The position numbers and the translations under genes are program-made. The notes under the pieces are model-generated. The model saw only the letters and a program-made list of their open reading frames with translations. It did no database searches and had not been told where the DNA came from. A DNA stretch of 64,000 nucleotides, taken from the NCBI RefSeq assembly GCF_028858535.1, contig NZ_JAPMOU010000001.1:124001-188000 (forward strand). Direction: 5' to 3'. The stretch is from Spartinivicinus poritis. GTDB lineage: Bacteria > Pseudomonadota > Gammaproteobacteria > Pseudomonadales > Zooshikellaceae. Shown here one piece after another: positions 1 through 64,000 of this stretch; within the stretch, counting starts at the first letter, position 1; every line of letters starts with the position of its first letter.

Positions 1-1
1 T

Positions 2-1159
2 CTATTTGACCAACGTGTTGCCATTGACTTGATTAATAGCCAAAAATTTGGTCATGCTCACAACTGTTGTATAGGTGCTTACGTACTGAACCTTAGCACT
101 GATCAAGTAGAGCTATTTCAAACTAAGTTCACTGTCATTGCGACAGGTGGTGCCAGCAAAGTTTATCTATATACGAGTAATCAGGATGGTGCTTCAGGAG
201 ATGGCATTGCGATGGCTTGGCGAGCAGGTTGCCGAGTAGCCAATATGGAGTTCAATCAGTTTCACCCTACTTGTTTATTTCATCCCCATGCCAAGTCATT
301 TTTAATTTCTGAAGCCGTTAGAGGAGAAGGTGGCAAATTACTATTACCCAATGGCCAGCGCTTTATGGATCAGTTTGATCCTCGTGGTGAATTAGCTCCT
401 CGCGATATTGTGGCACGAGGCATTGACCATGAAATGAAACGCTTGGGTTTAGACTGTGTATTTTTAGACATTAGTCATAAGCCTGCCAAATTTATTGAGC
501 AGCATTTTCCCACCATATTACAGCACTGTGCCAGCTTTGGTATTGATATCACCAAAGAACCTATTCCAGTAGTGCCTGCCGCTCACTACACTTGTGGGGG
601 AGTTTTAGTTGATCAGCATGGCCAAACAGATATTCCCAACCTTTACGCTATTGGAGAAGCCAGCTTTACAGGCTTACACGGAGCCAACCGATTAGCCAGT
701 AATTCATTATTAGAATGTATTGTTTATGGCCGCTCTGCTGCAATAAACATTTTAGCAAAACTGCCAAACACCCAGACAACACCAGCTGTACCAGCATGGG
801 ATGAGAGTCAGGTCACTGACTCAGATGAAGACATTATTATTGCCCACAACTGGGAAGAGTTAAGACGGTTCATGTGGGACTATGTAGGCATCGTCAGAAC
901 CAATAAGCGCTTACAGCGTGCCAAACACCGTATTGACCTTTTACAACAAGAGATTTATGAATTTTACAGCAACTATAAAGTCAGTAATGACTTAATTGAG
1001 TTGCGTAACCTGGCTGTCGTTGCAGACTTAATTATCCAGTCTGCCTTGCAACGAAAAGAGAGTCGTGGTTTGCATTATACCCTTGACTATCCAGAGCAAT
1101 TACCCGTTGCTACTGACACTATCTTAATCCCTGAAAATTTTCTAGGTGCGAACTTCTAA
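2..1159 (+). CDS. nadB: L-aspartate oxidase, 3' part (cut by window start)
   Basis: FAD enzyme of de novo NAD synthesis: it oxidises L-aspartate to iminoaspartate, which NadA condenses to quinolinate. The reading frame is already open at base 2, so about 386 C-terminal residues are present and the N-terminal FAD-binding GxGxxG lies outside the window. The fumarate reductase/succinate dehydrogenase flavoprotein signature is clear: [11 protein letters not shown] followed by SEAVRGEGG, then HYTCGGV, and [11 protein letters not shown] near the FAD site. The C-terminal helical domain is complete. It converges with ygfX/sdhE on the other strand, an arrangement also found in Pseudomonas. I see nothing abnormal beyond the window truncation. 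Confidence 0.95.
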
Positions 1160-1219
1160 CGGTAAGCAACAGAAAGTTGTACCTAATTGCAACAAGAGAG
1201 ACTTTTGCAAAGCTAGGTT

Positions 1220-1675
1220 TTAAAGAATAGGGTTTTCTGGCTCAGTGGCAAAGTCGTGGCTTAAAATTACTCGCAATTGACGGTAGGCTTCTTTATCAAC
1301 AGAGTCGGGGGTAATCACCAGCGAGTATCGTGACAACTGGCCTACTTTAATCCGAACAATCGTTAAGGGCACAGTGATAAAACAGTCATTTGCTAGCTCA
1401 CCCTGAAAAGTAACTTGCTGGTTGGTTAGTAACTGCCACTGAGTTTGACTCAACCGCCTAAGCTCAATAATGCTACCTGGCAGCTTTTTTAATCCATACA
1501 ACAAAGTTTGATAACAACCAAAAGCCAGTAGGCCACCAACCGTAGTTAACTTAAGTGCCCAGTGTATATTTACCAGCCAACAAAGTAATACTGCCAACCC
1601 TAAATATAAACTAGTAAGGTAAATACAAAGCGCCTTAGAAGAACTGATTTTTAACTTAAGTTGGTGACCATTAAT
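1220..1675 (-). CDS. ygfX: YgfX/CptA-like inner-membrane protein, probable ATT start
   Basis: Small membrane protein of the YgfX family, encoded directly downstream of sdhE as in E. coli and Pseudomonas. E. coli YgfX has been described as a toxin partner of SdhE (CptAB); here that role is only inferred. Two hydrophobic segments lie near the N-terminus (around LYLGLAVLLCWLV and TVGGLLAFGCYQTLLYG), followed by a soluble part ending in YRQLRVILSH, typical of the family. No ATG, GTG or TTG exists in frame before TTG at 1597, which would delete the first membrane segment. The frame is open back to an ATT at 1675 that sits 9 nt behind an AAAGGAG formed by the end of sdhE. I therefore place the start at ATT 1675 (151 residues); TTG 1597 (125 residues) is the alternative. 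Confidence 0.72.
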   Translation of the reverse strand: MNGHQLKLKISSSKALCIYLTSLYLGLAVLLCWLVNIHWALKLTTVGGLLAFGCYQTLLYGLKKLPGSIIELRRLSQTQWQLLTNQQVTFQGELANDCFITVPLTIVRIKVGQLSRYSLVITPDSVDKEAYRQLRVILSHDFATEPENPIL

Positions 1676-1681
1676 TTAGCG

Positions 1682-1939
1682 CTACTCCTTTGGTTGCACT
1701 CGATCCAAAATAATATCAACAATACGAGCTAGGTCAGGGTCTTCTGGGCGACTTTTTTGCATAAACCAGCCAAACATATCTTGATCCTCACAACTCAGTA
1801 GCTTTTCATAACGGGCTTGATCTTCAGGGCTCAACTGCGGATAAGCTTCCTTTAAAAAAGGCACTAATAGTACATCCAACTCCAGCATACCGCGCCGACT
1901 ATGCCAAAATAACCGATTGAGTTCAGTTTGTGATTTCAT
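1682..1939 (-). CDS. sdhE: FAD assembly factor SdhE
   Basis: 85-residue helical protein that promotes covalent flavinylation of SdhA (succinate dehydrogenase) and FrdA in the cytoplasm. The family signature RGxxE is present as RRGMLELD at about residues 16-23, and the length matches E. coli SdhE (88). It is also known as YgfY or CptB. It starts at ATG 1939 and its last codons carry the AAAGGAG that appears to serve ygfX, so the two genes are translationally linked. It sits beside nadB, another member of the flavoprotein family that SdhE substrates belong to. Confidence 0.95.
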
Positions 1940-2093
1940 AACAAGCCTCTACTACTTTGAGATAAGGGTCTGTTCCACTCCCTAGCCCTAGCATTATATG
2001 CTTCCTCAACAAATTACGCATTTATTCATGTTGATAATCTCAGTAATATGTCAATCATATTCTCTTTTATCATCATCACTAACAACAGGTTAA

Positions 2094-3131
2094 ATGTTCA
2101 ACATGACCACCACATGGCAATCATTTCTAACTAAACAGGGTGCAACCTTTGATGGCCATCTACTGACATGCTTCCATAACCAAGAAGAGCTATCAGACAT
2201 AACTCAACAGTCCATCATTAGTGACCTTGGACCACAAGGAATTTTACAAGTATCTGGAGAAGGTGCTGAGCAATTTTTACAAGGCCAACTGACTTGTGAT
2301 GTCAAAGCACTCCCAGACAATACCCTGACATTAGGTGCCTGTTGTAATAACAAAGGACGAATGCTTACTAACTTTTACTTACTTCGCTTGCCCAATCATT
2401 TTTGGCTAATTATGGATCGTAATTTAGTCGACTCGATGATTGAAGAACTGAAAAAATACTGTGCTTTTTTTAAAGCCGAAATGCTTAATGTCACTGACCA
2501 ATATGTAAGCCTTGGACTAACAGGCTCACATATCCCTTCATTACTCAATAGCCAGCAAATACCAACACCATCCGAAGCTGGACAAAGCCAGTCTTTTAGT
2601 AACCAGGTGATTTGTCAGCTACCAAGCCAGCTCCATCGTTATCAAGTCTGGTTAACTACAGCAACTGCAGTCCAATTATGGGAAAACTTGCCTGCCGAAG
2701 TTGCTCCAGTTAGTTACAACCAGTGGCAACTACTTGATATTCAGGCTGGTTTAGCTTGGGTAAACCAGGAAGCTCGCCTGGCATTTATTCCTCAACAGTT
2801 TAATATGCAGGTAACAGGAGGTATAAGCTTTAAAAAAGGCTGCTATACAGGTCAAGAAATTGTTGCGCGCATGCAATATTTAGGGAAACAAAAAAATCAT
2901 CTGTATTGCATTCAATACCAAACAGATCAGCCGATTCCTAATATGACTCCTCTCCAGTCTCACTCACATACGGCAAATGTAGGCCACTTGATTAATAGCG
3001 CACAAATAACCAATAACCAGTTCCAAGCACTAGCTGTACTACAAGATAAGGCAGTTGCAGCAGATGACTTATATTTTGCCAAACAGCCAAATGAAAAAGT
3101 GATATTGTTGGATTTGCCCTATACTGTCTAA
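2094..3131 (+). CDS. ygfZ: tRNA-modifying/folate-binding protein YgfZ
   Basis: Folate-dependent protein of the GcvT-like fold, implicated in repair or assembly of Fe-S enzymes such as the tRNA methylthiotransferase MiaB. The family hallmark KGCYTGQE is at about residues 248-255, containing the conserved cysteine, and the upstream GQLTCDV segment is typical. Length 345 is usual for the family. ATG codons at 2094 and 2103 are both possible starts; no strong ribosome-binding site decides between them. It is divergent from sdhE, with a 154-nt gap serving as a two-way promoter region. The neighbouring genes match the Pseudomonas nadB-sdhE-ygfZ cluster. Confidence 0.93.
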   Translation: MFNMTTTWQSFLTKQGATFDGHLLTCFHNQEELSDITQQSIISDLGPQGILQVSGEGAEQFLQGQLTCDVKALPDNTLTLGACCNNKGRMLTNFYLLRLPNHFWLIMDRNLVDSMIEELKKYCAFFKAEMLNVTDQYVSLGLTGSHIPSLLNSQQIPTPSEAGQSQSFSNQVICQLPSQLHRYQVWLTTATAVQLWENLPAEVAPVSYNQWQLLDIQAGLAWVNQEARLAFIPQQFNMQVTGGISFKKGCYTGQEIVARMQYLGKQKNHLYCIQYQTDQPIPNMTPLQSHSHTANVGHLINSAQITNNQFQALAVLQDKAVAADDLYFAKQPNEKVILLDLPYTV

Positions 3132-3282
3132 AAAGATACACCTCCCAGGTAATAGAGGGTGTTGCAAAAGAGTACAGAAAGTAAATTTTGCGACAACCTG
3201 AATACACTAGGGGTATATTTATCTGTTCGCCAAATAAACGGACTATACTAATCCCGGACTGATTAATTTGGGTGCTTTCCCT

Positions 3283-4119
3283 ATGGCTAACCTGTCAGAA
3301 CGAATTGAAGAAGAGATTTTAGACGCACTTAGAAATGATGAATTAAGCCTGCCAACCCTTCCTGAAGTAGCATTAAAAGTACGGGAAACCGCAGAAGACC
3401 CGGAAGCAGGAGTGGTTGAGTTGGCAAAAGTTATTAGTAATGATGCCGCCATTACCGCTCGCATTATAAAGGTCGTTAACTCCCCCTTAATGCGTACCAG
3501 CCGTGAAATCGATAATATCCAAATGGCGGTGAATCGGCTAGGTATGACCTATAGTGCCAACCTTGCCACCGGGCTGGCGATGGAGCAAATGTTCCAAGCT
3601 ACTTCAGATGTTGTAGACAAAATGATGCGCGATGTGTGGTCTAAAAGCACTGAAGTTGCAGGTATCTGCAATGTGTTATGCCGACACTATACTAAGCTAC
3701 AACCAGACCAAGCAATGCTTGCAGGACTCATGCATAAAATTGGTGCACTACCAGTGCTGACTTATGTGGAAAGTATCTCTAACATTCCCGATAGTATTAC
3801 CCTGGCTCATGTTATTGAAAAAACTCACCCCACTCTAGGCACCAAAATTCTTGAAGCCTGGGATTTCCCCAGCATGATTGCCAAAGTGCCTGAAGAATAT
3901 ATCAAGTTTGATCGAGACTCCCCTAAAGTAGATTACGTAGATATTGTGATGGTCGCTAACTTACAAAGCTTAGTCGGCACTGGCCACCCTTATACAGAAA
4001 TGGACTGGAGTTCAATAAAGGCTTTTGAAAAACTCGGCTTAGATCCAAATGTAGACATGAACGAAGCTGAAGACTTGAGTGATGAGATGGAAGCCGCTAT
4101 GGCCCTGCTAGCTCAATAA
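3283..4119 (+). CDS. HDOD-domain signalling protein 1
   Basis: HDOD proteins are degenerate HD-fold domains used as signalling or scaffold modules, often in motility, biofilm and stress circuits; their biochemical activity is mostly unknown. The HDOD core begins at LPTLPEVALKVRE and continues through ISNDAAITARIIKVVNSPL and the long helical region containing AMLAGLMHKIGALP. The catalytic HD pair of true phosphohydrolases is absent, as expected. An upstream in-frame TTG at 3268 adds five residues but has no ribosome-binding site, so ATG 3283 is preferred (278 residues). It lies 151 nt after ygfZ. It is one of three HDOD genes in the window, the others being near 18.5 and 50.8 kb. The specific role is unknown. 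Confidence 0.88.
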   Translation: MANLSERIEEEILDALRNDELSLPTLPEVALKVRETAEDPEAGVVELAKVISNDAAITARIIKVVNSPLMRTSREIDNIQMAVNRLGMTYSANLATGLAMEQMFQATSDVVDKMMRDVWSKSTEVAGICNVLCRHYTKLQPDQAMLAGLMHKIGALPVLTYVESISNIPDSITLAHVIEKTHPTLGTKILEAWDFPSMIAKVPEEYIKFDRDSPKVDYVDIVMVANLQSLVGTGHPYTEMDWSSIKAFEKLGLDPNVDMNEAEDLSDEMEAAMALLAQ

Positions 4120-4156
4120 TGACCTAATGCTATTAATGGTTTAACACTATCACTTG

Positions 4157-4207
4157 CCCTGCTGCCAAACAAATGCTGCCTTTAGGCTTCTGGCAACAGG
4201 GTTTATT
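4157..4207 (+). terminator. Probable terminator of the first HDOD gene
   Basis: An imperfect inverted repeat, CCCTGCTGCCA (4157-4167) and TGGCAACAGGG (4191-4201), with one mismatch, is followed by TTTATT. It lies between the convergent HDOD gene and the large kinase gene. The loop is rather long, so the call is moderate. Confidence 0.5.
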
Positions 4208-4242
4208 GATAGGCGTATTGCTAGTCTTTTGCAACGATATAT

Positions 4243-7200
4243 TTAAGGGATATTCTCTTCTACTAGGTGCAACGCTTCATCAAAGTCAAAGTTATCAATT
4301 TTTTCTCCAATTTGGCCAAGCAGCTTTGGATCAAGTGCGTTCGTTAACTGGGGCATTAACTTTTGCCATACAGCCATTACTTCGGTATCCCCACTAGCCA
4401 GCATATTTTTCAATTGACCAAGTTCATCTGCAGCAGAGGCATCACTACTATTATGCTCACTAGTCACTTCAGCTCCAACAGCTGCTTGGATGTCAGTTGT
4501 CGTATCATCAGTGTCTTCACTAATGACTCCTGGTAACTGACTCAATTCTTCTGACAACATTTGAGAGCATGCTTCTAGTTGATTAAATGCCTGCTCAGCC
4601 TGCTCAAACTGCTCTGCTTTAATTAGTTTTTCTAATGCCAAGCAACTGTCTTGTAATTCGTTAGCACCAATATTACCCGCAACCCCCTTCATTGTATGAG
4701 CTTGATAAAGGGCTTGCTCCCAGTCTCGATTAGTAAGTGACTGCCCTAGTGACTGCAAATTTGCTGGCTGCTGATTAATAAAATCGCGGAGCAACTTACA
4801 ATATAAAACCTGATTTTGCATAACCCTGGATAAGCCTGCAGTTAAATCAATACTAGCAAGCTGCTCTGGCCACTCTAACTGAGGTTGATTAACCCTTTTA
4901 TTGCTAATAATGGGTTTCGCTTTGAGCCACCTGGCAATCATGACACTCAATTCATCAGGGTTTAATGGCTTTGCAATATGGTCATTCATACCTGCAGCCA
5001 AGCACTTTTCTCGATCTCGTCGCATTGCATGAGCTGTCATTGCCACAATAGGCAGCTTATCAAATTGAGGCATACTGCGAATTTTTTCTGTTGCCTGAAA
5101 GCCATCCATTTCAGGCATTTGAATATCCATAAATACCAGTTGAAAGTTATCCTGCTGAATGCGGTCTACTGCCTCTCGACCATTATTAACAATGACAACA
5201 TTCAAGCCCAGTGCTAATAATAATTCCTGAGCAACCTGCTGGTTAATTTCATTATCTTCTGCCAACAATACTTTAGCACCCGCCAGTTGTGGTGCTATTT
5301 GAGTCAATTGCTGACTGCCTTTTAATACTCTGGCTCGATACCAGCGGTCGCAGGTTCTTAAGACAGTTTCCAGTAATACGGAAGGGCTGACAGGTTTAAT
5401 TAAAAAACCATCCACGGCACCTTGTGCCTGTTGCATAATTTCTTCCCGGCCATAAGCGGTGACCATTACAATTGCAGGTATTTTATATAGCCCCTCCATT
5501 TGCTTGATATGAATTGATGCATCTATACCATCAGTGTCGGGCATTCGCCAATCCATCAACACCAGCTCAAAACAATCACCAGGCATCTGGTTAGCCTGCT
5601 TAATTAATTCATAAGCTTCCGTCGCTGAGCTGACCGCCTGAGGTCTCAGGCTAAATGTTTCCAGCATATCAGTAAGCACTGTTTGTGATGTTTCATTATC
5701 ATCCACTATTAATACGCGAACACCTTGCAGCTCTTCACTGAGTCTTTTTAATTGATCTTCTGAGCGATGGATGCCAAGTTTAGCGGTAAACACAAACTCA
5801 CTGCCATGCCCCACTTCACTCACTACTTTTATATCTCCTCCCATCATGGCCACGAGTTTTTTACAAATGGCTAGGCCTAGCCCTGTGCCACCAAACTTAC
5901 GGGTGGTTGAGCCATCCACCTGAGAAAATGAGTCAAATAAGCGAGTTAAATGATCTTCACTAATCCCAATACCACTGTCCTTGACAGTAAATACCAGTTC
6001 AACTTCTTCATCACCTTTCGAGCGTACTTTAGCACTAACCGTCACCTGCCCTTTACGGGTAAACTTAATCGCGTTATGAGTTAAATTAATTAAGACTTGG
6101 CCCAACCGCAGTGGATCACCGATCAATTGACGAGGCACATCAGGCTCTATTTGATACACAACTTTTAGGTTTTTCTCTTCTGCTTTAACCCCCATCATGC
6201 TCGATAAATTATCAAAGACTTCTTCTATATCGAAGTTGATGGACTCCATATCCATTTTGCCTGCTTCAATTTTTGAGAAATCTAGAATGTCATTAATAAT
6301 GCCCAGCAAAGCGTGGGATGAAGATTTAATTTTACTAATATAGTCGTATTGTTTTTTACTGAGCTCTGTCTGAAGTGCCAAATGACTCATACCAATAATA
6401 GCGTTCATTGGTGTACGAATTTCATGGCTCATATTGGCTAAAAATTCACTTTTCGCTAAATTTGCCTGATCTGCTGTTTCTTTAGCTTGACGAAGCGCTT
6501 CTTCAGCGTGTTTACGGTCAGTAATATCCCGGCTGGACATAAACACATAGCCTTCACCGTCATACTCCATAAAGTTAGCCGTTACCTCCACAGGGTAAAC
6601 AGAATTATCTTTACGGCGTCGGAGGGTTTCGAAGGTTCTGGGTTTACCACGGGTTAGTACATTCCACAACGATTCCCAGGCTCGCTGATTCAACTCAGGG
6701 TCAATGTTCGTAACTTTTTTATTGAGTAACTCTTCCTGCTCGTAACCCAATGAACGGCATAAGGCCATATTCACATAACGATGGCTGCCATCCTGACGCA
6801 CCCAAAGAATATCATCTGCAGAATTATCTAAAGAAAAACGAGCTAATGACAATTCTTGTCGGCGGGTTAACTCTTCCGTGATATCGACATGCGTACCCAC
6901 TGCACGCAAGGGTTCATTTTTATGATTACGCTTAACCACCTTACCCCGAGTTTGTACTGTACTATAACTGCCTTCTTGCCGGCGTACTCGATAAGTGCAT
7001 TCAAAACTGTCATTTTGGGTGGCAAACATATGGTCTAAAAATGCCGTCGTTTGCGCTTTATCATCAGGGTGGATTAAATCTTCCCAGGCTTCTTTCGTTC
7101 CTTTTATCGTATCAGGCTGATACCCCAGCATAATGGCAAAACGAGGACTAAAATAAATTTTGCCTGCCGGAATATTCCAGTCCCAAAGCCCATCTGTCGC

Positions 7201-10098
7201 AGCATCCATTGCCAGTTGATAGCGCTCTTCACTTATACGTAATGCATCCTCAGCATCTTTACGGGCTCGGCCAATGGCAATTAATTCTCCTGCGCGCCAT
7301 AACAAAGCAACTTCTTCACTAGTCCAGGTTTTATCCTGATCAACTGTGACTTGGGCAATGGAGCCAACAACCCGCCCTGACAGCAACATAGGCACATGAA
7401 TAACTGAGCGAATATTGAGTGATTCCAAATAATGGCGTACTGATGAAGGCTCATGCACACCAAAGCTACCCAACGACCACTGGCACACTTCCCCTTTTAA
7501 TGGCCGACTATCCAGTGCCCGAAAATGTTCAGTTAACATTTGCTGCTGCTGTTCGGTATAGTCTGGCATGGATTTAATGTGCCAGTTATGAGTGATGCTG
7601 GCTCTTTTATAATCAGTGTCATAATTCAGTACATAGCTGCGATCAGCCCCCATAAACTCACCAATCACTCTAATGGTGTACTGAATTGCTTCATCCAGCT
7701 CCCGATCCATAAACTGCCGGGTAATGTTACTGATCATCCGGTCCATTTGCGCCCGCATCCGTAAGGCTTTTTCTGCCTTATGACGCTCATCAATTTCTCT
7801 GGATAACCGCCAGTTCCAGTAAATAATCAGTAAAATAATGGCCAGGGTAATAACCACCCCGATAATAAATTCTTTCGTAGGCTTCCATACTCTAGGTTGA
7901 ATAGAAATCCACTTTCCTTCGATTTCATTTTTTTCTTTCGTTGGAATACTACTCAACACTTTATTTAGAATGGTGCTAAACACTTCCCAGTGGCGATGGG
8001 TGGCCATTCGATAGTCGTAGTTATACCCCACTTCAGCAACATTGCGTAAATTGGTTATCTTAGTCCGATCAATGGAGTACGATAGAGTCGCCCGGTTAAC
8101 TATCATCGCATCAAGCTGACCTAACGACACCTGCTTAATACCACTAACAAAGTCCGGCACATTGATAAATTCGATTTCTGGGTAGCGGGATTTAATAAAT
8201 TCCGTTGGTTCAAAATCAGGCAAAGTAGCCACTTTTTTGCCCGCTAAATCTTTTATGCTTTTAATGCTATCGTCGGTACTGCGCGCAATAATGTCAGTTG
8301 GAATTTTCAGATAAGGCTGAGTAAAGGCATAGCGCTTGGCATGATCTTCATCCCAGGCAATCACACTCAGCATATCCACTTCACGACGACGTAATTTCTC
8401 TTTAGCTGCTTCCCAATTAGCCGAAGGGACGTATTTCATAGTAATCCCTAAGCGCTTCTCAATAATCTCTATATATTCAGCAGCAATTCCCCGATATTTG
8501 CTATCTTCATCTAAAAACTCGATCGGTGGGTATTTAGGGTCACCCGTAAAAGTTATTATGGGGTGGTCAGCTAGCCATTGTTTTTCTTCTTCAGTTAATT
8601 TAAGGGGAACAGCCTTATCACTAAAATAACGGGTTTTTGGGTCTGCTAACCAACGAGCTTCCATTTCTCGAAACTGTTCATGGGTGATTAAACTGAGCCC
8701 CTTATTAATATCATTTAATAGATCTCGACGCCCTTTCAGTACTCCCGCATGAAATTTTTCCCGAAAAGTAAACTGGGTGGATGCTTTTATTTCACCCACC
8801 AGCCCCAACCGATTCAGCAAAATATTAATTGACACGCGCTCAGCAATAAACGCATCAATTTGTTTTACCTGTAACGCACGAATTAGGCTTTCATTATTTT
8901 CAAAGGTAATCACTCGGGCATCAGACCAATGTTTATCTATATACACCTGATGGGATGTCCCTCTTACTACCCCTAAACGTCTACCCGCTAATTGCTCTTT
9001 GCTACGAATTGGCTCACCCGACGCGTCATAAAACAACACCGAGCTCATTTCATAAAAGGGTTGTGAAAATTCCAGCCATTCTTTGCGAGCAATCGTTTCC
9101 GAAAGCCCAGAGTGAATATCCACCTCTCCATCCTGCACTGACTCAAGGGTTTCCTGCCACTCAGTCGCCTTAAAGCGCACTTGCTTGCCATTTTTTTTCG
9201 CCCAAAGCCGCCATAAATCAACAAAGAGCCCAGCTGGACGACCTTTGGCATTTAAAAATGATAACGGAGGGAAGTCAGTATCAATAGCAACAATTAAAGC
9301 CCCACTGGTGTAGCTTTGGGTTTGCTCCAACCATTTATTTTCTATTGCTTTGCGATCAGCTGCTGAAATTTCTTGCATACCTTCTCGAATCAAGGCTTCG
9401 ATTGACTCATTATCAGGATTTACTGCAGCATAAAGGGTTCGATGATACAGAGGCTGTTCTGCTTGGTAATTATATTCCCGAGAGATCCCCTGCTTAGCCA
9501 TTAAAAACCGCAAAGTAGGTCCACTGCCCACAAAAACGCGGATTTCTCCTGCTTGAGCAGCTTTCAACATTGCTATATTATTTTGATACCTAACTAATGA
9601 CGCATCTTTTAAGCGGCTTGTTATTTCTTCAGCAGTGTCTGAGCCACTGACTATGCCTATTTTAAAGCCTGCTAAATCCTGTAGACTTTTTACCCCCAAA
9701 ACATTTCGATGATAAAAAAAGTAAATACTGCTTTTTCCAACTGGCGTAACGCCTTTTAGATTAATTGCTTTTAGTTCCTTGGTAAGTAAGCCTGCATGGA
9801 TATCCGCATGCCCCCTTGCTACCATTTCTGCTGCCACTATCGCAGGTGCACCCAAAAAACGCACCTGCACATTAGCTTGATCAGCCCAGCGACGCCACAA
9901 ATCAATAACAAAACCATCAGCCTTGCCTTGTTCATTAGTGAATTGATAAGGCTCTTGGCCGAGTGAGTAGGCTACCGTTATCGTATCTTGGGGCTGATTA
10001 CCAACCTGCTCCCCCTGTTCTGCTTGGAGAGAACTGCAAAAAGTGGTGATAACTAACCATAACGGGAACAACAGAAAAAAAGTAAATTGCTTCATCAA
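4243..10098 (-). CDS. BvgS/EvgS-like hybrid histidine kinase with three periplasmic sensor domains
   Basis: A 1951-residue phosphorelay sensor. Order: signal peptide (1-26); three solute-binding protein type 3 (Venus-flytrap) domains at about 38-258, 267-488 and 512-733; a transmembrane segment at about 743-761; GAF at about 795-945; PAS at about 955-1075 and 1085-1195; HisKA with His1225 in MSHEIRTPM; HATPase with NAIKFT, DSGIGIS and GGTGLGLAI (1342-1411); receiver 1 with Asp1516 and Lys1568; receiver 2 with Asp1658 and Lys1710; an Hpt domain with His1801 in HTMKG; and a C-terminal helical tail ending in FDFDEAL. All phosphotransfer residues are intact. BvgS and EvgS have two flytrap domains, so three is unusual. 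No response-regulator gene is adjacent, so its output partner must lie elsewhere. The ligand is unknown; polar amino acids or similar small molecules are typical of the fold. Confidence 0.95.
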
Positions 10099-10274
10099 TA
10101 GACCATGGCAATGCTGACTGAGATAAACCCATTGTTATTATTAGGGGTACCCTTTACTTAATGAATTATAACCATGGCTGGGTAATGAAAGAAACGGGGA
10201 AATAAATCCAATGCGATTGATCTATAATTTAAACGTATCCTTGTTTTCAGGCTTCTGAAATAACGGAGGCTACT

Positions 10275-10793
10275 ATGGCTATTCCCCAACTAACCGAATA
10301 CTTACAGGAAAAAAACGTTCCCTTCAGTATTCATGAGCATTCTGTAGGCTTTACAGCACAAGAAGTAGCCCAATCGGCACATGTTAGTGGCAAAGATTTT
10401 GCCAAAACAGTCATGGTGAAAGTGGATGACGTCATGTCAATGCTAGTTATGCCATCCAATTACGCTATCGACTTAAATACTATTGGCAAATACCTAGGCG
10501 CAGTTGATATTGAATTAGCCCATGAAAGTGAATTTAGCGACTTATTTCCTCACTGTAAAACTGGCGCTATGCCCCCCTTTGGTAATTTGTTTAATATTCC
10601 AGTTTATGTAGCAGAAGCATTGGTTGACGACCATAAAATTGCATTCAATGCTGGCAACCATAATGAAATAATCCGCATGGATTATCGAGACTTTGAACGA
10701 CTGGTAAAACCTAAAATCGTACGAGGAGGCTTTTATACCCAAAGCAGTCATTATGAACATGACCGCCCAAGAATGGGTACGGTTAAACATTAA
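10275..10793 (+). CDS. YbaK/EbsC-type aminoacyl-tRNA deacylase
   Basis: A 172-residue protein of the YbaK/ProX family, which hydrolyses mischarged aminoacyl-tRNAs (for example Cys- or Ala-tRNAPro) in trans. Visible family features are the early His (IHEHSVG), a conserved Lys in GKDFAKTVMVK that is usually catalytic, and the GAMPPFG loop that shapes the substrate pocket. Start ATG 10275 follows ACGGAGG at 10263-10269, a strong ribosome-binding site. It is divergent from the kinase gene with about 175 nt between them. Exact amino acid specificity cannot be read from sequence. Confidence 0.88.
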   Translation: MAIPQLTEYLQEKNVPFSIHEHSVGFTAQEVAQSAHVSGKDFAKTVMVKVDDVMSMLVMPSNYAIDLNTIGKYLGAVDIELAHESEFSDLFPHCKTGAMPPFGNLFNIPVYVAEALVDDHKIAFNAGNHNEIIRMDYRDFERLVKPKIVRGGFYTQSSHYEHDRPRMGTVKH

Positions 10794-10801
10794 GCTCCAA
10801 A

Positions 10802-10833
10802 AAACAAGTGGCTCATAAATGAGCCGTTTGTTT
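10802..10833 (+). terminator. Terminator of the ybaK-like gene
   Basis: Stem GGCTCAT/ATGAGCC, extended outward by AAACAA/TTGTTT pairing across GT bulges, and ending in a T-rich strand. It lies 8 nt after the stop codon and before the convergent mmsB gene, so it may work in both directions. Confidence 0.7.
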
Positions 10834-10866
10834 AGTTAAATTTAATAGCGGCTAGAAGGGTGAGTC

Positions 10867-11751
10867 TTATTTTGGCTTATAAAATCGTTGAATACTTGAA
10901 AAGTCCAATTGCTCACTTCCTTGAGCTGCATGAAGATTAAATAGATTACGCGCAAGCGCTCCTAGTGGTGTACTAGAGTGACTCAGCAGTGCAGCTTGTT
11001 GAGATAAGCCTAAATCCTTCACCATTAAGTTGACTTTAAAGCCACCTTGATACGCTTTTGATGCTGGTGCAGTTTCCATTACACCTGGATAGGGATTATA
11101 TAACTCAAGTGACCAGTTTCTACCCGAGCTTTGCACCATAATATCCGACAAGACTTTTGGATCTAAGCCATTATTAACCCCTAGCTGAATAGCCTCTGCC
11201 GTACCTGCCATATGAATGGCCAGCAGCATGTTATTGCATATTTTTGCCATCTGCCCAGCGCCATGGTCGCCTGCATGCAAAATATTTTTCCCCATTGCCG
11301 ACAATATAGGTTGAGCTGCCTCAAAACCTGTAGCAGAGCCGCCAACAATAAATGTCAGAGTACCATCTTGTGCACCTTTGGTACCGCCAGAAACAGGGGC
11401 ATCCAGCATCGTAATACCTTGCTTAGCTGCCGCATCTGCCACGGTTTTTGTAACATCAGGGGCTATAGTGCTGCAATCTATCACTAGTGTTTTCGGATCA
11501 ATATGATCTAACAGCGCTTCTTCCTCTAGATATAACTTCAACACATGCTCACTGGCTGGCAGCATGGTAATTAAACAGTCAACCCCTTCTATTGCTAATC
11601 GCGCATTATCAACTGCTATTGCTCCATCTTGAATTAATGGCTTTAACAGCGCAGGTACCAAGTCAAATACTTTCAGCTCATAGCCAGCTTTTAATAAATT
11701 ATGAGCCATAGGGCCACCCATTAATCCTACGCCAATAAATCCGATTTTCAT
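10867..11751 (-). CDS. mmsB: 3-hydroxyisobutyrate dehydrogenase
   Basis: NAD-dependent enzyme that oxidises 3-hydroxyisobutyrate to methylmalonate semialdehyde in valine breakdown. The N-terminal Rossmann motif GFIGVGLMGGPMA, the substrate loop DAPVSGGTKGA at about 119-129, and the catalytic Lys in GAGQMAKICNNM are all present. Length 294 is typical of the family. It is the last gene of the valine cluster, lying 13 nt after the 3-hydroxyisobutyryl-CoA hydrolase gene. The order within the cluster follows the pathway, with the product consumed by mmsA at the other end. Confidence 0.94.
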   Translation of the reverse strand: MKIGFIGVGLMGGPMAHNLLKAGYELKVFDLVPALLKPLIQDGAIAVDNARLAIEGVDCLITMLPASEHVLKLYLEEEALLDHIDPKTLVIDCSTIAPDVTKTVADAAAKQGITMLDAPVSGGTKGAQDGTLTFIVGGSATGFEAAQPILSAMGKNILHAGDHGAGQMAKICNNMLLAIHMAGTAEAIQLGVNNGLDPKVLSDIMVQSSGRNWSLELYNPYPGVMETAPASKAYQGGFKVNLMVKDLGLSQQAALLSHSSTPLGALARNLFNLHAAQGSEQLDFSSIQRFYKPK

Positions 11752-11764
11752 AAATCCCTCTTGC

Positions 11765-12898
11765 TTATTTCAATAAACTTTTTAGTGGATTATTTTTATC
11801 AATCCATGGAGTTTGAAAGTGTGCTTCTACCCATTCTGTAGGTACTTCAGCTACTGATTTAAATTGCCAGTCTGGCTGATTATCTCGATCAATTAACCTT
11901 GCTCTTACGCCTTCCGCCAAGTCAGGATGTAAACAGCATTGCACTGATAAAATTAATTCTAATTGAAAAGCTTCAGCCAATGATAAGTGGCGACCGCGCT
12001 GGATCTGTTCCCACACAATCCAGGCCGTTGTTGGGCAACCATTAATATAGCTTTGTAATGTACCTGTTAGCCAATCATCTTCTGTTTTTGCAACATGGTA
12101 TTTCACAGCCACATCGATTTCTTGCAACGAAGGTAAGCTAAACAGATGACGTATATCTTGCCAATGTTCCACAACCTTAGATACTGGAAGATGACGCCAG
12201 GCCTGACTTTCCAGTGGTTTTAAGAGCTGCCCCACTAATATTTTATTAGCTGCGTCAGATTGTTCCCAGTCTACCTGAATTAAACTATCTAACAATTCAG
12301 CCTTTAATTCAGCAGCAATAAAATAATCAGCAAAACCTAATCTAATACTATCAGCTGCATTCAATGCAGCACCTGTTAGCCCAACAAAACAGCCCAAGTC
12401 AGTAGGCAAACGAGATAAAAACCAAGTACCAGACACATCAGGATATAATCCAATATTAATTTCTGGCATGGCAACTTGGCTGGTTTCAGTGACCACTCGG
12501 TGACTTGCTCCGACCATTAAACCAAGCCCACCTCCCATCACAATTCCATCGCCCCAACAAATAATCGGTTTTGGGTAGGTATGAATTAAATAGTCTAATT
12601 GGTATTCATGTTGGAAAAATACAGTTGCATGCGCTAGTCGGTGGTCTGATTGTTCTATCAGCATTTGGTATAATTTTCGAATATCGCCACCAGCACAAAA
12701 AGCACGATCGCCCTCACCTTCCAGCCAAACCGCCACCACATCTGGCTGGCTACGCCATTGTTGCAGCTGTTGAAAAATGGCCATGATCATTTCTAAATCG
12801 ATTGCATTCAGTGCTTTAGCTCGATTTAAAGTAATTTTAGCCAGCCGCTTTCCTTTACTGACGGGTAATTCTTCAAATAACACTGCAGACTGTGACAT
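11765..12898 (-). CDS. 3-hydroxyisobutyryl-CoA hydrolase
   Basis: Crotonase-fold enzyme that releases free 3-hydroxyisobutyrate from its CoA thioester, preventing build-up of toxic methacrylyl-CoA. The protein is 377 residues, longer than ordinary enoyl-CoA hydratases, as expected for HIBCH. It carries GDRAFCAGGDIRKLY and GGGLGLMVGASHRVVTE, with the MPEINIGLYPDVSG segment diagnostic of the subfamily. An upstream in-frame start at 12916 exists, but ATG 12898 is preceded by AGGAG with proper spacing. It lies between mmsB and the enoyl-CoA hydratase gene, all on one strand with short gaps. Confidence 0.93.
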   Translation of the reverse strand: MSQSAVLFEELPVSKGKRLAKITLNRAKALNAIDLEMIMAIFQQLQQWRSQPDVVAVWLEGEGDRAFCAGGDIRKLYQMLIEQSDHRLAHATVFFQHEYQLDYLIHTYPKPIICWGDGIVMGGGLGLMVGASHRVVTETSQVAMPEINIGLYPDVSGTWFLSRLPTDLGCFVGLTGAALNAADSIRLGFADYFIAAELKAELLDSLIQVDWEQSDAANKILVGQLLKPLESQAWRHLPVSKVVEHWQDIRHLFSLPSLQEIDVAVKYHVAKTEDDWLTGTLQSYINGCPTTAWIVWEQIQRGRHLSLAEAFQLELILSVQCCLHPDLAEGVRARLIDRDNQPDWQFKSVAEVPTEWVEAHFQTPWIDKNNPLKSLLK

Positions 12899-12941
12899 GT
12901 ATAATCTCCTAGCCACTTTTTTATATTTTTTGCGTAACCTG

Positions 12942-13763
12942 CTAACGGTTTTTCCAAACAGGAGGCCTTTTTTCTAAAAAAGCCCCAACCCCTTCCTGTT
13001 GGTCTTCCGTATTAAATAAATCAATAAACAATTCTCGTTCGACAGGTAGTGCCTGCCACATAGGATGAAAGCGAGCTTTTTGAATCAATTTTTTACAAGC
13101 CTGCACACTTGATGGGCTTTGTTTAGCAACACTTTCTGCTAATAACAGCGCTGTTGCCCTGGCTTTTCCAGATTCTACCTGCTGCTCAGCCAAACCAATT
13201 TCAACCGCTTTTTCTGCAGTGACTCGTTCACCACAAAGAATCATTCGTTTTGCCCAGCCCTCACCTACTAACCACGGCAGCTGTTGAGTACCACCTGCAC
13301 AAGGCAATAAACCCACCGACGCTTCAGGTAGGGCTAATACCGAATGAGACTCTACAATCCGTAAATCACAAGCCAAGGCACACTCTAGTCCACCACCCAT
13401 TGCATAACCATTAATAGCTGCAATTGACACCCCTTGATATTGGCTAAGGGTTTCAAATGCATCTGCAAAGTGTTTGGCAATATCACGTGCTTTGGCTTTA
13501 TCTCCTTCTGCAAACAGTTTTAAATCAGCTCCTGCGGAAAAGAATTTTTCTCCCTGGCCAGTAATCACCAAACTATAAATAGAGCGGTCTTGGTTTAATA
13601 ACTCAACTATCGTTTTTAAACCCAATAAGCTTTCACTATCCCAGGTATTGGCAGATGGATTATTAATAGTGATTAATGCAGTATGACCAATTTTTTCAAC
13701 TAACAGTTTATTGGTAATAGCCGTTAACTGTCCGGCTGTTATAGGTTCTAATTGTTTTGTCAT
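12942..13763 (-). CDS. Enoyl-CoA hydratase (methacrylyl-CoA hydratase role)
   Basis: Crotonase-family protein of 273 residues. It has the oxyanion-hole segments KFFSAGADLKLF and GGGLECALACDLRI, and LPEASVGLLPCAGGTQQLPWLVG containing the second catalytic glutamate region. From position in the cluster it probably hydrates methacrylyl-CoA to 3-hydroxyisobutyryl-CoA. It starts at ATG 13763, 9 nt after the acyl-CoA dehydrogenase stop. The first 20 residues extend beyond the usual crotonase start but the ATG has no better competitor. Family assignment is certain; the precise substrate is inferred from neighbours. Confidence 0.92.
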   Translation of the reverse strand: MTKQLEPITAGQLTAITNKLLVEKIGHTALITINNPSANTWDSESLLGLKTIVELLNQDRSIYSLVITGQGEKFFSAGADLKLFAEGDKAKARDIAKHFADAFETLSQYQGVSIAAINGYAMGGGLECALACDLRIVESHSVLALPEASVGLLPCAGGTQQLPWLVGEGWAKRMILCGERVTAEKAVEIGLAEQQVESGKARATALLLAESVAKQSPSSVQACKKLIQKARFHPMWQALPVERELFIDLFNTEDQQEGVGAFLEKRPPVWKNR

Positions 13764-13772
13764 GGAATTTCC

Positions 13773-14933
13773 TTAAAAAATCATCTCCAAGCCATTTTCT
13801 ATTAACAGGCGTCTAGCAATAATCACCCGCATAATTTCATTGGTGCCTTCCAAAATTTGATGGACCCGAGCATCTCTTACATAGCGCTCTAAAGGATATT
13901 CTTTGATATAGCCATATCCGCCATGTAACTGTAGGGCTTGGTTACAAATATCAAAACAAAAGTCAGTTGCCAGCCTTTTTGCCATTGCACAATAAGTGGT
14001 AGCTTGACTAGACTGTTGATCTAAATGAAAAGCAGCCAGGCGCACCATTTGCTGAGCAGCAATTAAGTGAGTGGCCATATCAGCAAATTTAAATTGCAAT
14101 GCCTGAAATTCAGCTAAGGGTTTACCAAATTGCTGGCGTTGGTGTAGATAATCGTGAGATTGTTTTAATGCAGCTTGTGCTGTACCTAATGAGCAAGATG
14201 CGATATTAATTCGACCACCATCCAACCCCTGCATGGCTATCTTAAAGCCTTGTCCTTCATTACCCAAACGCAAGTTGGCGGGTACTGTTACCTGATCAAA
14301 ACTAATAGTGCGGGTAGGCTGGCTATTCCAGCCCATTTTTTCTTCTTTACGCCCATAACTAATCCCAGCGGAGTCTGCTGGTACTAAAAAGCTGGAAATA
14401 CCTTTTGGCCCAGCTTCTCCCGTACGAGCCATCACTAACAGTATATCAGTTGAACCCGCCCCAGAAATAAACATTTTACTGCCGCTTAGTAGATAATAAT
14501 CACCTTTTTTAGTGGCACTGGTTTTTAACGACCCAGCATCAGAACCTGCATTAGGTTCAGTTAAACAATAAGACCCTAGCACCTCTCCTGTCGTTAAACG
14601 AGGACACCATTCTTCTAGCACCGTAGCTTGACCAAATTTACAGGCCATCCAAGTCACCATATTATGGATGGTCAAATAGGCAGTGGTAGATGTACACCCT
14701 TGTGATAAGGCCTCAAAAATTAAACTGGCATCCAATCGGCTTAAACCCATCCCACCTTGTTCAACTGGAGCATAAATAGCACAAAACCCCAAATTGCCGG
14801 CTTTTTTAATCACATCAATAGGGAAGTGCGCTTGCTGATCCCACTCAGCTGCATTTTCAGCTAATTCTTTTTCTGCAAATTGCTTTGCTGTTGCCTGAAA
14901 CGCTAGCTGCTCTTCTGATAAATTAAAATCCAT
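13773..14933 (-). CDS. Isobutyryl-CoA dehydrogenase-like acyl-CoA dehydrogenase
   Basis: FAD-dependent acyl-CoA dehydrogenase of 386 residues that, in this cluster, would convert isobutyryl-CoA to methacrylyl-CoA and pass electrons to ETF. Motifs are YCLTEPNAGSDAGS for FAD and substrate binding, LHGGYGYIKEYPLERYVRDARV, and ILEGTNEIMR with the catalytic glutamate near the C-terminus. ATG 14933 is preceded by AGGAG; the in-frame start five codons upstream has no such signal. A 219-nt gap with a MITE-like element separates it from mmsA, so it may not share one simple transcript with mmsA. Confidence 0.93.
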   Translation of the reverse strand: MDFNLSEEQLAFQATAKQFAEKELAENAAEWDQQAHFPIDVIKKAGNLGFCAIYAPVEQGGMGLSRLDASLIFEALSQGCTSTTAYLTIHNMVTWMACKFGQATVLEEWCPRLTTGEVLGSYCLTEPNAGSDAGSLKTSATKKGDYYLLSGSKMFISGAGSTDILLVMARTGEAGPKGISSFLVPADSAGISYGRKEEKMGWNSQPTRTISFDQVTVPANLRLGNEGQGFKIAMQGLDGGRINIASCSLGTAQAALKQSHDYLHQRQQFGKPLAEFQALQFKFADMATHLIAAQQMVRLAAFHLDQQSSQATTYCAMAKRLATDFCFDICNQALQLHGGYGYIKEYPLERYVRDARVHQILEGTNEIMRVIIARRLLIENGLEMIF

Positions 14934-15013
14934 ATTTTCTCCTAACAAGACTGCTGCGAAAGGTAGCGGTGGCTTTAAAGTAATTACATCCTCACCCTGT
15001 CCCAGCTGGCGGG

Positions 15014-15107
15014 TATAGAGTGACAGGGTGTTCTGTAGCTAAGTTAGCTTTTGATGGGCCAGGGATGGCACTTCAAGAGCGGCGGAAGAACATCCTGTTA
15101 CTCCATA
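15014..15107. mobile_element. MITE-like element, family 1, copy A
   Basis: A 94-bp non-coding element bounded by imperfect terminal inverted repeats of about 21 bp, 15014-15034 and 15087-15107. The right end read on the minus strand begins TATGGAGTAACAGGATGTTC, nearly the same as the ends of copies B (53601) and C (63671). The interior shares a CCAGGGATGGC core with copy C. It sits between mmsA and the acyl-CoA dehydrogenase gene. No open reading frame is inside. Confidence 0.75.
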
Positions 15108-15152
15108 TCGGACACTAGACTTATTTTCAACCCCCTTTTCTAACCGATACTC

Positions 15153-16655
15153 CTACCGTAAATGGATAGTCATATTAGGTGATGCACTCATACCCGGATC
15201 AAACCAACGGGCAGTAACTGTCTTAGTTTCAGTATAAAATCGCACAGCCTGCTTACCATAAGCATGCTGATCGCCGTAAAATGAATTTTTCCAACCAGTA
15301 AAAGAGAAAAAGGGTAATGGCACTGGAATGGGTACATTAATACCCACTTGTCCTACTTCAATATAATGTTGAAAGTGTCGTGCAGCCTGACCAGAGGCAG
15401 TAAAAATAGAAGTCCCATTGCCGTAAGGGTTTTGATTAATTAACTCAATAGCCTGATCAAGGGTATCCACACACAATACGACAAGTACTGGACCAAATAT
15501 TTCTTCCTTGTAAATACTCATCTCTGGCGATACATCAGTAAATAAAGTGGGTCCGACCCAATTACCGTCTGGTGCTTCAGGCACTTTACAGTCAGAACCA
15601 TCGAGTAAACAGGTTGCACCTTCTTCTTTACCTTTAGCAATAAAACTCAACACCCGTTGTTTAGCCTGGGGAGAAATTTGTGGCCCATAACTGGCCTGGG
15701 GATCATCCCACAGCCCTGGCCTGACATCAGCCATTGCATCACGTAAATCTTCCAACCAGTTTTTAGCATCACCCACCATCACAGCCACACTGATTGCCAT
15801 ACAGCGTTGTCCTGCAGCTCCCACACTTGAGCCAACCAGATTACTAATCACTTGCTCTTTATCAGCATCAGGCATCACTACCATATGATTTTTTGCTCCA
15901 GCAAATGCCTGAACACGTTTTAAATGATCTGTACCAGTACGGTAAATGTGTTGACCTGCAGTGACTGAGCCTACAAACGACACCGCTTTTACTAGCGGAT
16001 GAGTAATTAGCTGGTCCACTTGCTCTTTATCACCATGCAACACTTGTAGAACACCTTTAGGAAAGCCCGCCTCTACTGCCAGCTCCGCCAACTGAACTGG
16101 CGTCATTGGGTCTTGTTCTGATGGTTTTAAGATAAAGCTGTTACCACAAGCAATAGCCATCGGGTACATCCACAAAGGCACCATCGCAGGGAAGTTAAAG
16201 GGAGTAATTCCTACACAAATACCTAGCGGCTGCAAATAGCTATAACAGTCAATCGCGCGAGCAACATTCTCTACTGTTTCCCCCATCATTAAACTGCTGA
16301 CATTTGCTGCCTGCTCAACCACCTCAATCCCCCGCCAGACATCTCCTTTCGCATCTGCCAGGGTTTTTCCAGTTTCTTTACTGAGAGTGACTGCTATATC
16401 TTCCTGATGTTGCTTCAGCACCCCCTGATAGTTAAGCATTAGTCTCGCTCGTTCTGGAGTAGGCACTTCCCGCCACTGATAATAAGCCTCTTGGGCACTT
16501 ACTATGGCCGCTTCAACTTCCTGGTCGGTAGCACAGGGCGCTTCACACAATACCGCCTGGGTAGCAGGATTCGTAACAGGAATGCGCCGTTTAGCTTCAC
16601 TGACAGTAAACTCACCATCAATAAATTGGTTTAAGCAATTAGGTTGAGTAGTCAT
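15153..16655 (-). CDS. mmsA: Methylmalonate-semialdehyde dehydrogenase (CoA-acylating)
   Basis: Aldehyde dehydrogenase of 500 residues that converts methylmalonate semialdehyde to propionyl-CoA, the last valine-specific step. The catalytic Cys is in [14 protein letters not shown]. The C-terminal [18 protein letters not shown] block and the trailing [11 protein letters not shown] are diagnostic for the CoA-dependent MMSDH subfamily rather than other aldehyde dehydrogenases. It is the first gene of the valine cluster and divergent from the AraC-type regulator gene, with 136 nt between them. Induction by that regulator is inferred from the MmsR precedent in Pseudomonas. Confidence 0.95.
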
Positions 16656-16791
16656 TATTTAGTTACCTACTTGATGGGTAAGAATTGTATTGTTGTTATT
16701 ATTGTTGTTGCTTTAGAGTTTTATAATTCTCTTGTAACATGCTTACCACTGATCCAGGATTAACTATCTTGGCAGAAAACTGGACTTTATT

Positions 16792-17706
16792 GTGGTTTTA
16801 TCAAAATCGACTACCGAGCCTGAGCTTACCTCAGACTGGCCTCTATCCCACAAAGCAGTTCGATATATAACGCCAGACTCACTTACTAGGCAACTCAGTT
16901 TGCATCCGCTCAGCCAGCATTGCTATCCACTAGGGTTCGGCTATTATCCCCAGGCAAAATCCCACCAAATGGAACGCCACCAACATGTAGATCATTTATT
17001 AATTTACTGCATTGCCGGCGAAGGAGAGTTACAAACTCAGCAGCACCAAGCAGCAGTCTCAGCAACTACGATCACAGTGGGAGATTTTGTTGTATTACCT
17101 CGAGGCTTATCCCATCAATATCAAGCATGCAAAACTAACCCTTGGTCAATTTACTGGGTACATTTTGATGGGGTATTAAGTGACACTTATGTACAGCATT
17201 TACTACCAGAGCCATCTACTATAAAACTATCCCTTGGTTTACACCCAGAATTAGTCGCTGGTTTTGATACCCTGGTGTCATTACATCAGGCCGCCTACCA
17301 ATTAAACCCTTTAATTTATGCAGCTAACCATTTAACGCAATTACTCAGTCTAGTAGCTGTCATTAAACCGCAATTACAAGCTGAGCACTTCGACTTGCAA
17401 AAAGTACTGAGTAATATGCAAAAGAATATCCATGGCCAGCTTAAATTAGAGCAACTTGCCGCCAGTGTTAATTTATCAAAATACCACTTCTGCAAGCGAT
17501 TTAAAGCATTAACAGGTCACAGCCCCATTCAGCATTTTATCCATTTAAAAATGCAGCGTGCCTGTTATTTGTTAGATTTAACTGACCAACCCATTTCAGC
17601 AGTGAGCCATAGCTTAGGCTATGAAGACGCTTATTATTTTTCACGCCTTTTTAAACGAGTTATTGGTATTCCGCCCAGAGAATACCGAAAATTAAAGCGA
17701 GGGTAA
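16792..17706 (+). CDS. mmsR: AraC-family regulator, probably MmsR
   Basis: A 304-residue transcription factor with an N-terminal cupin-like sensor part (around HVDHLLIYCIAGEGEL and GDFVVLPRGLSHQY) and a C-terminal double helix-turn-helix. The HTH pair lies in LEQLAASVNLSKYHFCKRFK and ISAVSHSLGYEDAYYFSRLF, ending in GIPPREYRK. The start is GTG 16792; the frame is closed by a stop 39 nt upstream and there is no early ATG. Divergent placement against mmsA matches mmsR-mmsAB of Pseudomonas, where MmsR activates the operon. The last 15 nt overlap the 3' end of ung on the opposite strand. Confidence 0.88.
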   Translation: MVLSKSTTEPELTSDWPLSHKAVRYITPDSLTRQLSLHPLSQHCYPLGFGYYPQAKSHQMERHQHVDHLLIYCIAGEGELQTQQHQAAVSATTITVGDFVVLPRGLSHQYQACKTNPWSIYWVHFDGVLSDTYVQHLLPEPSTIKLSLGLHPELVAGFDTLVSLHQAAYQLNPLIYAANHLTQLLSLVAVIKPQLQAEHFDLQKVLSNMQKNIHGQLKLEQLAASVNLSKYHFCKRFKALTGHSPIQHFIHLKMQRACYLLDLTDQPISAVSHSLGYEDAYYFSRLFKRVIGIPPREYRKLKRG

Positions 17707-18375
17707 TTGCCAGTCGATGGGTGATAATCCTTGTTGCTGTAAATAAGTATTGGTTTTTGAAAAAGGACGACTACCAAAAAAACCTCGATGAGCAGATAAA
17801 GGAGAAGGGTGAACTGACTTAATTACCATATGCTTTTCGGTGTCAATAAAGCTGCCTTTACGCTGCGCGTAGCTGCCCCATAGGATAAACACAACCCCAT
17901 TCCGCTCTGCATTCAACCGAGCAATGACTTCATCAGTAAACTGTTCCCAGCCTCTACCTTGATGAGAGGCTGCTCGTCCTTGCTCTACAGTGAGCACACT
18001 GTTTAACAATAATATCCCTTGTTTTGCCCAGTGCTCCAGATTGCCATGATTAGCAGGAGAAATACCAAGATCCTGTTCCAGCTCTTTATACATATTGACT
18101 AATGAAGGAGGAATTTTAATCTCTTGTCTAACAGAAAAACAAAGGCCATGGGCTTGCCCTGGTCCATGGTAAGGGTCTTGCCCTAAAATCACGACTTTTA
18201 CCTGATCAAAGGGAGTGAGTTCAAACGCTTTAAAGTATTCAGAGCCTTGTGGATAAATCACCTTGCCCGCCCGCTTTTCTGCTTGTAAAAAAGCACGCAG
18301 ACTTTTCATATAGTCTTTTTCAAACTCCTCAACCAGGTGTTCCTTCCAGCTCACCTCTAATTTCACTTCAGCCAT
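17692..18375 (-). CDS. ung: Uracil-DNA glycosylase
   Basis: Base-excision repair enzyme removing uracil from DNA. Family 1 motifs are complete: GQDPYHGPGQAHGLCFSV with the catalytic Asp, LLNSVLTVE, and HPSPLSAHRGFFG with the His and the DNA-intercalation loop. ATG 18375 gives 227 residues, close to E. coli Ung (229). An in-frame GTG six codons upstream is possible, but AGGG lies just ahead of the ATG. Its 3' end overlaps the convergent regulator gene by 15 nt, and it is divergent from an HDOD gene 98 nt away. Confidence 0.96.
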   Translation of the reverse strand: MAEVKLEVSWKEHLVEEFEKDYMKSLRAFLQAEKRAGKVIYPQGSEYFKAFELTPFDQVKVVILGQDPYHGPGQAHGLCFSVRQEIKIPPSLVNMYKELEQDLGISPANHGNLEHWAKQGILLLNSVLTVEQGRAASHQGRGWEQFTDEVIARLNAERNGVVFILWGSYAQRKGSFIDTEKHMVIKSVHPSPLSAHRGFFGSRPFSKTNTYLQQQGLSPIDWQLPSL

Positions 18376-18473
18376 CTGCTGCTTCACCCTCACTCACTAT
18401 CATTCAAAGTGCTATTATAACCATCATAAGAAGCGGCTATAAAGTTAACTGCAGGTGCATCCTATAAATAGCA

Positions 18474-19418
18474 ATGGCAACAGCTCCTCATATTCAAATA
18501 GCACAACAGTTAGAGCAAGGTAAAAAGCCTCTTCCTCACCTTCCTGAAACAGTCGTTACCATCCGTCAGATTATTGCTAACCCCAGCCACCACCAAAACG
18601 ACATTATTCAATTATTAGAACAAGACCCCGTACTAGTTGATCAGCTGATGAAGCTGGCTGACTCCCCTCTCTTCCATCAAGCTGCCTCCCCTGTAGATTT
18701 ACGTGGAGCAATCCAAAGGCTGGGAGAATACGCCGTTAGTAATTTTGTCTTAACTTACACAATAAAAAAGCTGTTTCCTTCTGATTCGAAGTTGGCCAAA
18801 CGTTTCATGGCCATCTACTGGCAGCGCAGTGTTGCCTTGTCAGCTATCAGTGCCATTATGGCAAAGCACATTCCACAGCTAAGTACTGATGAAGCAATGC
18901 TTGCATCATTATTACAGGACGCTGGCAGCATGTTATTGATTATCAACTTGGCAAAAGAGCCCAACCTGCTTGCCAATGAGAAAAAAGTGAAACAAATGTG
19001 TCGGAGCGTTAATAACCGCCTAACTAGCTTACTGCTAAACCACTGGCATATGCCTGTTACCTACATAGAAGCTGTAAAGCATCGAGTTAATTGGCAGTAC
19101 GCCCCTCAGCAGTATGACTTAACCTGCCACTGCATATTAGCCAGGCATCTTTGGCTTACCCATAAACCCAAGCCAGTTAAACTAATCGCCATAGAGGAAC
19201 TACCAGCTTATCAACTGTCTCCTATCGTACAGCACCAGTTACCCGAACAAACTCACTTAATGAACTTTATTTATCAGGATGCTTGTGAAATGACAGAAAT
19301 GCTGGGTGGGAAGGTTAATTTTTATCCACAAAAACGCGCTACAAAAAAAACCAGACCATCCTCGCGCCCTTCTTTTTTCCAAACCATTAAGAAGCATTTT
19401 CAAGGTAAAGGTAAATAG
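18474..19418 (+). CDS. HDOD-domain signalling protein 2
   Basis: A 314-residue protein with an HDOD core starting at LPHLPETVVTIRQII and continuing through LLEQDPVLVDQLMKLADSPLFHQ, AIQRLGEYAVSNFVL and EAMLASLLQDAGSMLLI. The HD metal-binding pair is absent. The C-terminal tail from about residue 280 is strongly basic (KRATKKTRPSSRPS..KKHFQGKGK), which could bind nucleic acid or polyanions; this is inference. It is a paralogue of the HDOD protein at 3.3 kb with the same general layout. No partner gene is co-directional, so its pathway is unknown. Confidence 0.85.
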   Translation: MATAPHIQIAQQLEQGKKPLPHLPETVVTIRQIIANPSHHQNDIIQLLEQDPVLVDQLMKLADSPLFHQAASPVDLRGAIQRLGEYAVSNFVLTYTIKKLFPSDSKLAKRFMAIYWQRSVALSAISAIMAKHIPQLSTDEAMLASLLQDAGSMLLIINLAKEPNLLANEKKVKQMCRSVNNRLTSLLLNHWHMPVTYIEAVKHRVNWQYAPQQYDLTCHCILARHLWLTHKPKPVKLIAIEELPAYQLSPIVQHQLPEQTHLMNFIYQDACEMTEMLGGKVNFYPQKRATKKTRPSSRPSFFQTIKKHFQGKGK

Positions 19419-19447
19419 ACCACCTTCTCCCTCTGAAAAACACTCCA

Positions 19448-19750
19448 TTACTGGTTTGGCTTACAAGGAATCGGTTGCTTGTTTTTATAGGTTAATACAC
19501 CAGCAACACCTGGCCTTTTCTGGTGGCTCATGACTAAATACCCGCCTGCACAATAGGCTAAAAAAGGAGCTGGTTTATGAGAAAGGAACTGCTCTTGTCC
19601 TGGAATATTTTTAATCAGATTAAACTCTGCCAAATACACAGAGTCTTGTTCAGTAGAATGCCGAAGATAGCCATACCAGTGCAACACAAATACGGTTATT
19701 GTCACACTAACCACTGCAACGACTATTAGCATGACGGGTTGATTCTTCAT
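19448..19750 (-). CDS. Orphan single-pass membrane protein
   Basis: A 100-residue protein that I do not recognise. An N-terminal hydrophobic stretch at about residues 6-24 (PVMLIVVAVVSVTITVFVL) acts as a membrane anchor or uncleaved signal, leaving about 75 residues outside. The outer part has two cysteines (FLAYCAGGYLV and PIPCKPNQ), which could pair in the periplasm. Start ATG 19750 is preceded by AGGAT. It lies convergent to the HDOD gene, 29 nt from its stop. No function is proposed. Confidence 0.6.
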   Translation of the reverse strand: MKNQPVMLIVVAVVSVTITVFVLHWYGYLRHSTEQDSVYLAEFNLIKNIPGQEQFLSHKPAPFLAYCAGGYLVMSHQKRPGVAGVLTYKNKQPIPCKPNQ

Positions 19751-19963
19751 AATATCCTCAAAGCCTACCTTAATTTAAGTCAGTAGATTCTTACACTCGC
19801 AGCCATTGTTGTCACTATCTTTAGTTGGCTTTAACTTTAATAGGCTTTAAATAGTAGCTATGCCTAAGATGCTTGCTTTAATAAAGCAGCGCTTGAAGAA
19901 AAATCCCCTAAAAAGTATCTACCTTGCAACCAAACTCCGTTTTATATGGCACAAGGTTAACTA

Positions 19964-20023
19964 GCCCAAATATTTCGCCGAATACTCTTATCCCTTGCTA
20001 TCTGAAGAAATACTTGGGCAAGA
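19964..20023. terminator. Long-loop hairpin after the TetR gene
   Basis: Arms GCCCAAATATTTC and GAAATACTTGGGC pair over 13 positions with one mismatch across a loop of about 30 nt, just downstream of the tetR-type stop at 20034. It could act in termination, although a clear U-run is missing. Confidence 0.35.
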
Positions 20024-20033
20024 TAGATGCTGA

Positions 20034-20741
20034 TTAGTTTACAACCTCCTCATCATCAGGGATTTGTAGAACCAACTGAATATGTCGCTGTAAAAATGCT
20101 CGTATATATTCACGGCCATAGCGGCTTGGATCAAGCAAACAATAATACTCAGCTTCAACCACTACAGCCTTAGTCAATACGGCATCCAGCTCGGGCTTAG
20201 TTGTGCCTAGCAGCTGATAAAAGCGAGTTAGATCCTTTAACAGATTTTGATGATGCACATGCACTAACTGTCGTAAGTGAGAAGATCTCAGTGCTTCTAG
20301 TAAAAAAGCCTGTTCAGCAATCAACTCATCACGACGATCAGTCACTTGCTGTTCAATATAGCTTACGGCTAACTCAGTAAAATGCTTAAGCAACCGACGC
20401 TTAGTAGTATCTACTGACTCTGATTGCGACAACTGTTGTCTAATAGCTATTTCAGCTTCAATCCAAAAATTACTTAGTCTGGCATTTCCTAGCTCAACAA
20501 AGTAAGAAAAGGTGTCACTAATTAAATCATTTATATCCTTAAAATAGTAAGTCGTTGCTGATAATGGTACGTTAGCGGCTTTAGCAATTGCTCGGTGGCG
20601 AACGCCACGTACCCCTTCCTTGATTACAATATTAAGTGCTGCTTCTAAAATAGCTCGGCGTCTTTGCTCACTCCCTACACGACTGGCTTTACGACCTTGG
20701 TAAGGAATGGTTTGCGCTAGCTGCTCCCTTAATTCAGACAT
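20034..20741 (-). CDS. TetR/AcrR-family transcriptional regulator
   Basis: A 235-residue repressor-type protein. The HTH is at about residues 28-75, with ILEAALNIVIKEGVRGVRHRA leading into IAKAANVPLSATTYYFKDIND, the usual TetR recognition-helix signature. The remaining helical part is the ligand and dimer domain; it is unusually rich in Glu and Gln, and no ligand can be inferred. No target gene is divergent: the upstream neighbour, lysS, runs in the same direction. A 9-bp inverted repeat at 20794-20828 upstream of the start is a candidate self-regulatory operator. Confidence 0.88.
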   Translation of the reverse strand: MSELREQLAQTIPYQGRKASRVGSEQRRRAILEAALNIVIKEGVRGVRHRAIAKAANVPLSATTYYFKDINDLISDTFSYFVELGNARLSNFWIEAEIAIRQQLSQSESVDTTKRRLLKHFTELAVSYIEQQVTDRRDELIAEQAFLLEALRSSHLRQLVHVHHQNLLKDLTRFYQLLGTTKPELDAVLTKAVVVEAEYYCLLDPSRYGREYIRAFLQRHIQLVLQIPDDEEVVN

Positions 20742-20793
20742 GATTAGTAAGATCCCGTCACTGTACTTTTTTACTGCTCAAGAAAACGGCTTG

Positions 20794-20828
20794 TTATTGA
20801 TATGGCAGTACTTACTAACTATCAATAA
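20794..20828. promoter_or_regulatory. Candidate operator upstream of the TetR gene
   Basis: A perfect 9-bp inverted repeat, TTATTGATA and TATCAATAA, separated by 17 nt, lies about 50-90 nt upstream of the regulator start. The spacing is wide for a TetR operator, so this is only a candidate. Confidence 0.35.
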
Positions 20829-21069
20829 ACCGGATGAGCGATTTTTAGTTTTGTTTATAAAATATGCTTTGACTTTAAAAGCACTTAAAGCCTTGAACTG
20901 ATAAAAACTCAAACCAGTAAAAGTCGAATAACAAGCTAATCATCAGACAAACATAAGCCTTATTAAAAAGACTACTGAATGAGTGACTACAGTCAGAACT
21001 GAGTAAAAGTGCTTTTAACGTTGAAAGCACCTTAATAATAATTATTAAGGCGACAGTGTAAGGATAACT

Positions 21070-21095
21070 GACCATTGAGCCACAACTCAATGGTC
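21070..21095 (-). terminator. Hairpin downstream of lysS
   Basis: A perfect 10-bp stem, GACCATTGAG/CTCAATGGTC, with a 6-nt loop starts 8 nt after the lysS stop. The strand following it is only weakly U-rich, so termination efficiency is uncertain. Confidence 0.55.
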
Positions 21096-21102
21096 AAATG
21101 CG

Positions 21103-22608
21103 TCAAATTTCAGTTTGAGGTCTCATGTGGGGAAAAAGTAGCACATCACGAATAGAAGCAGAGTTGGTAAATAGCATAACTAAACGATCGATGCCAATAC
21201 CCTCTCCTGCAGTAGGCGGTAAGCCATATTCCAGTGCATTGATGTAATCGGCATCATAGTGCATGGCTTCATCATCACCTGCTTCTTTTTCAGCTACTTG
21301 CTGCTGGAAACGCTCAGCCTGGTCTTCTGGATCATTTAACTCAGAAAAACCATTGGCGATTTCTCGACCGCCCACAAAAAACTCAAACCGATCAGTCACA
21401 AACGGGTTGTCATCATTGCGACGGGCTAATGGAGAAACTTCCGTTGGGTATTCAGTAATAAATGTCGGCTGATCTAAACGATGCTCAACGGTTTTTTCAA
21501 AAATTTCTATCTGTACTTTACCCAGGCCATAACTGTCTTTTAATGGGATATCCAGTTTTTCAGCCACTTTACGAGCAGACTCAAGATTATCAATATCGCT
21601 GGCTGTTAATTCTGCATTAAAGTGCAAAATAGAATCAAATACCGTCATCCGCTGAAATGGCTTAGCAAAATCATAAGTACTCCCTTGATAAGTCACTTCT
21701 GTGTTACCAAGCACTTGCTGAGTAACTGTACGCAACATGTCTTCTGTTAAGTCCATTAAGTCATGGTAATCTGCATAAGCCTGGTAAAACTCCAGCATCG
21801 TAAATTCCGGGTTATGGCGGGTTGATAAGCCTTCATTACGGAAGTTCCGATTTATTTCATAAACCCGCTCAAAACCACCTACTACAAGACGCTTGAGGTA
21901 TAACTCTGGCGCAATACGTAAATACATATCAATATCCAGGCTATTATGGTGCGTAATAAATGGTTTTGCTGCTGCACCACCGGGAATCACTTGTAGCATT
22001 GGTGTTTCCACTTCCATAAATGCCTGATTATTTAAATATTGGCGGATCGCTGCCACAATTTGGGTTCTAACTGTAAATACCTGACGTGATTCGTCATTGA
22101 CAATTAAGTCGACGTAACGCTGGCGGTAGCGCATTTCAGTATCTTCCAGACCTTTATGCTTATCTGGCAGCGGACGCAGTGCTTTGGTCAATAATTGCAC
22201 CGACTCCATATCCACATAAAGGTCACCTTTACCAGAGCGCTGCAAAGTGCCTTCAGCACCAATAATATCCCCTAAATCCCAGGTTTTAATATCGGTTAGT
22301 ACATCTTTAGCCAACACTTTACGATTAACATATACCTGAATCCGGTCACTGGTATCCTGGATAACCATAAAAGCACCCCGGTTCAGCATAATACGACCAG
22401 CGATTTTTACCCGAATGCCTGCTTCAGCCAGCTCTTCCTTCGATTTATCCTTGTATTTAGCTTGTAAATCTCCGGCTAAGCTATCGCGCCGAAAACTATT
22501 GGGGAAAGCATTACGCTCCTCCCGAATAGCTGCTAACTTTTCCCGGCGCAATGCAATCAGCTTATTTTCATCCTGTTGCTCAACTGCATTCTGAGTATCT
22601 TCAGTCAT
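21103..22608 (-). CDS. lysS: Lysyl-tRNA synthetase, class II
   Basis: Charges tRNALys with lysine. The 501-residue protein has an N-terminal OB-fold anticodon-binding domain at about 60-150 ([20 protein letters not shown]) and a class II catalytic core with motif 1 around FMEVETPML, motif 2 [14 protein letters not shown], and motif 3 [11 protein letters not shown] near the C-terminus. ATG 22608 follows GGTAACC; no better start exists. It is directly downstream of prfB on the same strand, as in E. coli and many gammaproteobacteria where prfB and lysS form one operon. Confidence 0.97.
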
Positions 22609-22707
22609 ACGGGTTACCTGTTATTACATTACTTACTTTAATCGCTCAAGACGATTTTCATTGGCTGTTAACGCCTGCTATACCCACTACTGCTTTAATG
22701 GGTAAAA

Positions 22708-23806
22708 TCACAAACCTTTCTTTAAGCTTGCCTCAATAAATTTATCAAGGTCACCATCTAATACAGCATTACAATTTGAGGTTTCCACCCCAGTTCGTAA
22801 GTCTTTAATTCTGGATGAGTCCAGCACATAGGAGCGAATTTGACTGCCCCAACCAATATCAGATTTACTGTCTTCTAATGCCTGCTGCTCTGCCGTACGC
22901 TTCTGCATTTCTTGCTCATACAACTTAGCTTTTAACTGTTGCATGGCTTTATCTTTGTTTTGATGCTGCGAGCGCTGGTTTTGACACTGAACAACAATGC
23001 CCGAAGGTAAGTGAGTAATCCTGATGGCTGAATCTGTCGTATTAACGTGCTGACCACCAGCCCCACTGGAGCGATAGGTATCAATCCGCAAATCAGCCGG
23101 ATTAATATCTACTTCAATATCTTCGTCAATTTCAGGGGAAACAAAGACGGAGGCAAATGAGGTATGTCGACGATTACCAGAATCAAAAGGTGACTTTCTC
23201 ACTAATCGATGTACGCCAGTTTCAGTTCTAAGCCAGCCAAATGCATAATCACCCGAAAACTGGATGGTGGCACTTTTAATCCCAGCCACATCACCGGCAG
23301 ATACTTCAATCAAGTCAGTTTTAAAGCCTTTTTGCTCACCCCAACGCAAATACATCCGTAGTAACATATTGGCCCAGTCCTGGGCTTCCGTTCCACCAGA
23401 TCCTGCCTGAATATCCAGGTAGGCATTATTGGGGTCCATCTGGCCAGAAAACATTCGCCGGAACTCAAGCTGGCCAAGTAAGCTCGACATCTCACTTAGC
23501 TCAGCCTCTACTTCTGTTACTGAGTCAGGATCATTTTCATCAATCGCCATATCCAGTAACTCTTTAGCATCATCAACACCTTGAGAGAGTTTATCAATTG
23601 TGCCGACGACTGACTCTAACTGAGACCTTTCTTTACCTAGTGCCTGCGCCCGCTCAGGTTCATTCCAGACACTAGGGTCTTCAAGCTCACGTTCAACTTC
23701 GACTAGCCGCTCCTGCTTGCCAGCATAGTCAAAGATACCCCCTCAGCACCTCAGTACGGCGCTTTAAATCATCAATCGTTTGCAGGATTGGATTAATTTC
23801 TTGCAT
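22708..23806 (-). CDS. prfB: Peptide chain release factor 2 with programmed +1 frameshift
   Basis: RF2 terminates translation at UGA and UAA. The gene is split over two frames: ATG 23806 opens a 25-codon frame ending at an in-frame TGA (23731-23729), and translation continues after a +1 slip at CTT TGA C into the main frame. An AGGGGG internal Shine-Dalgarno lies just before TATCTTTGAC. The TGA is codon 26 and the joined product is 365 residues, both as in E. coli. The GGQ motif is in [15 protein letters not shown]. High RF2 terminates at the TGA; low RF2 allows the slip, giving autoregulation. The broken frame is therefore functional, not a pseudogene. Confidence 0.97.
23729..23745 (-). promoter_or_regulatory. 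RF2 programmed frameshift signal
   Basis: On the minus strand AGGGGG is followed immediately by TATCTTTGAC. This combines the internal Shine-Dalgarno-like stimulator, the slippery CTT codon and the poor-context UGA, the recoding signature established for bacterial prfB. Confidence 0.95.
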
Positions 23807-23906
23807 TGAGAATAGTTTCCAAAAAAATCTTGCGTAAAAAAACTGGCATTTTAACTGAATGCCAGTCATTTAGAAATGGAGAATTAGTGCCTGCTGGCGT
23901 TTAAGC

Positions 23907-25652
23907 CTAGTTAGTTAATGAAGGCTTTACAGGCTCAATATACTCAACCATCAGCTGTAAATTCTGCTTGCCTCGAAAGTAGTTCACATCAAGCCTATAG
24001 GCTAATTTTACTTGGGCAATAGACTGATCAGGCCACACAGCTAAATCGATATTAAAAGCAATAGCATCAACGAATAGCTCTCCACTAAGGTGTTTTACTA
24101 ATAATTTTAAGTGCTTCTCGCCCACTATACGCTGCTGAATAACTTGAAAATTCCCTTGAAAAACCGGCTCAGGAAAATGCTGCCCCCAAGGCCCAGCTTC
24201 TCTAATCAGAGATGCCAGATACAAATTAATTTCATGACAGCCTAACTCACCATCAGTTAACACTTCCGCTTCGAGCTGCTCTTTAGTCAACTGGCTGGCA
24301 GCAACCTCCTGAAAGGCCTGACTAAAAGCAGCAAAGTTTTCATGTTTGATACTAAGACCTGCCGCCATTGCATGACCGCCAAACTTAATGATCAATTCAG
24401 GGTATTTTTTATCCACAATATCCAATGCATCGCGGATATGAAAACCAGGGATAGATCGTGCAGAACCTTTAATTTCACCATTATCCCCTTCCGCAAAAGC
24501 AATCACAGGGCGATGGGTTCGCTCTTTAATTCGGGCAGCTAAAATGCCAATAACACCTTGATGCCAGGCAGCATCAAATAAGCAAATACCCGTTGGCAGC
24601 TGCTCCTCTTGATCCAGTTGTAACCGCTGTAATTCAGTTAACGCCTGTTGCTGCATATCAGACTCGATTTGCTTGCGATCACGATTTAATTCATCCAGTT
24701 GAAAAGCAATTTCCCTTGCTCGCTGATGATCATTTGTTAACAGGCACTCAATACCCAGGGACATATCATCCAAACGCCCAGCCGCATTTAGTCTTGGCCC
24801 AACGGCAAAACCCAGATCGGTTGCAACCAGTTGTTCCCGGTGCCGTCCAGCCACTTCGATAAGCGCTAAAATACCTGGCCTGGCTTTTCCTGCACGAATC
24901 CGTTTCAACCCCTGCTGAACCAGTATTCGATTATTGTCATCCAGCGGTACCACATCAGCGACCGTTCCTAGTGCCACAATATCCAGAAAATTTGCCATAT
25001 TGGGTTCTAGTCGATTAGCAAACCAACCCCGCTCACGAAGGTGCTGTCTGAGCGCTACCATCACATAAAAAATCACACCAACCCCAGCAGGATTACGACT
25101 GGGAAAATCACATCCAGGCTGATTGGGATTTACAATAGCATCAGCTTGGGGCAGTTCAGCACCCGCTAAATGGTGGTCAGTGACTACCACCTTAATTCCT
25201 TGCTCTTTTGCGAATTCTACCCCGGCAATACTGGAGATCCCATTATCAACTGTAATGATTAATTCAGGCTGATACTTCAGTGCTTCTACAACAATTTCTG
25301 GCGATAAGCCATAGCCATACTCAAACCGGTTCGGTACTAAATAGTTAACTTTTTCTGCACCCAATGCATTCAGTGCTAACACAGCCAAAGCACTACTGGT
25401 TGCTCCGTCAGCATCAAAGTCACCTACAATCAAAATTTGTTGTTGAGCCTCAATAGCCTCTGCAATTATCTCAACAGCACGCTCAATTCCTTTAAATGAA
25501 GTAAATGATAAGAGAGCTTGCAGAGAATGATTCAGTTGTTTTTCTTCACTGACTCCTCGCGCCGCATAAATACGTTGCAAAACAGGGGAGAGAGAATCAG
25601 AAAACTGGCATTGGCTAAGGTCAAAAGAGCGTTGGGTTATGCGTTTTTGCAT
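23907..25652 (-). CDS. recJ: Single-stranded-DNA-specific exonuclease RecJ
   Basis: 5'-3' exonuclease on single-stranded DNA, used in recombination and mismatch repair. DHH-family metal motifs are clear: DFDADGATSS (motif I), VDNGISS (motif II) and DHHLAGAELPQADAIVNP (motif III), followed by the DHHA1 part with GSARSIPGFHIRDAL and KFGGHAMAAGL. Length 581 matches E. coli RecJ (577). ATG 25652 is followed by QKRITQRS. It is upstream of prfB on the same strand, an order conserved in the gammaproteobacteria. A perfect 18-bp stem lies about 90 nt upstream. Confidence 0.97.
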   Translation of the reverse strand: MQKRITQRSFDLSQCQFSDSLSPVLQRIYAARGVSEEKQLNHSLQALLSFTSFKGIERAVEIIAEAIEAQQQILIVGDFDADGATSSALAVLALNALGAEKVNYLVPNRFEYGYGLSPEIVVEALKYQPELIITVDNGISSIAGVEFAKEQGIKVVVTDHHLAGAELPQADAIVNPNQPGCDFPSRNPAGVGVIFYVMVALRQHLRERGWFANRLEPNMANFLDIVALGTVADVVPLDDNNRILVQQGLKRIRAGKARPGILALIEVAGRHREQLVATDLGFAVGPRLNAAGRLDDMSLGIECLLTNDHQRAREIAFQLDELNRDRKQIESDMQQQALTELQRLQLDQEEQLPTGICLFDAAWHQGVIGILAARIKERTHRPVIAFAEGDNGEIKGSARSIPGFHIRDALDIVDKKYPELIIKFGGHAMAAGLSIKHENFAAFSQAFQEVAASQLTKEQLEAEVLTDGELGCHEINLYLASLIREAGPWGQHFPEPVFQGNFQVIQQRIVGEKHLKLLVKHLSGELFVDAIAFNIDLAVWPDQSIAQVKLAYRLDVNYFRGKQNLQLMVEYIEPVKPSLTN

Positions 25653-25740
25653 AGAGGCTTTCTATAAAGGTGTCTGACTAACAATTGCTTGAAGAATATG
25701 AGCTGTATTTTTTTACTTGAGAAAGGTAAATACCTATCTC

Positions 25741-25783
25741 TTAAGGAGACCGCTAAAAATAAACATTTTAGCGGTCTCCTTAA
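25741..25783. repeat. Perfect 18-bp inverted repeat between thrC and recJ
   Basis: Arms TTAAGGAGACCGCTAAAA (25741-25758) and TTTTAGCGGTCTCCTTAA (25766-25783) enclose a 7-nt loop. Neither direction shows a U-run directly after the stem, so it is not a textbook terminator. It may still end thrC transcripts or block readthrough into recJ. Confidence 0.7.
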
Positions 25784-25852
25784 ATAAATATAGTTTATAT
25801 ACCCAAAGCGTAGAGCTCAATCATTCTCGAAGGGTATAAGCTCATCTATTTT

Positions 25853-27256
25853 TTATTTAAAAAAACGCCCGTGAGTTTGGATATACTGCTGTACATCTGT
25901 CAGTTTATTTTCCAGCACCTGATAGTGTTCTTGCCGCTCAAATAAATCGGTTAAGTGATGAGGTAGCTCAGGGCTAGCCAAACCAGCTTGAACAATAGCA
26001 TCAGGAAATTTCACTGGATGTGCCGTTGCCAACGTTATCATTGGGTTGACTTGGCTATTTCGACAACGTCGAGCTGCTTTTACGCCTATTGCGGTATGAG
26101 GATCTAGTAAGTAACCTGTTTCAGCATAAACCTGTTTAATGGTAGCAACTGTCTCTTCATCTGATACCCGGCAACTACTGAACAACTGTTGTGCTTGTTC
26201 CCAGCGGTAAGGCTCAATACTCATAGTGCCTTGTACGTTAAACTGCTCCATTAGAGTTGCAATTGCTTGCCCATCACGACCATGCAAATCAAACAGTAAA
26301 CGTTCAAAATTGCTGGAAATCATAATATCCATACTAGGCGATAAGGTTGGATGCAGCTGCTCTTTAGCATACTGATTACCACTGATAAACCGGTGCAATA
26401 TATCATTGCGGTTAGTGGCCACGACTAGCTGATTAATTGGTAAGCCCATCTGTCTGGCAATATAGCCTGCGAAAATATCACCAAAGTTGCCAGTTGGCAC
26501 AGAAAAACTAACACTACGATGTGGGGCTCCTAAATGAATTGCAGCATAAAAATAGTACACCACTTGCGCCATAATTCTGGCCCAGTTAATCGAGTTCACT
26601 GCAACCAAGCGCGCTTTGTTTTGCAAAAAGTTTTGGTTAGCAAAACAGGTTTTAACCATGGCCTGGCAGTCGTCAAAATTACCGTCAATAGCCAAATTAA
26701 AAACATTATCGCTAATAACTGTGGTCATTTGCCGGCGCTGAACTTCTGACACACGATTATGAGGATGCATAATAAAAATATCGACATTTTCACAAGGGCG
26801 GCATCCTTCAATTGCAGCAGAGCCTGTATCTCCAGACGTAGCACCAACAATCACTGCTCGCTCATCACGCTTAGCAAGCACGTAATCTAGTAGTCGACCC
26901 AATAATTGCAGAGCAAAATCTTTAAACGCCAAAGTAGGACCATGAAATAACTCCATCACCCACTCATTAGCCGCCAATTGTTGCATAGGGGCTATCGCCG
27001 TATGACTAAAACTGGCATAAGTGTCTTGAATAATCTTGTGTAAATCTTGAGTAGGAATGCTATCGGCAACAAAAGGGGTAATAACTTGTTCAGCAAGTTC
27101 CGCATAATTTAAACTTGCCCACTCTGCTATTTGCTCAGGTAAAAATTTAGGCAAGGTTTCCGGCACATACAGACCACCATCACTAGCTAGTCCCGCCAGT
27201 AAGACATCCTCAAAGTTCAACGCAGGCGCCTGCCCACGGGTACTTATATACTTCAC
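25853..27256 (-). CDS. thrC: Threonine synthase
   Basis: PLP enzyme converting O-phosphohomoserine to threonine. The N-terminal MKYISTRGQAP and GLASDGGLYVPE segments are typical of the family. The PLP lysine lies in HGPTLAFKDFALQLLGR, and the phosphate-binding and substrate elements GATSGDTGSAA and SVPTGNFGDIFAGY are present. Length 467 is that of the long, ~450-residue threonine synthase class found in Pseudomonas. It is about 100 nt downstream of hom on the same strand, so both are probably co-transcribed. I see no leader peptide or attenuator. Confidence 0.97.
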   Translation of the reverse strand: MKYISTRGQAPALNFEDVLLAGLASDGGLYVPETLPKFLPEQIAEWASLNYAELAEQVITPFVADSIPTQDLHKIIQDTYASFSHTAIAPMQQLAANEWVMELFHGPTLAFKDFALQLLGRLLDYVLAKRDERAVIVGATSGDTGSAAIEGCRPCENVDIFIMHPHNRVSEVQRRQMTTVISDNVFNLAIDGNFDDCQAMVKTCFANQNFLQNKARLVAVNSINWARIMAQVVYYFYAAIHLGAPHRSVSFSVPTGNFGDIFAGYIARQMGLPINQLVVATNRNDILHRFISGNQYAKEQLHPTLSPSMDIMISSNFERLLFDLHGRDGQAIATLMEQFNVQGTMSIEPYRWEQAQQLFSSCRVSDEETVATIKQVYAETGYLLDPHTAIGVKAARRCRNSQVNPMITLATAHPVKFPDAIVQAGLASPELPHHLTDLFERQEHYQVLENKLTDVQQYIQTHGRFFK

Positions 27257-27357
27257 AGTATTACCTATTATGGAATTTTACTTAATTAGTTTGTTGCTTA
27301 CACTATACCTTTTAGATCAGATTTTCTTGAAAGGTATAGTCTTTTATTAATCGCTTA

Positions 27358-28662
27358 TCAATGATTTAGGTGATCCATCCGAATAGTAACGACCTCACCC
27401 GACACATCAGCTAGTGCTTGAATAGAGTCAATTGCTGCCTTCATGTCTTTTTCTCGTACTTCTCTGGTTAGCATAAAGATATCGGCAAACTGCTCACCTT
27501 CAGGCACTTCTTTTTGATTAATCGCTTCAATATTAATATTTAAATCACTAAGAATACGGGTAATGTTTGCCATCACACCTGGGTGGTCTGCTGCCTGCAT
27601 TCTTAAGTAGTAAGCAGACTCCACTTCTTCAATATCAAGAATTTTAGTGTCATCAATTGCTTCTGGATGAAATGCTAAAGGGGCAACTACCGAAGATACT
27701 GAATCGATTGAGCGAGCCACATCGACAATATCTGCTACTACAGCAGAAGCGGTAGGCTCTGCACCAGCACCGGGACCATAATACATAGTTGGCCCAACGG
27801 CATCGGCATCGACCATCACCGCATTCATTACCCCATCAACTTTGGCAATTAACTTTGTATCAGGAATCAACGTTGGGTGTACTCTTAGCTCAATACCATC
27901 TGACTTGCGTCTGGCAATTCCCAGATGTTTGATTTGATAACCAAGCTCCTTGGCATGAGCTAAATCTTCTGGAGTAATCTGGCTAATGCCTTCGGTATAA
28001 GCCGCCTTAAACTGAAGTGGAACACCAAATGCAATGGATGCCAAAATAGTTAACTTATGTGCAGCGTCAATACCTTCTACATCAAATGTCGGGTCAGCTT
28101 CTGCATAGCCTAACGCTTGGGCTTCAGCCAAAACATCTGCAAACTCTCGCTTTTCCTTTGCCATAGCAGTCAGAATAAAGTTACCTGTACCATTGATAAT
28201 GCCAGCAATGGTATTAATCCGATTAGCTGCTAGCCCTTCACGAATGGCCTTAATTACAGGAATTCCACCCGCTACCGCAGCCTCATATGCGACAATAACT
28301 CCCTTTTCTGCTGCAGCTGCAAAGATTTCATTACCATGCTCAGCTATCAACGCCTTATTAGCTGTTACCACATGTTTACTATGTTGAATAGCCGTTAATA
28401 CCAGCTCTTTTGCGGTGTCATACCCCCCAATTAACTCAACCACAATATCTATGGCAGGGTTCTTGGCAACCTCAAAAATATCACGAGTTATATTGATGGA
28501 CGAAAGATTACAAGCAGGATTATCCCGTCTTGCTCCCACCTGCTCAATTACAAGCGCTCGACCAAGGCGACGCGCAATTTCTTCCGCATTGCGTTGTAAC
28601 ACATTGAATGTACCGCTACCCACGGTACCTAACCCACATATTCCTACTTTTACGGGCTTCAA
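27358..28662 (-). CDS. hom: Homoserine dehydrogenase
   Basis: NAD(P)-dependent reduction of aspartate semialdehyde to homoserine, the branch step to threonine and methionine. The 434-residue protein has a Rossmann motif GICGLGTVGSGTFNVL at the N-terminus, the catalytic signature around GIINGTGNFILTAM and AEADPTFDVEGIDAAHKL, and a C-terminal ACT regulatory domain from about 355 (YLRMQAADHPGVMANITRIL) for threonine feedback. It is the monofunctional type, not fused to aspartokinase. It lies between dsbC and thrC as in Pseudomonas. Confidence 0.97.
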   Translation of the reverse strand: MKPVKVGICGLGTVGSGTFNVLQRNAEEIARRLGRALVIEQVGARRDNPACNLSSINITRDIFEVAKNPAIDIVVELIGGYDTAKELVLTAIQHSKHVVTANKALIAEHGNEIFAAAAEKGVIVAYEAAVAGGIPVIKAIREGLAANRINTIAGIINGTGNFILTAMAKEKREFADVLAEAQALGYAEADPTFDVEGIDAAHKLTILASIAFGVPLQFKAAYTEGISQITPEDLAHAKELGYQIKHLGIARRKSDGIELRVHPTLIPDTKLIAKVDGVMNAVMVDADAVGPTMYYGPGAGAEPTASAVVADIVDVARSIDSVSSVVAPLAFHPEAIDDTKILDIEEVESAYYLRMQAADHPGVMANITRILSDLNINIEAINQKEVPEGEQFADIFMLTREVREKDMKAAIDSIQALADVSGEVVTIRMDHLNH

Positions 28663-28951
28663 AATAGACCCCCAGTTGACTTAGCCATCATCAGATTAGG
28701 TATTTAAGAGCAACCCCAACCTCTTATATCAAGCCGGTTATTATAGCGCCATTAATCAATGTGTGGAGCAGGAATTGCAGAACAATTATTACTATGCAAA
28801 CAACATAACTGGAATAGTTAGCATGAGAATGCTAATTAGAGGGGCAAAAGCAAATAGAATACATAGGCCGTCGATATAATACACATAGCACTATACCGAC
28901 ACTAGAAAGTTATGGCTGACATCAAATCATACAAATGTCGGATAACTTATA

Positions 28952-29686
28952 TCACTTATTTTTAACGCCTAACAACTTAGCTAAGTTTTCAGCTGGCTGA
29001 TAACCTGGAATCAAACGTCCATCAGCCAAAACTAAGGCAGGTGTACCGCTTACACCAACCTGTAAGCCCAGCTTATATTGCTCTTCGACAGGGTTATCGC
29101 ACTTTTTACCTGCTACTTTTTGGCCTTTTTTCGCTTTGGTCATGGCATCCTTAGGATCCTTAGCACACCAGACATTTTCCATTATTGAATAGGCTGGGGA
29201 TTGTTTACCACCACGAGGAAACGCTAAATAACGGACTTCTATGCCCATTTTGTTAAGCTCTGGCACTTCGGTATGCAGCTTACGACAGTAGCCACAGTCG
29301 ACATCCGTGAATACAGTGACATGAGACTTGGCCTTACCCTCTGGAGAAAAAACTACCATCTTCTCTTTTGGTACACCATCAATTACCTTGGCTAGCGCCT
29401 TGCTTCGAGCCTGCTCAGTTAAGTTTGTCCATTTATTGCCGTCAATCTTTAACAGATCGCCACGAAACAGATAGCCACCATCAGCACTTGAGTAAACTAG
29501 CTGGCCACCAGAAAACTGTACTTCGTAGACCCCTTTCACTGGCGTTTCAGTAATTCGGTCTATTGTCACTTTACCACCCAGCTTACTTAACTTGGCTTTA
29601 ATCGCTTCCTCAGGAGAAGCCGCTATCGCTGAGCTTGCCACTAAAGCAATTGTTGCTCCAAGGGCTAATTTACGAAAGGGAGTCAT
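28952..29686 (-). CDS. dsbC: Thiol:disulfide interchange protein DsbC
   Basis: Periplasmic disulfide isomerase. A signal peptide (MTPFRKLALGATIALVASSAIA) precedes an N-terminal dimerisation domain and a thioredoxin-fold domain with active site CGYC in TDVDCGYCRKLH and the cis-proline loop SGTPALVLADG. A second Cys pair (WCAKD and KKCDNP) matches the structural disulfide of the family. Length 244 is typical. It lies between xerD and hom, the same order as in Pseudomonas; a 452-nt gap with a MITE-like element now separates it from xerD. Confidence 0.96.
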   Translation of the reverse strand: MTPFRKLALGATIALVASSAIAASPEEAIKAKLSKLGGKVTIDRITETPVKGVYEVQFSGGQLVYSSADGGYLFRGDLLKIDGNKWTNLTEQARSKALAKVIDGVPKEKMVVFSPEGKAKSHVTVFTDVDCGYCRKLHTEVPELNKMGIEVRYLAFPRGGKQSPAYSIMENVWCAKDPKDAMTKAKKGQKVAGKKCDNPVEEQYKLGLQVGVSGTPALVLADGRLIPGYQPAENLAKLLGVKNK

Positions 29687-30138
29687 ACAAATCCTCGTTG
29701 TGTTTTAAAATCCACCTGCACTAGAGAGAGAAAATAAAGCAAAAGGTTCCCTCCTACACGCGAGCAATTATAACAGATTGATTACTTGATTAAATTGCAC
29801 TTTCATCAAAGAAAATGTCGCCAAAGCAATGATTTGGGTAAGAACTACAGCCTGATTCATTGGTAGCAATACTAGGGCCTGTTAACACTATTTGAATCAC
29901 CACTGCCGGAAACTATTTTTTTGTCCAGCAAAGCACAAGGAATGCCGTGTAGCCATTCTACATAAACGACTTGTAACACAGCTGGGCGGAAAAATAGTCT
30001 CGGCCCAAAGGGTTGTGGCTGTAAAAGTGCTACTCGTTGTTGCTCACTGTTCATTTAGAATAACTAAACTTCTCGCTTCGCGCCTAGATTAGCGCTTTTA
30101 CAGTCACAACAGTGACGGTTCAAATAGTTTAACAGGCC
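29687..30138. other. 452-nt gap between dsbC and xerD
   Basis: The first 185 nt are AT-rich upstream sequence of dsbC. The remainder is a MITE-like element (29876-30138), described separately. Short ORFs inside the element lie on both strands and have no recognisable product or ribosome-binding site. Confidence 0.7.
29876..30138. mobile_element. MITE-like element at the xerD stop codon
   Basis: A 263-bp non-coding element. Its ends GGCCTGTTAACACTATTTGAA and TTCAAATAGTTTAACAGGCC are inverted copies apart from a one-base indel, and it is flanked by CTAG at 29872-29875 and 30139-30142, a probable target duplication. A second inverted pair, 30012-30030 and 30092-30110, lies inside. The right CTAG contains the TAG stop codon of xerD. 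The TIR and CTAG target resemble IS5-group preferences, but no transposase is present. Confidence 0.8.
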
Positions 30139-31041
30139 CTAGGCTCTTGGGTGGTGTTCTTTATAAAGCTGTTGCAATCGATGCTGCGCAACATAAGTAT
30201 AAATTTGCGTAGTAGACAAATCACTGTGCCCAAGCATCATCTGTACTGCCCTTAGGTTTGCGCCATGATTGAGTAAATGCGTAGCAAAGGCATGACGTAG
30301 CGTATGTGGAGAAACTTCAATGGTAATTCCTGCCAATACTGTATATTTTTTTACTCGGTACCAGAACGTTTGTCTGGTCATTGCAGTACCACGCGTCGAA
30401 GGAAACAGTACTTCACAGCTAGCACTTCCCACTAAGTGGGACCGGCCATTTGCTAGATAACTTTCAAGCCAATCTTGTGCTTCTTCTCCTACTGGAATCA
30501 ACCGCTCTTTTTTGCCCTTACCAACCACTCGCAAAGCTCCACGATTAAGACTTAACTGATGTACGGTTAACCCCACCAGCTCCGATACCCGAAGCCCACT
30601 ACTATATAAAAGCTCTAACATAGCTTTGTCTCGCTGCCCTACTAAAGTCGACAAATCCGGGGCTTCGAGCAATGCTTCAACCTGTTCTTCAGACAACGAC
30701 TTCGGTAAATAACGGCCCAGTTTTGGCATTGCAATATGTTGGGTTGGGTCATCCTCTCGTAACTGCTGCAATAATAGATACCGATAAAAGCGACGCAACA
30801 CAGATAAACAACGAGCTTGAGAACGTTTATTGTAGCCCGCATGCAACCGGTGCTGAAGGTAGGCCTGAATATGATCAGACGTTGCTAATAGCAGCTGCTT
30901 AGACTCAAGCCAGCTTACAAACCCAGACAAGTCACTCCGATAAGCAGTTAAGGTATTTTGGCTAGTCCCTCTTTCTAACCATAAGTGATCTAGAAACTGA
31001 TTAATTAACTGGTCTGCTTGTATTGTTGCCATTCTTGCCAT
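30139..31041 (-). CDS. xerD: Site-specific tyrosine recombinase XerD
   Basis: Partner of XerC that resolves chromosome dimers at dif under FtsK control. The 300-residue protein has the SAM-like N-terminal domain and the tyrosine recombinase catalytic set: Arg in SSGLRVSELVGL, Lys in VVGKGKKERLIP, HTLRHAFATHL, GHSDLSTTQIYTYV with the nucleophilic Tyr. It ends in HHPRA like E. coli XerD. ATG 31041 is preferred over the overlapping GTG at 31044; ATG 31032 is also possible. The stop codon is part of the target duplication of a MITE-like insertion. Confidence 0.97.
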   Translation of the reverse strand: MARMATIQADQLINQFLDHLWLERGTSQNTLTAYRSDLSGFVSWLESKQLLLATSDHIQAYLQHRLHAGYNKRSQARCLSVLRRFYRYLLLQQLREDDPTQHIAMPKLGRYLPKSLSEEQVEALLEAPDLSTLVGQRDKAMLELLYSSGLRVSELVGLTVHQLSLNRGALRVVGKGKKERLIPVGEEAQDWLESYLANGRSHLVGSASCEVLFPSTRGTAMTRQTFWYRVKKYTVLAGITIEVSPHTLRHAFATHLLNHGANLRAVQMMLGHSDLSTTQIYTYVAQHRLQQLYKEHHPRA

Positions 31042-31112
31042 CACATATAAACTTGATTAACTGCCGTATTAATAAACACTTTTAAGGTTTGGGTTTCAAT
31101 AAATTTAAAGTT

Positions 31113-31997
31113 ATGAACCAACAGCTAATCAACAAACGTCGTATTTTGCGGTTTCTCTTATCGCCCATTACCCTGTGCTTAATAATACTATTCATTTTAC
31201 CCTCTGCTATGCCTGCTAATTACTGGTTAACCCGACAGTTTTTTTATCCTGATAGCCATTATCGACTTACTCCTGCTCAATTAGGCATTGAGTACGAAAC
31301 CATCACTTTACAGCCTTCGCCAGGCAATACTCTCAAAAACTGGCTGCTCAAACCAAAAGATACACCCAAGGCTACTATTTTATTTTTACATGGTAATGCT
31401 CAAAACATCAGTACCCATATTCATAGCGTTGCCTGGCTAGTTGAGCACAACTATCAACTTTTTATGCTAGATTACCGTGGTTATGGTAAGTCGACAGGCA
31501 GCCCAATTATGCCAGAGGTACTTGAAGATGTGGCTGCTGCCAGTCAGTGGCTCCAACAGCATACTTCTTCTCCTTATTTTTTAATGGGGCAAAGCCTTGG
31601 TGCTGCTTTAGCTATTAATCATGCTGCTACCAGCAACACTCAATTTAATGCAATTATTATTGATGCACCTTTTACTGGCTTTCGCACTATTGCTCAGGAT
31701 GTATTAAGCGCAAACTGGTTAACTTGGGCTTTACAATATCCACTTTCACGCCTGATACCCGACGAGTATGAACCTATTAACCAATTGACTAAAATCACCC
31801 ACTCGCCTCCCATCCTAGTTTTTCACAGTCAAGATGATGAAGTAATTCCTTATTATCATGGAAAGCGCTTAGTAGAGTCCTGCCCAGACAACTGTCGATT
31901 AATTACAACCAAAGGCCCCCATATTGCCACTTTTAGCTATAACCAACACCGCCAAATGCTATTGGATTTTCTTGACCAAAACCTGCAAAATAAATAG
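31113..31997 (+). CDS. Membrane-anchored alpha/beta hydrolase
   Basis: A serine hydrolase of the ABHD13/YfhR-like type, 294 residues. A hydrophobic N-terminal segment at about residues 14-30 (ITLCLIILFILPSAMPA) anchors it in the inner membrane or serves as a signal. The fold features are the HGNAQN oxyanion segment, DYRGYGKSTG, the nucleophile elbow GQSLGAALA, and a C-terminal FHSQDDEVIP Asp and GPHIATF His. The substrate is unknown. An in-frame TTG 24 nt upstream is an alternative start. It is divergent from xerD and precedes the CHAD-ParA pair by 150 nt; whether it belongs to that unit is unclear. Confidence 0.85.
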   Translation: MNQQLINKRRILRFLLSPITLCLIILFILPSAMPANYWLTRQFFYPDSHYRLTPAQLGIEYETITLQPSPGNTLKNWLLKPKDTPKATILFLHGNAQNISTHIHSVAWLVEHNYQLFMLDYRGYGKSTGSPIMPEVLEDVAAASQWLQQHTSSPYFLMGQSLGAALAINHAATSNTQFNAIIIDAPFTGFRTIAQDVLSANWLTWALQYPLSRLIPDEYEPINQLTKITHSPPILVFHSQDDEVIPYYHGKRLVESCPDNCRLITTKGPHIATFSYNQHRQMLLDFLDQNLQNK

Positions 31998-32147
31998 CTG
32001 CGCTCTACCTATAGAAACAAAGTAAAAGCTCTAGAAAACTATATTGAGCTTTTGCAACACAACCAAGTGGGGTGGCTCAAAGATAAACTATAGCTCTTCA
32101 TAAGAAATATGGAGCAGCTAGATGAAGTCACGGAAGAGGAGTAAACC

Positions 32148-33722
32148 ATGACACTCTTAGCCCAGTCGTTGGCTAAACCTGTCGTATCTTATTGGCAGTT
32201 ACCTAGCCGAAAAAACCCGCAATCTGCCGTACGCTTAATAAAGAAGCAATTTCCAAATGTTTGTCACTCTCAGACAACTCAATCAATCTCTTTGTATGAC
32301 GCTTTTGGTTGGCCCCTTTGGTTTGACAATACAATGCTGTACCAAAGCGACAGCCAACTCATTCTTGCTCCAAAAGGCTGTTTTGCCTACGAAAGCTTAA
32401 TTGCAAGCTGCACTGTAAACAACCTTAACGGCCATAGTCAGCCGCTGGAGATAAGCCAGCTACCCAGTGGCATACTGAAAAATAAAGTAAAACCTCTTGT
32501 TAAGCTTAGAGCTTTGCAACAAATGGCTACCTTAACCTGTGACAGCCATACCATCAAAATGATTAACTCAGACCAAAAAATGGTTTGTAAAGCAATTATC
32601 TATATTTTATCAGACCAGCGTAACAGCACTACAAATATAGAGTATTTAGAGTTGCAACCGTTAAGAGGCTTTAATGAAGAGGCTCAACAGTTTACTCAGT
32701 TTTTAGAACAACACTTCACAACTATTGCAGAACCACCCCTCATTGATTATTGGGATAAGAATAAATTCACCCCTCAGCCTTACAGCATCAAGCCGCATTT
32801 CACTATCCAACCAGAAACGCCTACTCGCGAAGTAGTACTTAATATGGTTAATACCATGCTGGCGCTTGCCCAGCAAAATGAACAAGGTGTAATTAATGAT
32901 ATAGATACTGAGTATCTACATGACTACCGAGTAGCCATCCGTAAAATCCGCTCCTTACTAAGTTTAATCAGGCAGGTATTTCCCAAAACTGAAACCAAAC
33001 AGTTAAAACAACAACTCAAGGAGCTTGCTCAAAAAACTAATTTATTAAGAGACCTGGATGTATACTTGCTTGCTAAAGATGAGCTAAAAGCTCAACTACC
33101 CATTCAACTACAACCAGGATTAGATAAATTATTTCAAACCTTTGCTGATTTACGTAAAACTGAATGTAAAAGCATTGTTCAACACCTACAAAGTAAAACC
33201 TATCAAGACACGCTAACTACAATTAAAAACATACTAAAAGCCTGCAAAAAAGCAGCAAAAACCAAGAATAGTCATAAGCCCATCACCAAAATAGCGACAC
33301 AAGAAATCCACAATAAGTATCAACTGATTTGCCATAATGGTAGCTTATTAACAGCCACAACAGATGATGAAGCATTCCATGACTTACGGCTAGAATGCAA
33401 AAAGCTCCGCTACTTACTAGAACTCTTTGCTGACTTAATGGACACAACCACCAATAAACAAGCTGTTAGTAGTTTAAAAAAGCTCCAAGACAAACTGGGT
33501 CACTTCAATGATTTATCCGTTCAACAAGAAAAACTTTTATCTTATTTAGATGGCAATAATATCGACTCACTTGAAGCAGCTGCCATTGGCGGGCTAGTTA
33601 GTGTCATGCGTCGACAGCAAACGTCCTTAAAAGCAGAGATAATCAGTCAACTCAATGATTTCTGTTCATTTCCCACTCATAACAAGTTTAATCAGCTCTT
33701 TCAAAAGGTCAGTCAACAATGA
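32148..33722 (+). CDS. CHAD-domain protein with degenerate CYTH-like N-terminus
   Basis: A 524-residue protein. The C-terminal CHAD domain (about 225-510) is an all-helical module whose conserved basic residues bind polyphosphate: HDYRVAIRKIRS (258-269), LLRDLDV (299-305) and FHDLRLECKKLRYLLE (410-425). Residues 1-200 resemble the CYTH-derived half seen in related proteins (SLYDAFGWPLWFD), but I cannot find the ExExK triphosphatase signature, so this half is probably inactive. A GAGGAG lies 6-11 nt ahead of ATG 32148. Its stop overlaps the start of the ParA gene (ATGA), indicating coupled translation. Polyphosphate granule association is inferred from the CHAD family. Confidence 0.88.
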   Translation: MTLLAQSLAKPVVSYWQLPSRKNPQSAVRLIKKQFPNVCHSQTTQSISLYDAFGWPLWFDNTMLYQSDSQLILAPKGCFAYESLIASCTVNNLNGHSQPLEISQLPSGILKNKVKPLVKLRALQQMATLTCDSHTIKMINSDQKMVCKAIIYILSDQRNSTTNIEYLELQPLRGFNEEAQQFTQFLEQHFTTIAEPPLIDYWDKNKFTPQPYSIKPHFTIQPETPTREVVLNMVNTMLALAQQNEQGVINDIDTEYLHDYRVAIRKIRSLLSLIRQVFPKTETKQLKQQLKELAQKTNLLRDLDVYLLAKDELKAQLPIQLQPGLDKLFQTFADLRKTECKSIVQHLQSKTYQDTLTTIKNILKACKKAAKTKNSHKPITKIATQEIHNKYQLICHNGSLLTATTDDEAFHDLRLECKKLRYLLELFADLMDTTTNKQAVSSLKKLQDKLGHFNDLSVQQEKLLSYLDGNNIDSLEAAAIGGLVSVMRRQQTSLKAEIISQLNDFCSFPTHNKFNQLFQKVSQQ

Positions 33723-34468
33723 AGATAATAGCGGTTTACAGTATTAAAGGAGGCGTAGGCAAAACAGCTGCGGCAGTCAACTTAGCCTATGAAGCTAGCC
33801 AGGCTGGCTATCAAACACTGCTATGCGATTTAGATCCTCAAGGTGCGTCTTCTTTTTATTTTCGAGTAAGTGCATCAAAAAAACAAAAAAGCAAATGGTT
33901 TTTCAGCCAGTCTTATAAACTATTTCAACATATCAAAGCTTCGGACTATCCATTACTGGACATTTTGCCTGCCAAACTATCCTATCGACACTTTGATATC
34001 AAACTAGGTGCATTTAAAAAGTCACCACAAAAACAAATAGCAAAATTATTAAAACCTTTAAAGAAGTACTATGATGTCATTTTTCTCGACTGTCCACCCA
34101 GCATCAGTCTATTATCTGAAAATGTATTTCATACTGCAGACATTATTATGGTCCCTGTTATCCCCACGACTTTATCTGAGCGCACCCTAAATCAGCTAGT
34201 CAATTTTTTCCAGGAAAAATCATTAGATAAAAGTAAAATTCACCCTTTCTTTTCTATGGCTCAAGCATCCAAAAAACTACACCAACAGTCTGAAGCTAGG
34301 ATAAAAACTCGCTTTAATAGCATTATTAGCCAATCTATCCCTTTTTGTGCGGAAATTGAAAACATGGGTATTCACCAGAAACCTGTGGCTGCTTTTGCAC
34401 CTAAAAAGTCTGGAGCAATTGCTTATCAAACGCTTTGGAAAAAAATTGAGTCCTATTATTTTACTTGA
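33719..34468 (+). CDS. Small ParA/MinD-type ATPase coupled to CHAD gene
   Basis: A 249-residue deviant Walker A ATPase. KGGVGKT is at 10-16, with signature Lys10 and catalytic Lys15; DLDPQGASS is at 37-45; Walker B FLDCPPS is at 122-128. It has no N-terminal HTH, as in small ParAs used for chromosome, plasmid or organelle positioning. Many basic residues in the second half could bind nucleoid DNA. There is no parB next to it; the only coupled gene is the CHAD protein, overlapping by 4 nt. By analogy with McdA or PpfA-type ATPases, it may position a cargo bound by the CHAD protein. That role is inferred, not known. Confidence 0.88.
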   Translation: MKIIAVYSIKGGVGKTAAAVNLAYEASQAGYQTLLCDLDPQGASSFYFRVSASKKQKSKWFFSQSYKLFQHIKASDYPLLDILPAKLSYRHFDIKLGAFKKSPQKQIAKLLKPLKKYYDVIFLDCPPSISLLSENVFHTADIIMVPVIPTTLSERTLNQLVNFFQEKSLDKSKIHPFFSMAQASKKLHQQSEARIKTRFNSIISQSIPFCAEIENMGIHQKPVAAFAPKKSGAIAYQTLWKKIESYYFT

Positions 34469-34489
34469 AGCCCATTTATTACGGGCTTC
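34467..34489 (+). terminator. Terminator after the ParA gene
   Basis: Stem GAAGCCC/GGGCTTC with a 9-nt loop begins inside the ParA stop codon region and is followed by TACTTAAT. It separates this two-gene unit from the convergent secreted-protein gene. Confidence 0.6.
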
Positions 34490-34523
34490 TACTTAATCAT
34501 GGTGAACCAATATAGAGTTTTAC

Positions 34524-35336
34524 TTATTGCTTTCGAGTAACCCGATAATTCTGTCCTAAGTTATTATCTGTATACCAATGACCATCCACTTTATACCTTA
34601 CAAAGTATGCCAGTTGGTTTTCCTTAGCTACAGGTATTGAGCCTCCCCAGCTTTCTACTCCATATTTACTTGGGTTCTTAACCAAGCCTCCTTTTGGTCC
34701 TATAATTTGATAGGCTTGATACTTAGCTTCAATGGTATGGCTTGTTAGCCAGCTATCAAAACTATAAATCACTTGTACTTGCTTAGCATGTGCAATATTT
34801 CTCACCAACACCTGCGGATAAAAGCTCTTTTGCTCTTTATATAAGGAGCCAGAAAAAGTATTATTTACAGCAACATTGACATCTTCGGCCAAAAACCAAC
34901 CAGCACCTTTAGCTAGCCAATAATCTTTACTTTTATTATTGTCCCAATATTGCCCTGTTGCAGTGTTTGCATAAACAGCAAACTTAATAAAGTTGATACT
35001 TGGCTGTTGATAATTACTGCTACAACGCACCGTACCCCTCATACAAGACTGATAACTCAATTGCCAGCGCTCTAGATGTCCATCAATAACTGCGATTTTT
35101 TTCGCAGGCAAGTCTTGCCATTCGCCCTCATTATTAATCAAACGCAGCCAAACTGTTTCAGCCTTGAGATTACGCTCAACCAAAATCTCAAAAAATTGAT
35201 GTTCAGAGCGAGTACCATAAAAGCTATAACCCGAACTCATCGCCTTAACCAACTTAACAGGCTGTCCAGCAAAGCTTAAAGAAGAAAAAAGCAAAGTGAT
35301 AAAACAGATAATACACTTTAACGGTAAGTGTTTCAT
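34524..35336 (-). CDS. Secreted protein with two CBM21-like modules
   Basis: A 270-residue exported protein. The signal peptide is residues 1-23 (cleavage after SSLSFA). Two similar beta-rich modules follow, at about 27-140 and 152-266. Each has a V-x-N-x-hydrophobic start (ILVERNLKAETVWL; VLVRNIAHAKQVQV) and ends in an aromatic-rich strand, VYANTATGQYWDNN and YFVRYKVDGHWYTDNNLGQNY. This is the pattern of CBM21 starch/glycogen-binding modules (WxDNNxGxNY). C98 and C105 may form a disulfide. No catalytic domain is present. ATG 35336 has AAGG 6 nt upstream; ATG 35342 is the alternative. A role in binding extracellular alpha-glucan is inferred from fold resemblance only. Confidence 0.7.
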   Translation of the reverse strand: MKHLPLKCIICFITLLFSSLSFAGQPVKLVKAMSSGYSFYGTRSEHQFFEILVERNLKAETVWLRLINNEGEWQDLPAKKIAVIDGHLERWQLSYQSCMRGTVRCSSNYQQPSINFIKFAVYANTATGQYWDNNKSKDYWLAKGAGWFLAEDVNVAVNNTFSGSLYKEQKSFYPQVLVRNIAHAKQVQVIYSFDSWLTSHTIEAKYQAYQIIGPKGGLVKNPSKYGVESWGGSIPVAKENQLAYFVRYKVDGHWYTDNNLGQNYRVTRKQ

Positions 35337-35561
35337 AAGCATCCTTGTCTTCTTATACCACGCAATAGCAGCAAGAGTCCCAAAGCACTAAGCAAATGGT
35401 ATAATCGATAAAATTAGTGGTTACAAGTGTCGTATTTTATCAAAGAACCTGTAACAGACAAGAAAAAAGACACACTTTACATTTAAAATACTTAAAAAGT
35501 GTCACAAGCAAAAGAGTAGATACTTACAACTGGGTAAAACAAGCTTATTTATAAAAGACAT

Positions 35562-35589
35562 AAAAAAAGCAGCTAATGCTGCTTTTTTT
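35562..35589 (-). terminator. Terminator of the rpsP-rimM-trmD-rplS operon
   Basis: AAAAAAAGCAGC/GCTGCTTTTTTT with a 4-nt loop gives a classic intrinsic terminator with a seven-U tail, 7 nt after the rplS stop. Confidence 0.92.
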
Positions 35590-35596
35590 ATTGGAA

Positions 35597-35950
35597 CTAG
35601 GAAAGTTTTTCTTTAATTCTTGCTGCTTTACCAGAGCGCTCACGCAAGTAGTAAAGCTTCGCTTTACGTACATCACCACGACGCTTAACGGTAATGCTGT
35701 CTACCAACGGGCTATAAGTTTGAAACGCACGCTCAACTCCTACCCCATTGGAAATTTTACGAACAGTGAAAGAAGAGTTCAGACCACGATTACGCTTACC
35801 AATCACAACCCCTTCAAAGGCCTGTAAACGCTCACGGTTACCTTCTTTTACTTTTACCTGAACAATGACTGTATCACCTGGCCCAAAGGCAGGGATTTCT
35901 TTGTTCATTTGCTCATTTTCAATTTGCTGAATAATCTTGTTTTTGCTCAT
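35597..35950 (-). CDS. rplS: 50S ribosomal protein L19
   Basis: A 117-residue protein at the 30S-50S interface. The sequence from [15 protein letters not shown] through [16 protein letters not shown] to [15 protein letters not shown] is unmistakable L19. The reading frame is open much further upstream (to 36064), overlapping trmD, but ATG 35950 has AGGAG nearby and matches the family N-terminus. It is the last gene of rpsP-rimM-trmD-rplS. Confidence 0.97.
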
Positions 35951-35996
35951 CTCTTGTTTGCTCCTAGATACAAACACTTTCCGCTGGCTACAGACC

Positions 35997-36749
35997 TTAT
36001 TGCGTTTGGTTAGCCTGATATTCCTGCTGAAACTCAGCAAGTAACGCCTGTTGCTCATCATCAAGTTGATGTTTTGCTAATAAATCAGGACGTCTTAACC
36101 AGGTTCTTCCCAACGACTGTTTCAGTCGCCATTGCCTTATCATTTCATGGTTGCCACTCAGTAATACTGGTGGAACCTGCAACCCTGCCACCTGTTCTGG
36201 CCGAGTAAAATGAGGACAATCAAGTAAACCTTCTGCAAAAGAGTCTTCCAAAGCGGAATTCTTGTGACCTAGAGTGCCCGGGACAAAGCGTGAGACCGCA
36301 TCAATTAGCGTCATGGCAGCAATTTCACCACCACTTAAGACATAGTCACCCACCGACCATTCTTCATCAATTTCGGTTTCGACTATGCGCTCATCAATAC
36401 CTTCATATCGCCCTGCGACTATGATGAGTTTGTCATTTTGTGCCAACTCCATAACCCCTTGTTGGGTTAGTTGGCGTCCCTGAGGGGACATGTAAATCAC
36501 CTTAGCCTCAGTTCCAGCAGCCTGCTTTGCTGCATAGATGGCATCACGCAGAGGTTGAACTTTCATCAACATGCCGGGACCACCGCCATAAGGTCGGTCA
36601 TCCACTGTTTGGTGTTTATCATGAGTAAAGCTTCTTGGATTCCAAAATGCCACCTCAAGTAAACCTTGTTTTACCGCTCTTCCTGTTACGCCATACTCAG
36701 TAATGGCATTGAACATCTCAGGGAAGAGGGAAACAACCCCAAACCACAC
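35997..36749 (-). CDS. trmD: tRNA (guanine37-N1)-methyltransferase
   Basis: SAM-dependent SPOUT methyltransferase making m1G37 in tRNAs, which prevents +1 frameshifting. The trefoil-knot region is in [16 protein letters not shown] and [14 protein letters not shown], and the N-terminal [10 protein letters not shown] and [11 protein letters not shown] motifs are family hallmarks. Length 250 is standard. It begins 3 nt after rimM and is followed by rplS, the conserved operon order. Confidence 0.98.
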
Positions 36750-36752
36750 TAT

Positions 36753-37310
36753 TTAAAACTCCGGATCCCAATCGATCCGTATTTCACCTGCTTCTAAACA
36801 GATCGACTCAATCACCTGATCGGGTAAGAAAGGAATCAGTCGTTCACGTTGATCAACGCTTTGTTTGTCGCCCTTCACTACTAAAACATCATTTGCACCT
36901 GTGGCCATTAGTCTAGTGACTCGACCAAGGTCTGTTTGTTGATACTCATCTGTAGCAATTGCAATAACCCGCAAACCTTCCAGTTGATGCCAGTAATACT
37001 CGCCCTCAACTAAGCTAGGCAGTTGATCTTTACGAATGAACACTTCTGCACCACAATATTGCTGTGCCACCTCCCTATCATCACACCCTTCTAAGTGTGC
37101 AACCAGGCCTTTACCATGCTTTTTGCCTTGAACAACTGCAATCTCTTGGAGCTGCCCTTTTTGTTTGAGGAGCCAACGTGAATAACCAAAAATGTTATCC
37201 ATCGGGTCAGTATAAGAGTAAACCTTAACCCAGCCACGCACACCGTACACTGAAGAAATACGCCCCAGTGCCAACAAGTCGTTTTGGTTGATATTACCCG
37301 TTACTGCCAT
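36753..37310 (-). CDS. rimM: Ribosome maturation factor RimM
   Basis: A 16S rRNA processing factor that binds ribosomal protein S19 in the 30S head. It has the N-terminal RimM beta-barrel (LGRISSVYGVRGWVKVYSYTD) and C-terminal PRC-barrel-like domain (YYWHQLEGLRVIA, GANDVLVVKGD). ATG 37310 with GAGG just upstream gives 185 residues; a GTG two codons earlier is in frame but overlaps that ribosome-binding site. Confidence 0.96.
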   Translation of the reverse strand: MAVTGNINQNDLLALGRISSVYGVRGWVKVYSYTDPMDNIFGYSRWLLKQKGQLQEIAVVQGKKHGKGLVAHLEGCDDREVAQQYCGAEVFIRKDQLPSLVEGEYYWHQLEGLRVIAIATDEYQQTDLGRVTRLMATGANDVLVVKGDKQSVDQRERLIPFLPDQVIESICLEAGEIRIDWDPEF

Positions 37311-37338
37311 AACCACCTCAAACTGCTCACACGGGAAA

Positions 37339-37599
37339 TTAAGCCGCTTGACCAGCTTGCTTACTAGCTTCAGCTAATAACTTAGCCACACGATCAGTAG
37401 TTTGAGCACCTTTGCTTAACCAGTACTCAACACGCTCACTATCAACACGTAAACGCTCTTCTTGACCACGAGCAACTGGGTTAAAAAAACCTACTCGCTC
37501 AATAAAGCGACCATCACGAGAGTTACGTGCATCAGTCACAGTTAAGTGATAGAACGGGCGCTTTTTAGAGCCACCACGTGCTAAACGAATTGTTACCAT
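37339..37599 (-). CDS. rpsP: 30S ribosomal protein S16
   Basis: An 86-residue protein beginning [19 protein letters not shown], the conserved S16 N-terminus, with a short Ala/Gln-rich tail. It is the first gene of the rpsP-rimM-trmD-rplS operon; its promoter must lie in the 130 nt before the ffh terminator. ATG 37599 is preceded by a weak AGGAA. Confidence 0.98.
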
Positions 37600-37729
37600 T
37601 AGACTTTTCCTAGTTCTCTATTTACAACAAATGAGCCATTGCTGCTCAGGTGTTTACTTTCGGGTAGCCAGCTAATTGATCAACCGCTACTCGGAAGGGC
37701 GCATATTCTACGGAATATCAACCATAATG

Positions 37730-37763
37730 AAAAGCCTGCTGAAGTAATCTGCAGCAGGCTTTT
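37730..37763 (-). terminator. Terminator of ffh
   Basis: Stem AAAAGCCTGCTG/CAGCAGGCTTTT with a 10-nt loop and terminal U-run, located 36 nt after the ffh stop and before rpsP. Confidence 0.9.
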
Positions 37764-37798
37764 GCATTGAATATGCGTTATTGCTTTAAAAGAATAGC

Positions 37799-39187
37799 TT
37801 ACATCCCAGGGAATTTGCCGCCAGGTGGCATCATACCCCCCATTCCTTTCATGCCTCCCATTCCCCGCATTAACTTGGTCAAGCCGCCTTTTTTGGTGAC
37901 TTTTTTCATCATTTTTTGCATTTGCTTGTGCTGTTTAAGCAAACGGTTAATATCCTGAACCTGGGTACCAGAACCCATTGCAATCCGTTTTTTCCGTGAA
38001 CCATTAATAATATCTGGATTAGCTCGTTCAGAGGGGGTCATTGAGCTAATGATCGCTTCCATTTGAACAAGGGGCTTATCATCAATTTTTTGCTGAGCCA
38101 GTTGCGACATCTGCCCCATCCCAGGCAGTTTGTCCATCATATTGGTGATGCCACCCATTTTCTTCATCTGCTGAAGCTGGTCACGAAAGTCTTCTAAGTC
38201 GAAGCCTTTGCCTTTTTTCAGCTTTTTCGCCAGCTTATCCGCTTTCTGCTTATCAAGCTTTTGTTCTGCTTCCTCTATTAAAGAAAGAACATCTCCCATT
38301 CCAAGTATACGAGAAGCAATCCGATCAGGATGGAATGGTTCTAAAGCATCTGTTTTTTCACCAACCCCCAAAAACTTAATCGGTTTACCAGTAATGTGGC
38401 GAACAGATAGCGCAGCCCCCCCACGAGCATCACCATCAGCTTTAGTTAAAATAACACCTGTGAGAGGCAGTGCATCACTAAAAGCTTTTGCTGTGTTAGC
38501 TGCATCCTGCCCTGTCATCGCATCTACCACAAACAGGGTTTCGATTGGGTTGACTGCTCTATGCAGGACCTTGATCTCTTCCATCATTTGCTCATCAATA
38601 TGGAGACGACCTGCGGTATCCACAATCACCACATCATAGTGCTTATTTTTGGCCTCATTGATCGCGCCATTAGCAATATCAACAGGGTTTTGCTCTACAT
38701 GACTGGGGAAAAAGTGCACTCCAACTTCATTTGCTAGCGTTTCCAGCTGTTTGATAGCTGCAGGACGATAAACATCGGCACTTACCACTAACACAGATTT
38801 TTTCTTACGCTCAGTAAGAAACTTAGCCAGCTTAGCAACAGAGGTCGTTTTACCTGCACCCTGAAGCCCTGCCATCAAGATAACCGCTGGAGGCTGTGCA
38901 GCTAGATTCAAGTCGTCACAGGCTTCGCCCATAATGGCAATCAGCTCAGACTGGACGATTTTCACAAACATCTGGCCTGGACTCAGGCTTTTTTGCACCT
39001 CTTGGCCAACCGCTCGCTCTTTAATCCGTGCAACAAAGTCTTTTACTACAGGTAGTGCAACATCAGCCTCTAACAAGGCCATTCGCACTTCACGTAATGT
39101 ATCTCGAATATTATCTTCGGTGAGCTTTGCTTTACCTGTTACATTGCGAAGCGTTTGCGAGAGTCGATCAGTTAAGTTTTCAAACAT
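37799..39187 (-). CDS. ffh: Signal recognition particle protein Ffh
   Basis: GTPase subunit of SRP that binds 4.5S RNA and targets nascent membrane proteins to FtsY. The 462-residue protein has an N domain, G motifs GLQGAGKTTSVAKLA, DTAGRLHID and TKADGDARGG, and a methionine-rich M domain with the SRP-RNA-binding GSGTQVQDINRLLKQ. The C-terminus is a Met/Gly tail. The gene is next to rpsP, as in E. coli, and divergent from ypjD. The 332-nt upstream region is occupied by inverted-repeat structures. Confidence 0.98.
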   Translation of the reverse strand: MFENLTDRLSQTLRNVTGKAKLTEDNIRDTLREVRMALLEADVALPVVKDFVARIKERAVGQEVQKSLSPGQMFVKIVQSELIAIMGEACDDLNLAAQPPAVILMAGLQGAGKTTSVAKLAKFLTERKKKSVLVVSADVYRPAAIKQLETLANEVGVHFFPSHVEQNPVDIANGAINEAKNKHYDVVIVDTAGRLHIDEQMMEEIKVLHRAVNPIETLFVVDAMTGQDAANTAKAFSDALPLTGVILTKADGDARGGAALSVRHITGKPIKFLGVGEKTDALEPFHPDRIASRILGMGDVLSLIEEAEQKLDKQKADKLAKKLKKGKGFDLEDFRDQLQQMKKMGGITNMMDKLPGMGQMSQLAQQKIDDKPLVQMEAIISSMTPSERANPDIINGSRKKRIAMGSGTQVQDINRLLKQHKQMQKMMKKVTKKGGLTKLMRGMGGMKGMGGMMPPGGKFPGM

Positions 39188-39519
39188 GGAACCAGCCCTA
39201 TTAATAACCTTTGCTCATTCATTTGTAGTATTAGATATCTACTACAAATGCTATAAGCTGTCTTGATATAAGCTGCTAAAGGCACGGTAAGACTCTGCTC
39301 ACTTTAGTCACTATTCGCAGCCTAACAGCCCATATCAAGACAGCTTGCTAACCCGCTGTGATTATAACGCAACTCAATAGCCGCTGCCTATTAAACCAAG
39401 CAATGTCAAAGGAAACTAAGCTATTTTCCAATTATTCAATAAAATAAGCCTTTACCTGGATAAACTTTTATGCAGAATGAACGATTGCAGTACATAATGA
39501 CCCAGCCTTTTATACAGTT
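39188..39519. other. 332-nt gap between ffh and ypjD
   Basis: Divergent promoter region. It contains a hairpin (CATTTGTAGTA/TACTACAAATG, 39220-39250) about 33 nt before the ffh start and a MITE-like element at 39255-39346. The rest is plain AT-rich sequence ahead of ypjD. No short ORF is convincing. Confidence 0.6.
39255..39346. mobile_element. Small palindromic (MITE-like) element upstream of ffh
   Basis: A 92-bp segment bounded by perfect 15-bp inverted repeats AAGCTGTCTTGATAT and ATATCAAGACAGCTT. It has no ORF. I cannot see another copy in this window, so the mobile-element reading rests on structure alone. Confidence 0.5.
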
Positions 39520-40323
39520 ATGAATATAATCATCATTAGCGTGTTTGCTATTATCTGTTATTGCACGACTGCTATAGGTCAGGCACTGGCCATCAAGCAA
39601 AACAAACAGTTCCGTAAATCACTTGTTTTATTTCTAGGCTTTAGTGCGTCCCTATTCCAAGCTATCACCCTCTATCTGCTTATTCATGAACCAAATGGTA
39701 TTAACCTTGGCTTTTATAATGTAAGTTCCGTGATTTCCTGGATGATTATTAACATTGTATTACTCAGTGCATTAAAAAAGCCTGTTGAAAGCTTGTTAGT
39801 TTTTCTTGCGCCACTTGCCGCATTAACAATCATTTTTGCAGTAACCCAAGAAGCACCAAAAACCCTCATACCTGAGCGCAACTTTGGTATGCTTGGGCAC
39901 ATTCTGTTTTCTATTCTAGCCTACAGTATTCTTACCATAGCAGCGTTTCAAGCTGTTTTACTGGCCTATCAAAACTATAAACTCAAGCACCATCAGCTCA
40001 AAGGAATCCTTAAAGTATTTCCACCACTACAAACAATGGAAAGTTTGTTATTTGAATTTGTCTGGGCTGGTTTAATTTTGCTTACCGCGTCACTTGCAAC
40101 AGGCTTTTTATTTGTTGATGACTTACTAGCACAACATTTGGCTCATAAAACATTCTTATCTATATTTGCTTGGCTGGTCTTTGCCACCTTATTATGGGGC
40201 CGCCATCAGCTAGGCTGGCGTGGCAATACCGCAATTAAATGGACAATTAGTGGAACAACACTACTTATGCTTTCTTATTTTGGCAGTAAGTTTGTGCTAG
40301 ACCTGGTTTTGCAGGGAAGATAA
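39520..40323 (+). CDS. ypjD: YpjD/CcsA-like cytochrome c assembly family membrane protein
   Basis: A 267-residue inner-membrane protein with about eight hydrophobic helices, of the HemX/CcsA-type family. The heme-handling or export function typical of CcsA is not established for YpjD. The ERNFGMLGHILFSILAYSIL stretch and the C-terminal FAWLVFATLLWGRHQLGWRG segment carry the conserved His and Trp. Its place beside ffh and before yfjD is conserved in E. coli and Pseudomonas. The start ATG 39520 is the first in a long open frame. Confidence 0.9.
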   Translation: MNIIIISVFAIICYCTTAIGQALAIKQNKQFRKSLVLFLGFSASLFQAITLYLLIHEPNGINLGFYNVSSVISWMIINIVLLSALKKPVESLLVFLAPLAALTIIFAVTQEAPKTLIPERNFGMLGHILFSILAYSILTIAAFQAVLLAYQNYKLKHHQLKGILKVFPPLQTMESLLFEFVWAGLILLTASLATGFLFVDDLLAQHLAHKTFLSIFAWLVFATLLWGRHQLGWRGNTAIKWTISGTTLLMLSYFGSKFVLDLVLQGR

Positions 40324-40431
40324 ACTGATTTAACAAACAAACTCACCTAAGTTCCTGCTGGTTTTTTCATAACCACTTATTTATGAACTATACGGGTGGG
40401 CATATTACGCTTGGCAACATGAGGTTAATTC

Positions 40432-41694
40432 TTGAACGAAGTGCCCCTTGGTTTCCTATTTGGAGCCCTGTTTGTACTCATTTTACTTTCAGCATTTTTT
40501 TCCAGCTCCGAAACCGGAATGATGGCTTTAAACCGTTACCGGCTTCGTCACTTAGTGAATAGCAAACATCGTGCAGCGACCCTTGCTAGCCGATTGCTAG
40601 AAAGGCCTGACCGGTTGATTGGAATAATTTTAATCGGTAATAACTTTGTTAATATCTTAGCCTCTTCAATAGCCACCATTATTGCCATCAGAGTCTGGGG
40701 AGATGCAGGTATCGCCATCGCCACAGGCCTACTAACTTTAGTTATTTTGATTTTTGCAGAAGTAACTCCAAAAACATTAGCGGCACTACACCCCGAGCGC
40801 ATTGCATTTCCAGCAGCCTACCTGTTACGACCACTGCTCATACTATTGTATCCTGTGGTTTGGTTTATCAATGGTATCACTAACAATTTACTTCGCTTGT
40901 TTGGGGTTAACCCTAATGAAAACCAGCAAGATCATCTCAGCACAGAGGAGTTTCGTACGTTGGTTCACGAAACACCTGGCATTATTCCTCGCAAGCGCAA
41001 GGGGATGGTATTAGGTATTTTGGATCTGGAAAATGTTAGTGTTGATGACATTATGGTGCCTCGCCAAGAAATAATTGGTATTGATATTGACGATGACATA
41101 GAAACTATCATTAGCCAGCTACAAGACTGTCAGCATACTCGCCTACCTATTTATAAAGACGATATCAACAACATTATTGGTGTCCTTCATATGCGTAATG
41201 CAGCTCGCTTTTTAGCGACTGGCACGCCAAGTAAAGCAGATTTATTACAGGAAATTGCAGAGCCTTACTTTATTTTAGAGAACACACCATTACACACTCA
41301 GCTATTCAACTTTCAAAAAGAAAAGCTACGTATTGCCTTTGTTGTAGATGAATATGGTGATGTTGAAGGTTTAATTACTCTAGAAGATATTCTCGAAGAG
41401 ATAGTCGGTGAATTCACTACAGATATGTCTGATGATAGCGAGGGTATCAAAGTACAGCCTGATGGCTCTTTTCTCATTGATGGCTCAGCTAATATTCGAG
41501 ACATCAACCGACTATTGAAATGGGATCTACCTAGCAATGGCCCCAAAACATTGAATGGTTTGATCACTGAATATCTTGAAACCATCCCCGAAACTAAGGT
41601 TTGTTTGAAGGTAGACTCTTACTTAATAGAAATTCTACAAATTAAAGACAACGTTATTAAGCAGGCTAAAGTCTCATTCAAGAAGAAAAGGTAA
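40432..41694 (+). CDS. yfjD: CNNM/CorC-like membrane protein YfjD
   Basis: A 420-residue protein with an N-terminal DUF21/CNNM membrane domain (FFSSSETGMMALNRYRLR, about 20-40), a pair of CBS domains (VDDIMVPRQEIIGID at about 205 and FVVDEYGDVEGLITLEDILEE at about 303), and a C-terminal CorC_HlyC domain. CNNM proteins are linked to magnesium export, and this role is inferred. The start is TTG 40432 with GAGG 7 nt upstream; GTG 40441 is a weaker option. It follows ypjD by about 108 nt on the same strand. Confidence 0.92.
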   Translation: MNEVPLGFLFGALFVLILLSAFFSSSETGMMALNRYRLRHLVNSKHRAATLASRLLERPDRLIGIILIGNNFVNILASSIATIIAIRVWGDAGIAIATGLLTLVILIFAEVTPKTLAALHPERIAFPAAYLLRPLLILLYPVVWFINGITNNLLRLFGVNPNENQQDHLSTEEFRTLVHETPGIIPRKRKGMVLGILDLENVSVDDIMVPRQEIIGIDIDDDIETIISQLQDCQHTRLPIYKDDINNIIGVLHMRNAARFLATGTPSKADLLQEIAEPYFILENTPLHTQLFNFQKEKLRIAFVVDEYGDVEGLITLEDILEEIVGEFTTDMSDDSEGIKVQPDGSFLIDGSANIRDINRLLKWDLPSNGPKTLNGLITEYLETIPETKVCLKVDSYLIEILQIKDNVIKQAKVSFKKKR

Positions 41695-41720
41695 CCTTTT
41701 CTAGAAAAGCAAAACTCCCT

Positions 41721-41767
41721 CTGAATATTTCACCTAATTGAATTATATAAACAGGTGAAATATTCAG
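41721..41767. terminator. Bidirectional terminator between yfjD and nudL
   Basis: A perfect 15-bp stem, CTGAATATTTCACCT/AGGTGAAATATTCAG, with a 17-nt loop lies between two convergent stop codons. U-runs are weak on both sides. Confidence 0.65.
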
Positions 41768-41768
41768 A

Positions 41769-42392
41769 TTACTTATTCTTCATACTGACAAATTTATCAA
41801 TAATTTCAGGGTCTCGTTGAGGCCAATCACAACTGATACCTGCATCAAAACCAATATTCAGCAAATCAACCAGCATCAATGCAGTCAGTCCCCAGATCTT
41901 AAACTGCTCATAACAAAAATAAGGGATTTGGTAAGTCTCACCAAAAAACTCAATCTGCTCAAACTTGAGATGCCTCGGCTCCAAAAAAAACGCTAAGGGT
42001 GCTCTAAAGATTAAATCCAACTCGTCCAAATTTGGCGTTAACGCTACCTGAGAAGGAATCACCCCTACAAATGGCACCACCTTTAAACCAAATCGAGATG
42101 CTAAAGGGTTCAACTGGCCTAATGGCGTAACATGATCTGCAGCAAGATTGATTTCTTCATAGGATTCTCTTAATGCAGTAAACCACAAGCTCTTGTCGGT
42201 ATCGTCTCGCTTGCCACCAGGAAAAGCCACTTCACCACTATGAGTTGATAAGTGGGCGGCACGCAAAGTAAAAATGATTTCCGGTTTTTTAGGGTGATCC
42301 GTTATAGGTAACAACACAGCAGCTTCAGGCAAGTCGACAGCCAGTTCACTTTCAGGGTTGTCCGTTAGGGCTTTATACAATTTATTTATCAT
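41769..42392 (-). CDS. nudL: NUDIX CoA pyrophosphatase (NudL/YeaB-like)
   Basis: A 207-residue NUDIX hydrolase. The CoA-type signature is present: LSTHSGEVAFPGGKRDDTD leading into the NUDIX box ALRESYEEINL, with the family-specific UPF0035 pattern upstream of the box. Members hydrolyse CoA and acyl-CoA to 3',5'-ADP and 4'-phosphopantetheine. Substrate is inferred from the motif pattern. ATG 42392 is the first Met. It is convergent with yfjD. Confidence 0.88.
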   Translation of the reverse strand: MINKLYKALTDNPESELAVDLPEAAVLLPITDHPKKPEIIFTLRAAHLSTHSGEVAFPGGKRDDTDKSLWFTALRESYEEINLAADHVTPLGQLNPLASRFGLKVVPFVGVIPSQVALTPNLDELDLIFRAPLAFFLEPRHLKFEQIEFFGETYQIPYFCYEQFKIWGLTALMLVDLLNIGFDAGISCDWPQRDPEIIDKFVSMKNK

Positions 42393-42829
42393 TAATTATA
42401 AAAAACATGATGTTTAACAGATACTCAGTCCTTGGATTATGACGCCAGTTCCTGGCAAATTAGCAATGACTACAAGCCATTAAAAATAACGTAATGCTGC
42501 TATTGTGAAAGAAACTCTAAGCTTCAGCAACAAGCAGTGGTGTCAGTGTACTTCACAGACATATATAGCAAATTCATCTAATAAAACCTCAACAAAACTA
42601 AAATAGCACTTAGCCTAAACTTGACAATCTAACACTCTGTTTTGATTAGCTTTTTTATTTTAGAGTTCCTTACCTTCTCCATTTATTCTAGCTGGCCCCT
42701 AAATTGCGTGTGAATCAGTCAACATACAAGTGTTCTAATAGTCAGGTAGGATAAAGTTTCATCAGTTAGCTCTGTCAAACGGAAAAAAGACGCAGGTTAA
42801 AGGATGAAGCTGTAATTCATGAAGAAGTA
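42393..42829. other. 437-nt divergent gap between nudL and DUF3135 gene
   Basis: AT-rich, with no ORF that has a ribosome-binding site. A TTGACA at 42621-42626 could be a -35 element for the plus-strand gene, but the matching -10 is poor. I see no repeat or RNA gene. Confidence 0.5.
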
Positions 42830-43219
42830 ATGGGTGATTATATGAAGTCAAACCTTCCAGATTTTGATGAGTTGTTGTTTCTTGCCAATAACAAGCCAGA
42901 TGATCTGGAAAGGCTCAGGAAACAGTTAATTGAAGAAGCAATCCAAGACGCCCCCCTTGAGTATCAAAGAAGATTACGTGGTATTCAGTTTCAAGTTGAT
43001 ATGAAAATTCGTCAATCGTCTAACCCAATGAGTGCTTGTGTTGCTATATCAAAGCTAATGTATGAGTCTTTACATCAGTTACAACTCACTCTCACCAACC
43101 CTGAGCATGCACAACTTACCCGCAAACGACTCAATGGTGAGCTACCCGCTGAAGATGGTGCTGCTCCCGCAGATGTTATTTGCTTAACCAACCGCCGTGC
43201 GGCCGCACCCACTATTTAA
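42830..43219 (+). CDS. DUF3135-family protein
   Basis: A 129-residue cytoplasmic protein of the uncharacterised DUF3135 family common in Pseudomonas and relatives. It shows the typical LPDFDELLFLANNKPDDLERLR start, and QRRLRGIQFQVDMK and NPMSACVAISKLMYESLHQL blocks. It is largely helical, with a short disordered tail. ATG 42830 and ATG 42842 are both possible; the family N-terminus fits the second slightly better. Function is unknown. It precedes a NUDIX gene by 55 nt. Confidence 0.8.
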   Translation: MGDYMKSNLPDFDELLFLANNKPDDLERLRKQLIEEAIQDAPLEYQRRLRGIQFQVDMKIRQSSNPMSACVAISKLMYESLHQLQLTLTNPEHAQLTRKRLNGELPAEDGAAPADVICLTNRRAAAPTI

Positions 43220-43274
43220 CTTCGCATCAATATCCAGTATATACTCATAGCCTCAAATGGAAAAAGGCGAGGCT

Positions 43275-43817
43275 ATGAAATACTGCGCTCAGTGTGGAAA
43301 ACCAGTTGAGCACTTCACCCCTGCAGGTGACAACCGTCCTCGTTATGTGTGCAGTCACTGTCAGACCATCCACTACCAAAACCCTAAAATAGTCGCAGGC
43401 TGCCTGCCAGCTTATAAAGAGTTGATACTGCTTTGCCGAAGAGCTATTGAGCCAAGAAAAGGGTTTTGGACACTTCCAGCAGGTTTTATGGAGCTAGGCG
43501 AAACTACTCTTCAGGCAGCCCAACGAGAAACTTGGGAAGAAGCCCTAGCGACAGTAGAGCAACTAGAGCTATACACTATTTTTAACCTACCCCATATCAG
43601 CCAGGTTTATATGATTTTCCGCGCCCAGCTTGAAGAGCCAAACTTTGGCCCTGGGGATGAATCCCATGAGGTTCAATTATTTCATGAAACTGATATACCC
43701 TGGCAGCAGCTGGCATTCCCTACCATCGAAAAAACCCTTAGGCATTACTTTGTCGACCGGCAATCAGGTAATTTTCCGGTCAGGGTTGAGGATATTACTC
43801 AGCCGATCAAAAAGTGA
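43275..43817 (+). CDS. NUDIX hydrolase with zinc ribbon
   Basis: A 180-residue protein. An N-terminal zinc ribbon (CAQCG..CSHC) precedes a NUDIX domain with box GFMELGETTLQAAQRETWEE, matching the Gx5Ex7REUxEE pattern. The layout recalls NudC-type NADH pyrophosphatases but lacks the SQPWPFPxS signature. The substrate is therefore open; a nucleotide sugar or dinucleotide is possible. ATG 43275 with GAGG at a spacing of 4 nt is preferred over the in-frame ATG 43257. Confidence 0.85.
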   Translation: MKYCAQCGKPVEHFTPAGDNRPRYVCSHCQTIHYQNPKIVAGCLPAYKELILLCRRAIEPRKGFWTLPAGFMELGETTLQAAQRETWEEALATVEQLELYTIFNLPHISQVYMIFRAQLEEPNFGPGDESHEVQLFHETDIPWQQLAFPTIEKTLRHYFVDRQSGNFPVRVEDITQPIKK

Positions 43818-43846
43818 TACAGCCAGCTTTAACTCATCCAACTAAT

Positions 43847-44023
43847 TATAGCCAAAGCGAATGGCTTTTAGGGGCGGCGGTCGAGCGATGAAGCCCCATG
43901 AGTTTATGTTTTTATAAATGATTGGGGTGAAGGCAGTTAAATGCTCCTGCTTAAACTGCATTCCCACCATCCATGGTGGTCAGCGACGACAACAAGCCCT
44001 AAAAGTCATTCGCGAAGGGTATA
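43847..44023. mobile_element. MITE-like element, family 2, copy 1
   Basis: A 177-bp non-coding element with terminal inverted repeats: TATAGCCAAAGCGAATGGCT at the left and, on the minus strand at the right, TATACCCTTCGCGAATGACT, continuing into CTTTTAGGG on both sides. The interior matches copy 2 (60409-60640) in inverted orientation, including AGTTAAATGCTCCTGCTTAA and the CCACCATCCATGGTGG palindrome. The right end overlaps the 3' end of the NIF3-like gene and supplies its stop codon. Confidence 0.85.
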
Positions 44024-44332
44024 CAAATCAGCTAACTGCCATACATCATATGCAGGCTCTTCATAAGGGTGAGCTTGCTTCATAGCTTGAATTACATTAG
44101 TCACATACTGATCAGCACACACCATTTCCACCCGATACTCTTCTACTGTTTCCACCTGATCCATTTGCCCTACATAAGGGTTACTACCAGCGAGTGGTCG
44201 AAACTGCCCTTGCCCCTTTACTTGCCAAGCACAACTATCATAATCCCCAATTTTTCCTGCCCCAGCTTGAAACATGGCACTTTTTACTGATTCTAATGCT
44301 TCTTCTGGAATAAAAACCGCTATCTTATACAT
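44006..44332 (-). CDS. NIF3/YqfO-family protein
   Basis: A 108-residue protein with the YqfO/NIF3 C-terminal (CutA-like) fold: MYKIAVFIPEEALESVK, AGAGKIGDYDSCAW, GQGQFRPLAGSNPYVG and AHPYEEPAYDVW. Stand-alone short forms are common in Pseudomonas; their role is not settled. The last five codons (YTLRE) and the stop are read from the terminal repeat of a MITE-like element, so the native C-terminus has been replaced or extended. The conserved core is intact and probably functional. Confidence 0.85.
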   Translation of the reverse strand: MYKIAVFIPEEALESVKSAMFQAGAGKIGDYDSCAWQVKGQGQFRPLAGSNPYVGQMDQVETVEEYRVEMVCADQYVTNVIQAMKQAHPYEEPAYDVWQLADLYTLRE

Positions 44333-44388
44333 TTGTTAATTTGCCTCCTTGATAACATTGCTTTACAACAGAAACTACTCCACAAAAG

Positions 44389-44417
44389 AAAAAGCCCAGC
44401 TATCAGCCAGGCTTTTT
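44389..44417 (-). terminator. Terminator of purL
   Basis: AAAAAGCC/GGCTTTTT with a 13-nt loop lies 24 nt after the purL stop; the stem continues into a five-U run on the minus strand. Confidence 0.8.
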
Positions 44418-44440
44418 GATCTCAAATATTGGTCAATGAC

Positions 44441-47400
44441 TTACCCAAGCCACACTCGAGCATTTTGGAACAGGCGTAACCATGGAGAGTCCTCTCTCCA
44501 GCTATCAGGCGCCCAAGAGTATTGTACTGTGCGGAATACTCGCTCAGGATGCGGCATCATAATAGTCACGCGACCATCGCTGGTTGTCACCCCAGTAATA
44601 CCCGCAGGGGAGCCATTAGGGTTAGCAGGATAAGCTTCTGTCAACTGGCCATGGTTATCGACATAGCGCAAGGCAACTTGTTTTGCTGAATCCAGATGCT
44701 GCTGCCGATCTGCAGTTAGCTCGGCATAACCTTCACCATGGGAAACCGCAATTGGCATTCTTGAGCCTGCCATGCCCTGCAATAAAACTGATGGTGAATC
44801 CTGTACCTCTACCATCGCTAAGCGCGCTTCAAACTGTTCAGACTGGTTACGAACAAAGTGAGGCCAATGCTCCGCCCCTGGAATTAGCTCCCGCAAGTTA
44901 GATAGCATTTGGCAACCATTACATACTCCTAATGCAAAAGTATCCTGCCTAGCGAAAAAGTCAGCGAACTGTTGTCTGGCAACATCATTAAATAGAATTG
45001 ACTTGGCCCAGCCTTCACCAGCACCCAAGACGTCTCCGTAAGAGAACCCACCACAGACAGCCATGCCTTTAAACTCAGCAAGCGAAGCTTGTCCTGACAA
45101 GACATCACTCATATGAACATCAACGGCCGTAAAGCCTGCTCGATCAAAAGCTGCAGCCATTTCAACCTGGCTGTTCACTCCCTGCTCACGCAATACAGCC
45201 AGCTTGGGTTTGGAGGATAAGTTAAGGTAAGGCGCGGCTATATTTTCTTCTGGTTGAAAGCTTAGCTCTGCATGCAAGCCTGGATCATTTTGCTGCAACA
45301 GTTGATCAAACTCTTGCTGTGCACAGTCGGGGTTATCTCTAAGAGCTTGAATCTGATAGCTGGTTTCAGCCCACCAGCGCTGATACTGTTGACGGCTATT
45401 ACTCAGCACTTGCTGGTCATTCAATTTGAACTCTATCTGCTGGGTATCATTAAGCTGACCAATTTCATGAACCAGCTCTGCAATACCTGCTTGTTCAAAC
45501 TGCTGCTTAACAGCTGCCAAGTCAGCTTGTTTAACTTGAACCACAGCTCCTAATTCTTCAGCAAACAACACTGCAGCCAATTCCTCTTGGCTAGCTACAA
45601 GCCCAGTTAAGTCGATAGAAACACCTGTACGGCCAGCGAACGCCATTTCCGCCAGTGTAGTAAACAGGCCGCCATCGGATCTGTCGTGATAAGCCAACAG
45701 TTTTTGCTCAGCATTTAATGCTTGTATTGCAGAGAAGAAACCTTTCAGTAATTGAGGGTCATCCAAGTCAGCTGCTTGCTGACCAACCACATTATAAACT
45801 TGCGCTAATGCTGAGCCACCTAACCGATTTTTGCCCTGCCCCAAATCGATAAATAGTAAAACTGTTTCACTTTGATTTGTTATGAGTTGCGGGGTCAGAG
45901 ATAGGCGAGCATCTTCAACAGGCGCAAACGCCGAGATGATTAAAGACAGTGGAGAGATCACCGACTTATCATTACCTTGCTCATCGGTCCATTGGGTTTT
46001 CATCGACATGGAGTCTTTACCCACAGGAATCGTAATTCCCAGCTCCGGGCATAACTCCATACCAACAGCTTTGACTGTGTCATAAAGGTTAGCGTCTTCG
46101 CCAGGATGACCTGCTGCCGCCATCCAGTTAGCAGACAGTTTGATATCACTGATTTGCTTGACTTTAGCAGAAGCGATATTAGTAATAGCTTCGCCAATTG
46201 CCATTCGGCCTGAAGCAGCTGCATCCAATAGTGCTACTGGCGTACGCTCCCCCATTGCCATGGCTTCACCAGTAAAGCTGTTTAGTGTTGAAGTTGTCAC
46301 CGCAGCATCTGCCACTGGCACTTGCCAAGGGCCAACCATTTGATCACGAGCCACTAAGCCAGTCACCGTCCGGTCACCAATCGTGATCAAGAAACTTTTA
46401 CTAGCAACAGCAGGGAGCTTTAACACTCGCTCAGCAGCATCAGCCAAATCAACTTGCATGCTGTTAAATACTGCCTGCTCTGTTTGAGCCCGCGTAACAT
46501 TCCGGTGCATCCGTGGTGGCTTACCCAGCAATACATCAAGCGGCATTTCCACTGGTTTGTTATCAAAGTGGTTATCTGTAACCACTAAATCTTTAGCCTC
46601 AGTGGCTTCACCCACAATGGCGTAAAGGCAGCGCTCACGCTGACAAATAGCTTCAAACTGGGCTAGATTTTCTGGGGCAACAGCTAATACATAGCGCTCT
46701 TGAGATTCATTACACCAGACAGCCAGTGGTGACATACCCGGCTCATCATTGGGGACATTGCGCAGTTCGAATTTGCCTCCACGATCACCATCATTCACTA
46801 GCTCTGGAAAGGCATTGGAAAGCCCACCTGCACCTACATCATGAATAAAAGCAATCGGGTTTTCGTTACCCAGCTGCCAGCACTGATCAATGACTTCCTG
46901 ACAACGACGCTCCATTTCCGGGTTATCCCGCTGTACAGAAGCAAAGTCTAAATCCTCGGTACTCTCACCGGTAGTCATGGATGAAGCGGCACCACCTCCC
47001 AGACCAATTTGCATCGCTGGGCCACCGAGCACAATCAATTTGGCTCCAACAGGGATCTCACCTTTTTCCACATGCTCAGCGCGAATGTTACCTAAACCAC
47101 CGGCTATCATGATTGGCTTGTGATAACCTCTGACTTCATCACCATCAGGACCCTTAATGGTTTGTTCGTAGGTTCGAAAATAGCCACACAAATTCGGGCG
47201 ACCAAACTCATTATTAAAGCCTGCTCCTCCTAAAGGCCCTTCCACCATAATATCCAGGGCAGACACAATCCGGTTTGGCTTACCGTTATCAATTTCCCAA
47301 GGCTGAGTAAAGCCAGGAATTTTTAAGTTGGAAACACTAAACCCAGTTAAACCGGCTTTTGGCTTAGCACCACAGCCAGTGGCACCTTCATCACGAATTT

Positions 47401-48346
47401 CGCCGCCCGAGCCGGTTGATGCACCAGGATAAGGAGCAATTGCCGTGGGGTGGTTATGGGTTTCCACCTTCATGAGGATATGCACATCCTCTTGGTTGTA
47501 GCCGTATTCTTTAGTTGCTGGGTTGGGGAAAAAACGTTCAGCCTGATACCCCTCGATAACCGCTGCATTATCTTTATAAGCGGATAGCACTCCTTCTTGA
47601 TGCATTTGGTAAGTATTTTTGATCATCGCAAATAGCGAACGATCTTGCTGCTCACCATCAATTGACCAGCTGGCATTAAATATTTTATGGCGACAATGCT
47701 CTGAGTTTGCCTGAGCAAACATCATTAACTCAACATCTGTAGGGTTACGTTGTAGTTTGTTTTGATAGCTGTCGTATAAATAGTCGACCTCATCATCGGC
47801 CAACGCTAAGCCAAGCGTCGTATTTGCTTGCACTAACGCTTCCCGCCCCTCTTGCTGTACAGGGATATAGTTCAATGGTGCTGGAGCACCCTCTGCAAAT
47901 AAAGCGGCTGCTTCATCTGTGGTATAGCAAACAGCTTGAGTCATTCGGTCATACAGTGACTGTGCTAATGCCTGCAACTGTCCTTTATTTAGTGGTTGAT
48001 TAGTCGTGATGAAATAAGCCACACCACGCTCAACCCGCTTTATTTTTTGCAAACCACAATTGTGCGCAATGTTGGTCGCCTTACTTGACCAGGGAGAAAT
48101 AGTACCGGGCCGAGGAATAATCAGCAGCCTTTCACCTTGAGTGTGGTGTTCTTTAATATTTGGACCATAAGTCAGCAGCTTGGTTAGAACAGTTTGTTCT
48201 TTGACAGATAATGGCTCTGCTAAATCCACCAAATGGATATATTCTGCATAAATATCAGTTGTTTCCGGATGAAGTTGTTTCAGTTTTTGGAACAACTTCT
48301 GGCGACGAAAGTCGGATAGTGCAGGGGTTCCACGCAACTCAAGCAT
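44441..48346 (-). CDS. purL: Phosphoribosylformylglycinamidine synthase (large form)
   Basis: Fourth step of purine synthesis: FGAR + glutamine + ATP to FGAM. The 1301-residue protein is the single-chain form. It has an N-terminal PurS-like domain, an FGAM synthetase core ([35 protein letters not shown]), and a C-terminal glutaminase with Cys in [10 protein letters not shown] and His in [10 protein letters not shown]. The open frame extends 16 codons further upstream, but ATG 48346 matches the family start ([10 protein letters not shown]) and has GAGG 8 nt before it. Divergent from mltF. No PurR box is evident to me. Confidence 0.97.
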
Positions 48347-48710
48347 TCTAGGACCTCTGAGTGAGCGATGAGGGTTGAAAATCGGGCGTATCATACTGTA
48401 TCTGGCCTTAAGCAGCTACTTGTCTTAGTGGTCAACACACTACGCCTGGTTTTCCAATTGTAGATAATTTAATCCAGATGTTTTATGAATTTGCATAAAA
48501 ATGGCATAGCGCCCTTATTTGGAAGTGTATGAGCTTTCACAGCGAAATTTTTGAAAAAGACTTGTATTAAGGATTTCGAGTGACTGAGAAAATATTCTCT
48601 GTTGAAACAATGAGCAAATAAGATTATGCAGAACTTTATGAAACACCTAGGTTAAAGTATGATGGCTAAAAATTTGTGATGTACATCATGCAAGTATTTT
48701 ACGTAACCGA
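48347..48710. other. 364-nt divergent gap between purL and mltF
   Basis: Non-coding. Apart from a TGTGATGTACATCATG sequence at 48675-48690 that resembles a CRP-type half-palindrome close to the mltF start, I see no repeat or RNA gene. The site is weak and untested. Confidence 0.45.
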
Positions 48711-50141
48711 ATGACTGGTTGTTTTTATAGCAATACAACAATAAGACTTTTGCTCACTTTTTTTGTCTGTCTGTTGCAAACAGGTTGTGAACAACCCACG
48801 TCTTTGCAACAGGTTAAACGACAAAAAGAGCTGATTATTGTTACCCGTAATAGCCCGACCACATACTATCAAGGCAAAGAACAGCCGACAGGTTTTGAGT
48901 TTGAATTAGCTAAGCGCTTTGCCAAAGAGTTAGGTGTCAAGTTAACGATTATCACCGCAAATTCGCTCCCCGATGTTTTCCATGCCCTTGCTGATAATGG
49001 TGCTTCTCAACGTATCAGCCTGGCTGCTGCTGGCTTAGCTGTCACTGACCACCGTCAACGCCAAGTACGTTTTAGTCAGCCTTATATGGATGTTACTCAA
49101 CAACTGATTTATAACGCTAAGTTGAAAACACCAAAATCATTTGCCGACCTTGTGCCAGGTAAGTTTCTGGTATTGGCAGGTTCAAGCCATGCAGAGCGCC
49201 TTAAGCAATATAGCGATCAAATCCCAATTCCTTGGGAAACCACTGAAGTGCATGAAAACATTGATTTACTAAGAATGGTGAATGATGGCGAGATCGACTA
49301 TACGGTGGTTGACTCCAACGAGCTTGCCATGAATTTTATTTATTTCCCTAATATCCGGGTTGCCTTTGACCTGGCTCCAAGTGACAAGCTCGCCTGGGCA
49401 TTCCCCAAAAGCGTTGATGCCAGCTTAATCAACCGGGCGAATTTATTTTTTGCCAAAATCAAAGCCAATGGCACCTTGGCCCACCTTTATGAGCGCTTTT
49501 ATGGCCATGTCGAACAAATTAATTATGTGGGAGTTAAAACCTTTACCAAACAGATGCAAAAGCGGCTGCCTAAATACCGTAATTACTTTGAAAAAGCCGC
49601 CGAATCTTATGACATGGACTGGCGATTACTTGCATCAATTGGTTATCAGGAATCTCACTGGCGACCTAAAGCAAAATCGCCCACTGGAGTGAGAGGGCTA
49701 ATGATGCTAACCCGTGCCACTGCTAAAGAAATGGGGGTTTCAAACCGGTTAAACCCTAAGCAGAGTATCATGGGTGGCAGCCGCTATTTTAAAAAAATAA
49801 AAGCGCGTATTAACCAAGATATTAAAGAGCCAGATCGAACCTGGATGGCACTGGCCGCATACAATGTAGGCTATGGCCACTTGCAAGATGCCAGAAAGCT
49901 GACTGAAATGCGTGGTGGAGACCCTAACAAATGGGTTGATGTAAAAGAGAGCTTGCCGCTTCTTTCCAAAAAACAGTGGTATCAACTGACCAAATATGGT
50001 TATGCCAGGGGCTATGAGCCTGTATTATATGTGCAAAACATTCGCCGCTACTACGACTTACTAAGATGGCTGACCGTACCTCAAATTGAAAACTTGCCTG
50101 TCGCCAAAAGTGAGCACTCGCCAGGCATTAAAGATGGTTAG
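48711..50141 (+). CDS. mltF: Membrane-bound lytic murein transglycosylase F
   Basis: Cleaves peptidoglycan strands, forming 1,6-anhydromuropeptides. Residues 1-26 are a signal sequence ending in LLQTGC, resembling a lipobox. A solute-binding type 3 domain (about 35-265) is followed by an SLT lysozyme-like domain from about 285, with catalytic Glu in GYQESHWRPKAKSPTGVRGLM and the AYNVGYGHL motif. Length 476 is near E. coli MltF (518). The neighbours purL and tadA are the same in Pseudomonas and E. coli. ATG 48711 lacks a strong ribosome-binding site. Confidence 0.95.
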   Translation: MTGCFYSNTTIRLLLTFFVCLLQTGCEQPTSLQQVKRQKELIIVTRNSPTTYYQGKEQPTGFEFELAKRFAKELGVKLTIITANSLPDVFHALADNGASQRISLAAAGLAVTDHRQRQVRFSQPYMDVTQQLIYNAKLKTPKSFADLVPGKFLVLAGSSHAERLKQYSDQIPIPWETTEVHENIDLLRMVNDGEIDYTVVDSNELAMNFIYFPNIRVAFDLAPSDKLAWAFPKSVDASLINRANLFFAKIKANGTLAHLYERFYGHVEQINYVGVKTFTKQMQKRLPKYRNYFEKAAESYDMDWRLLASIGYQESHWRPKAKSPTGVRGLMMLTRATAKEMGVSNRLNPKQSIMGGSRYFKKIKARINQDIKEPDRTWMALAAYNVGYGHLQDARKLTEMRGGDPNKWVDVKESLPLLSKKQWYQLTKYGYARGYEPVLYVQNIRRYYDLLRWLTVPQIENLPVAKSEHSPGIKDG

Positions 50142-50195
50142 TCCTGCATATTGTCTTTTAAAAAGTCTTCTAAAGCCAATACCCTACAATCATTT

Positions 50196-50705
50196 TCACT
50201 GCTGGTCTTTTTGTTGTTGCTTGAACAGCTTTTTAGCTTGGCGACGAGACTTAAAAAAGTCAGACAACAGTTGTCCACACTCCTCTGCTAATACTCCCCC
50301 TATCACTTCAACAGAATGATTCATCTGTGGTTGGCTAAAAACATCTGTTACGCTACCTGCAGCACCTGCTTTAGGCTCATAAGCACCAAAGACCAGACGT
50401 TTGATTCGGCTATGAATAATTGCTCCAGCACACATGGTACAAGGTTCTAATGTGACATAAAGAGAACAGTCAACCAGCCGATAGTTGCCTAAGTGTTGTG
50501 CAGCCTCAATTAAAGCCATCATTTCAGCATGAGCAACAGGGTTATGGCTACTAATCGGCTGATTAAAGCCTCTCCCTATTACATTCCCCTGATAGACGAC
50601 AACTGCACCCACTGGCACCTCTCCAGCTTTAGCACCTTGTTGGGCAAGCTCAATTGCCTGATTCATCCAGCTAATATCAGTTTGGCTACTACTTACTACT
50701 GTCAT
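50196..50705 (-). CDS. tadA: tRNA-specific adenosine deaminase
   Basis: Makes inosine at the wobble position of tRNAArg. Zinc-site motifs are HAEMMALIEA (His and catalytic Glu) and PCTMCAGAI (two Cys). Length 169 is usual. ATG 50705 is followed by TVVSSSQTD, then the conserved WMNQAIELAQQGAKAGEVPVGAV. It is convergent with mltF, 54 nt between stops, and divergent from the cNMP-HDOD gene. Confidence 0.96.
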   Translation of the reverse strand: MTVVSSSQTDISWMNQAIELAQQGAKAGEVPVGAVVVYQGNVIGRGFNQPISSHNPVAHAEMMALIEAAQHLGNYRLVDCSLYVTLEPCTMCAGAIIHSRIKRLVFGAYEPKAGAAGSVTDVFSQPQMNHSVEVIGGVLAEECGQLLSDFFKSRRQAKKLFKQQQKDQQ

Positions 50706-50804
50706 TATTTAGTCTCAAGTGATCTTACTGACTGTACAATAACGGTCTACACTAAAATAAATAACTATATCAGCGAATAGAATTTTCCAGCCAAGGAATG
50801 GGCA

Positions 50805-52043
50805 ATGGAAAAAAACAATCAGCCCTCTCTTGATGTCTTACGGCGCTTTGCCTGTTTTGAAAATCTTAACAAGCAACAGCTGATATTAATTGCAGCCGCT
50901 TGTGAGCAGCTATCGGTTGGCGCCAAAATAACCTTATTTAATATTGGTGAAACAGATGATAAAGAGTACTTTTTACTTAGCGGGGCAATAAAACTCACGG
51001 CTGCTGACGGTATTAGTAAAACGATTATAGCGGATAGTAAAGAGTCCATTGCACCTTTAGCAAGGCTGAAACCTAGACTATTTAAAGGGGAAACCACCCA
51101 AAAAAGTCAACTATTGGTGTTTGACCAAAGCCGACTTGATCAATTTTTGAGTGATAATAAAACAACCTTAAGTTCATTAATCCATGAAGATGAAGTAGAA
51201 GAACAATCTTTCTTTGACAGGTTTTCAGAAGACTTAATCCAAAACAGGCTACAACTTCCAACTTTGCCTCAAATAGCTATTGCGGTAAAAGAAGAGTTAA
51301 ATCGAAGCAACAATCACCTTAATGATATAACCCACATTTTAAAACAAGACCCTGCTATTGCTGCCAAAGTATTAGCAGCAGCTAACAGCCCCTTATTTCG
51401 AGGAATTAGTCCTTGCGATACACTTTCTGGGGCTATTTCCCGGCTCGGCACTAAAGCAACAGAACAGTTAGTAATTGCCCTTAGCCTACAGGAATTATTA
51501 CAAGTCAAAAGCCGCCTACTGCGACCACAAATTCATGAGTTTTGGCGTGAAAGTGTTGAAGTGGCTTGCTTAAGCCATGCCTTAGCGAAACACAGTAATC
51601 AGTTCAATCCAGAGAAAGCGCTATTGGTTGGTTTGGTACACAATATTGGTTTTATTCCTATTGTGCTGTATGCAGATCATACCGATGAAGAATGTACTAT
51701 TGCTGAATTAGATGAGCTCAATCAAGAATTTGGGCGTCGTATTACCCAAGCTATTTTACATAAATGGAACTTCCCTGAAGATATTGCGGAAGCTGCTTTG
51801 CACAGCCACGACTGGTATTATGTCAGCAGTAAGCCAGAAGACTACACTAACCTGTTAATCATGGCCCAATTACACTATGCCATGTTCAATCGCACACATT
51901 TTCCTGAGCTGCCTCGAATCAGCCTAATTCCCGCATCCAAACATATTGGCATTGGCGACTTTAACCCACAATTCAGCTTACAGATTAAAAAAGAAGCGGA
52001 TAAAAACATGGAGAGCTTTCATGCAATAGTGACTAACAAATGA
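50805..52043 (+). CDS. HDOD protein 3 with N-terminal cyclic-nucleotide-binding-like domain
   Basis: A 412-residue protein. Residues 10-125 look like a cyclic-nucleotide-binding/Crp-like beta-roll (LRRFACFENLNKQQLILIA; DKEYFLLSGAIKLTAADG), though the phosphate-binding cassette RxS is not clear, so ligand binding is uncertain. An HDOD domain follows from about 150 (LPTLPQIAIAVKEEL; ILKQDPAIAAKVLAAANSPL; LVGLVHNIGFIPIVLYADH). It is the third HDOD protein in the window and the only one with an extra sensor-like domain. Function is unknown; a signal-dependent regulatory role is inferred from domain content. Confidence 0.85.
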   Translation: MEKNNQPSLDVLRRFACFENLNKQQLILIAAACEQLSVGAKITLFNIGETDDKEYFLLSGAIKLTAADGISKTIIADSKESIAPLARLKPRLFKGETTQKSQLLVFDQSRLDQFLSDNKTTLSSLIHEDEVEEQSFFDRFSEDLIQNRLQLPTLPQIAIAVKEELNRSNNHLNDITHILKQDPAIAAKVLAAANSPLFRGISPCDTLSGAISRLGTKATEQLVIALSLQELLQVKSRLLRPQIHEFWRESVEVACLSHALAKHSNQFNPEKALLVGLVHNIGFIPIVLYADHTDEECTIAELDELNQEFGRRITQAILHKWNFPEDIAEAALHSHDWYYVSSKPEDYTNLLIMAQLHYAMFNRTHFPELPRISLIPASKHIGIGDFNPQFSLQIKKEADKNMESFHAIVTNK

Positions 52044-52188
52044 TCAACGGCTGTCCATATTCCTAATCGACAATCCAAATATTATAAGAAGGCACTTACT
52101 AGCCAGCTAAATGCTCAATACCGACAAGCGGGCATAGAAAATAAGAATAAAAATCATTACCATTAAGCAAAACCAAGACAGGTGAGTT

Positions 52189-53571
52189 ATGACTGAATTT
52201 CGCATTGAAAAAGATAGTATGGGGGAGCTTCAGGTTCCTACTAACGCGCTATACGCAGCCCAAACGCAACGAGCTATCGATAATTTTCCTATCAGCGGCC
52301 TGGCGATGCCACCTTTATTTATCAGAGCCTTGGCTTTAGTGAAAAAAGCAGCAGCACTAGCCAATATCGAACTGGAGCTACTACCCAAACCGATTGGAGA
52401 AGCTATTGCTCAATCTGCTCAGCAAATTGTTGAAGGAGAACACCTAAACCAATTCCCTGTGGATGTTTTCCAAACAGGCTCTGGCACCAGTAGTAATATG
52501 AATATGAATGAGGTCTTAGCTACCTTAGCTAGCCAGCAGCTGAATGAAACTATCAGCCCCAATGATCATGTTAATATGGGGCAAAGTAGTAATGATGTTA
52601 TTCCCACTGCTATTCACCTGAGTGCTTCCATTGGCCTTAAAGAGCAGTTATTACCTGCACTCCACCACTTAAAAGACGGCTTAACCAATAAAGCCAATCA
52701 GCTGGCTGAATACACTAAAACAGGTCGCACTCATTTAATGGATGCGATGCCTGTTTCCATGAAGCAAGAATTAGACGGCTGGGGTTTACAGATTGCCAAT
52801 GGCATAGACCGTATAGAAGCTACTCTGCCTCGACTTCATAAGTTAGCGCAAGGCGGTACAGCGGTAGGCACCGGCATAAATGCTCATCCAGAGTTTGCCA
52901 ACAAAATGGCTGCCCGCTTGAGTGTAGAAACCGGGTTAGCGCTAGAACCCAATAGCAGTTTTTTTGAAAGTTTGAGCAGCCAAGATGCTGCTGCCGAATT
53001 ATCAGGGCAATTAAAAACAGTTGCTGTTAGCTTAATGAAAATTGCCAATGATTTACGCTGGATGAACAGTGGCCCACTCGCAGGTTTAGGAGAAATTGAA
53101 CTACCTGCCTTACAACCCGGCAGTAGTATTATGCCAGGTAAAGTTAACCCAGTGATTCCAGAAGCAGTAGCTATGATTGCAGCACAAGTGATTGGTAACG
53201 ACTCCACCATTACTATTGGCGCACAGTCAGGTAATTTCCAATTAAATGTTATGCTTCCCGTAATAGGCTACAACTTATTGCAAAGTATTCAGTTACTGGC
53301 AAACGGTGCTACTGCTCTCGCTGATAAAGCCATTGAAGGTTTTAAAGTGCGTGACGATAACCTAAAAGAGCCTTTGGCCAAAAATCCCATTTTAGTCACT
53401 GCTTTAAACCCCATTATTGGCTACTTAAAAGCGGCTGAAATTGCTAAAAAAGCCTACCAGGAAAGCAGGCCAATTATCGATGTAGCAGAAGAGTCTACAG
53501 ATTTAAGCCGTGAAGAATTAATGAAACTACTCGACCCAGCCAAGTTAGCAGAAGGCGGCATTCAAGGGTAA
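52189..53571 (+). CDS. fumC: Fumarate hydratase, class II
   Basis: Oxygen-stable fumarase of the TCA cycle converting fumarate to malate. The 460-residue protein carries TGSGTSSNMNMNEV, the KTGRTHLMDAMPV segment with a catalytic His, and the superfamily signature GSSIMPGKVNP. ATG 52189 follows AGGTGAGTT, a good ribosome-binding site. It stands alone with no Fe-S fumarase nearby. Confidence 0.96.
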   Translation: MTEFRIEKDSMGELQVPTNALYAAQTQRAIDNFPISGLAMPPLFIRALALVKKAAALANIELELLPKPIGEAIAQSAQQIVEGEHLNQFPVDVFQTGSGTSSNMNMNEVLATLASQQLNETISPNDHVNMGQSSNDVIPTAIHLSASIGLKEQLLPALHHLKDGLTNKANQLAEYTKTGRTHLMDAMPVSMKQELDGWGLQIANGIDRIEATLPRLHKLAQGGTAVGTGINAHPEFANKMAARLSVETGLALEPNSSFFESLSSQDAAAELSGQLKTVAVSLMKIANDLRWMNSGPLAGLGEIELPALQPGSSIMPGKVNPVIPEAVAMIAAQVIGNDSTITIGAQSGNFQLNVMLPVIGYNLLQSIQLLANGATALADKAIEGFKVRDDNLKEPLAKNPILVTALNPIIGYLKAAEIAKKAYQESRPIIDVAEESTDLSREELMKLLDPAKLAEGGIQG

Positions 53572-53934
53572 TTTTCTTACTATGGAAATTGAAGAGTAGT
53601 TATGGAGTAACAGGGTATTCTTCCACCGCTCTACAAGGGCAAGTTTACTACTGTGAAACTTGTGGTAGCGCCTTTAATTGAGATAAAAGCGCTACTGGAT
53701 CAGCTATGGTCTTTAGAGCTTTAGCTGTTCTAAGCAGCAGTTCCAGAACACCCTATCACCCCATATTTCCCAACTTTTTCGACAGCCTCAAAAGGCGACT
53801 AAGAGGAGTTTCATAAAAACCTCCCAATTAAAGTACACTGCACTCCCTTCTCCTTCTGGGTCTTCTCTTCTATTTAAGACTTTTTTTCAGGCATAATGGC
53901 AGCAATACTTAATAAAAAATAAGACTATTACCTT
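53572..53934. other. 363-nt gap between fumC and folM
   Basis: Holds a MITE-like element at 53601-53765 (separate entry) and about 170 nt of AT-rich leader to folM. No ORF of interest. Confidence 0.7.
53601..53765. mobile_element. MITE-like element, family 1, copy B
   Basis: A 165-bp element with inverted termini TATGGAGTAACAGGGTATTC (53601-53620) and the matching right end 53745-53765. Inside are two hairpins, AAGTTT/AAACTT (53641-53661) and GTAGCGC/GCGCTAC (53665-53695). Same ends as copies A and C. It contains no ORF. Confidence 0.8.
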
Positions 53935-54660
53935 ATGTTTAAGCCATCAACAGCACCTGTTTTAATTACTGGAGGAGCGCAACGAGTTGGTTATCACTGC
54001 GCCCAACGTTTTGCTAAGCTGGGCCAGCCCGTTATTATTAGCTACCGCCAGCACCATGAAAATGTAGATAAGCTCACTGACCTTGATGTTAAATGCATCC
54101 AAGCTGATTTCTCCAGCTCAGAGCAAACCCTGGCTTTTATTCAAGAGTTAGCTAGCACTACTCCATCACTACGTGCAATTATTCATAATGCTTCAAGCTG
54201 GTTAACTGAAGAAGATGCAACCATGCCACCTGAGCAGCTAATGAGCATCATGACTCAAGTGCATATGATGGCGCCTTATTTAATAAACTTACACTGTCAG
54301 TCATTATTGAAAAATGCAAAGGAAACAGTCACTGATATTATTCACATCACTGACTGTGTAGTAGCCAAAGGCAGCTACTCCCATATTGCTTATACGGCAA
54401 GTAAAGCAGGGCTAGATAATATGACCCGCTCTTTTGCAAAACAGTATGCGCCTGATATTAAAGTGAATACAATCGCTCCAGCGCTATTAATGTTTCATCC
54501 TGACGACCCTACAGAGTATAAGGAGAAATCCCTTAGCAAATCATTACTCGGTATTGAACCAGGCCCCGAGGTCCTTTTCGAGGCACTTTGTTTTTTACTG
54601 GGTAATCGCTATATGACAGGACACACCCTTACGTTGGATGGTGGTAGGACTATTAAGTAA
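53935..54660 (+). CDS. folM: Dihydromonapterin reductase FolM-like SDR
   Basis: A 241-residue short-chain dehydrogenase. It shows the nucleotide motif ITGGAQRVGYHCA, IIHNASSWL, and the catalytic Tyr-x3-Lys in AYTASKAGLDN. The ITDCVVAKGSYSHIAYTASK block and the C-terminal TGHTLTLDGGR fit FolM, which reduces dihydromonapterin to tetrahydromonapterin, the cofactor of phenylalanine hydroxylase in Pseudomonas. Other SDR functions cannot be excluded. Its stop is 7 nt from the convergent nhaC-type gene. Confidence 0.88.
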   Translation: MFKPSTAPVLITGGAQRVGYHCAQRFAKLGQPVIISYRQHHENVDKLTDLDVKCIQADFSSSEQTLAFIQELASTTPSLRAIIHNASSWLTEEDATMPPEQLMSIMTQVHMMAPYLINLHCQSLLKNAKETVTDIIHITDCVVAKGSYSHIAYTASKAGLDNMTRSFAKQYAPDIKVNTIAPALLMFHPDDPTEYKEKSLSKSLLGIEPGPEVLFEALCFLLGNRYMTGHTLTLDGGRTIK

Positions 54661-54667
54661 AGTCCTG

Positions 54668-56272
54668 CTAAGAAGTTATCGCTTGCAAAGAGTCCCCAGT
54701 ATTTTTTCTGCTAGCTAACCACTTTAACCCTATCACCACAGCTACAAAAGCAATAGAAGACACCAGTAGACCAGCAATAACAGAATCAGCTACTCCCATT
54801 GCAATAAAACCGCAGCTAGCGACTAATGCCACTGCAAGACTGTACGGCAGCTGGGTCATCACATGATCAATATGGTGACAGCCGGCACCCGTGGAAGAAA
54901 GAATAGTTGTGTCAGAAATAGGAGAGCAGTGATCACCAAACACTGAGCCTGCTAATACAGCAGCCAACGCAGGCAGCATTAAACTAATTTCAATTGCAGC
55001 CGCCATATCACCTGCAATCGGCAACATAATACCGAAAGTCCCCCAGCTAGTGCCCGTTGCAAATGCCATGGCTCCAGATACTACAAATAAAATAACAGGC
55101 AACAACTGCGGGCTTAACCAGCTTTCTACCAAGCTTGATAAATATAACCCCGTTGATAGCTCTTTAATTAACCCTGTTAGCACCCAAGCAAAAATTAAAA
55201 TAATGATAGCTGACAGCATGGATTGACAGCCTTGAACAATCCCCATCAATATTTCTTTTCCTGTTAGCCGTTCTTTAACAGCAATTGCCAAAGTTATTAC
55301 CGTACCTACTAATCCACCATAAAGCATTGCTCCGGCTGGATCACAGTTCTCAAAAGCCCCTAATACAGTAATGGGTAAGTTGTCAGCTACTAAGGCTTGA
55401 TAGCCAGTAAACCAAACAAAAAATAAAGTGGCAAAAATTAACGATACAATAGGCAATACCAGTTGGTATACTTTGCCTTCTCGTTCATTGTTGAAGCTAA
55501 CTGTGCCTGCTGGGGTACCTCTAGCAGGATCGTAAAGCTGGCCTTCAACAGCCATCATTTCATGGCGCTTCATCGAACCAATATCCAACTTAAAATAAAT
55601 AACCGCCAATACCATGAATAGTGCAAAGATCGCATATAAATTCATGGGGATCATTGTAACAAAAGCAGTTAATGGTGCTTCACTAGTAAGCTCGTGAGCA
55701 GCTAACACACTGCCAATCAAGGCAATAATATAAGCTCCCCAGCTTGAAATAGGAGTAATGACCACAACTGGAGCTGCAGTTGAGTCAATAAGATAGGCTA
55801 ACTTAGCACGGGATACTTTATGCTGATCAGTTAATGGCCGACTAGTGCTACCTACCGCAAGGCTATTAAAATAATCATCGATAAAAACAATAATTCCTAA
55901 CAAAAAGGTTGCTAATTGTGCACCTTGACCACTTTTAACCCGTTGCCGAGCCCATCGCCCAAATGCTTTAGCACCACCAAGCAACGTGACCATGCTGGTA
56001 ATCACGCCAAGCAACAATAAAAACAGCATAATATCTACTTTACCGTGATTAATACTGCCAGCTTGGCCACTTTCACCTGCCTCCCAAAACAGGCTTAATC
56101 CAGCTGTACCCAGATGCCCAATACTGGCTAAAATATCACCACCATTAAGTAATAAAATGCCAACTAAAATACCTGCACCAAGTGAAATAAGCACTCGACG
56201 AGTAATAATCGCTAAAGCAATCGCCACAATTGGCGGTAATAACGACCATGCATTAGGCACGGAAAAGTCCAT
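54668..56272 (-). CDS. NhaC-family Na+/H+ antiporter
   Basis: A 534-residue inner-membrane protein with about 12 hydrophobic helices. It shows NhaC-family blocks such as GIIVFIDDYFNSLAVGSTSRPL, with an acidic pair in the membrane, and GSVFGDHCSPISDTTILSS. Marine bacteria use such antiporters for sodium and pH homeostasis; the substrate could also be an organic acid/amino acid exchange in some members. ATG 56272 follows AAGGGG on the minus strand. A MITE-like element with TTTA duplication lies only 20 nt upstream, between the gene and any distal promoter. Confidence 0.88.
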   Translation of the reverse strand: MDFSVPNAWSLLPPIVAIALAIITRRVLISLGAGILVGILLLNGGDILASIGHLGTAGLSLFWEAGESGQAGSINHGKVDIMLFLLLLGVITSMVTLLGGAKAFGRWARQRVKSGQGAQLATFLLGIIVFIDDYFNSLAVGSTSRPLTDQHKVSRAKLAYLIDSTAAPVVVITPISSWGAYIIALIGSVLAAHELTSEAPLTAFVTMIPMNLYAIFALFMVLAVIYFKLDIGSMKRHEMMAVEGQLYDPARGTPAGTVSFNNEREGKVYQLVLPIVSLIFATLFFVWFTGYQALVADNLPITVLGAFENCDPAGAMLYGGLVGTVITLAIAVKERLTGKEILMGIVQGCQSMLSAIIILIFAWVLTGLIKELSTGLYLSSLVESWLSPQLLPVILFVVSGAMAFATGTSWGTFGIMLPIAGDMAAAIEISLMLPALAAVLAGSVFGDHCSPISDTTILSSTGAGCHHIDHVMTQLPYSLAVALVASCGFIAMGVADSVIAGLLVSSIAFVAVVIGLKWLASRKNTGDSLQAITS

Positions 56273-56291
56273 TAAGCAGCCCCTTAATTTA

Positions 56292-56554
56292 GGGCACCTC
56301 TAATAATTGTTTATGGCCTCTGAGCAAGCTGACGGGCTCTTGAACAAGACGGCTTGCGAAGTGTAAGGCTGGTTGCCTTTTCAAGTAAGCCAACACAGTG
56401 CAAGAGCCCGTCAGGCAGTGCCTTCAGGACCTTCTAGTAAACCCGCACTCGGTGTTGTTGCTTTTCGACAGGCCACCAGCATGCCTTCAAACCAACGCCT
56501 TGATTGCGAATTTACCAGAAGGCCAGAGACAGTAAACAATGATTAGAGGTGCCC
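56292..56554. mobile_element. MITE-like element upstream of nhaC-type gene
   Basis: A 263-bp element whose ends GGGCACCTCTAATAATTGTT and, inverted on the right, GGGCACCTCTAATCATTGTT match over about 30 bp. It is flanked by TTTA on both sides (56288-56291; 56555-56558). A perfect internal pair CTGACGGGCTCTTG/CAAGAGCCCGTCAG occupies 56329-56342 and 56401-56414. No transposase frame is present. A likely non-autonomous element of a DDE-type insertion sequence. Confidence 0.85.
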
Positions 56555-56681
56555 TTTAGTTGAAATTAAGTTCTGCATTATACCGATTGGTCTGAACCTG
56601 TTAATACTAATAAATGAAAACTATTCTAAATTTCCTGATGGATAAGAAAAATAGCAAAAAGAAGGGTAGTCTCAGGATAAA

Positions 56682-56711
56682 TGACAGCCCCAATCAACAT
56701 TAAGGCTGTCA
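56682..56711 (-). terminator. Terminator of dps
   Basis: Stem TGACAGCC/GGCTGTCA with a 14-nt loop lies about 30 nt after the dps stop, followed on the minus strand by TTTAT. Confidence 0.6.
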
Positions 56712-56741
56712 CTTTATATTCATTATTTTTAAGAAAAAGTT

Positions 56742-57218
56742 TTACAACATACTTCTTAACATCCAGGCATTTTTCTCATGTAAACGCATTCTATCCGAAA
56801 TTAACCCAACAGTAGATTCATCATCTGCCTCTTGAGCTGTAGGCAATATTTCCCTAGAGGTTCTAACTATCGTTTCATTGGCTTCAGCTAATAGCTTTAC
56901 CATTTCATTAGCTGAAGGAACACCTTCCACCTCTTTTATGGCTGAAAGTTCAGCAAACTGTTTGTAAGTGCCTGGTGCTGGGTAGCCTAAAGTACGAATT
57001 CGTTCGGCAATTTCATCTACAGCAGTCGCCAACTCAGTATACTGCTCTTCAAACATTAAATGTAAATCACGGAACTGAGGCCCTGTTACATTCCAGTGAA
57101 AATTGTGGGTCATTAAATATAAAGTATAACTGTCGGCTAACAACCGAGATGTATTATGTGCAATTTTTTCCCGCGCTTCTGCCGAAATACCAATATTGAC
57201 GTCTTGCACCTGTTTCAT
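56742..57218 (-). CDS. dps: Dps/ferritin-like DNA-protection protein
   Basis: A 158-residue four-helix protein. The ferroxidase residues of the Dps family are visible in [23 protein letters not shown] (split over helices A and B) with the following [12 protein letters not shown]. These proteins form 12-mers that oxidise and store iron and protect DNA from peroxide. Start ATG 57218 with GAGGAG 6 nt upstream is preferred to the in-frame start at 57236. Regulation by OxyR or RpoS is usual for the family but no site was identified here. Confidence 0.94.
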
Positions 57219-57722
57219 CACGCTCTCCTCAACCATTTGCTTCTGTTTAGTTTATTGGTTGATAGTATAGGACGAACAGCATACACAACAAAACTAATCA
57301 AATAAATAATTGCCATAGATAAAAACTATCAAAATAATCCAAGGTATTGTTTAGTTGAACCATTACAATGGTTGATATTACCGCCTAGTTTATAATGGCC
57401 AAATCAATATTATATATTTTTACTGGCTCTTGAAAAATATATAATATTTCTTGTCAACCACTTTATTAGTAGAATCCTAAAAGCTAAATCCTTGCTTGCA
57501 GTTATCCCACCCTCCATATAAATAATCTCATTTTAACTAGACTCAGTTAGGTGCTTTCATCTTAAAAAGCATTATTCCTTCAAATTACAACGGATTACTT
57601 TTTCAAGCTTAATCTAGACATTATTTGCTAGATAAAAAGCAGTTTTTTAATATTCACAACTATTTTTTATTATTTTAATTACAGTATTTCGACAAAAGCT
57701 CTTGATAATTTTTAGGGCTAGC

Positions 57723-57760
57723 TTACTACGACGAAGCCAGCAATAGCTGGCACTTAGTAA
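57723..57760. repeat. Nested hairpin upstream of the small ORF
   Basis: Inner stem GCCAGC-AATA-GCTGGC and outer stem TTACTA/TAGTAA. No U-run follows. It could be an RNA structure in the leader of the small ORF or an insertion-sequence remnant. Confidence 0.45.
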
Positions 57761-57786
57761 AACAAAAAAGTCAAGGGGGCTGTCTA

Positions 57787-57879
57787 ATGACAAAGCTCCA
57801 TGAACTAGTCTTTTCAAAGTGGTTGATGTTAAGAACGATTAGGAAAGCTTCTTCATACAAACTTAATAATATAATGTAA
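57787..57879 (+). CDS. Possible 30-residue small protein
   Basis: ATG 57787 is preceded by AAGGGGG (57773-57779) at a spacing of 7 nt, one of the strongest ribosome-binding sites in the window. The product, starting MTKLHELVFSKWLMLRTIRK, is short, basic and moderately hydrophobic. It ends 91 nt before the orphan 239-residue gene. It may be a leader peptide, a small protein, or a transposase remnant; I do not recognise it. Confidence 0.35.
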   Translation: MTKLHELVFSKWLMLRTIRKASSYKLNNIM

Positions 57880-57970
57880 AAGCTACCCTATACTCCATTC
57901 GAGTGGTATGTAACACCACATACAAATCATCACTACATCTATTTTTGAAATGAATTTAAGGGATATTCAA

Positions 57971-58690
57971 ATGAATGAATATATTAATTGGGATGATGGA
58001 CGTCGACTCAATCTTTCAACTGGAGCAACTGCTAAATGTCAGGCTTTAAACCCAGGCCAATTATATGCTCTATTTTTATATAACAGCAGCAATGCCGATC
58101 ATGATATACAAGCTACTGTAGTAGGCAGCAACTCTACTCCTCCTGTACAGGTAACTGTACCAGGCACCACTGCTAACGAAGGTTTAGCTTCAATAGTTTT
58201 AGTCTCTGGTAATGATACTGATACTGTATCTATATCTATTGTTCCTAATGGAGTTCATTCAACTAATAATTTAGATATTTGGATTGGTAGTGTTCAAATG
58301 CCAACTAATACTGCTGGTTTAAATAATCAGCATTTAGATGCGACAGGTCAACCACAGCAATTTAACAAATATTGCCGGTATTACTCTGTGCCTGCTTCAC
58401 ACTGGTATAACGTATCAATAAACAGCAATATCAATCAATTTATCAGTGTTCAGTTCCAAGAAAGCACAGCTACTGTATACATTGTTAACCCAACACCAAA
58501 TGCAAATGCACGTGTTACTGCATTAGGCACTGTTACTGAAAATAAAGATTACACTATCGTAAAAGGCGCAAATCCAACTCCACAAACTATCACTCATTAC
58601 TTATCAGGCAATGGAAAACAGTTTGTTTGGATGGATGCAGACAGTGAACAAAACTCTGAAGGAGCTACATTAGCTCTGACTAGTTTATAA
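57971..58690 (+). CDS. Orphan 239-residue beta-rich protein
   Basis: Not recognised. The protein has no signal peptide and no membrane segment. It is rich in Asn, Thr, Ser and Val with alternating hydrophobic strands, suggesting a beta-sandwich (for example YALFLYNSSNADHDIQATVV; ISVQFQESTATVYIVN). Two halves look roughly comparable (residues 1-110 and 120-239), each opening with a polar segment followed by strands. ATG 57971 with AAGGG upstream is preferred to ATG 57950. It is followed by a terminator and stands alone in an AT-rich gap between housekeeping genes, which suggests an accessory or transferred gene. A secreted effector, lectin or structural protein are all possible. Confidence 0.65.
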   Translation: MNEYINWDDGRRLNLSTGATAKCQALNPGQLYALFLYNSSNADHDIQATVVGSNSTPPVQVTVPGTTANEGLASIVLVSGNDTDTVSISIVPNGVHSTNNLDIWIGSVQMPTNTAGLNNQHLDATGQPQQFNKYCRYYSVPASHWYNVSINSNINQFISVQFQESTATVYIVNPTPNANARVTALGTVTENKDYTIVKGANPTPQTITHYLSGNGKQFVWMDADSEQNSEGATLALTSL

Positions 58691-58718
58691 TACGGACAAT
58701 AAAATAAGTCACATTTAG

Positions 58719-58742
58719 GGTAGGCTACATTTGTAGCCTACC
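58719..58742 (+). terminator. Terminator after the orphan gene
   Basis: Perfect stem GGTAGGCTAC/GTAGCCTACC, 4-nt loop, followed by TCTTTTCTTT. It also lies just past the convergent guaA stop. Confidence 0.9.
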
Positions 58743-58772
58743 TCTTTTCTTTCAAAAGGCTAATAAATACAA

Positions 58773-60350
58773 TTATTCCCACTCAATCGTCGCAGGCGGT
58801 TTGCTCGACACGTCATACGTCACTCGTGAGATACCACTGATTTCGTTAATAATTCGGTTAGACACTTTTTCTAATAATTCATAAGGTAAGTGCGCCCAGC
58901 GAGCTGTCATAAAGTCGATCGTTTCTACAGCACGTAAAGCAACAACATACTCGTAACGACGTCCATCACCTACCACACCAACCGACTTCACTGGCAGAAA
59001 TACGGCAAATGCCTGACTGGTTTTATGATACCAGTCTGCATTATGTAATTCCTCGATAAAAATAGCGTCAGCCTGGCGGAGCACATCAGCATATTCTTTT
59101 TTCACTTCACCCAAAATCCGCACCCCTAAACCTGGACCAGGGAATGGATGGCGATAAACCATGTCGTAAGGCAAGCCTAGTTCTAAGCCTATTTTACGGA
59201 CTTCGTCTTTAAACAATTCACGTAGAGGCTCAACCAGCTCGAAAGCCATGTTTTCTGGTAAACCACCCACATTGTGGTGTGATTTAATGACATGGGCTTT
59301 ACCGGTTTTAGCGCCCGCAGACTCTATTACATCAGGATAGATGGTACCTTGAGCCAAGAACTTAACGTCTTTTAGTTTTGCCGCTTCTTGATCAAATACT
59401 TCAATAAAAGTATTACCAATAATTTTCCGTTTTTGTTCCGGGTCATTAATACCTTTTAATTTATTTAAAAACAAATCTTCGGCATCGGCACGAATAACAT
59501 GCACTCCCATATTTTCTGCAAACATGGCCATTACCTGATCACCTTCACGTAGGCGTAATAAGCCATTATCTACAAATACACAGGTTAATTGATCGCCGAT
59601 AGCTTTATGCAATAAAGCCGCAACAACAGAGGAGTCAACGCCACCAGACAAGCCAAGCAGTACTTTATTACTACCAACCTGCTCTCTTACCTTATTAATT
59701 AAATCATCAATAATGTTGCTTGCCGTCCACAAAGGCTTGCAACCGGCAATGTTCAACACAAAACGTTCTAAAATCCGCTGGCCTTGCTTAGTATGAGTCA
59801 CTTCTGGATGAAATTGCACACCATAAAAGTGCTTTTCTGCATGTTCCATTGCAGCGATTGGACAGCTGTCAGTTTTCGCAACTAATGAAAAGCCTTCGGG
59901 TAGTTGGGTCACTTTATCCCCATGGCTCATCCAAACGTCTAAAGATAAAATACCTTCACTACTGACATGATCTTCAATGCCAGCAAATAATTCTCCTGGA
60001 ACAGTCAAATCAACCTGTGCATAGCCAAACTCTTGCTTAGCAGAGCAGGATACCTTTCCACCAAATTGCTCAGCCATTGTTTGCATGCCATAACAAATAC
60101 CAAGTACAGGTACATTTAACTGAAAAACAATTTCTGGCGCCCGAGGCGAGTTTTCTGCCGCAACGGACTCAGGACCACCCGCCAGGATAATTGCCTTTGG
60201 ATTAAATGCTTTAATCGCCTCTGACTCCATATCAAACGGATGGATTTCAGAATAAACCCCTATTTCACGCACCCGTCTTGCAATTAGCTGGGTATATTGA
60301 GAGCCAAAATCCAAAATTAAGACACGTTCAGCATGAATATCTAAAGACAT
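58773..60350 (-). CDS. guaA: GMP synthase (glutamine-hydrolysing)
   Basis: Converts XMP to GMP. The 525-residue protein, the same length as E. coli GuaA, has an N-terminal class I glutaminase (Cys in LGICYGMQ, His/Glu in GVQFHPEV), the ATP-pyrophosphatase P-loop [10 protein letters not shown] at about residue 236, and the dimerisation domain ending [21 protein letters not shown] 60350 fits the family; the upstream in-frame TTG is not needed. It normally follows guaB in an operon, but a 302-nt gap with a MITE-like element lies between. Confidence 0.97.
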
Positions 60351-60386
60351 AATTAATCTCAAAAAATCATCGAGGTAAAAGAGTAA

Positions 60387-60405
60387 CGGGGCTGTCTTAG
60401 CCCCG
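60387..60405 (-). terminator. Terminator-like hairpin between guaB and guaA
   Basis: CGGGGC/GCCCCG with a 7-nt loop, followed on the minus strand by TTACTCTTTT. If active, it would uncouple guaA from guaB transcription. Confidence 0.55.
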
Positions 60406-60408
60406 CTT

Positions 60409-60640
60409 TATACTCTTCGCAATTGACTTTTAGGGGTTGTTGTCGCTGACCACCATGGATGGTGGGAATGCAGTTTAAGCAGGAGCATTTAACTGCCTTC
60501 ACCCTAATCATTTATTTATATATAAACTCATAGGGCTTCATCGCTTGACGGCCCAGCTAGCGCTCTTTAAAACAGTTAGCGTTGCTATCGCTAACCTTGC
60601 AGTAGCAGGTTAGCCCCCAAAAGCCATTCGCTTTGACTAT
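60409..60640. mobile_element. MITE-like element, family 2, copy 2
   Basis: A 232-bp element inverted relative to copy 1 at 43847-44023, with matching TIRs and a near-identical interior (CAGTTTAAGCAGGAGCATTT; CCACCATGGATGGTGG). It has about 54 extra bp near its guaB end, containing its own hairpins TTAGCG/CGCTAA and AACCTTGC/GCAGGTT. It ends 12 bp before the guaB stop codon. Confidence 0.85.
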
Positions 60641-60652
60641 CTTACTAAGCCT

Positions 60653-62185
<1,533 letters not shown>

Positions 62186-62231
62186 CTACTACTAACAATA
62201 TCGACTGCTTTTAAAATCATCTAAGGCTGCT

Positions 62232-63626
62232 ATGACCATACCAACAGCGGACCCCTATATTTCTCAATCCACTCCAGAACGGCAAGTGCTGAGCGTTTCT
62301 CAACTCAATCAACAGGTACGCCGACTGCTGGAAATTAGCTTAGGCCAGATTTGGGTAGAAGGTGAAATTTCTAACCTGGCGATTCCCTCATCAGGGCATT
62401 GGTACTTCACCTTAAAAGATGCTAATGCCCAAGTTCGCTGCGCCATGTTCCGCAACAAAAACCAGCTACTAGGGTTTATTCCTGAAGAAGGCACCCAGGT
62501 ATTAATGCGCGCCAAAGTAAGCTTGTATGAAGGCCGTGGAGACTACCAACTAATCGCTGAGTATTTAGAAGAGTCTGGTGATGGTGCACTGAGACGGGCA
62601 TTTGAGCAATTAAAGCAAAAACTGTCACAACAGGGCTTTTTTGAGGAAGCACATAAACGACCAATTCCTGAACTACCTAAGCATATTGGGGTGGTTACCT
62701 CTCCGACTGGTGCTGCCATTCATGATATTTTATCAGTACTGAAAAGACGCTTTCCTGCCATTCCTATTACCGTATTTCCCACCGCTGTTCAGGGCAAAGA
62801 AGCTGCACCACAAATCGTTGCTGCAATTACAGCGGCTGAACGCTATGGCCAATGTGATGTGCTAGTTGTTGGTAGAGGTGGTGGTTCGTTAGAAGACTTG
62901 TGGCCCTTCAACGAAGAAGTGGTCGCCCATGCTATTTATAATTGCTCAATACCTGTCGTGAGTGCAATTGGCCATGAGGTGGATTTTACGATTGCTGATT
63001 TTGTGGCTGACTTGCGTGCTCCTACCCCTTCGGCTGCAGCCGAAATGCTAAGTAGCGTTAGCCAGCAGGAGTGGCTATCTGTCATAACTAACTACCAAAA
63101 CTTGCTTAAAGAGAAGCTGCAAAATGCACTTGCTTTTCATCAACACCAATTGACTAGCCTGAAAAAAAGACTTCGTCACCCTGGTCACCGTTTACAAGAG
63201 TTAAGTCAACGGTTTGATGATTTGGAAATTCGCTTAAAGCAAGCAATGGATAAAAAATTGGTTATTGCCAAAAACCAGCTAAAACTTCAACATAATGCCA
63301 TCCAGCAACAGTCACCGGCTAAACAACTGTTGCAGTATCAACAATTCGTTCAATTACTTACCAATCGCTTACACCACAGTACTCAACAAGCACTAAAAAA
63401 CAATCAACTTAAAATGCAGCACGCAGCCAAACAACTACAAATGGTGAGTCCATTGGCGACATTAAGCCGAGGTTATTCGATTACTTTAACTGAAGATAAG
63501 AGTCAGGCTATTCGCTCTTATAGTGAGGTAAAACCAGGGGACCAGCTAACAACTTTACTGACTGATGGGGAAATTAGCTGCCGGGTAGAAAAAACAACAA
63601 AGCGCCGAGCGCTAAAGACCAAATAA
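62232..63626 (+). CDS. xseA: Exodeoxyribonuclease VII large subunit
   Basis: Catalytic subunit of ExoVII, degrading single-stranded DNA. The 464-residue protein has an N-terminal OB fold (VLSVSQLNQQVRRLLE; GEISNLAIPSSGHWYFTLKD), the catalytic segment VVGRGGGSLEDLWPFNEE with AIGHEVDFTIADFVAD, and a long coiled-coil region at about 265-410 before the conserved LSRGYSI. ATG 62232. xseB is not in the window. It is divergent from guaB, the same order as in E. coli and Pseudomonas. Confidence 0.97.
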   Translation: MTIPTADPYISQSTPERQVLSVSQLNQQVRRLLEISLGQIWVEGEISNLAIPSSGHWYFTLKDANAQVRCAMFRNKNQLLGFIPEEGTQVLMRAKVSLYEGRGDYQLIAEYLEESGDGALRRAFEQLKQKLSQQGFFEEAHKRPIPELPKHIGVVTSPTGAAIHDILSVLKRRFPAIPITVFPTAVQGKEAAPQIVAAITAAERYGQCDVLVVGRGGGSLEDLWPFNEEVVAHAIYNCSIPVVSAIGHEVDFTIADFVADLRAPTPSAAAEMLSSVSQQEWLSVITNYQNLLKEKLQNALAFHQHQLTSLKKRLRHPGHRLQELSQRFDDLEIRLKQAMDKKLVIAKNQLKLQHNAIQQQSPAKQLLQYQQFVQLLTNRLHHSTQQALKNNQLKMQHAAKQLQMVSPLATLSRGYSITLTEDKSQAIRSYSEVKPGDQLTTLLTDGEISCRVEKTTKRRALKTK

Positions 63627-63670
63627 AGCAAAAAGCTGACTTGCTAGGGAATATCACAAAAACTAACAGA

Positions 63671-63771
63671 TATGGGGTAACAGGGTATTCTATCGCCGCT
63701 GTCGGGAACAGTTTTAGCTCTAAAGGCCAGGGATGGCCTTTAGAGCGGCGAGGAATAAACTGTTATTCCGT
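63671..63771. mobile_element. MITE-like element, family 1, copy C
   Basis: The left end TATGGGGTAACAGGGTATTC (63671-63690) matches copies A and B. The right end, about 63751-63771, is degenerate. A perfect internal hairpin CTCTAAAGGCC/GGCCTTTAGAG occupies 63718-63745. It lies between xseA and the convergent der gene. Confidence 0.65.
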
Positions 63772-63872
63772 GTCAGACGCAAAACTTCTTTTCAACATCC
63801 TTTTGCGTCACCCTAGTTAAGAAAAATTTTTTATGATCATCGATTATTTAAATGATCAGACTCGAAGGGTAA

Positions 63873-64000
63873 CTAGCTTTTTTTCTTACGTTTCTTCTTA
63901 TGCTCTGCCTTTTTCACATGTTTCATTAGACGTTTTTTCTTATTAACTTGACGATCTGATAACTTATTCTTTTTCCCTGCATAAGGGTTTTCGCCACCTT
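63873..64000 (-). CDS. der: GTPase Der, C-terminal end (cut by window end)
   Basis: The last 42 codons of a gene entering from the right edge. The product NPYAGKKNKLSDRQVNKKKR, followed by LMKHVKKAEHKKKRKKKS, is the very basic C-terminal tail of Der (EngA), an essential double-GTPase needed for 50S ribosome assembly; E. coli Der ends similarly (NPFAGKRN..). The GTPase domains are outside the window. Identification rests on this tail alone. Confidence 0.8.
   Translation of the reverse strand, partial: GGENPYAGKKNKLSDRQVNKKKRLMKHVKKAEHKKKRKKKS

Follow-up and report, generated by a model that had tools for sequence, protein, structure and literature searches.

A CHAD-domain protein and a ParA-type ATPase are encoded by overlapping genes in Spartinivicinus poritis. 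Because this pair is kept across distant bacteria, often beside polyphosphate (polyP) or phosphate genes, it is a strong candidate for a system that spaces polyP granules or shares them out. Our best reading is that the two proteins probably form a ParA-driven positioning or inheritance system for these granules. The link of the pair to polyP is firmer than this positioning role and can be regarded as very likely.

The window, by which we mean the whole 64,000-nucleotide stretch of the S. poritis genome analyzed here, carries the CHAD gene at 32148..33722 (ATG start, 524 aa) and the parA gene at 33719..34468 (ATG start, 249 aa), both on the + strand, as are all features given below. The first encodes a candidate polyP-bound adaptor with CYTH-like and CHAD domains, and its stop codon overlaps the start of parA in an ATGA (33719..33722), which likely couples the translation of the two genes. 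ORF reading and Pfam upheld both genes, their positions and the ATGA at 33719 as the original prediction had described them, with matches to CHAD (7.6e-53, residues 236–463) in the first protein and to AAA_31 (1.8e-34) and CbiA (1.5e-12) in the second. The surroundings are ordinary genes, whose names beyond Pfam matches were assigned by reading: an adjoining alpha/beta hydrolase followed by xerD-, dsbC-, hom-, and thrC-like genes upstream, and a CBM_21 protein and rplS-trmD-rimM-rpsP-ffh-like genes downstream. No RNA element reached gathering score between 29000 and 36000, and a promoter and terminator scan gave no more matches than shuffled sequence did. In the 6.83-Mb assembly the CHAD protein of the pair is the sole CHAD match (E 0.001), ppk1 and ppx lie ~2 kb apart on contig C4, and there are two PPK2 genes. 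A search with ParB_N found no ParB gene near the window parA, as the original prediction had implied; the only two ParB_N matches of the assembly, on contigs C28 and C92, each lie near another ParA-like match. The locus thus does not have the composition of a ParABS system, and ParB-type partition was rejected as an explanation.

Adjacency of the two genes is widely conserved. Among 37 relatives, a clear ParA orthologue (E at most 5.6e-38, the best match of the other genomes being 2.9e-21) occurred in 12, with CHAD directly upstream in eight of these. A sample of 369 genomes drawn evenly from the class, in which ParA scores were bimodal (at least 180 bits versus at most 150), held 58 orthologues in 57 genomes, and 43 of the 58 lie directly behind a CHAD gene on the same strand. 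The remaining 15 comprise eight with a CHAD elsewhere in the genome and seven in genomes without CHAD (E 1e-6). The same sample yielded 134 CHAD matches in 120 genomes, a few of which may be pieces of one gene; ParA linkage was found for 37/68 CHADs in frames of at least 440 aa, leaving 31/68 that are not beside ParA, and for 6/66 in shorter frames. Junctions could be measured for 41 pairs, of which 40 lie within 50 bases and 25 overlap, 20 of them by exactly four bases as in the window. In a scan of named records restricted to the best 80 of 478 relatives, 73/80 parA genes stand directly behind CHAD (72 by the script rule plus locus L200, whose genes overlap). No shared substitute partner was found beside the ParAs of the other seven of these 80 loci, six from Methylococcales and one from Burkholderiaceae.

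Linked pairs among these best 80 of 478 span Gamma-, Beta-, and Alphaproteobacteria, desulfobacteria, Chlorobi, and Kiritimatiellota. By record title they include Oceanospirillum, Colwellia, Marinospirillum, Sedimenticola, Nitrosomonas europaea strain ATCC 25978, Ruegeria, Salipiger, Desulfobacter latus, Geobacter, Chlorobium, Pontiella, and Cerasicoccus, together with metagenome bins assigned to Dadabacteria, Rubripirellula, Chloroflexi, and Nocardiopsis, some of them possibly mis-binned. A phylum search, which scored presence only, found the ParA in 69/398 genomes. The genome samples partly overlap and the named set is biased to window-like matches, so these counts are not summed. Recurrence of the pair across phyla (43/58 and 73/80 in the two larger scans), together with the frequency of overlapping and four-base junctions, is beyond chance, and chance adjacency was rejected. 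The genome search that the original prediction called for therefore placed the pair well outside a single strain, and the objection that the adjacency might be private to one strain fails.

Co-occurrence by genome points the same way, with p values that serve only as a rough guide because species are not independent. In the 369 genomes ParA and CHAD were both present in 50, ParA only in seven, CHAD only in 70, and neither in 242 (p 4e-21). Covariation with ppk, which the original prediction had proposed looking for, was likewise found: ParA and ppk1 occur together in 52 genomes, ParA only in five, ppk1 only in 162, and neither in 150 (p 4e-9), so that ppk1 is present in 52/57 ParA genomes versus 162/312 others. 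Within ppk1-bearing genomes the association of ParA with CHAD persists (47, 5, 62, and 100 genomes in the same order; p 9e-12).

Neighborhoods of up to ~7 kb per side, many of them cut shorter by contig ends, were scanned around 44 CHAD–ParA pairs for PPK1, PPX, PPK2, SixA-like phosphatase, PstS, PstA/C, PhoU, DUF47, and Pit. At least one such gene was found at 23/44 pairs, versus 0/20 other ParA loci and 1/20 arbitrary regions placed at round coordinates within five of these genomes, a comparison that somewhat favors the linked set since the profiles were derived from the linked neighborhoods themselves. PPK1, PPX, or PPK2 occurred near 10 pairs, SixA-like genes near 15, and genes for transport and PhoU near nine. 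Six of the 10 scanned representatives are Pfam-specific (PPK1, Ppx-GppA, PPK2, PhoU, DUF47/PhoU_div, and PHO4), while the SixA-like profile is that of a general histidine phosphatase, PstA/C that of a general ABC permease, and PstS was assigned by reading. Restricting the count to the six specific families leaves 13/44 pairs versus 0/20 other ParA loci and 0/20 arbitrary regions. Among the named loci (best 80 of 478), 18/80 have a phosphate or polyP gene, 11 by the specific families. Genes judged not specific were left out of the count, namely histidine kinase (6/44), CorC (8/44), Nudix (3/44), and PhoH (5/44); a neighbor of the histidine-kinase type is also present at one of the 20 other ParA loci. 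No gene of the counted families was found around the window's own pair. At ParA loci without CHAD beside them, only 1/17 has a phosphate or polyP gene: in L118, from a genome without CHAD, ppk1 ends seven bases before parA.

Enzymes and transporters of this kind, the ppk1–parA pair included, would also suit a reading in which the ParA senses polyP and, in the manner of BcsQ or FleN, works as an ATPase switch that governs PPK1, PPX, or phosphate uptake together with CHAD, leaving granules unmoved. Against this, no single enzyme constantly adjoins the pairs. We return to this reading, which we consider fairly unlikely, with the ATPase.

The CHAD domain lies at 32853..33536. A confident model of the protein (pLDDT 89.3, pTM 0.86) places residues 212–522 on the CHAD structure of Chlorobium tepidum, CtCHAD (6qv7, Z 36.7, rmsd 1.8, 311 residues aligned, 32% identity), and matches the polyP complex 6qva at Z 35.7. 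CHAD domains bind polyP and CtCHAD was crystallized with it (PMC6537752); the pore residues mutated in that work, His253, Arg256, Arg260, Arg296, Arg418, and Tyr419, correspond by phmmer and fold alignments to H258, R261, R265, R301, R421, and Y422 of the window protein. The first three, with R268, lie at 32919..32951. In an alignment of 35 linked CHADs, each of these six positions is conserved in 34 or in all 35 sequences; four of 38 sequences with readable starts (L105, L106, L108, and L114) were left out of it as divergent or short. Of the outer-patch residues of CtCHAD, K444 is kept in the window protein, and at S441 and the back-side positions H388/N389/Q392/L393 the CtCHAD residues are not. 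The window protein thus has the CHAD fold and basic pore of a phosin, and its resemblance in fold and residues to a close homologue suggests that it binds polyP. CtCHAD was expressed as residues 208–522 (PMC6537752), so it is the C-terminal portion of a longer protein, and the ParA-linked CHAD of a Chlorobium (L252) aligns with it over 311 aa (2.5e-101). Other CHADs are reported to localize to polyP granules (Tumlirsch and Jendrossek 2017, cited in PMC6537752 and PMC9239181), and a polymer binder that sits on granules in other species is not what a purely regulatory role for the pair would predict.

The N-terminal half appears to be a former enzyme. Residues 10–205 (32175..32762) are predicted to adopt the triphosphate-tunnel fold (6yp4, Z 13.6, rmsd 3.1, 178 residues aligned; 2gfg, Z 13.4), which bears out the CYTH relationship originally proposed for this half at the level of the structure model; Pfam CYTH was matched at E≤1 neither in the window protein nor in five other linked proteins scanned. 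A motif scan agreed with the original prediction that the ExExK metal-binding signature is absent from this half. When only the first 90 residues of each frame are considered, ExExK occurs in 1/38 and 3/68 long linked frames versus 11/21 long unlinked ones. Since the signature is missing in the window protein and rare in linked frames, the tunnel half is likely a dead enzyme, predicted to be catalytically inactive, whose probable function is phosphate binding or docking. These counts also bear on proposals made for Acidithiobacillus, where a CYTH-CHAD protein with reportedly conserved CYTH residues (PMC6416229) has been argued to be a class IV adenylate cyclase tied to PPK (PMC6416229) or a copper-resistance factor (PMC10892726), with parA incidental. 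Extended to the linked proteins as a whole, such readings are very improbable given the rarity of ExExK, the lack of Pfam CYTH matches in the six proteins scanned, and the standing of parA as the most constant neighbor.

In most ParA systems the partner engages the ATPase by means of a basic, disordered N-terminus (PMC10241942, PMC12204374), and a search by charge found no such region in linked CHADs: the first 20 residues of 35 linked CHADs, with start codons chosen by the analyst, have a mean net charge of +0.09, and 9/35 reach +2 or more. The window protein, at +1, does not have the N-terminus of a McdAB-type partner. It is possible that the CYTH-derived half has become the ParA-interaction domain. 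A [DE]xFDW motif in the tunnel domain is present in 29/41 linked and 0/40 unlinked CHADs of the class set; as it is kept in just 24/72 named linked frames, we do not put it forward as a motif for ParA binding. At the other end, a loose tail pattern of the ParA-linked subfamily (F..F....N..F..LF-like, 33660..33701) is commoner in linked CHADs (29/41) than in unlinked ones (7/40). We assign no role to this tail, because five long CHADs that have no ParA nearby carry it too, its position is covered by the alignment to the CtCHAD crystal structure, and the final 25 residues of linked CHADs are not significantly more basic than those of unlinked ones (p 0.19). The five unlinked proteins, which lack ExExK, have no ParA-like P-loop within ~600 bp downstream.

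The ATPase itself is a member of the ParA/MinD superfamily with intact motifs. It has the deviant Walker A KGGVGKT (33746..33766) with signature lysine K10 and K15, the Walker A' DLDPQG (33827..33844) with D37 and D39, and the Walker B aspartate D124, all five residues being invariant in 30/30 ParAs chosen for alignment. The model is confident (pLDDT 91.8, pTM 0.90) and matches ParA-ATP (8ray, Z 33.2), HpSoj (32.5), McdA (27.9), FleN (27.4), MinD (27.3), and BcsQ (26.5), with 23–29% identity among the top matches. Fold by itself cannot tell partition from regulatory members of this group, and the FleN and BcsQ matches, like the lack of a basic N-terminal contact region, are compatible with the sensing switch described above; in both fold and sequence its closest matches are partition ParAs, which argues against the switch. 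A membrane-bound ATPase of MinD type was judged unlikely, since nothing follows the last helix of the model (residues 231–247) and there is thus no added C-terminal extension. A defense system was rejected, the single PADLOC match being weak and limited to the P-loop region (residues 3–39, 4e-07).

Basic residues are conserved across the ParA family at R49, K73, R90, R155, 184–185, and R220, where the window protein departs with A183, S184, and Q220. By alignment to TtSoj it has F209 at the position of R218 in BsSoj, which we take to be a DNA-binding arginine. The conserved basic positions would also fit a passive tether, in which CHAD–ParA anchors polyP on the nucleoid, or links chromosome segregation or compaction to polyP, with no spacing driven by ATP. 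A precedent is AlgP, which has a DNA-binding-type C-terminal domain and is required for polyP granules to be evenly spaced in Pseudomonas aeruginosa (PMC9239181). We regard a tether of this type as distinctly unlikely, since it would not require the catalytic residues that are invariant in all 30 aligned ParAs. Family membership and intact motifs suggest that the ParA dimerizes with ATP and binds the nucleoid.

In a quick-search tree, 51 CHAD-linked and 22 solo ParAs were split from 20 other ParAs, including the best non-orthologous matches of the class search, by a branch with 100% SH-aLRT. Most sampled members of the clade that holds the window ParA (33719..34468) are CHAD-linked. Linked and solo proteins are intermixed within it; the tree has eight changes of the "linked" label, of which the starred branches force only two, and linkage has probably been lost or gained repeatedly.

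We propose that CHAD would bind polyP through its pore and so coat the granule, while ParA would dimerize with ATP and bind the nucleoid. By analogy with McdA/McdB and ParA/ParB, granule-bound CHAD may capture ParA-ATP and stimulate hydrolysis, such that granules follow ParA gradients, remain apart, and are split between daughters. The tunnel half, its metal-binding signature lost, would probably act in phosphate binding or docking and not as an enzyme, and the gene overlap would hold the two proteins in ratio. Contact between CHAD and ParA, nucleoid binding, and granule movement are the steps that we infer. Several observations count against positioning: the missing basic N-terminus, F209, the additional matches to MinD, FleN, and BcsQ folds, the 15/58 unpaired orthologues, the 31/68 long CHADs not beside ParA, the scarcity of phosphate genes at solo ParA loci (1/17), and the absence of the counted phosphate genes around the window's pair. 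The granule-positioning idea of the original prediction therefore gains from adjacency, from co-occurrence with CHAD and ppk1, from phosphate neighbors, and from the polyP-binding residues, but finds no backing in the usual basic contact region. More tentatively, and at slightly less than even confidence, we suggest that this is a widespread and previously unrecognized polyP-granule positioning system, ancient or often transferred, in which a dead tunnel enzyme and a polyP-binding domain form an adaptor that activates ParA through a folded surface, or only when polyP-bound, and not through a basic N-terminal peptide.

Were this correct, a large group of ParB-less ParA ATPases would gain a cargo, polyP granules would join the list of ParA cargos, and CtCHAD, crystallized with polyP, would be part of such an adaptor. 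The conserved pair also offers two defined genes to delete in many bacteria. The table of a 2025 review lists AlgP alone for polyP granules, and the review describes granule-positioning proteins in Caulobacter as not identified and any expenditure of energy as still to be settled (PMC13052382).

The claim that no such named system exists stood in part: none was recognized in searches of the open-licence PubMed Central literature, but the adjacency was already in print for Acidithiobacillus. Its folD-ppk-parA-CHAD cluster contains the same pair beside ppk1 and differs in the role assigned to it, which in the relevant passages is cAMP signaling tied to polyP (PMC6416229) or copper resistance (PMC10892726) and not positioning. 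CtCHAD and the phosins share the CHAD fold, pore residues, and protein layout, and a Chlorobium relative is ParA-linked. CHAD genes are described there in polyP gene clusters, whereas the work as published in the main text covers the domain alone, and the word ParA does not occur in that text, taken without the gene maps of Figure 1B (PMC6537752). Escherichia coli YgiF, a triphosphatase-CHAD protein, has the same tunnel-then-CHAD order (5a60, Z 17.4 over two domains, rmsd 20); unlinked CHADs of its type carry an N-terminal ExExK that linked CHADs as a rule lack. AlgP resembles the proposed system in outcome, namely even spacing of polyP granules on the P. aeruginosa nucleoid (PMC9239181), and differs in being a histone H1-like protein whose ATP use is listed as unknown (PMC13052382). 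ParABS systems (Soj/Spo0J) provide the proteins nearest to the ATPase in fold and sequence (8ray, HpSoj, TtSoj), but the CHAD–ParA locus has no ParB, identity is 23–29% in the top fold matches, and the 20 other ParAs sampled form a separate clade. McdA/McdB is likewise a two-gene system of a ParA-type ATPase and a cargo-bound partner without ParB or parS. Its partner McdB is small and largely disordered, whereas the partner here is a folded CHAD/tunnel protein without a basic N-terminal region, and the cargo that we propose for it is polyP.

The ParA-type ATPase family of the window also occurs apart from CHAD, the proposed polyphosphate (polyP)-bound adaptor of ParA. At locus L118, fetched from another genome (G196, one of 369 sampled from the class), ppk1 ends at 6920 and is followed, after a gap of 7 bases, by a parA of this family (6928–7686). 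No CHAD match was found in the whole of that genome. Because parA lies directly behind ppk1 in a genome with no CHAD match, these data suggest that ParA either has another polyP adaptor there or has been put to a different use. Members of the family are likewise retained at six Methylococcales loci (L237, L242, L250, L257, L263, and L273), where no CHAD gene was found near parA within the fetched stretches and no neighboring gene common to all six was found.

Adjoining the CHAD–ParA pair in the window is a reverse-strand gene (34524–35342) encoding a starch/glycogen-binding CBM_21 module protein (Pfam 5.7e-17). A CBM_21-like ORF also lies next to the pair in both same-genus genomes (L003, L004), and none was seen in the parA–rplS interval of the two genomes from the same taxonomic family (L005, L006). 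Elsewhere in the window, reading of the sequence pointed to three HDOD-like signaling proteins within 64 kb (3268–4119, 18474–19418, and 50805–52043, all forward strand) and to a 1951-aa hybrid sensor kinase (4243–10098, reverse strand) in which several periplasmic-binding domains appear to be stacked.

The most frequent extra neighbor among those counted was a SixA-like histidine phosphatase, found near 15 of the 44 CHAD–ParA pairs (for example, at L084, L086, L091, L101, and L112). For archaea, a figure legend of one report also names SixA next to CHAD (PMC10892726).
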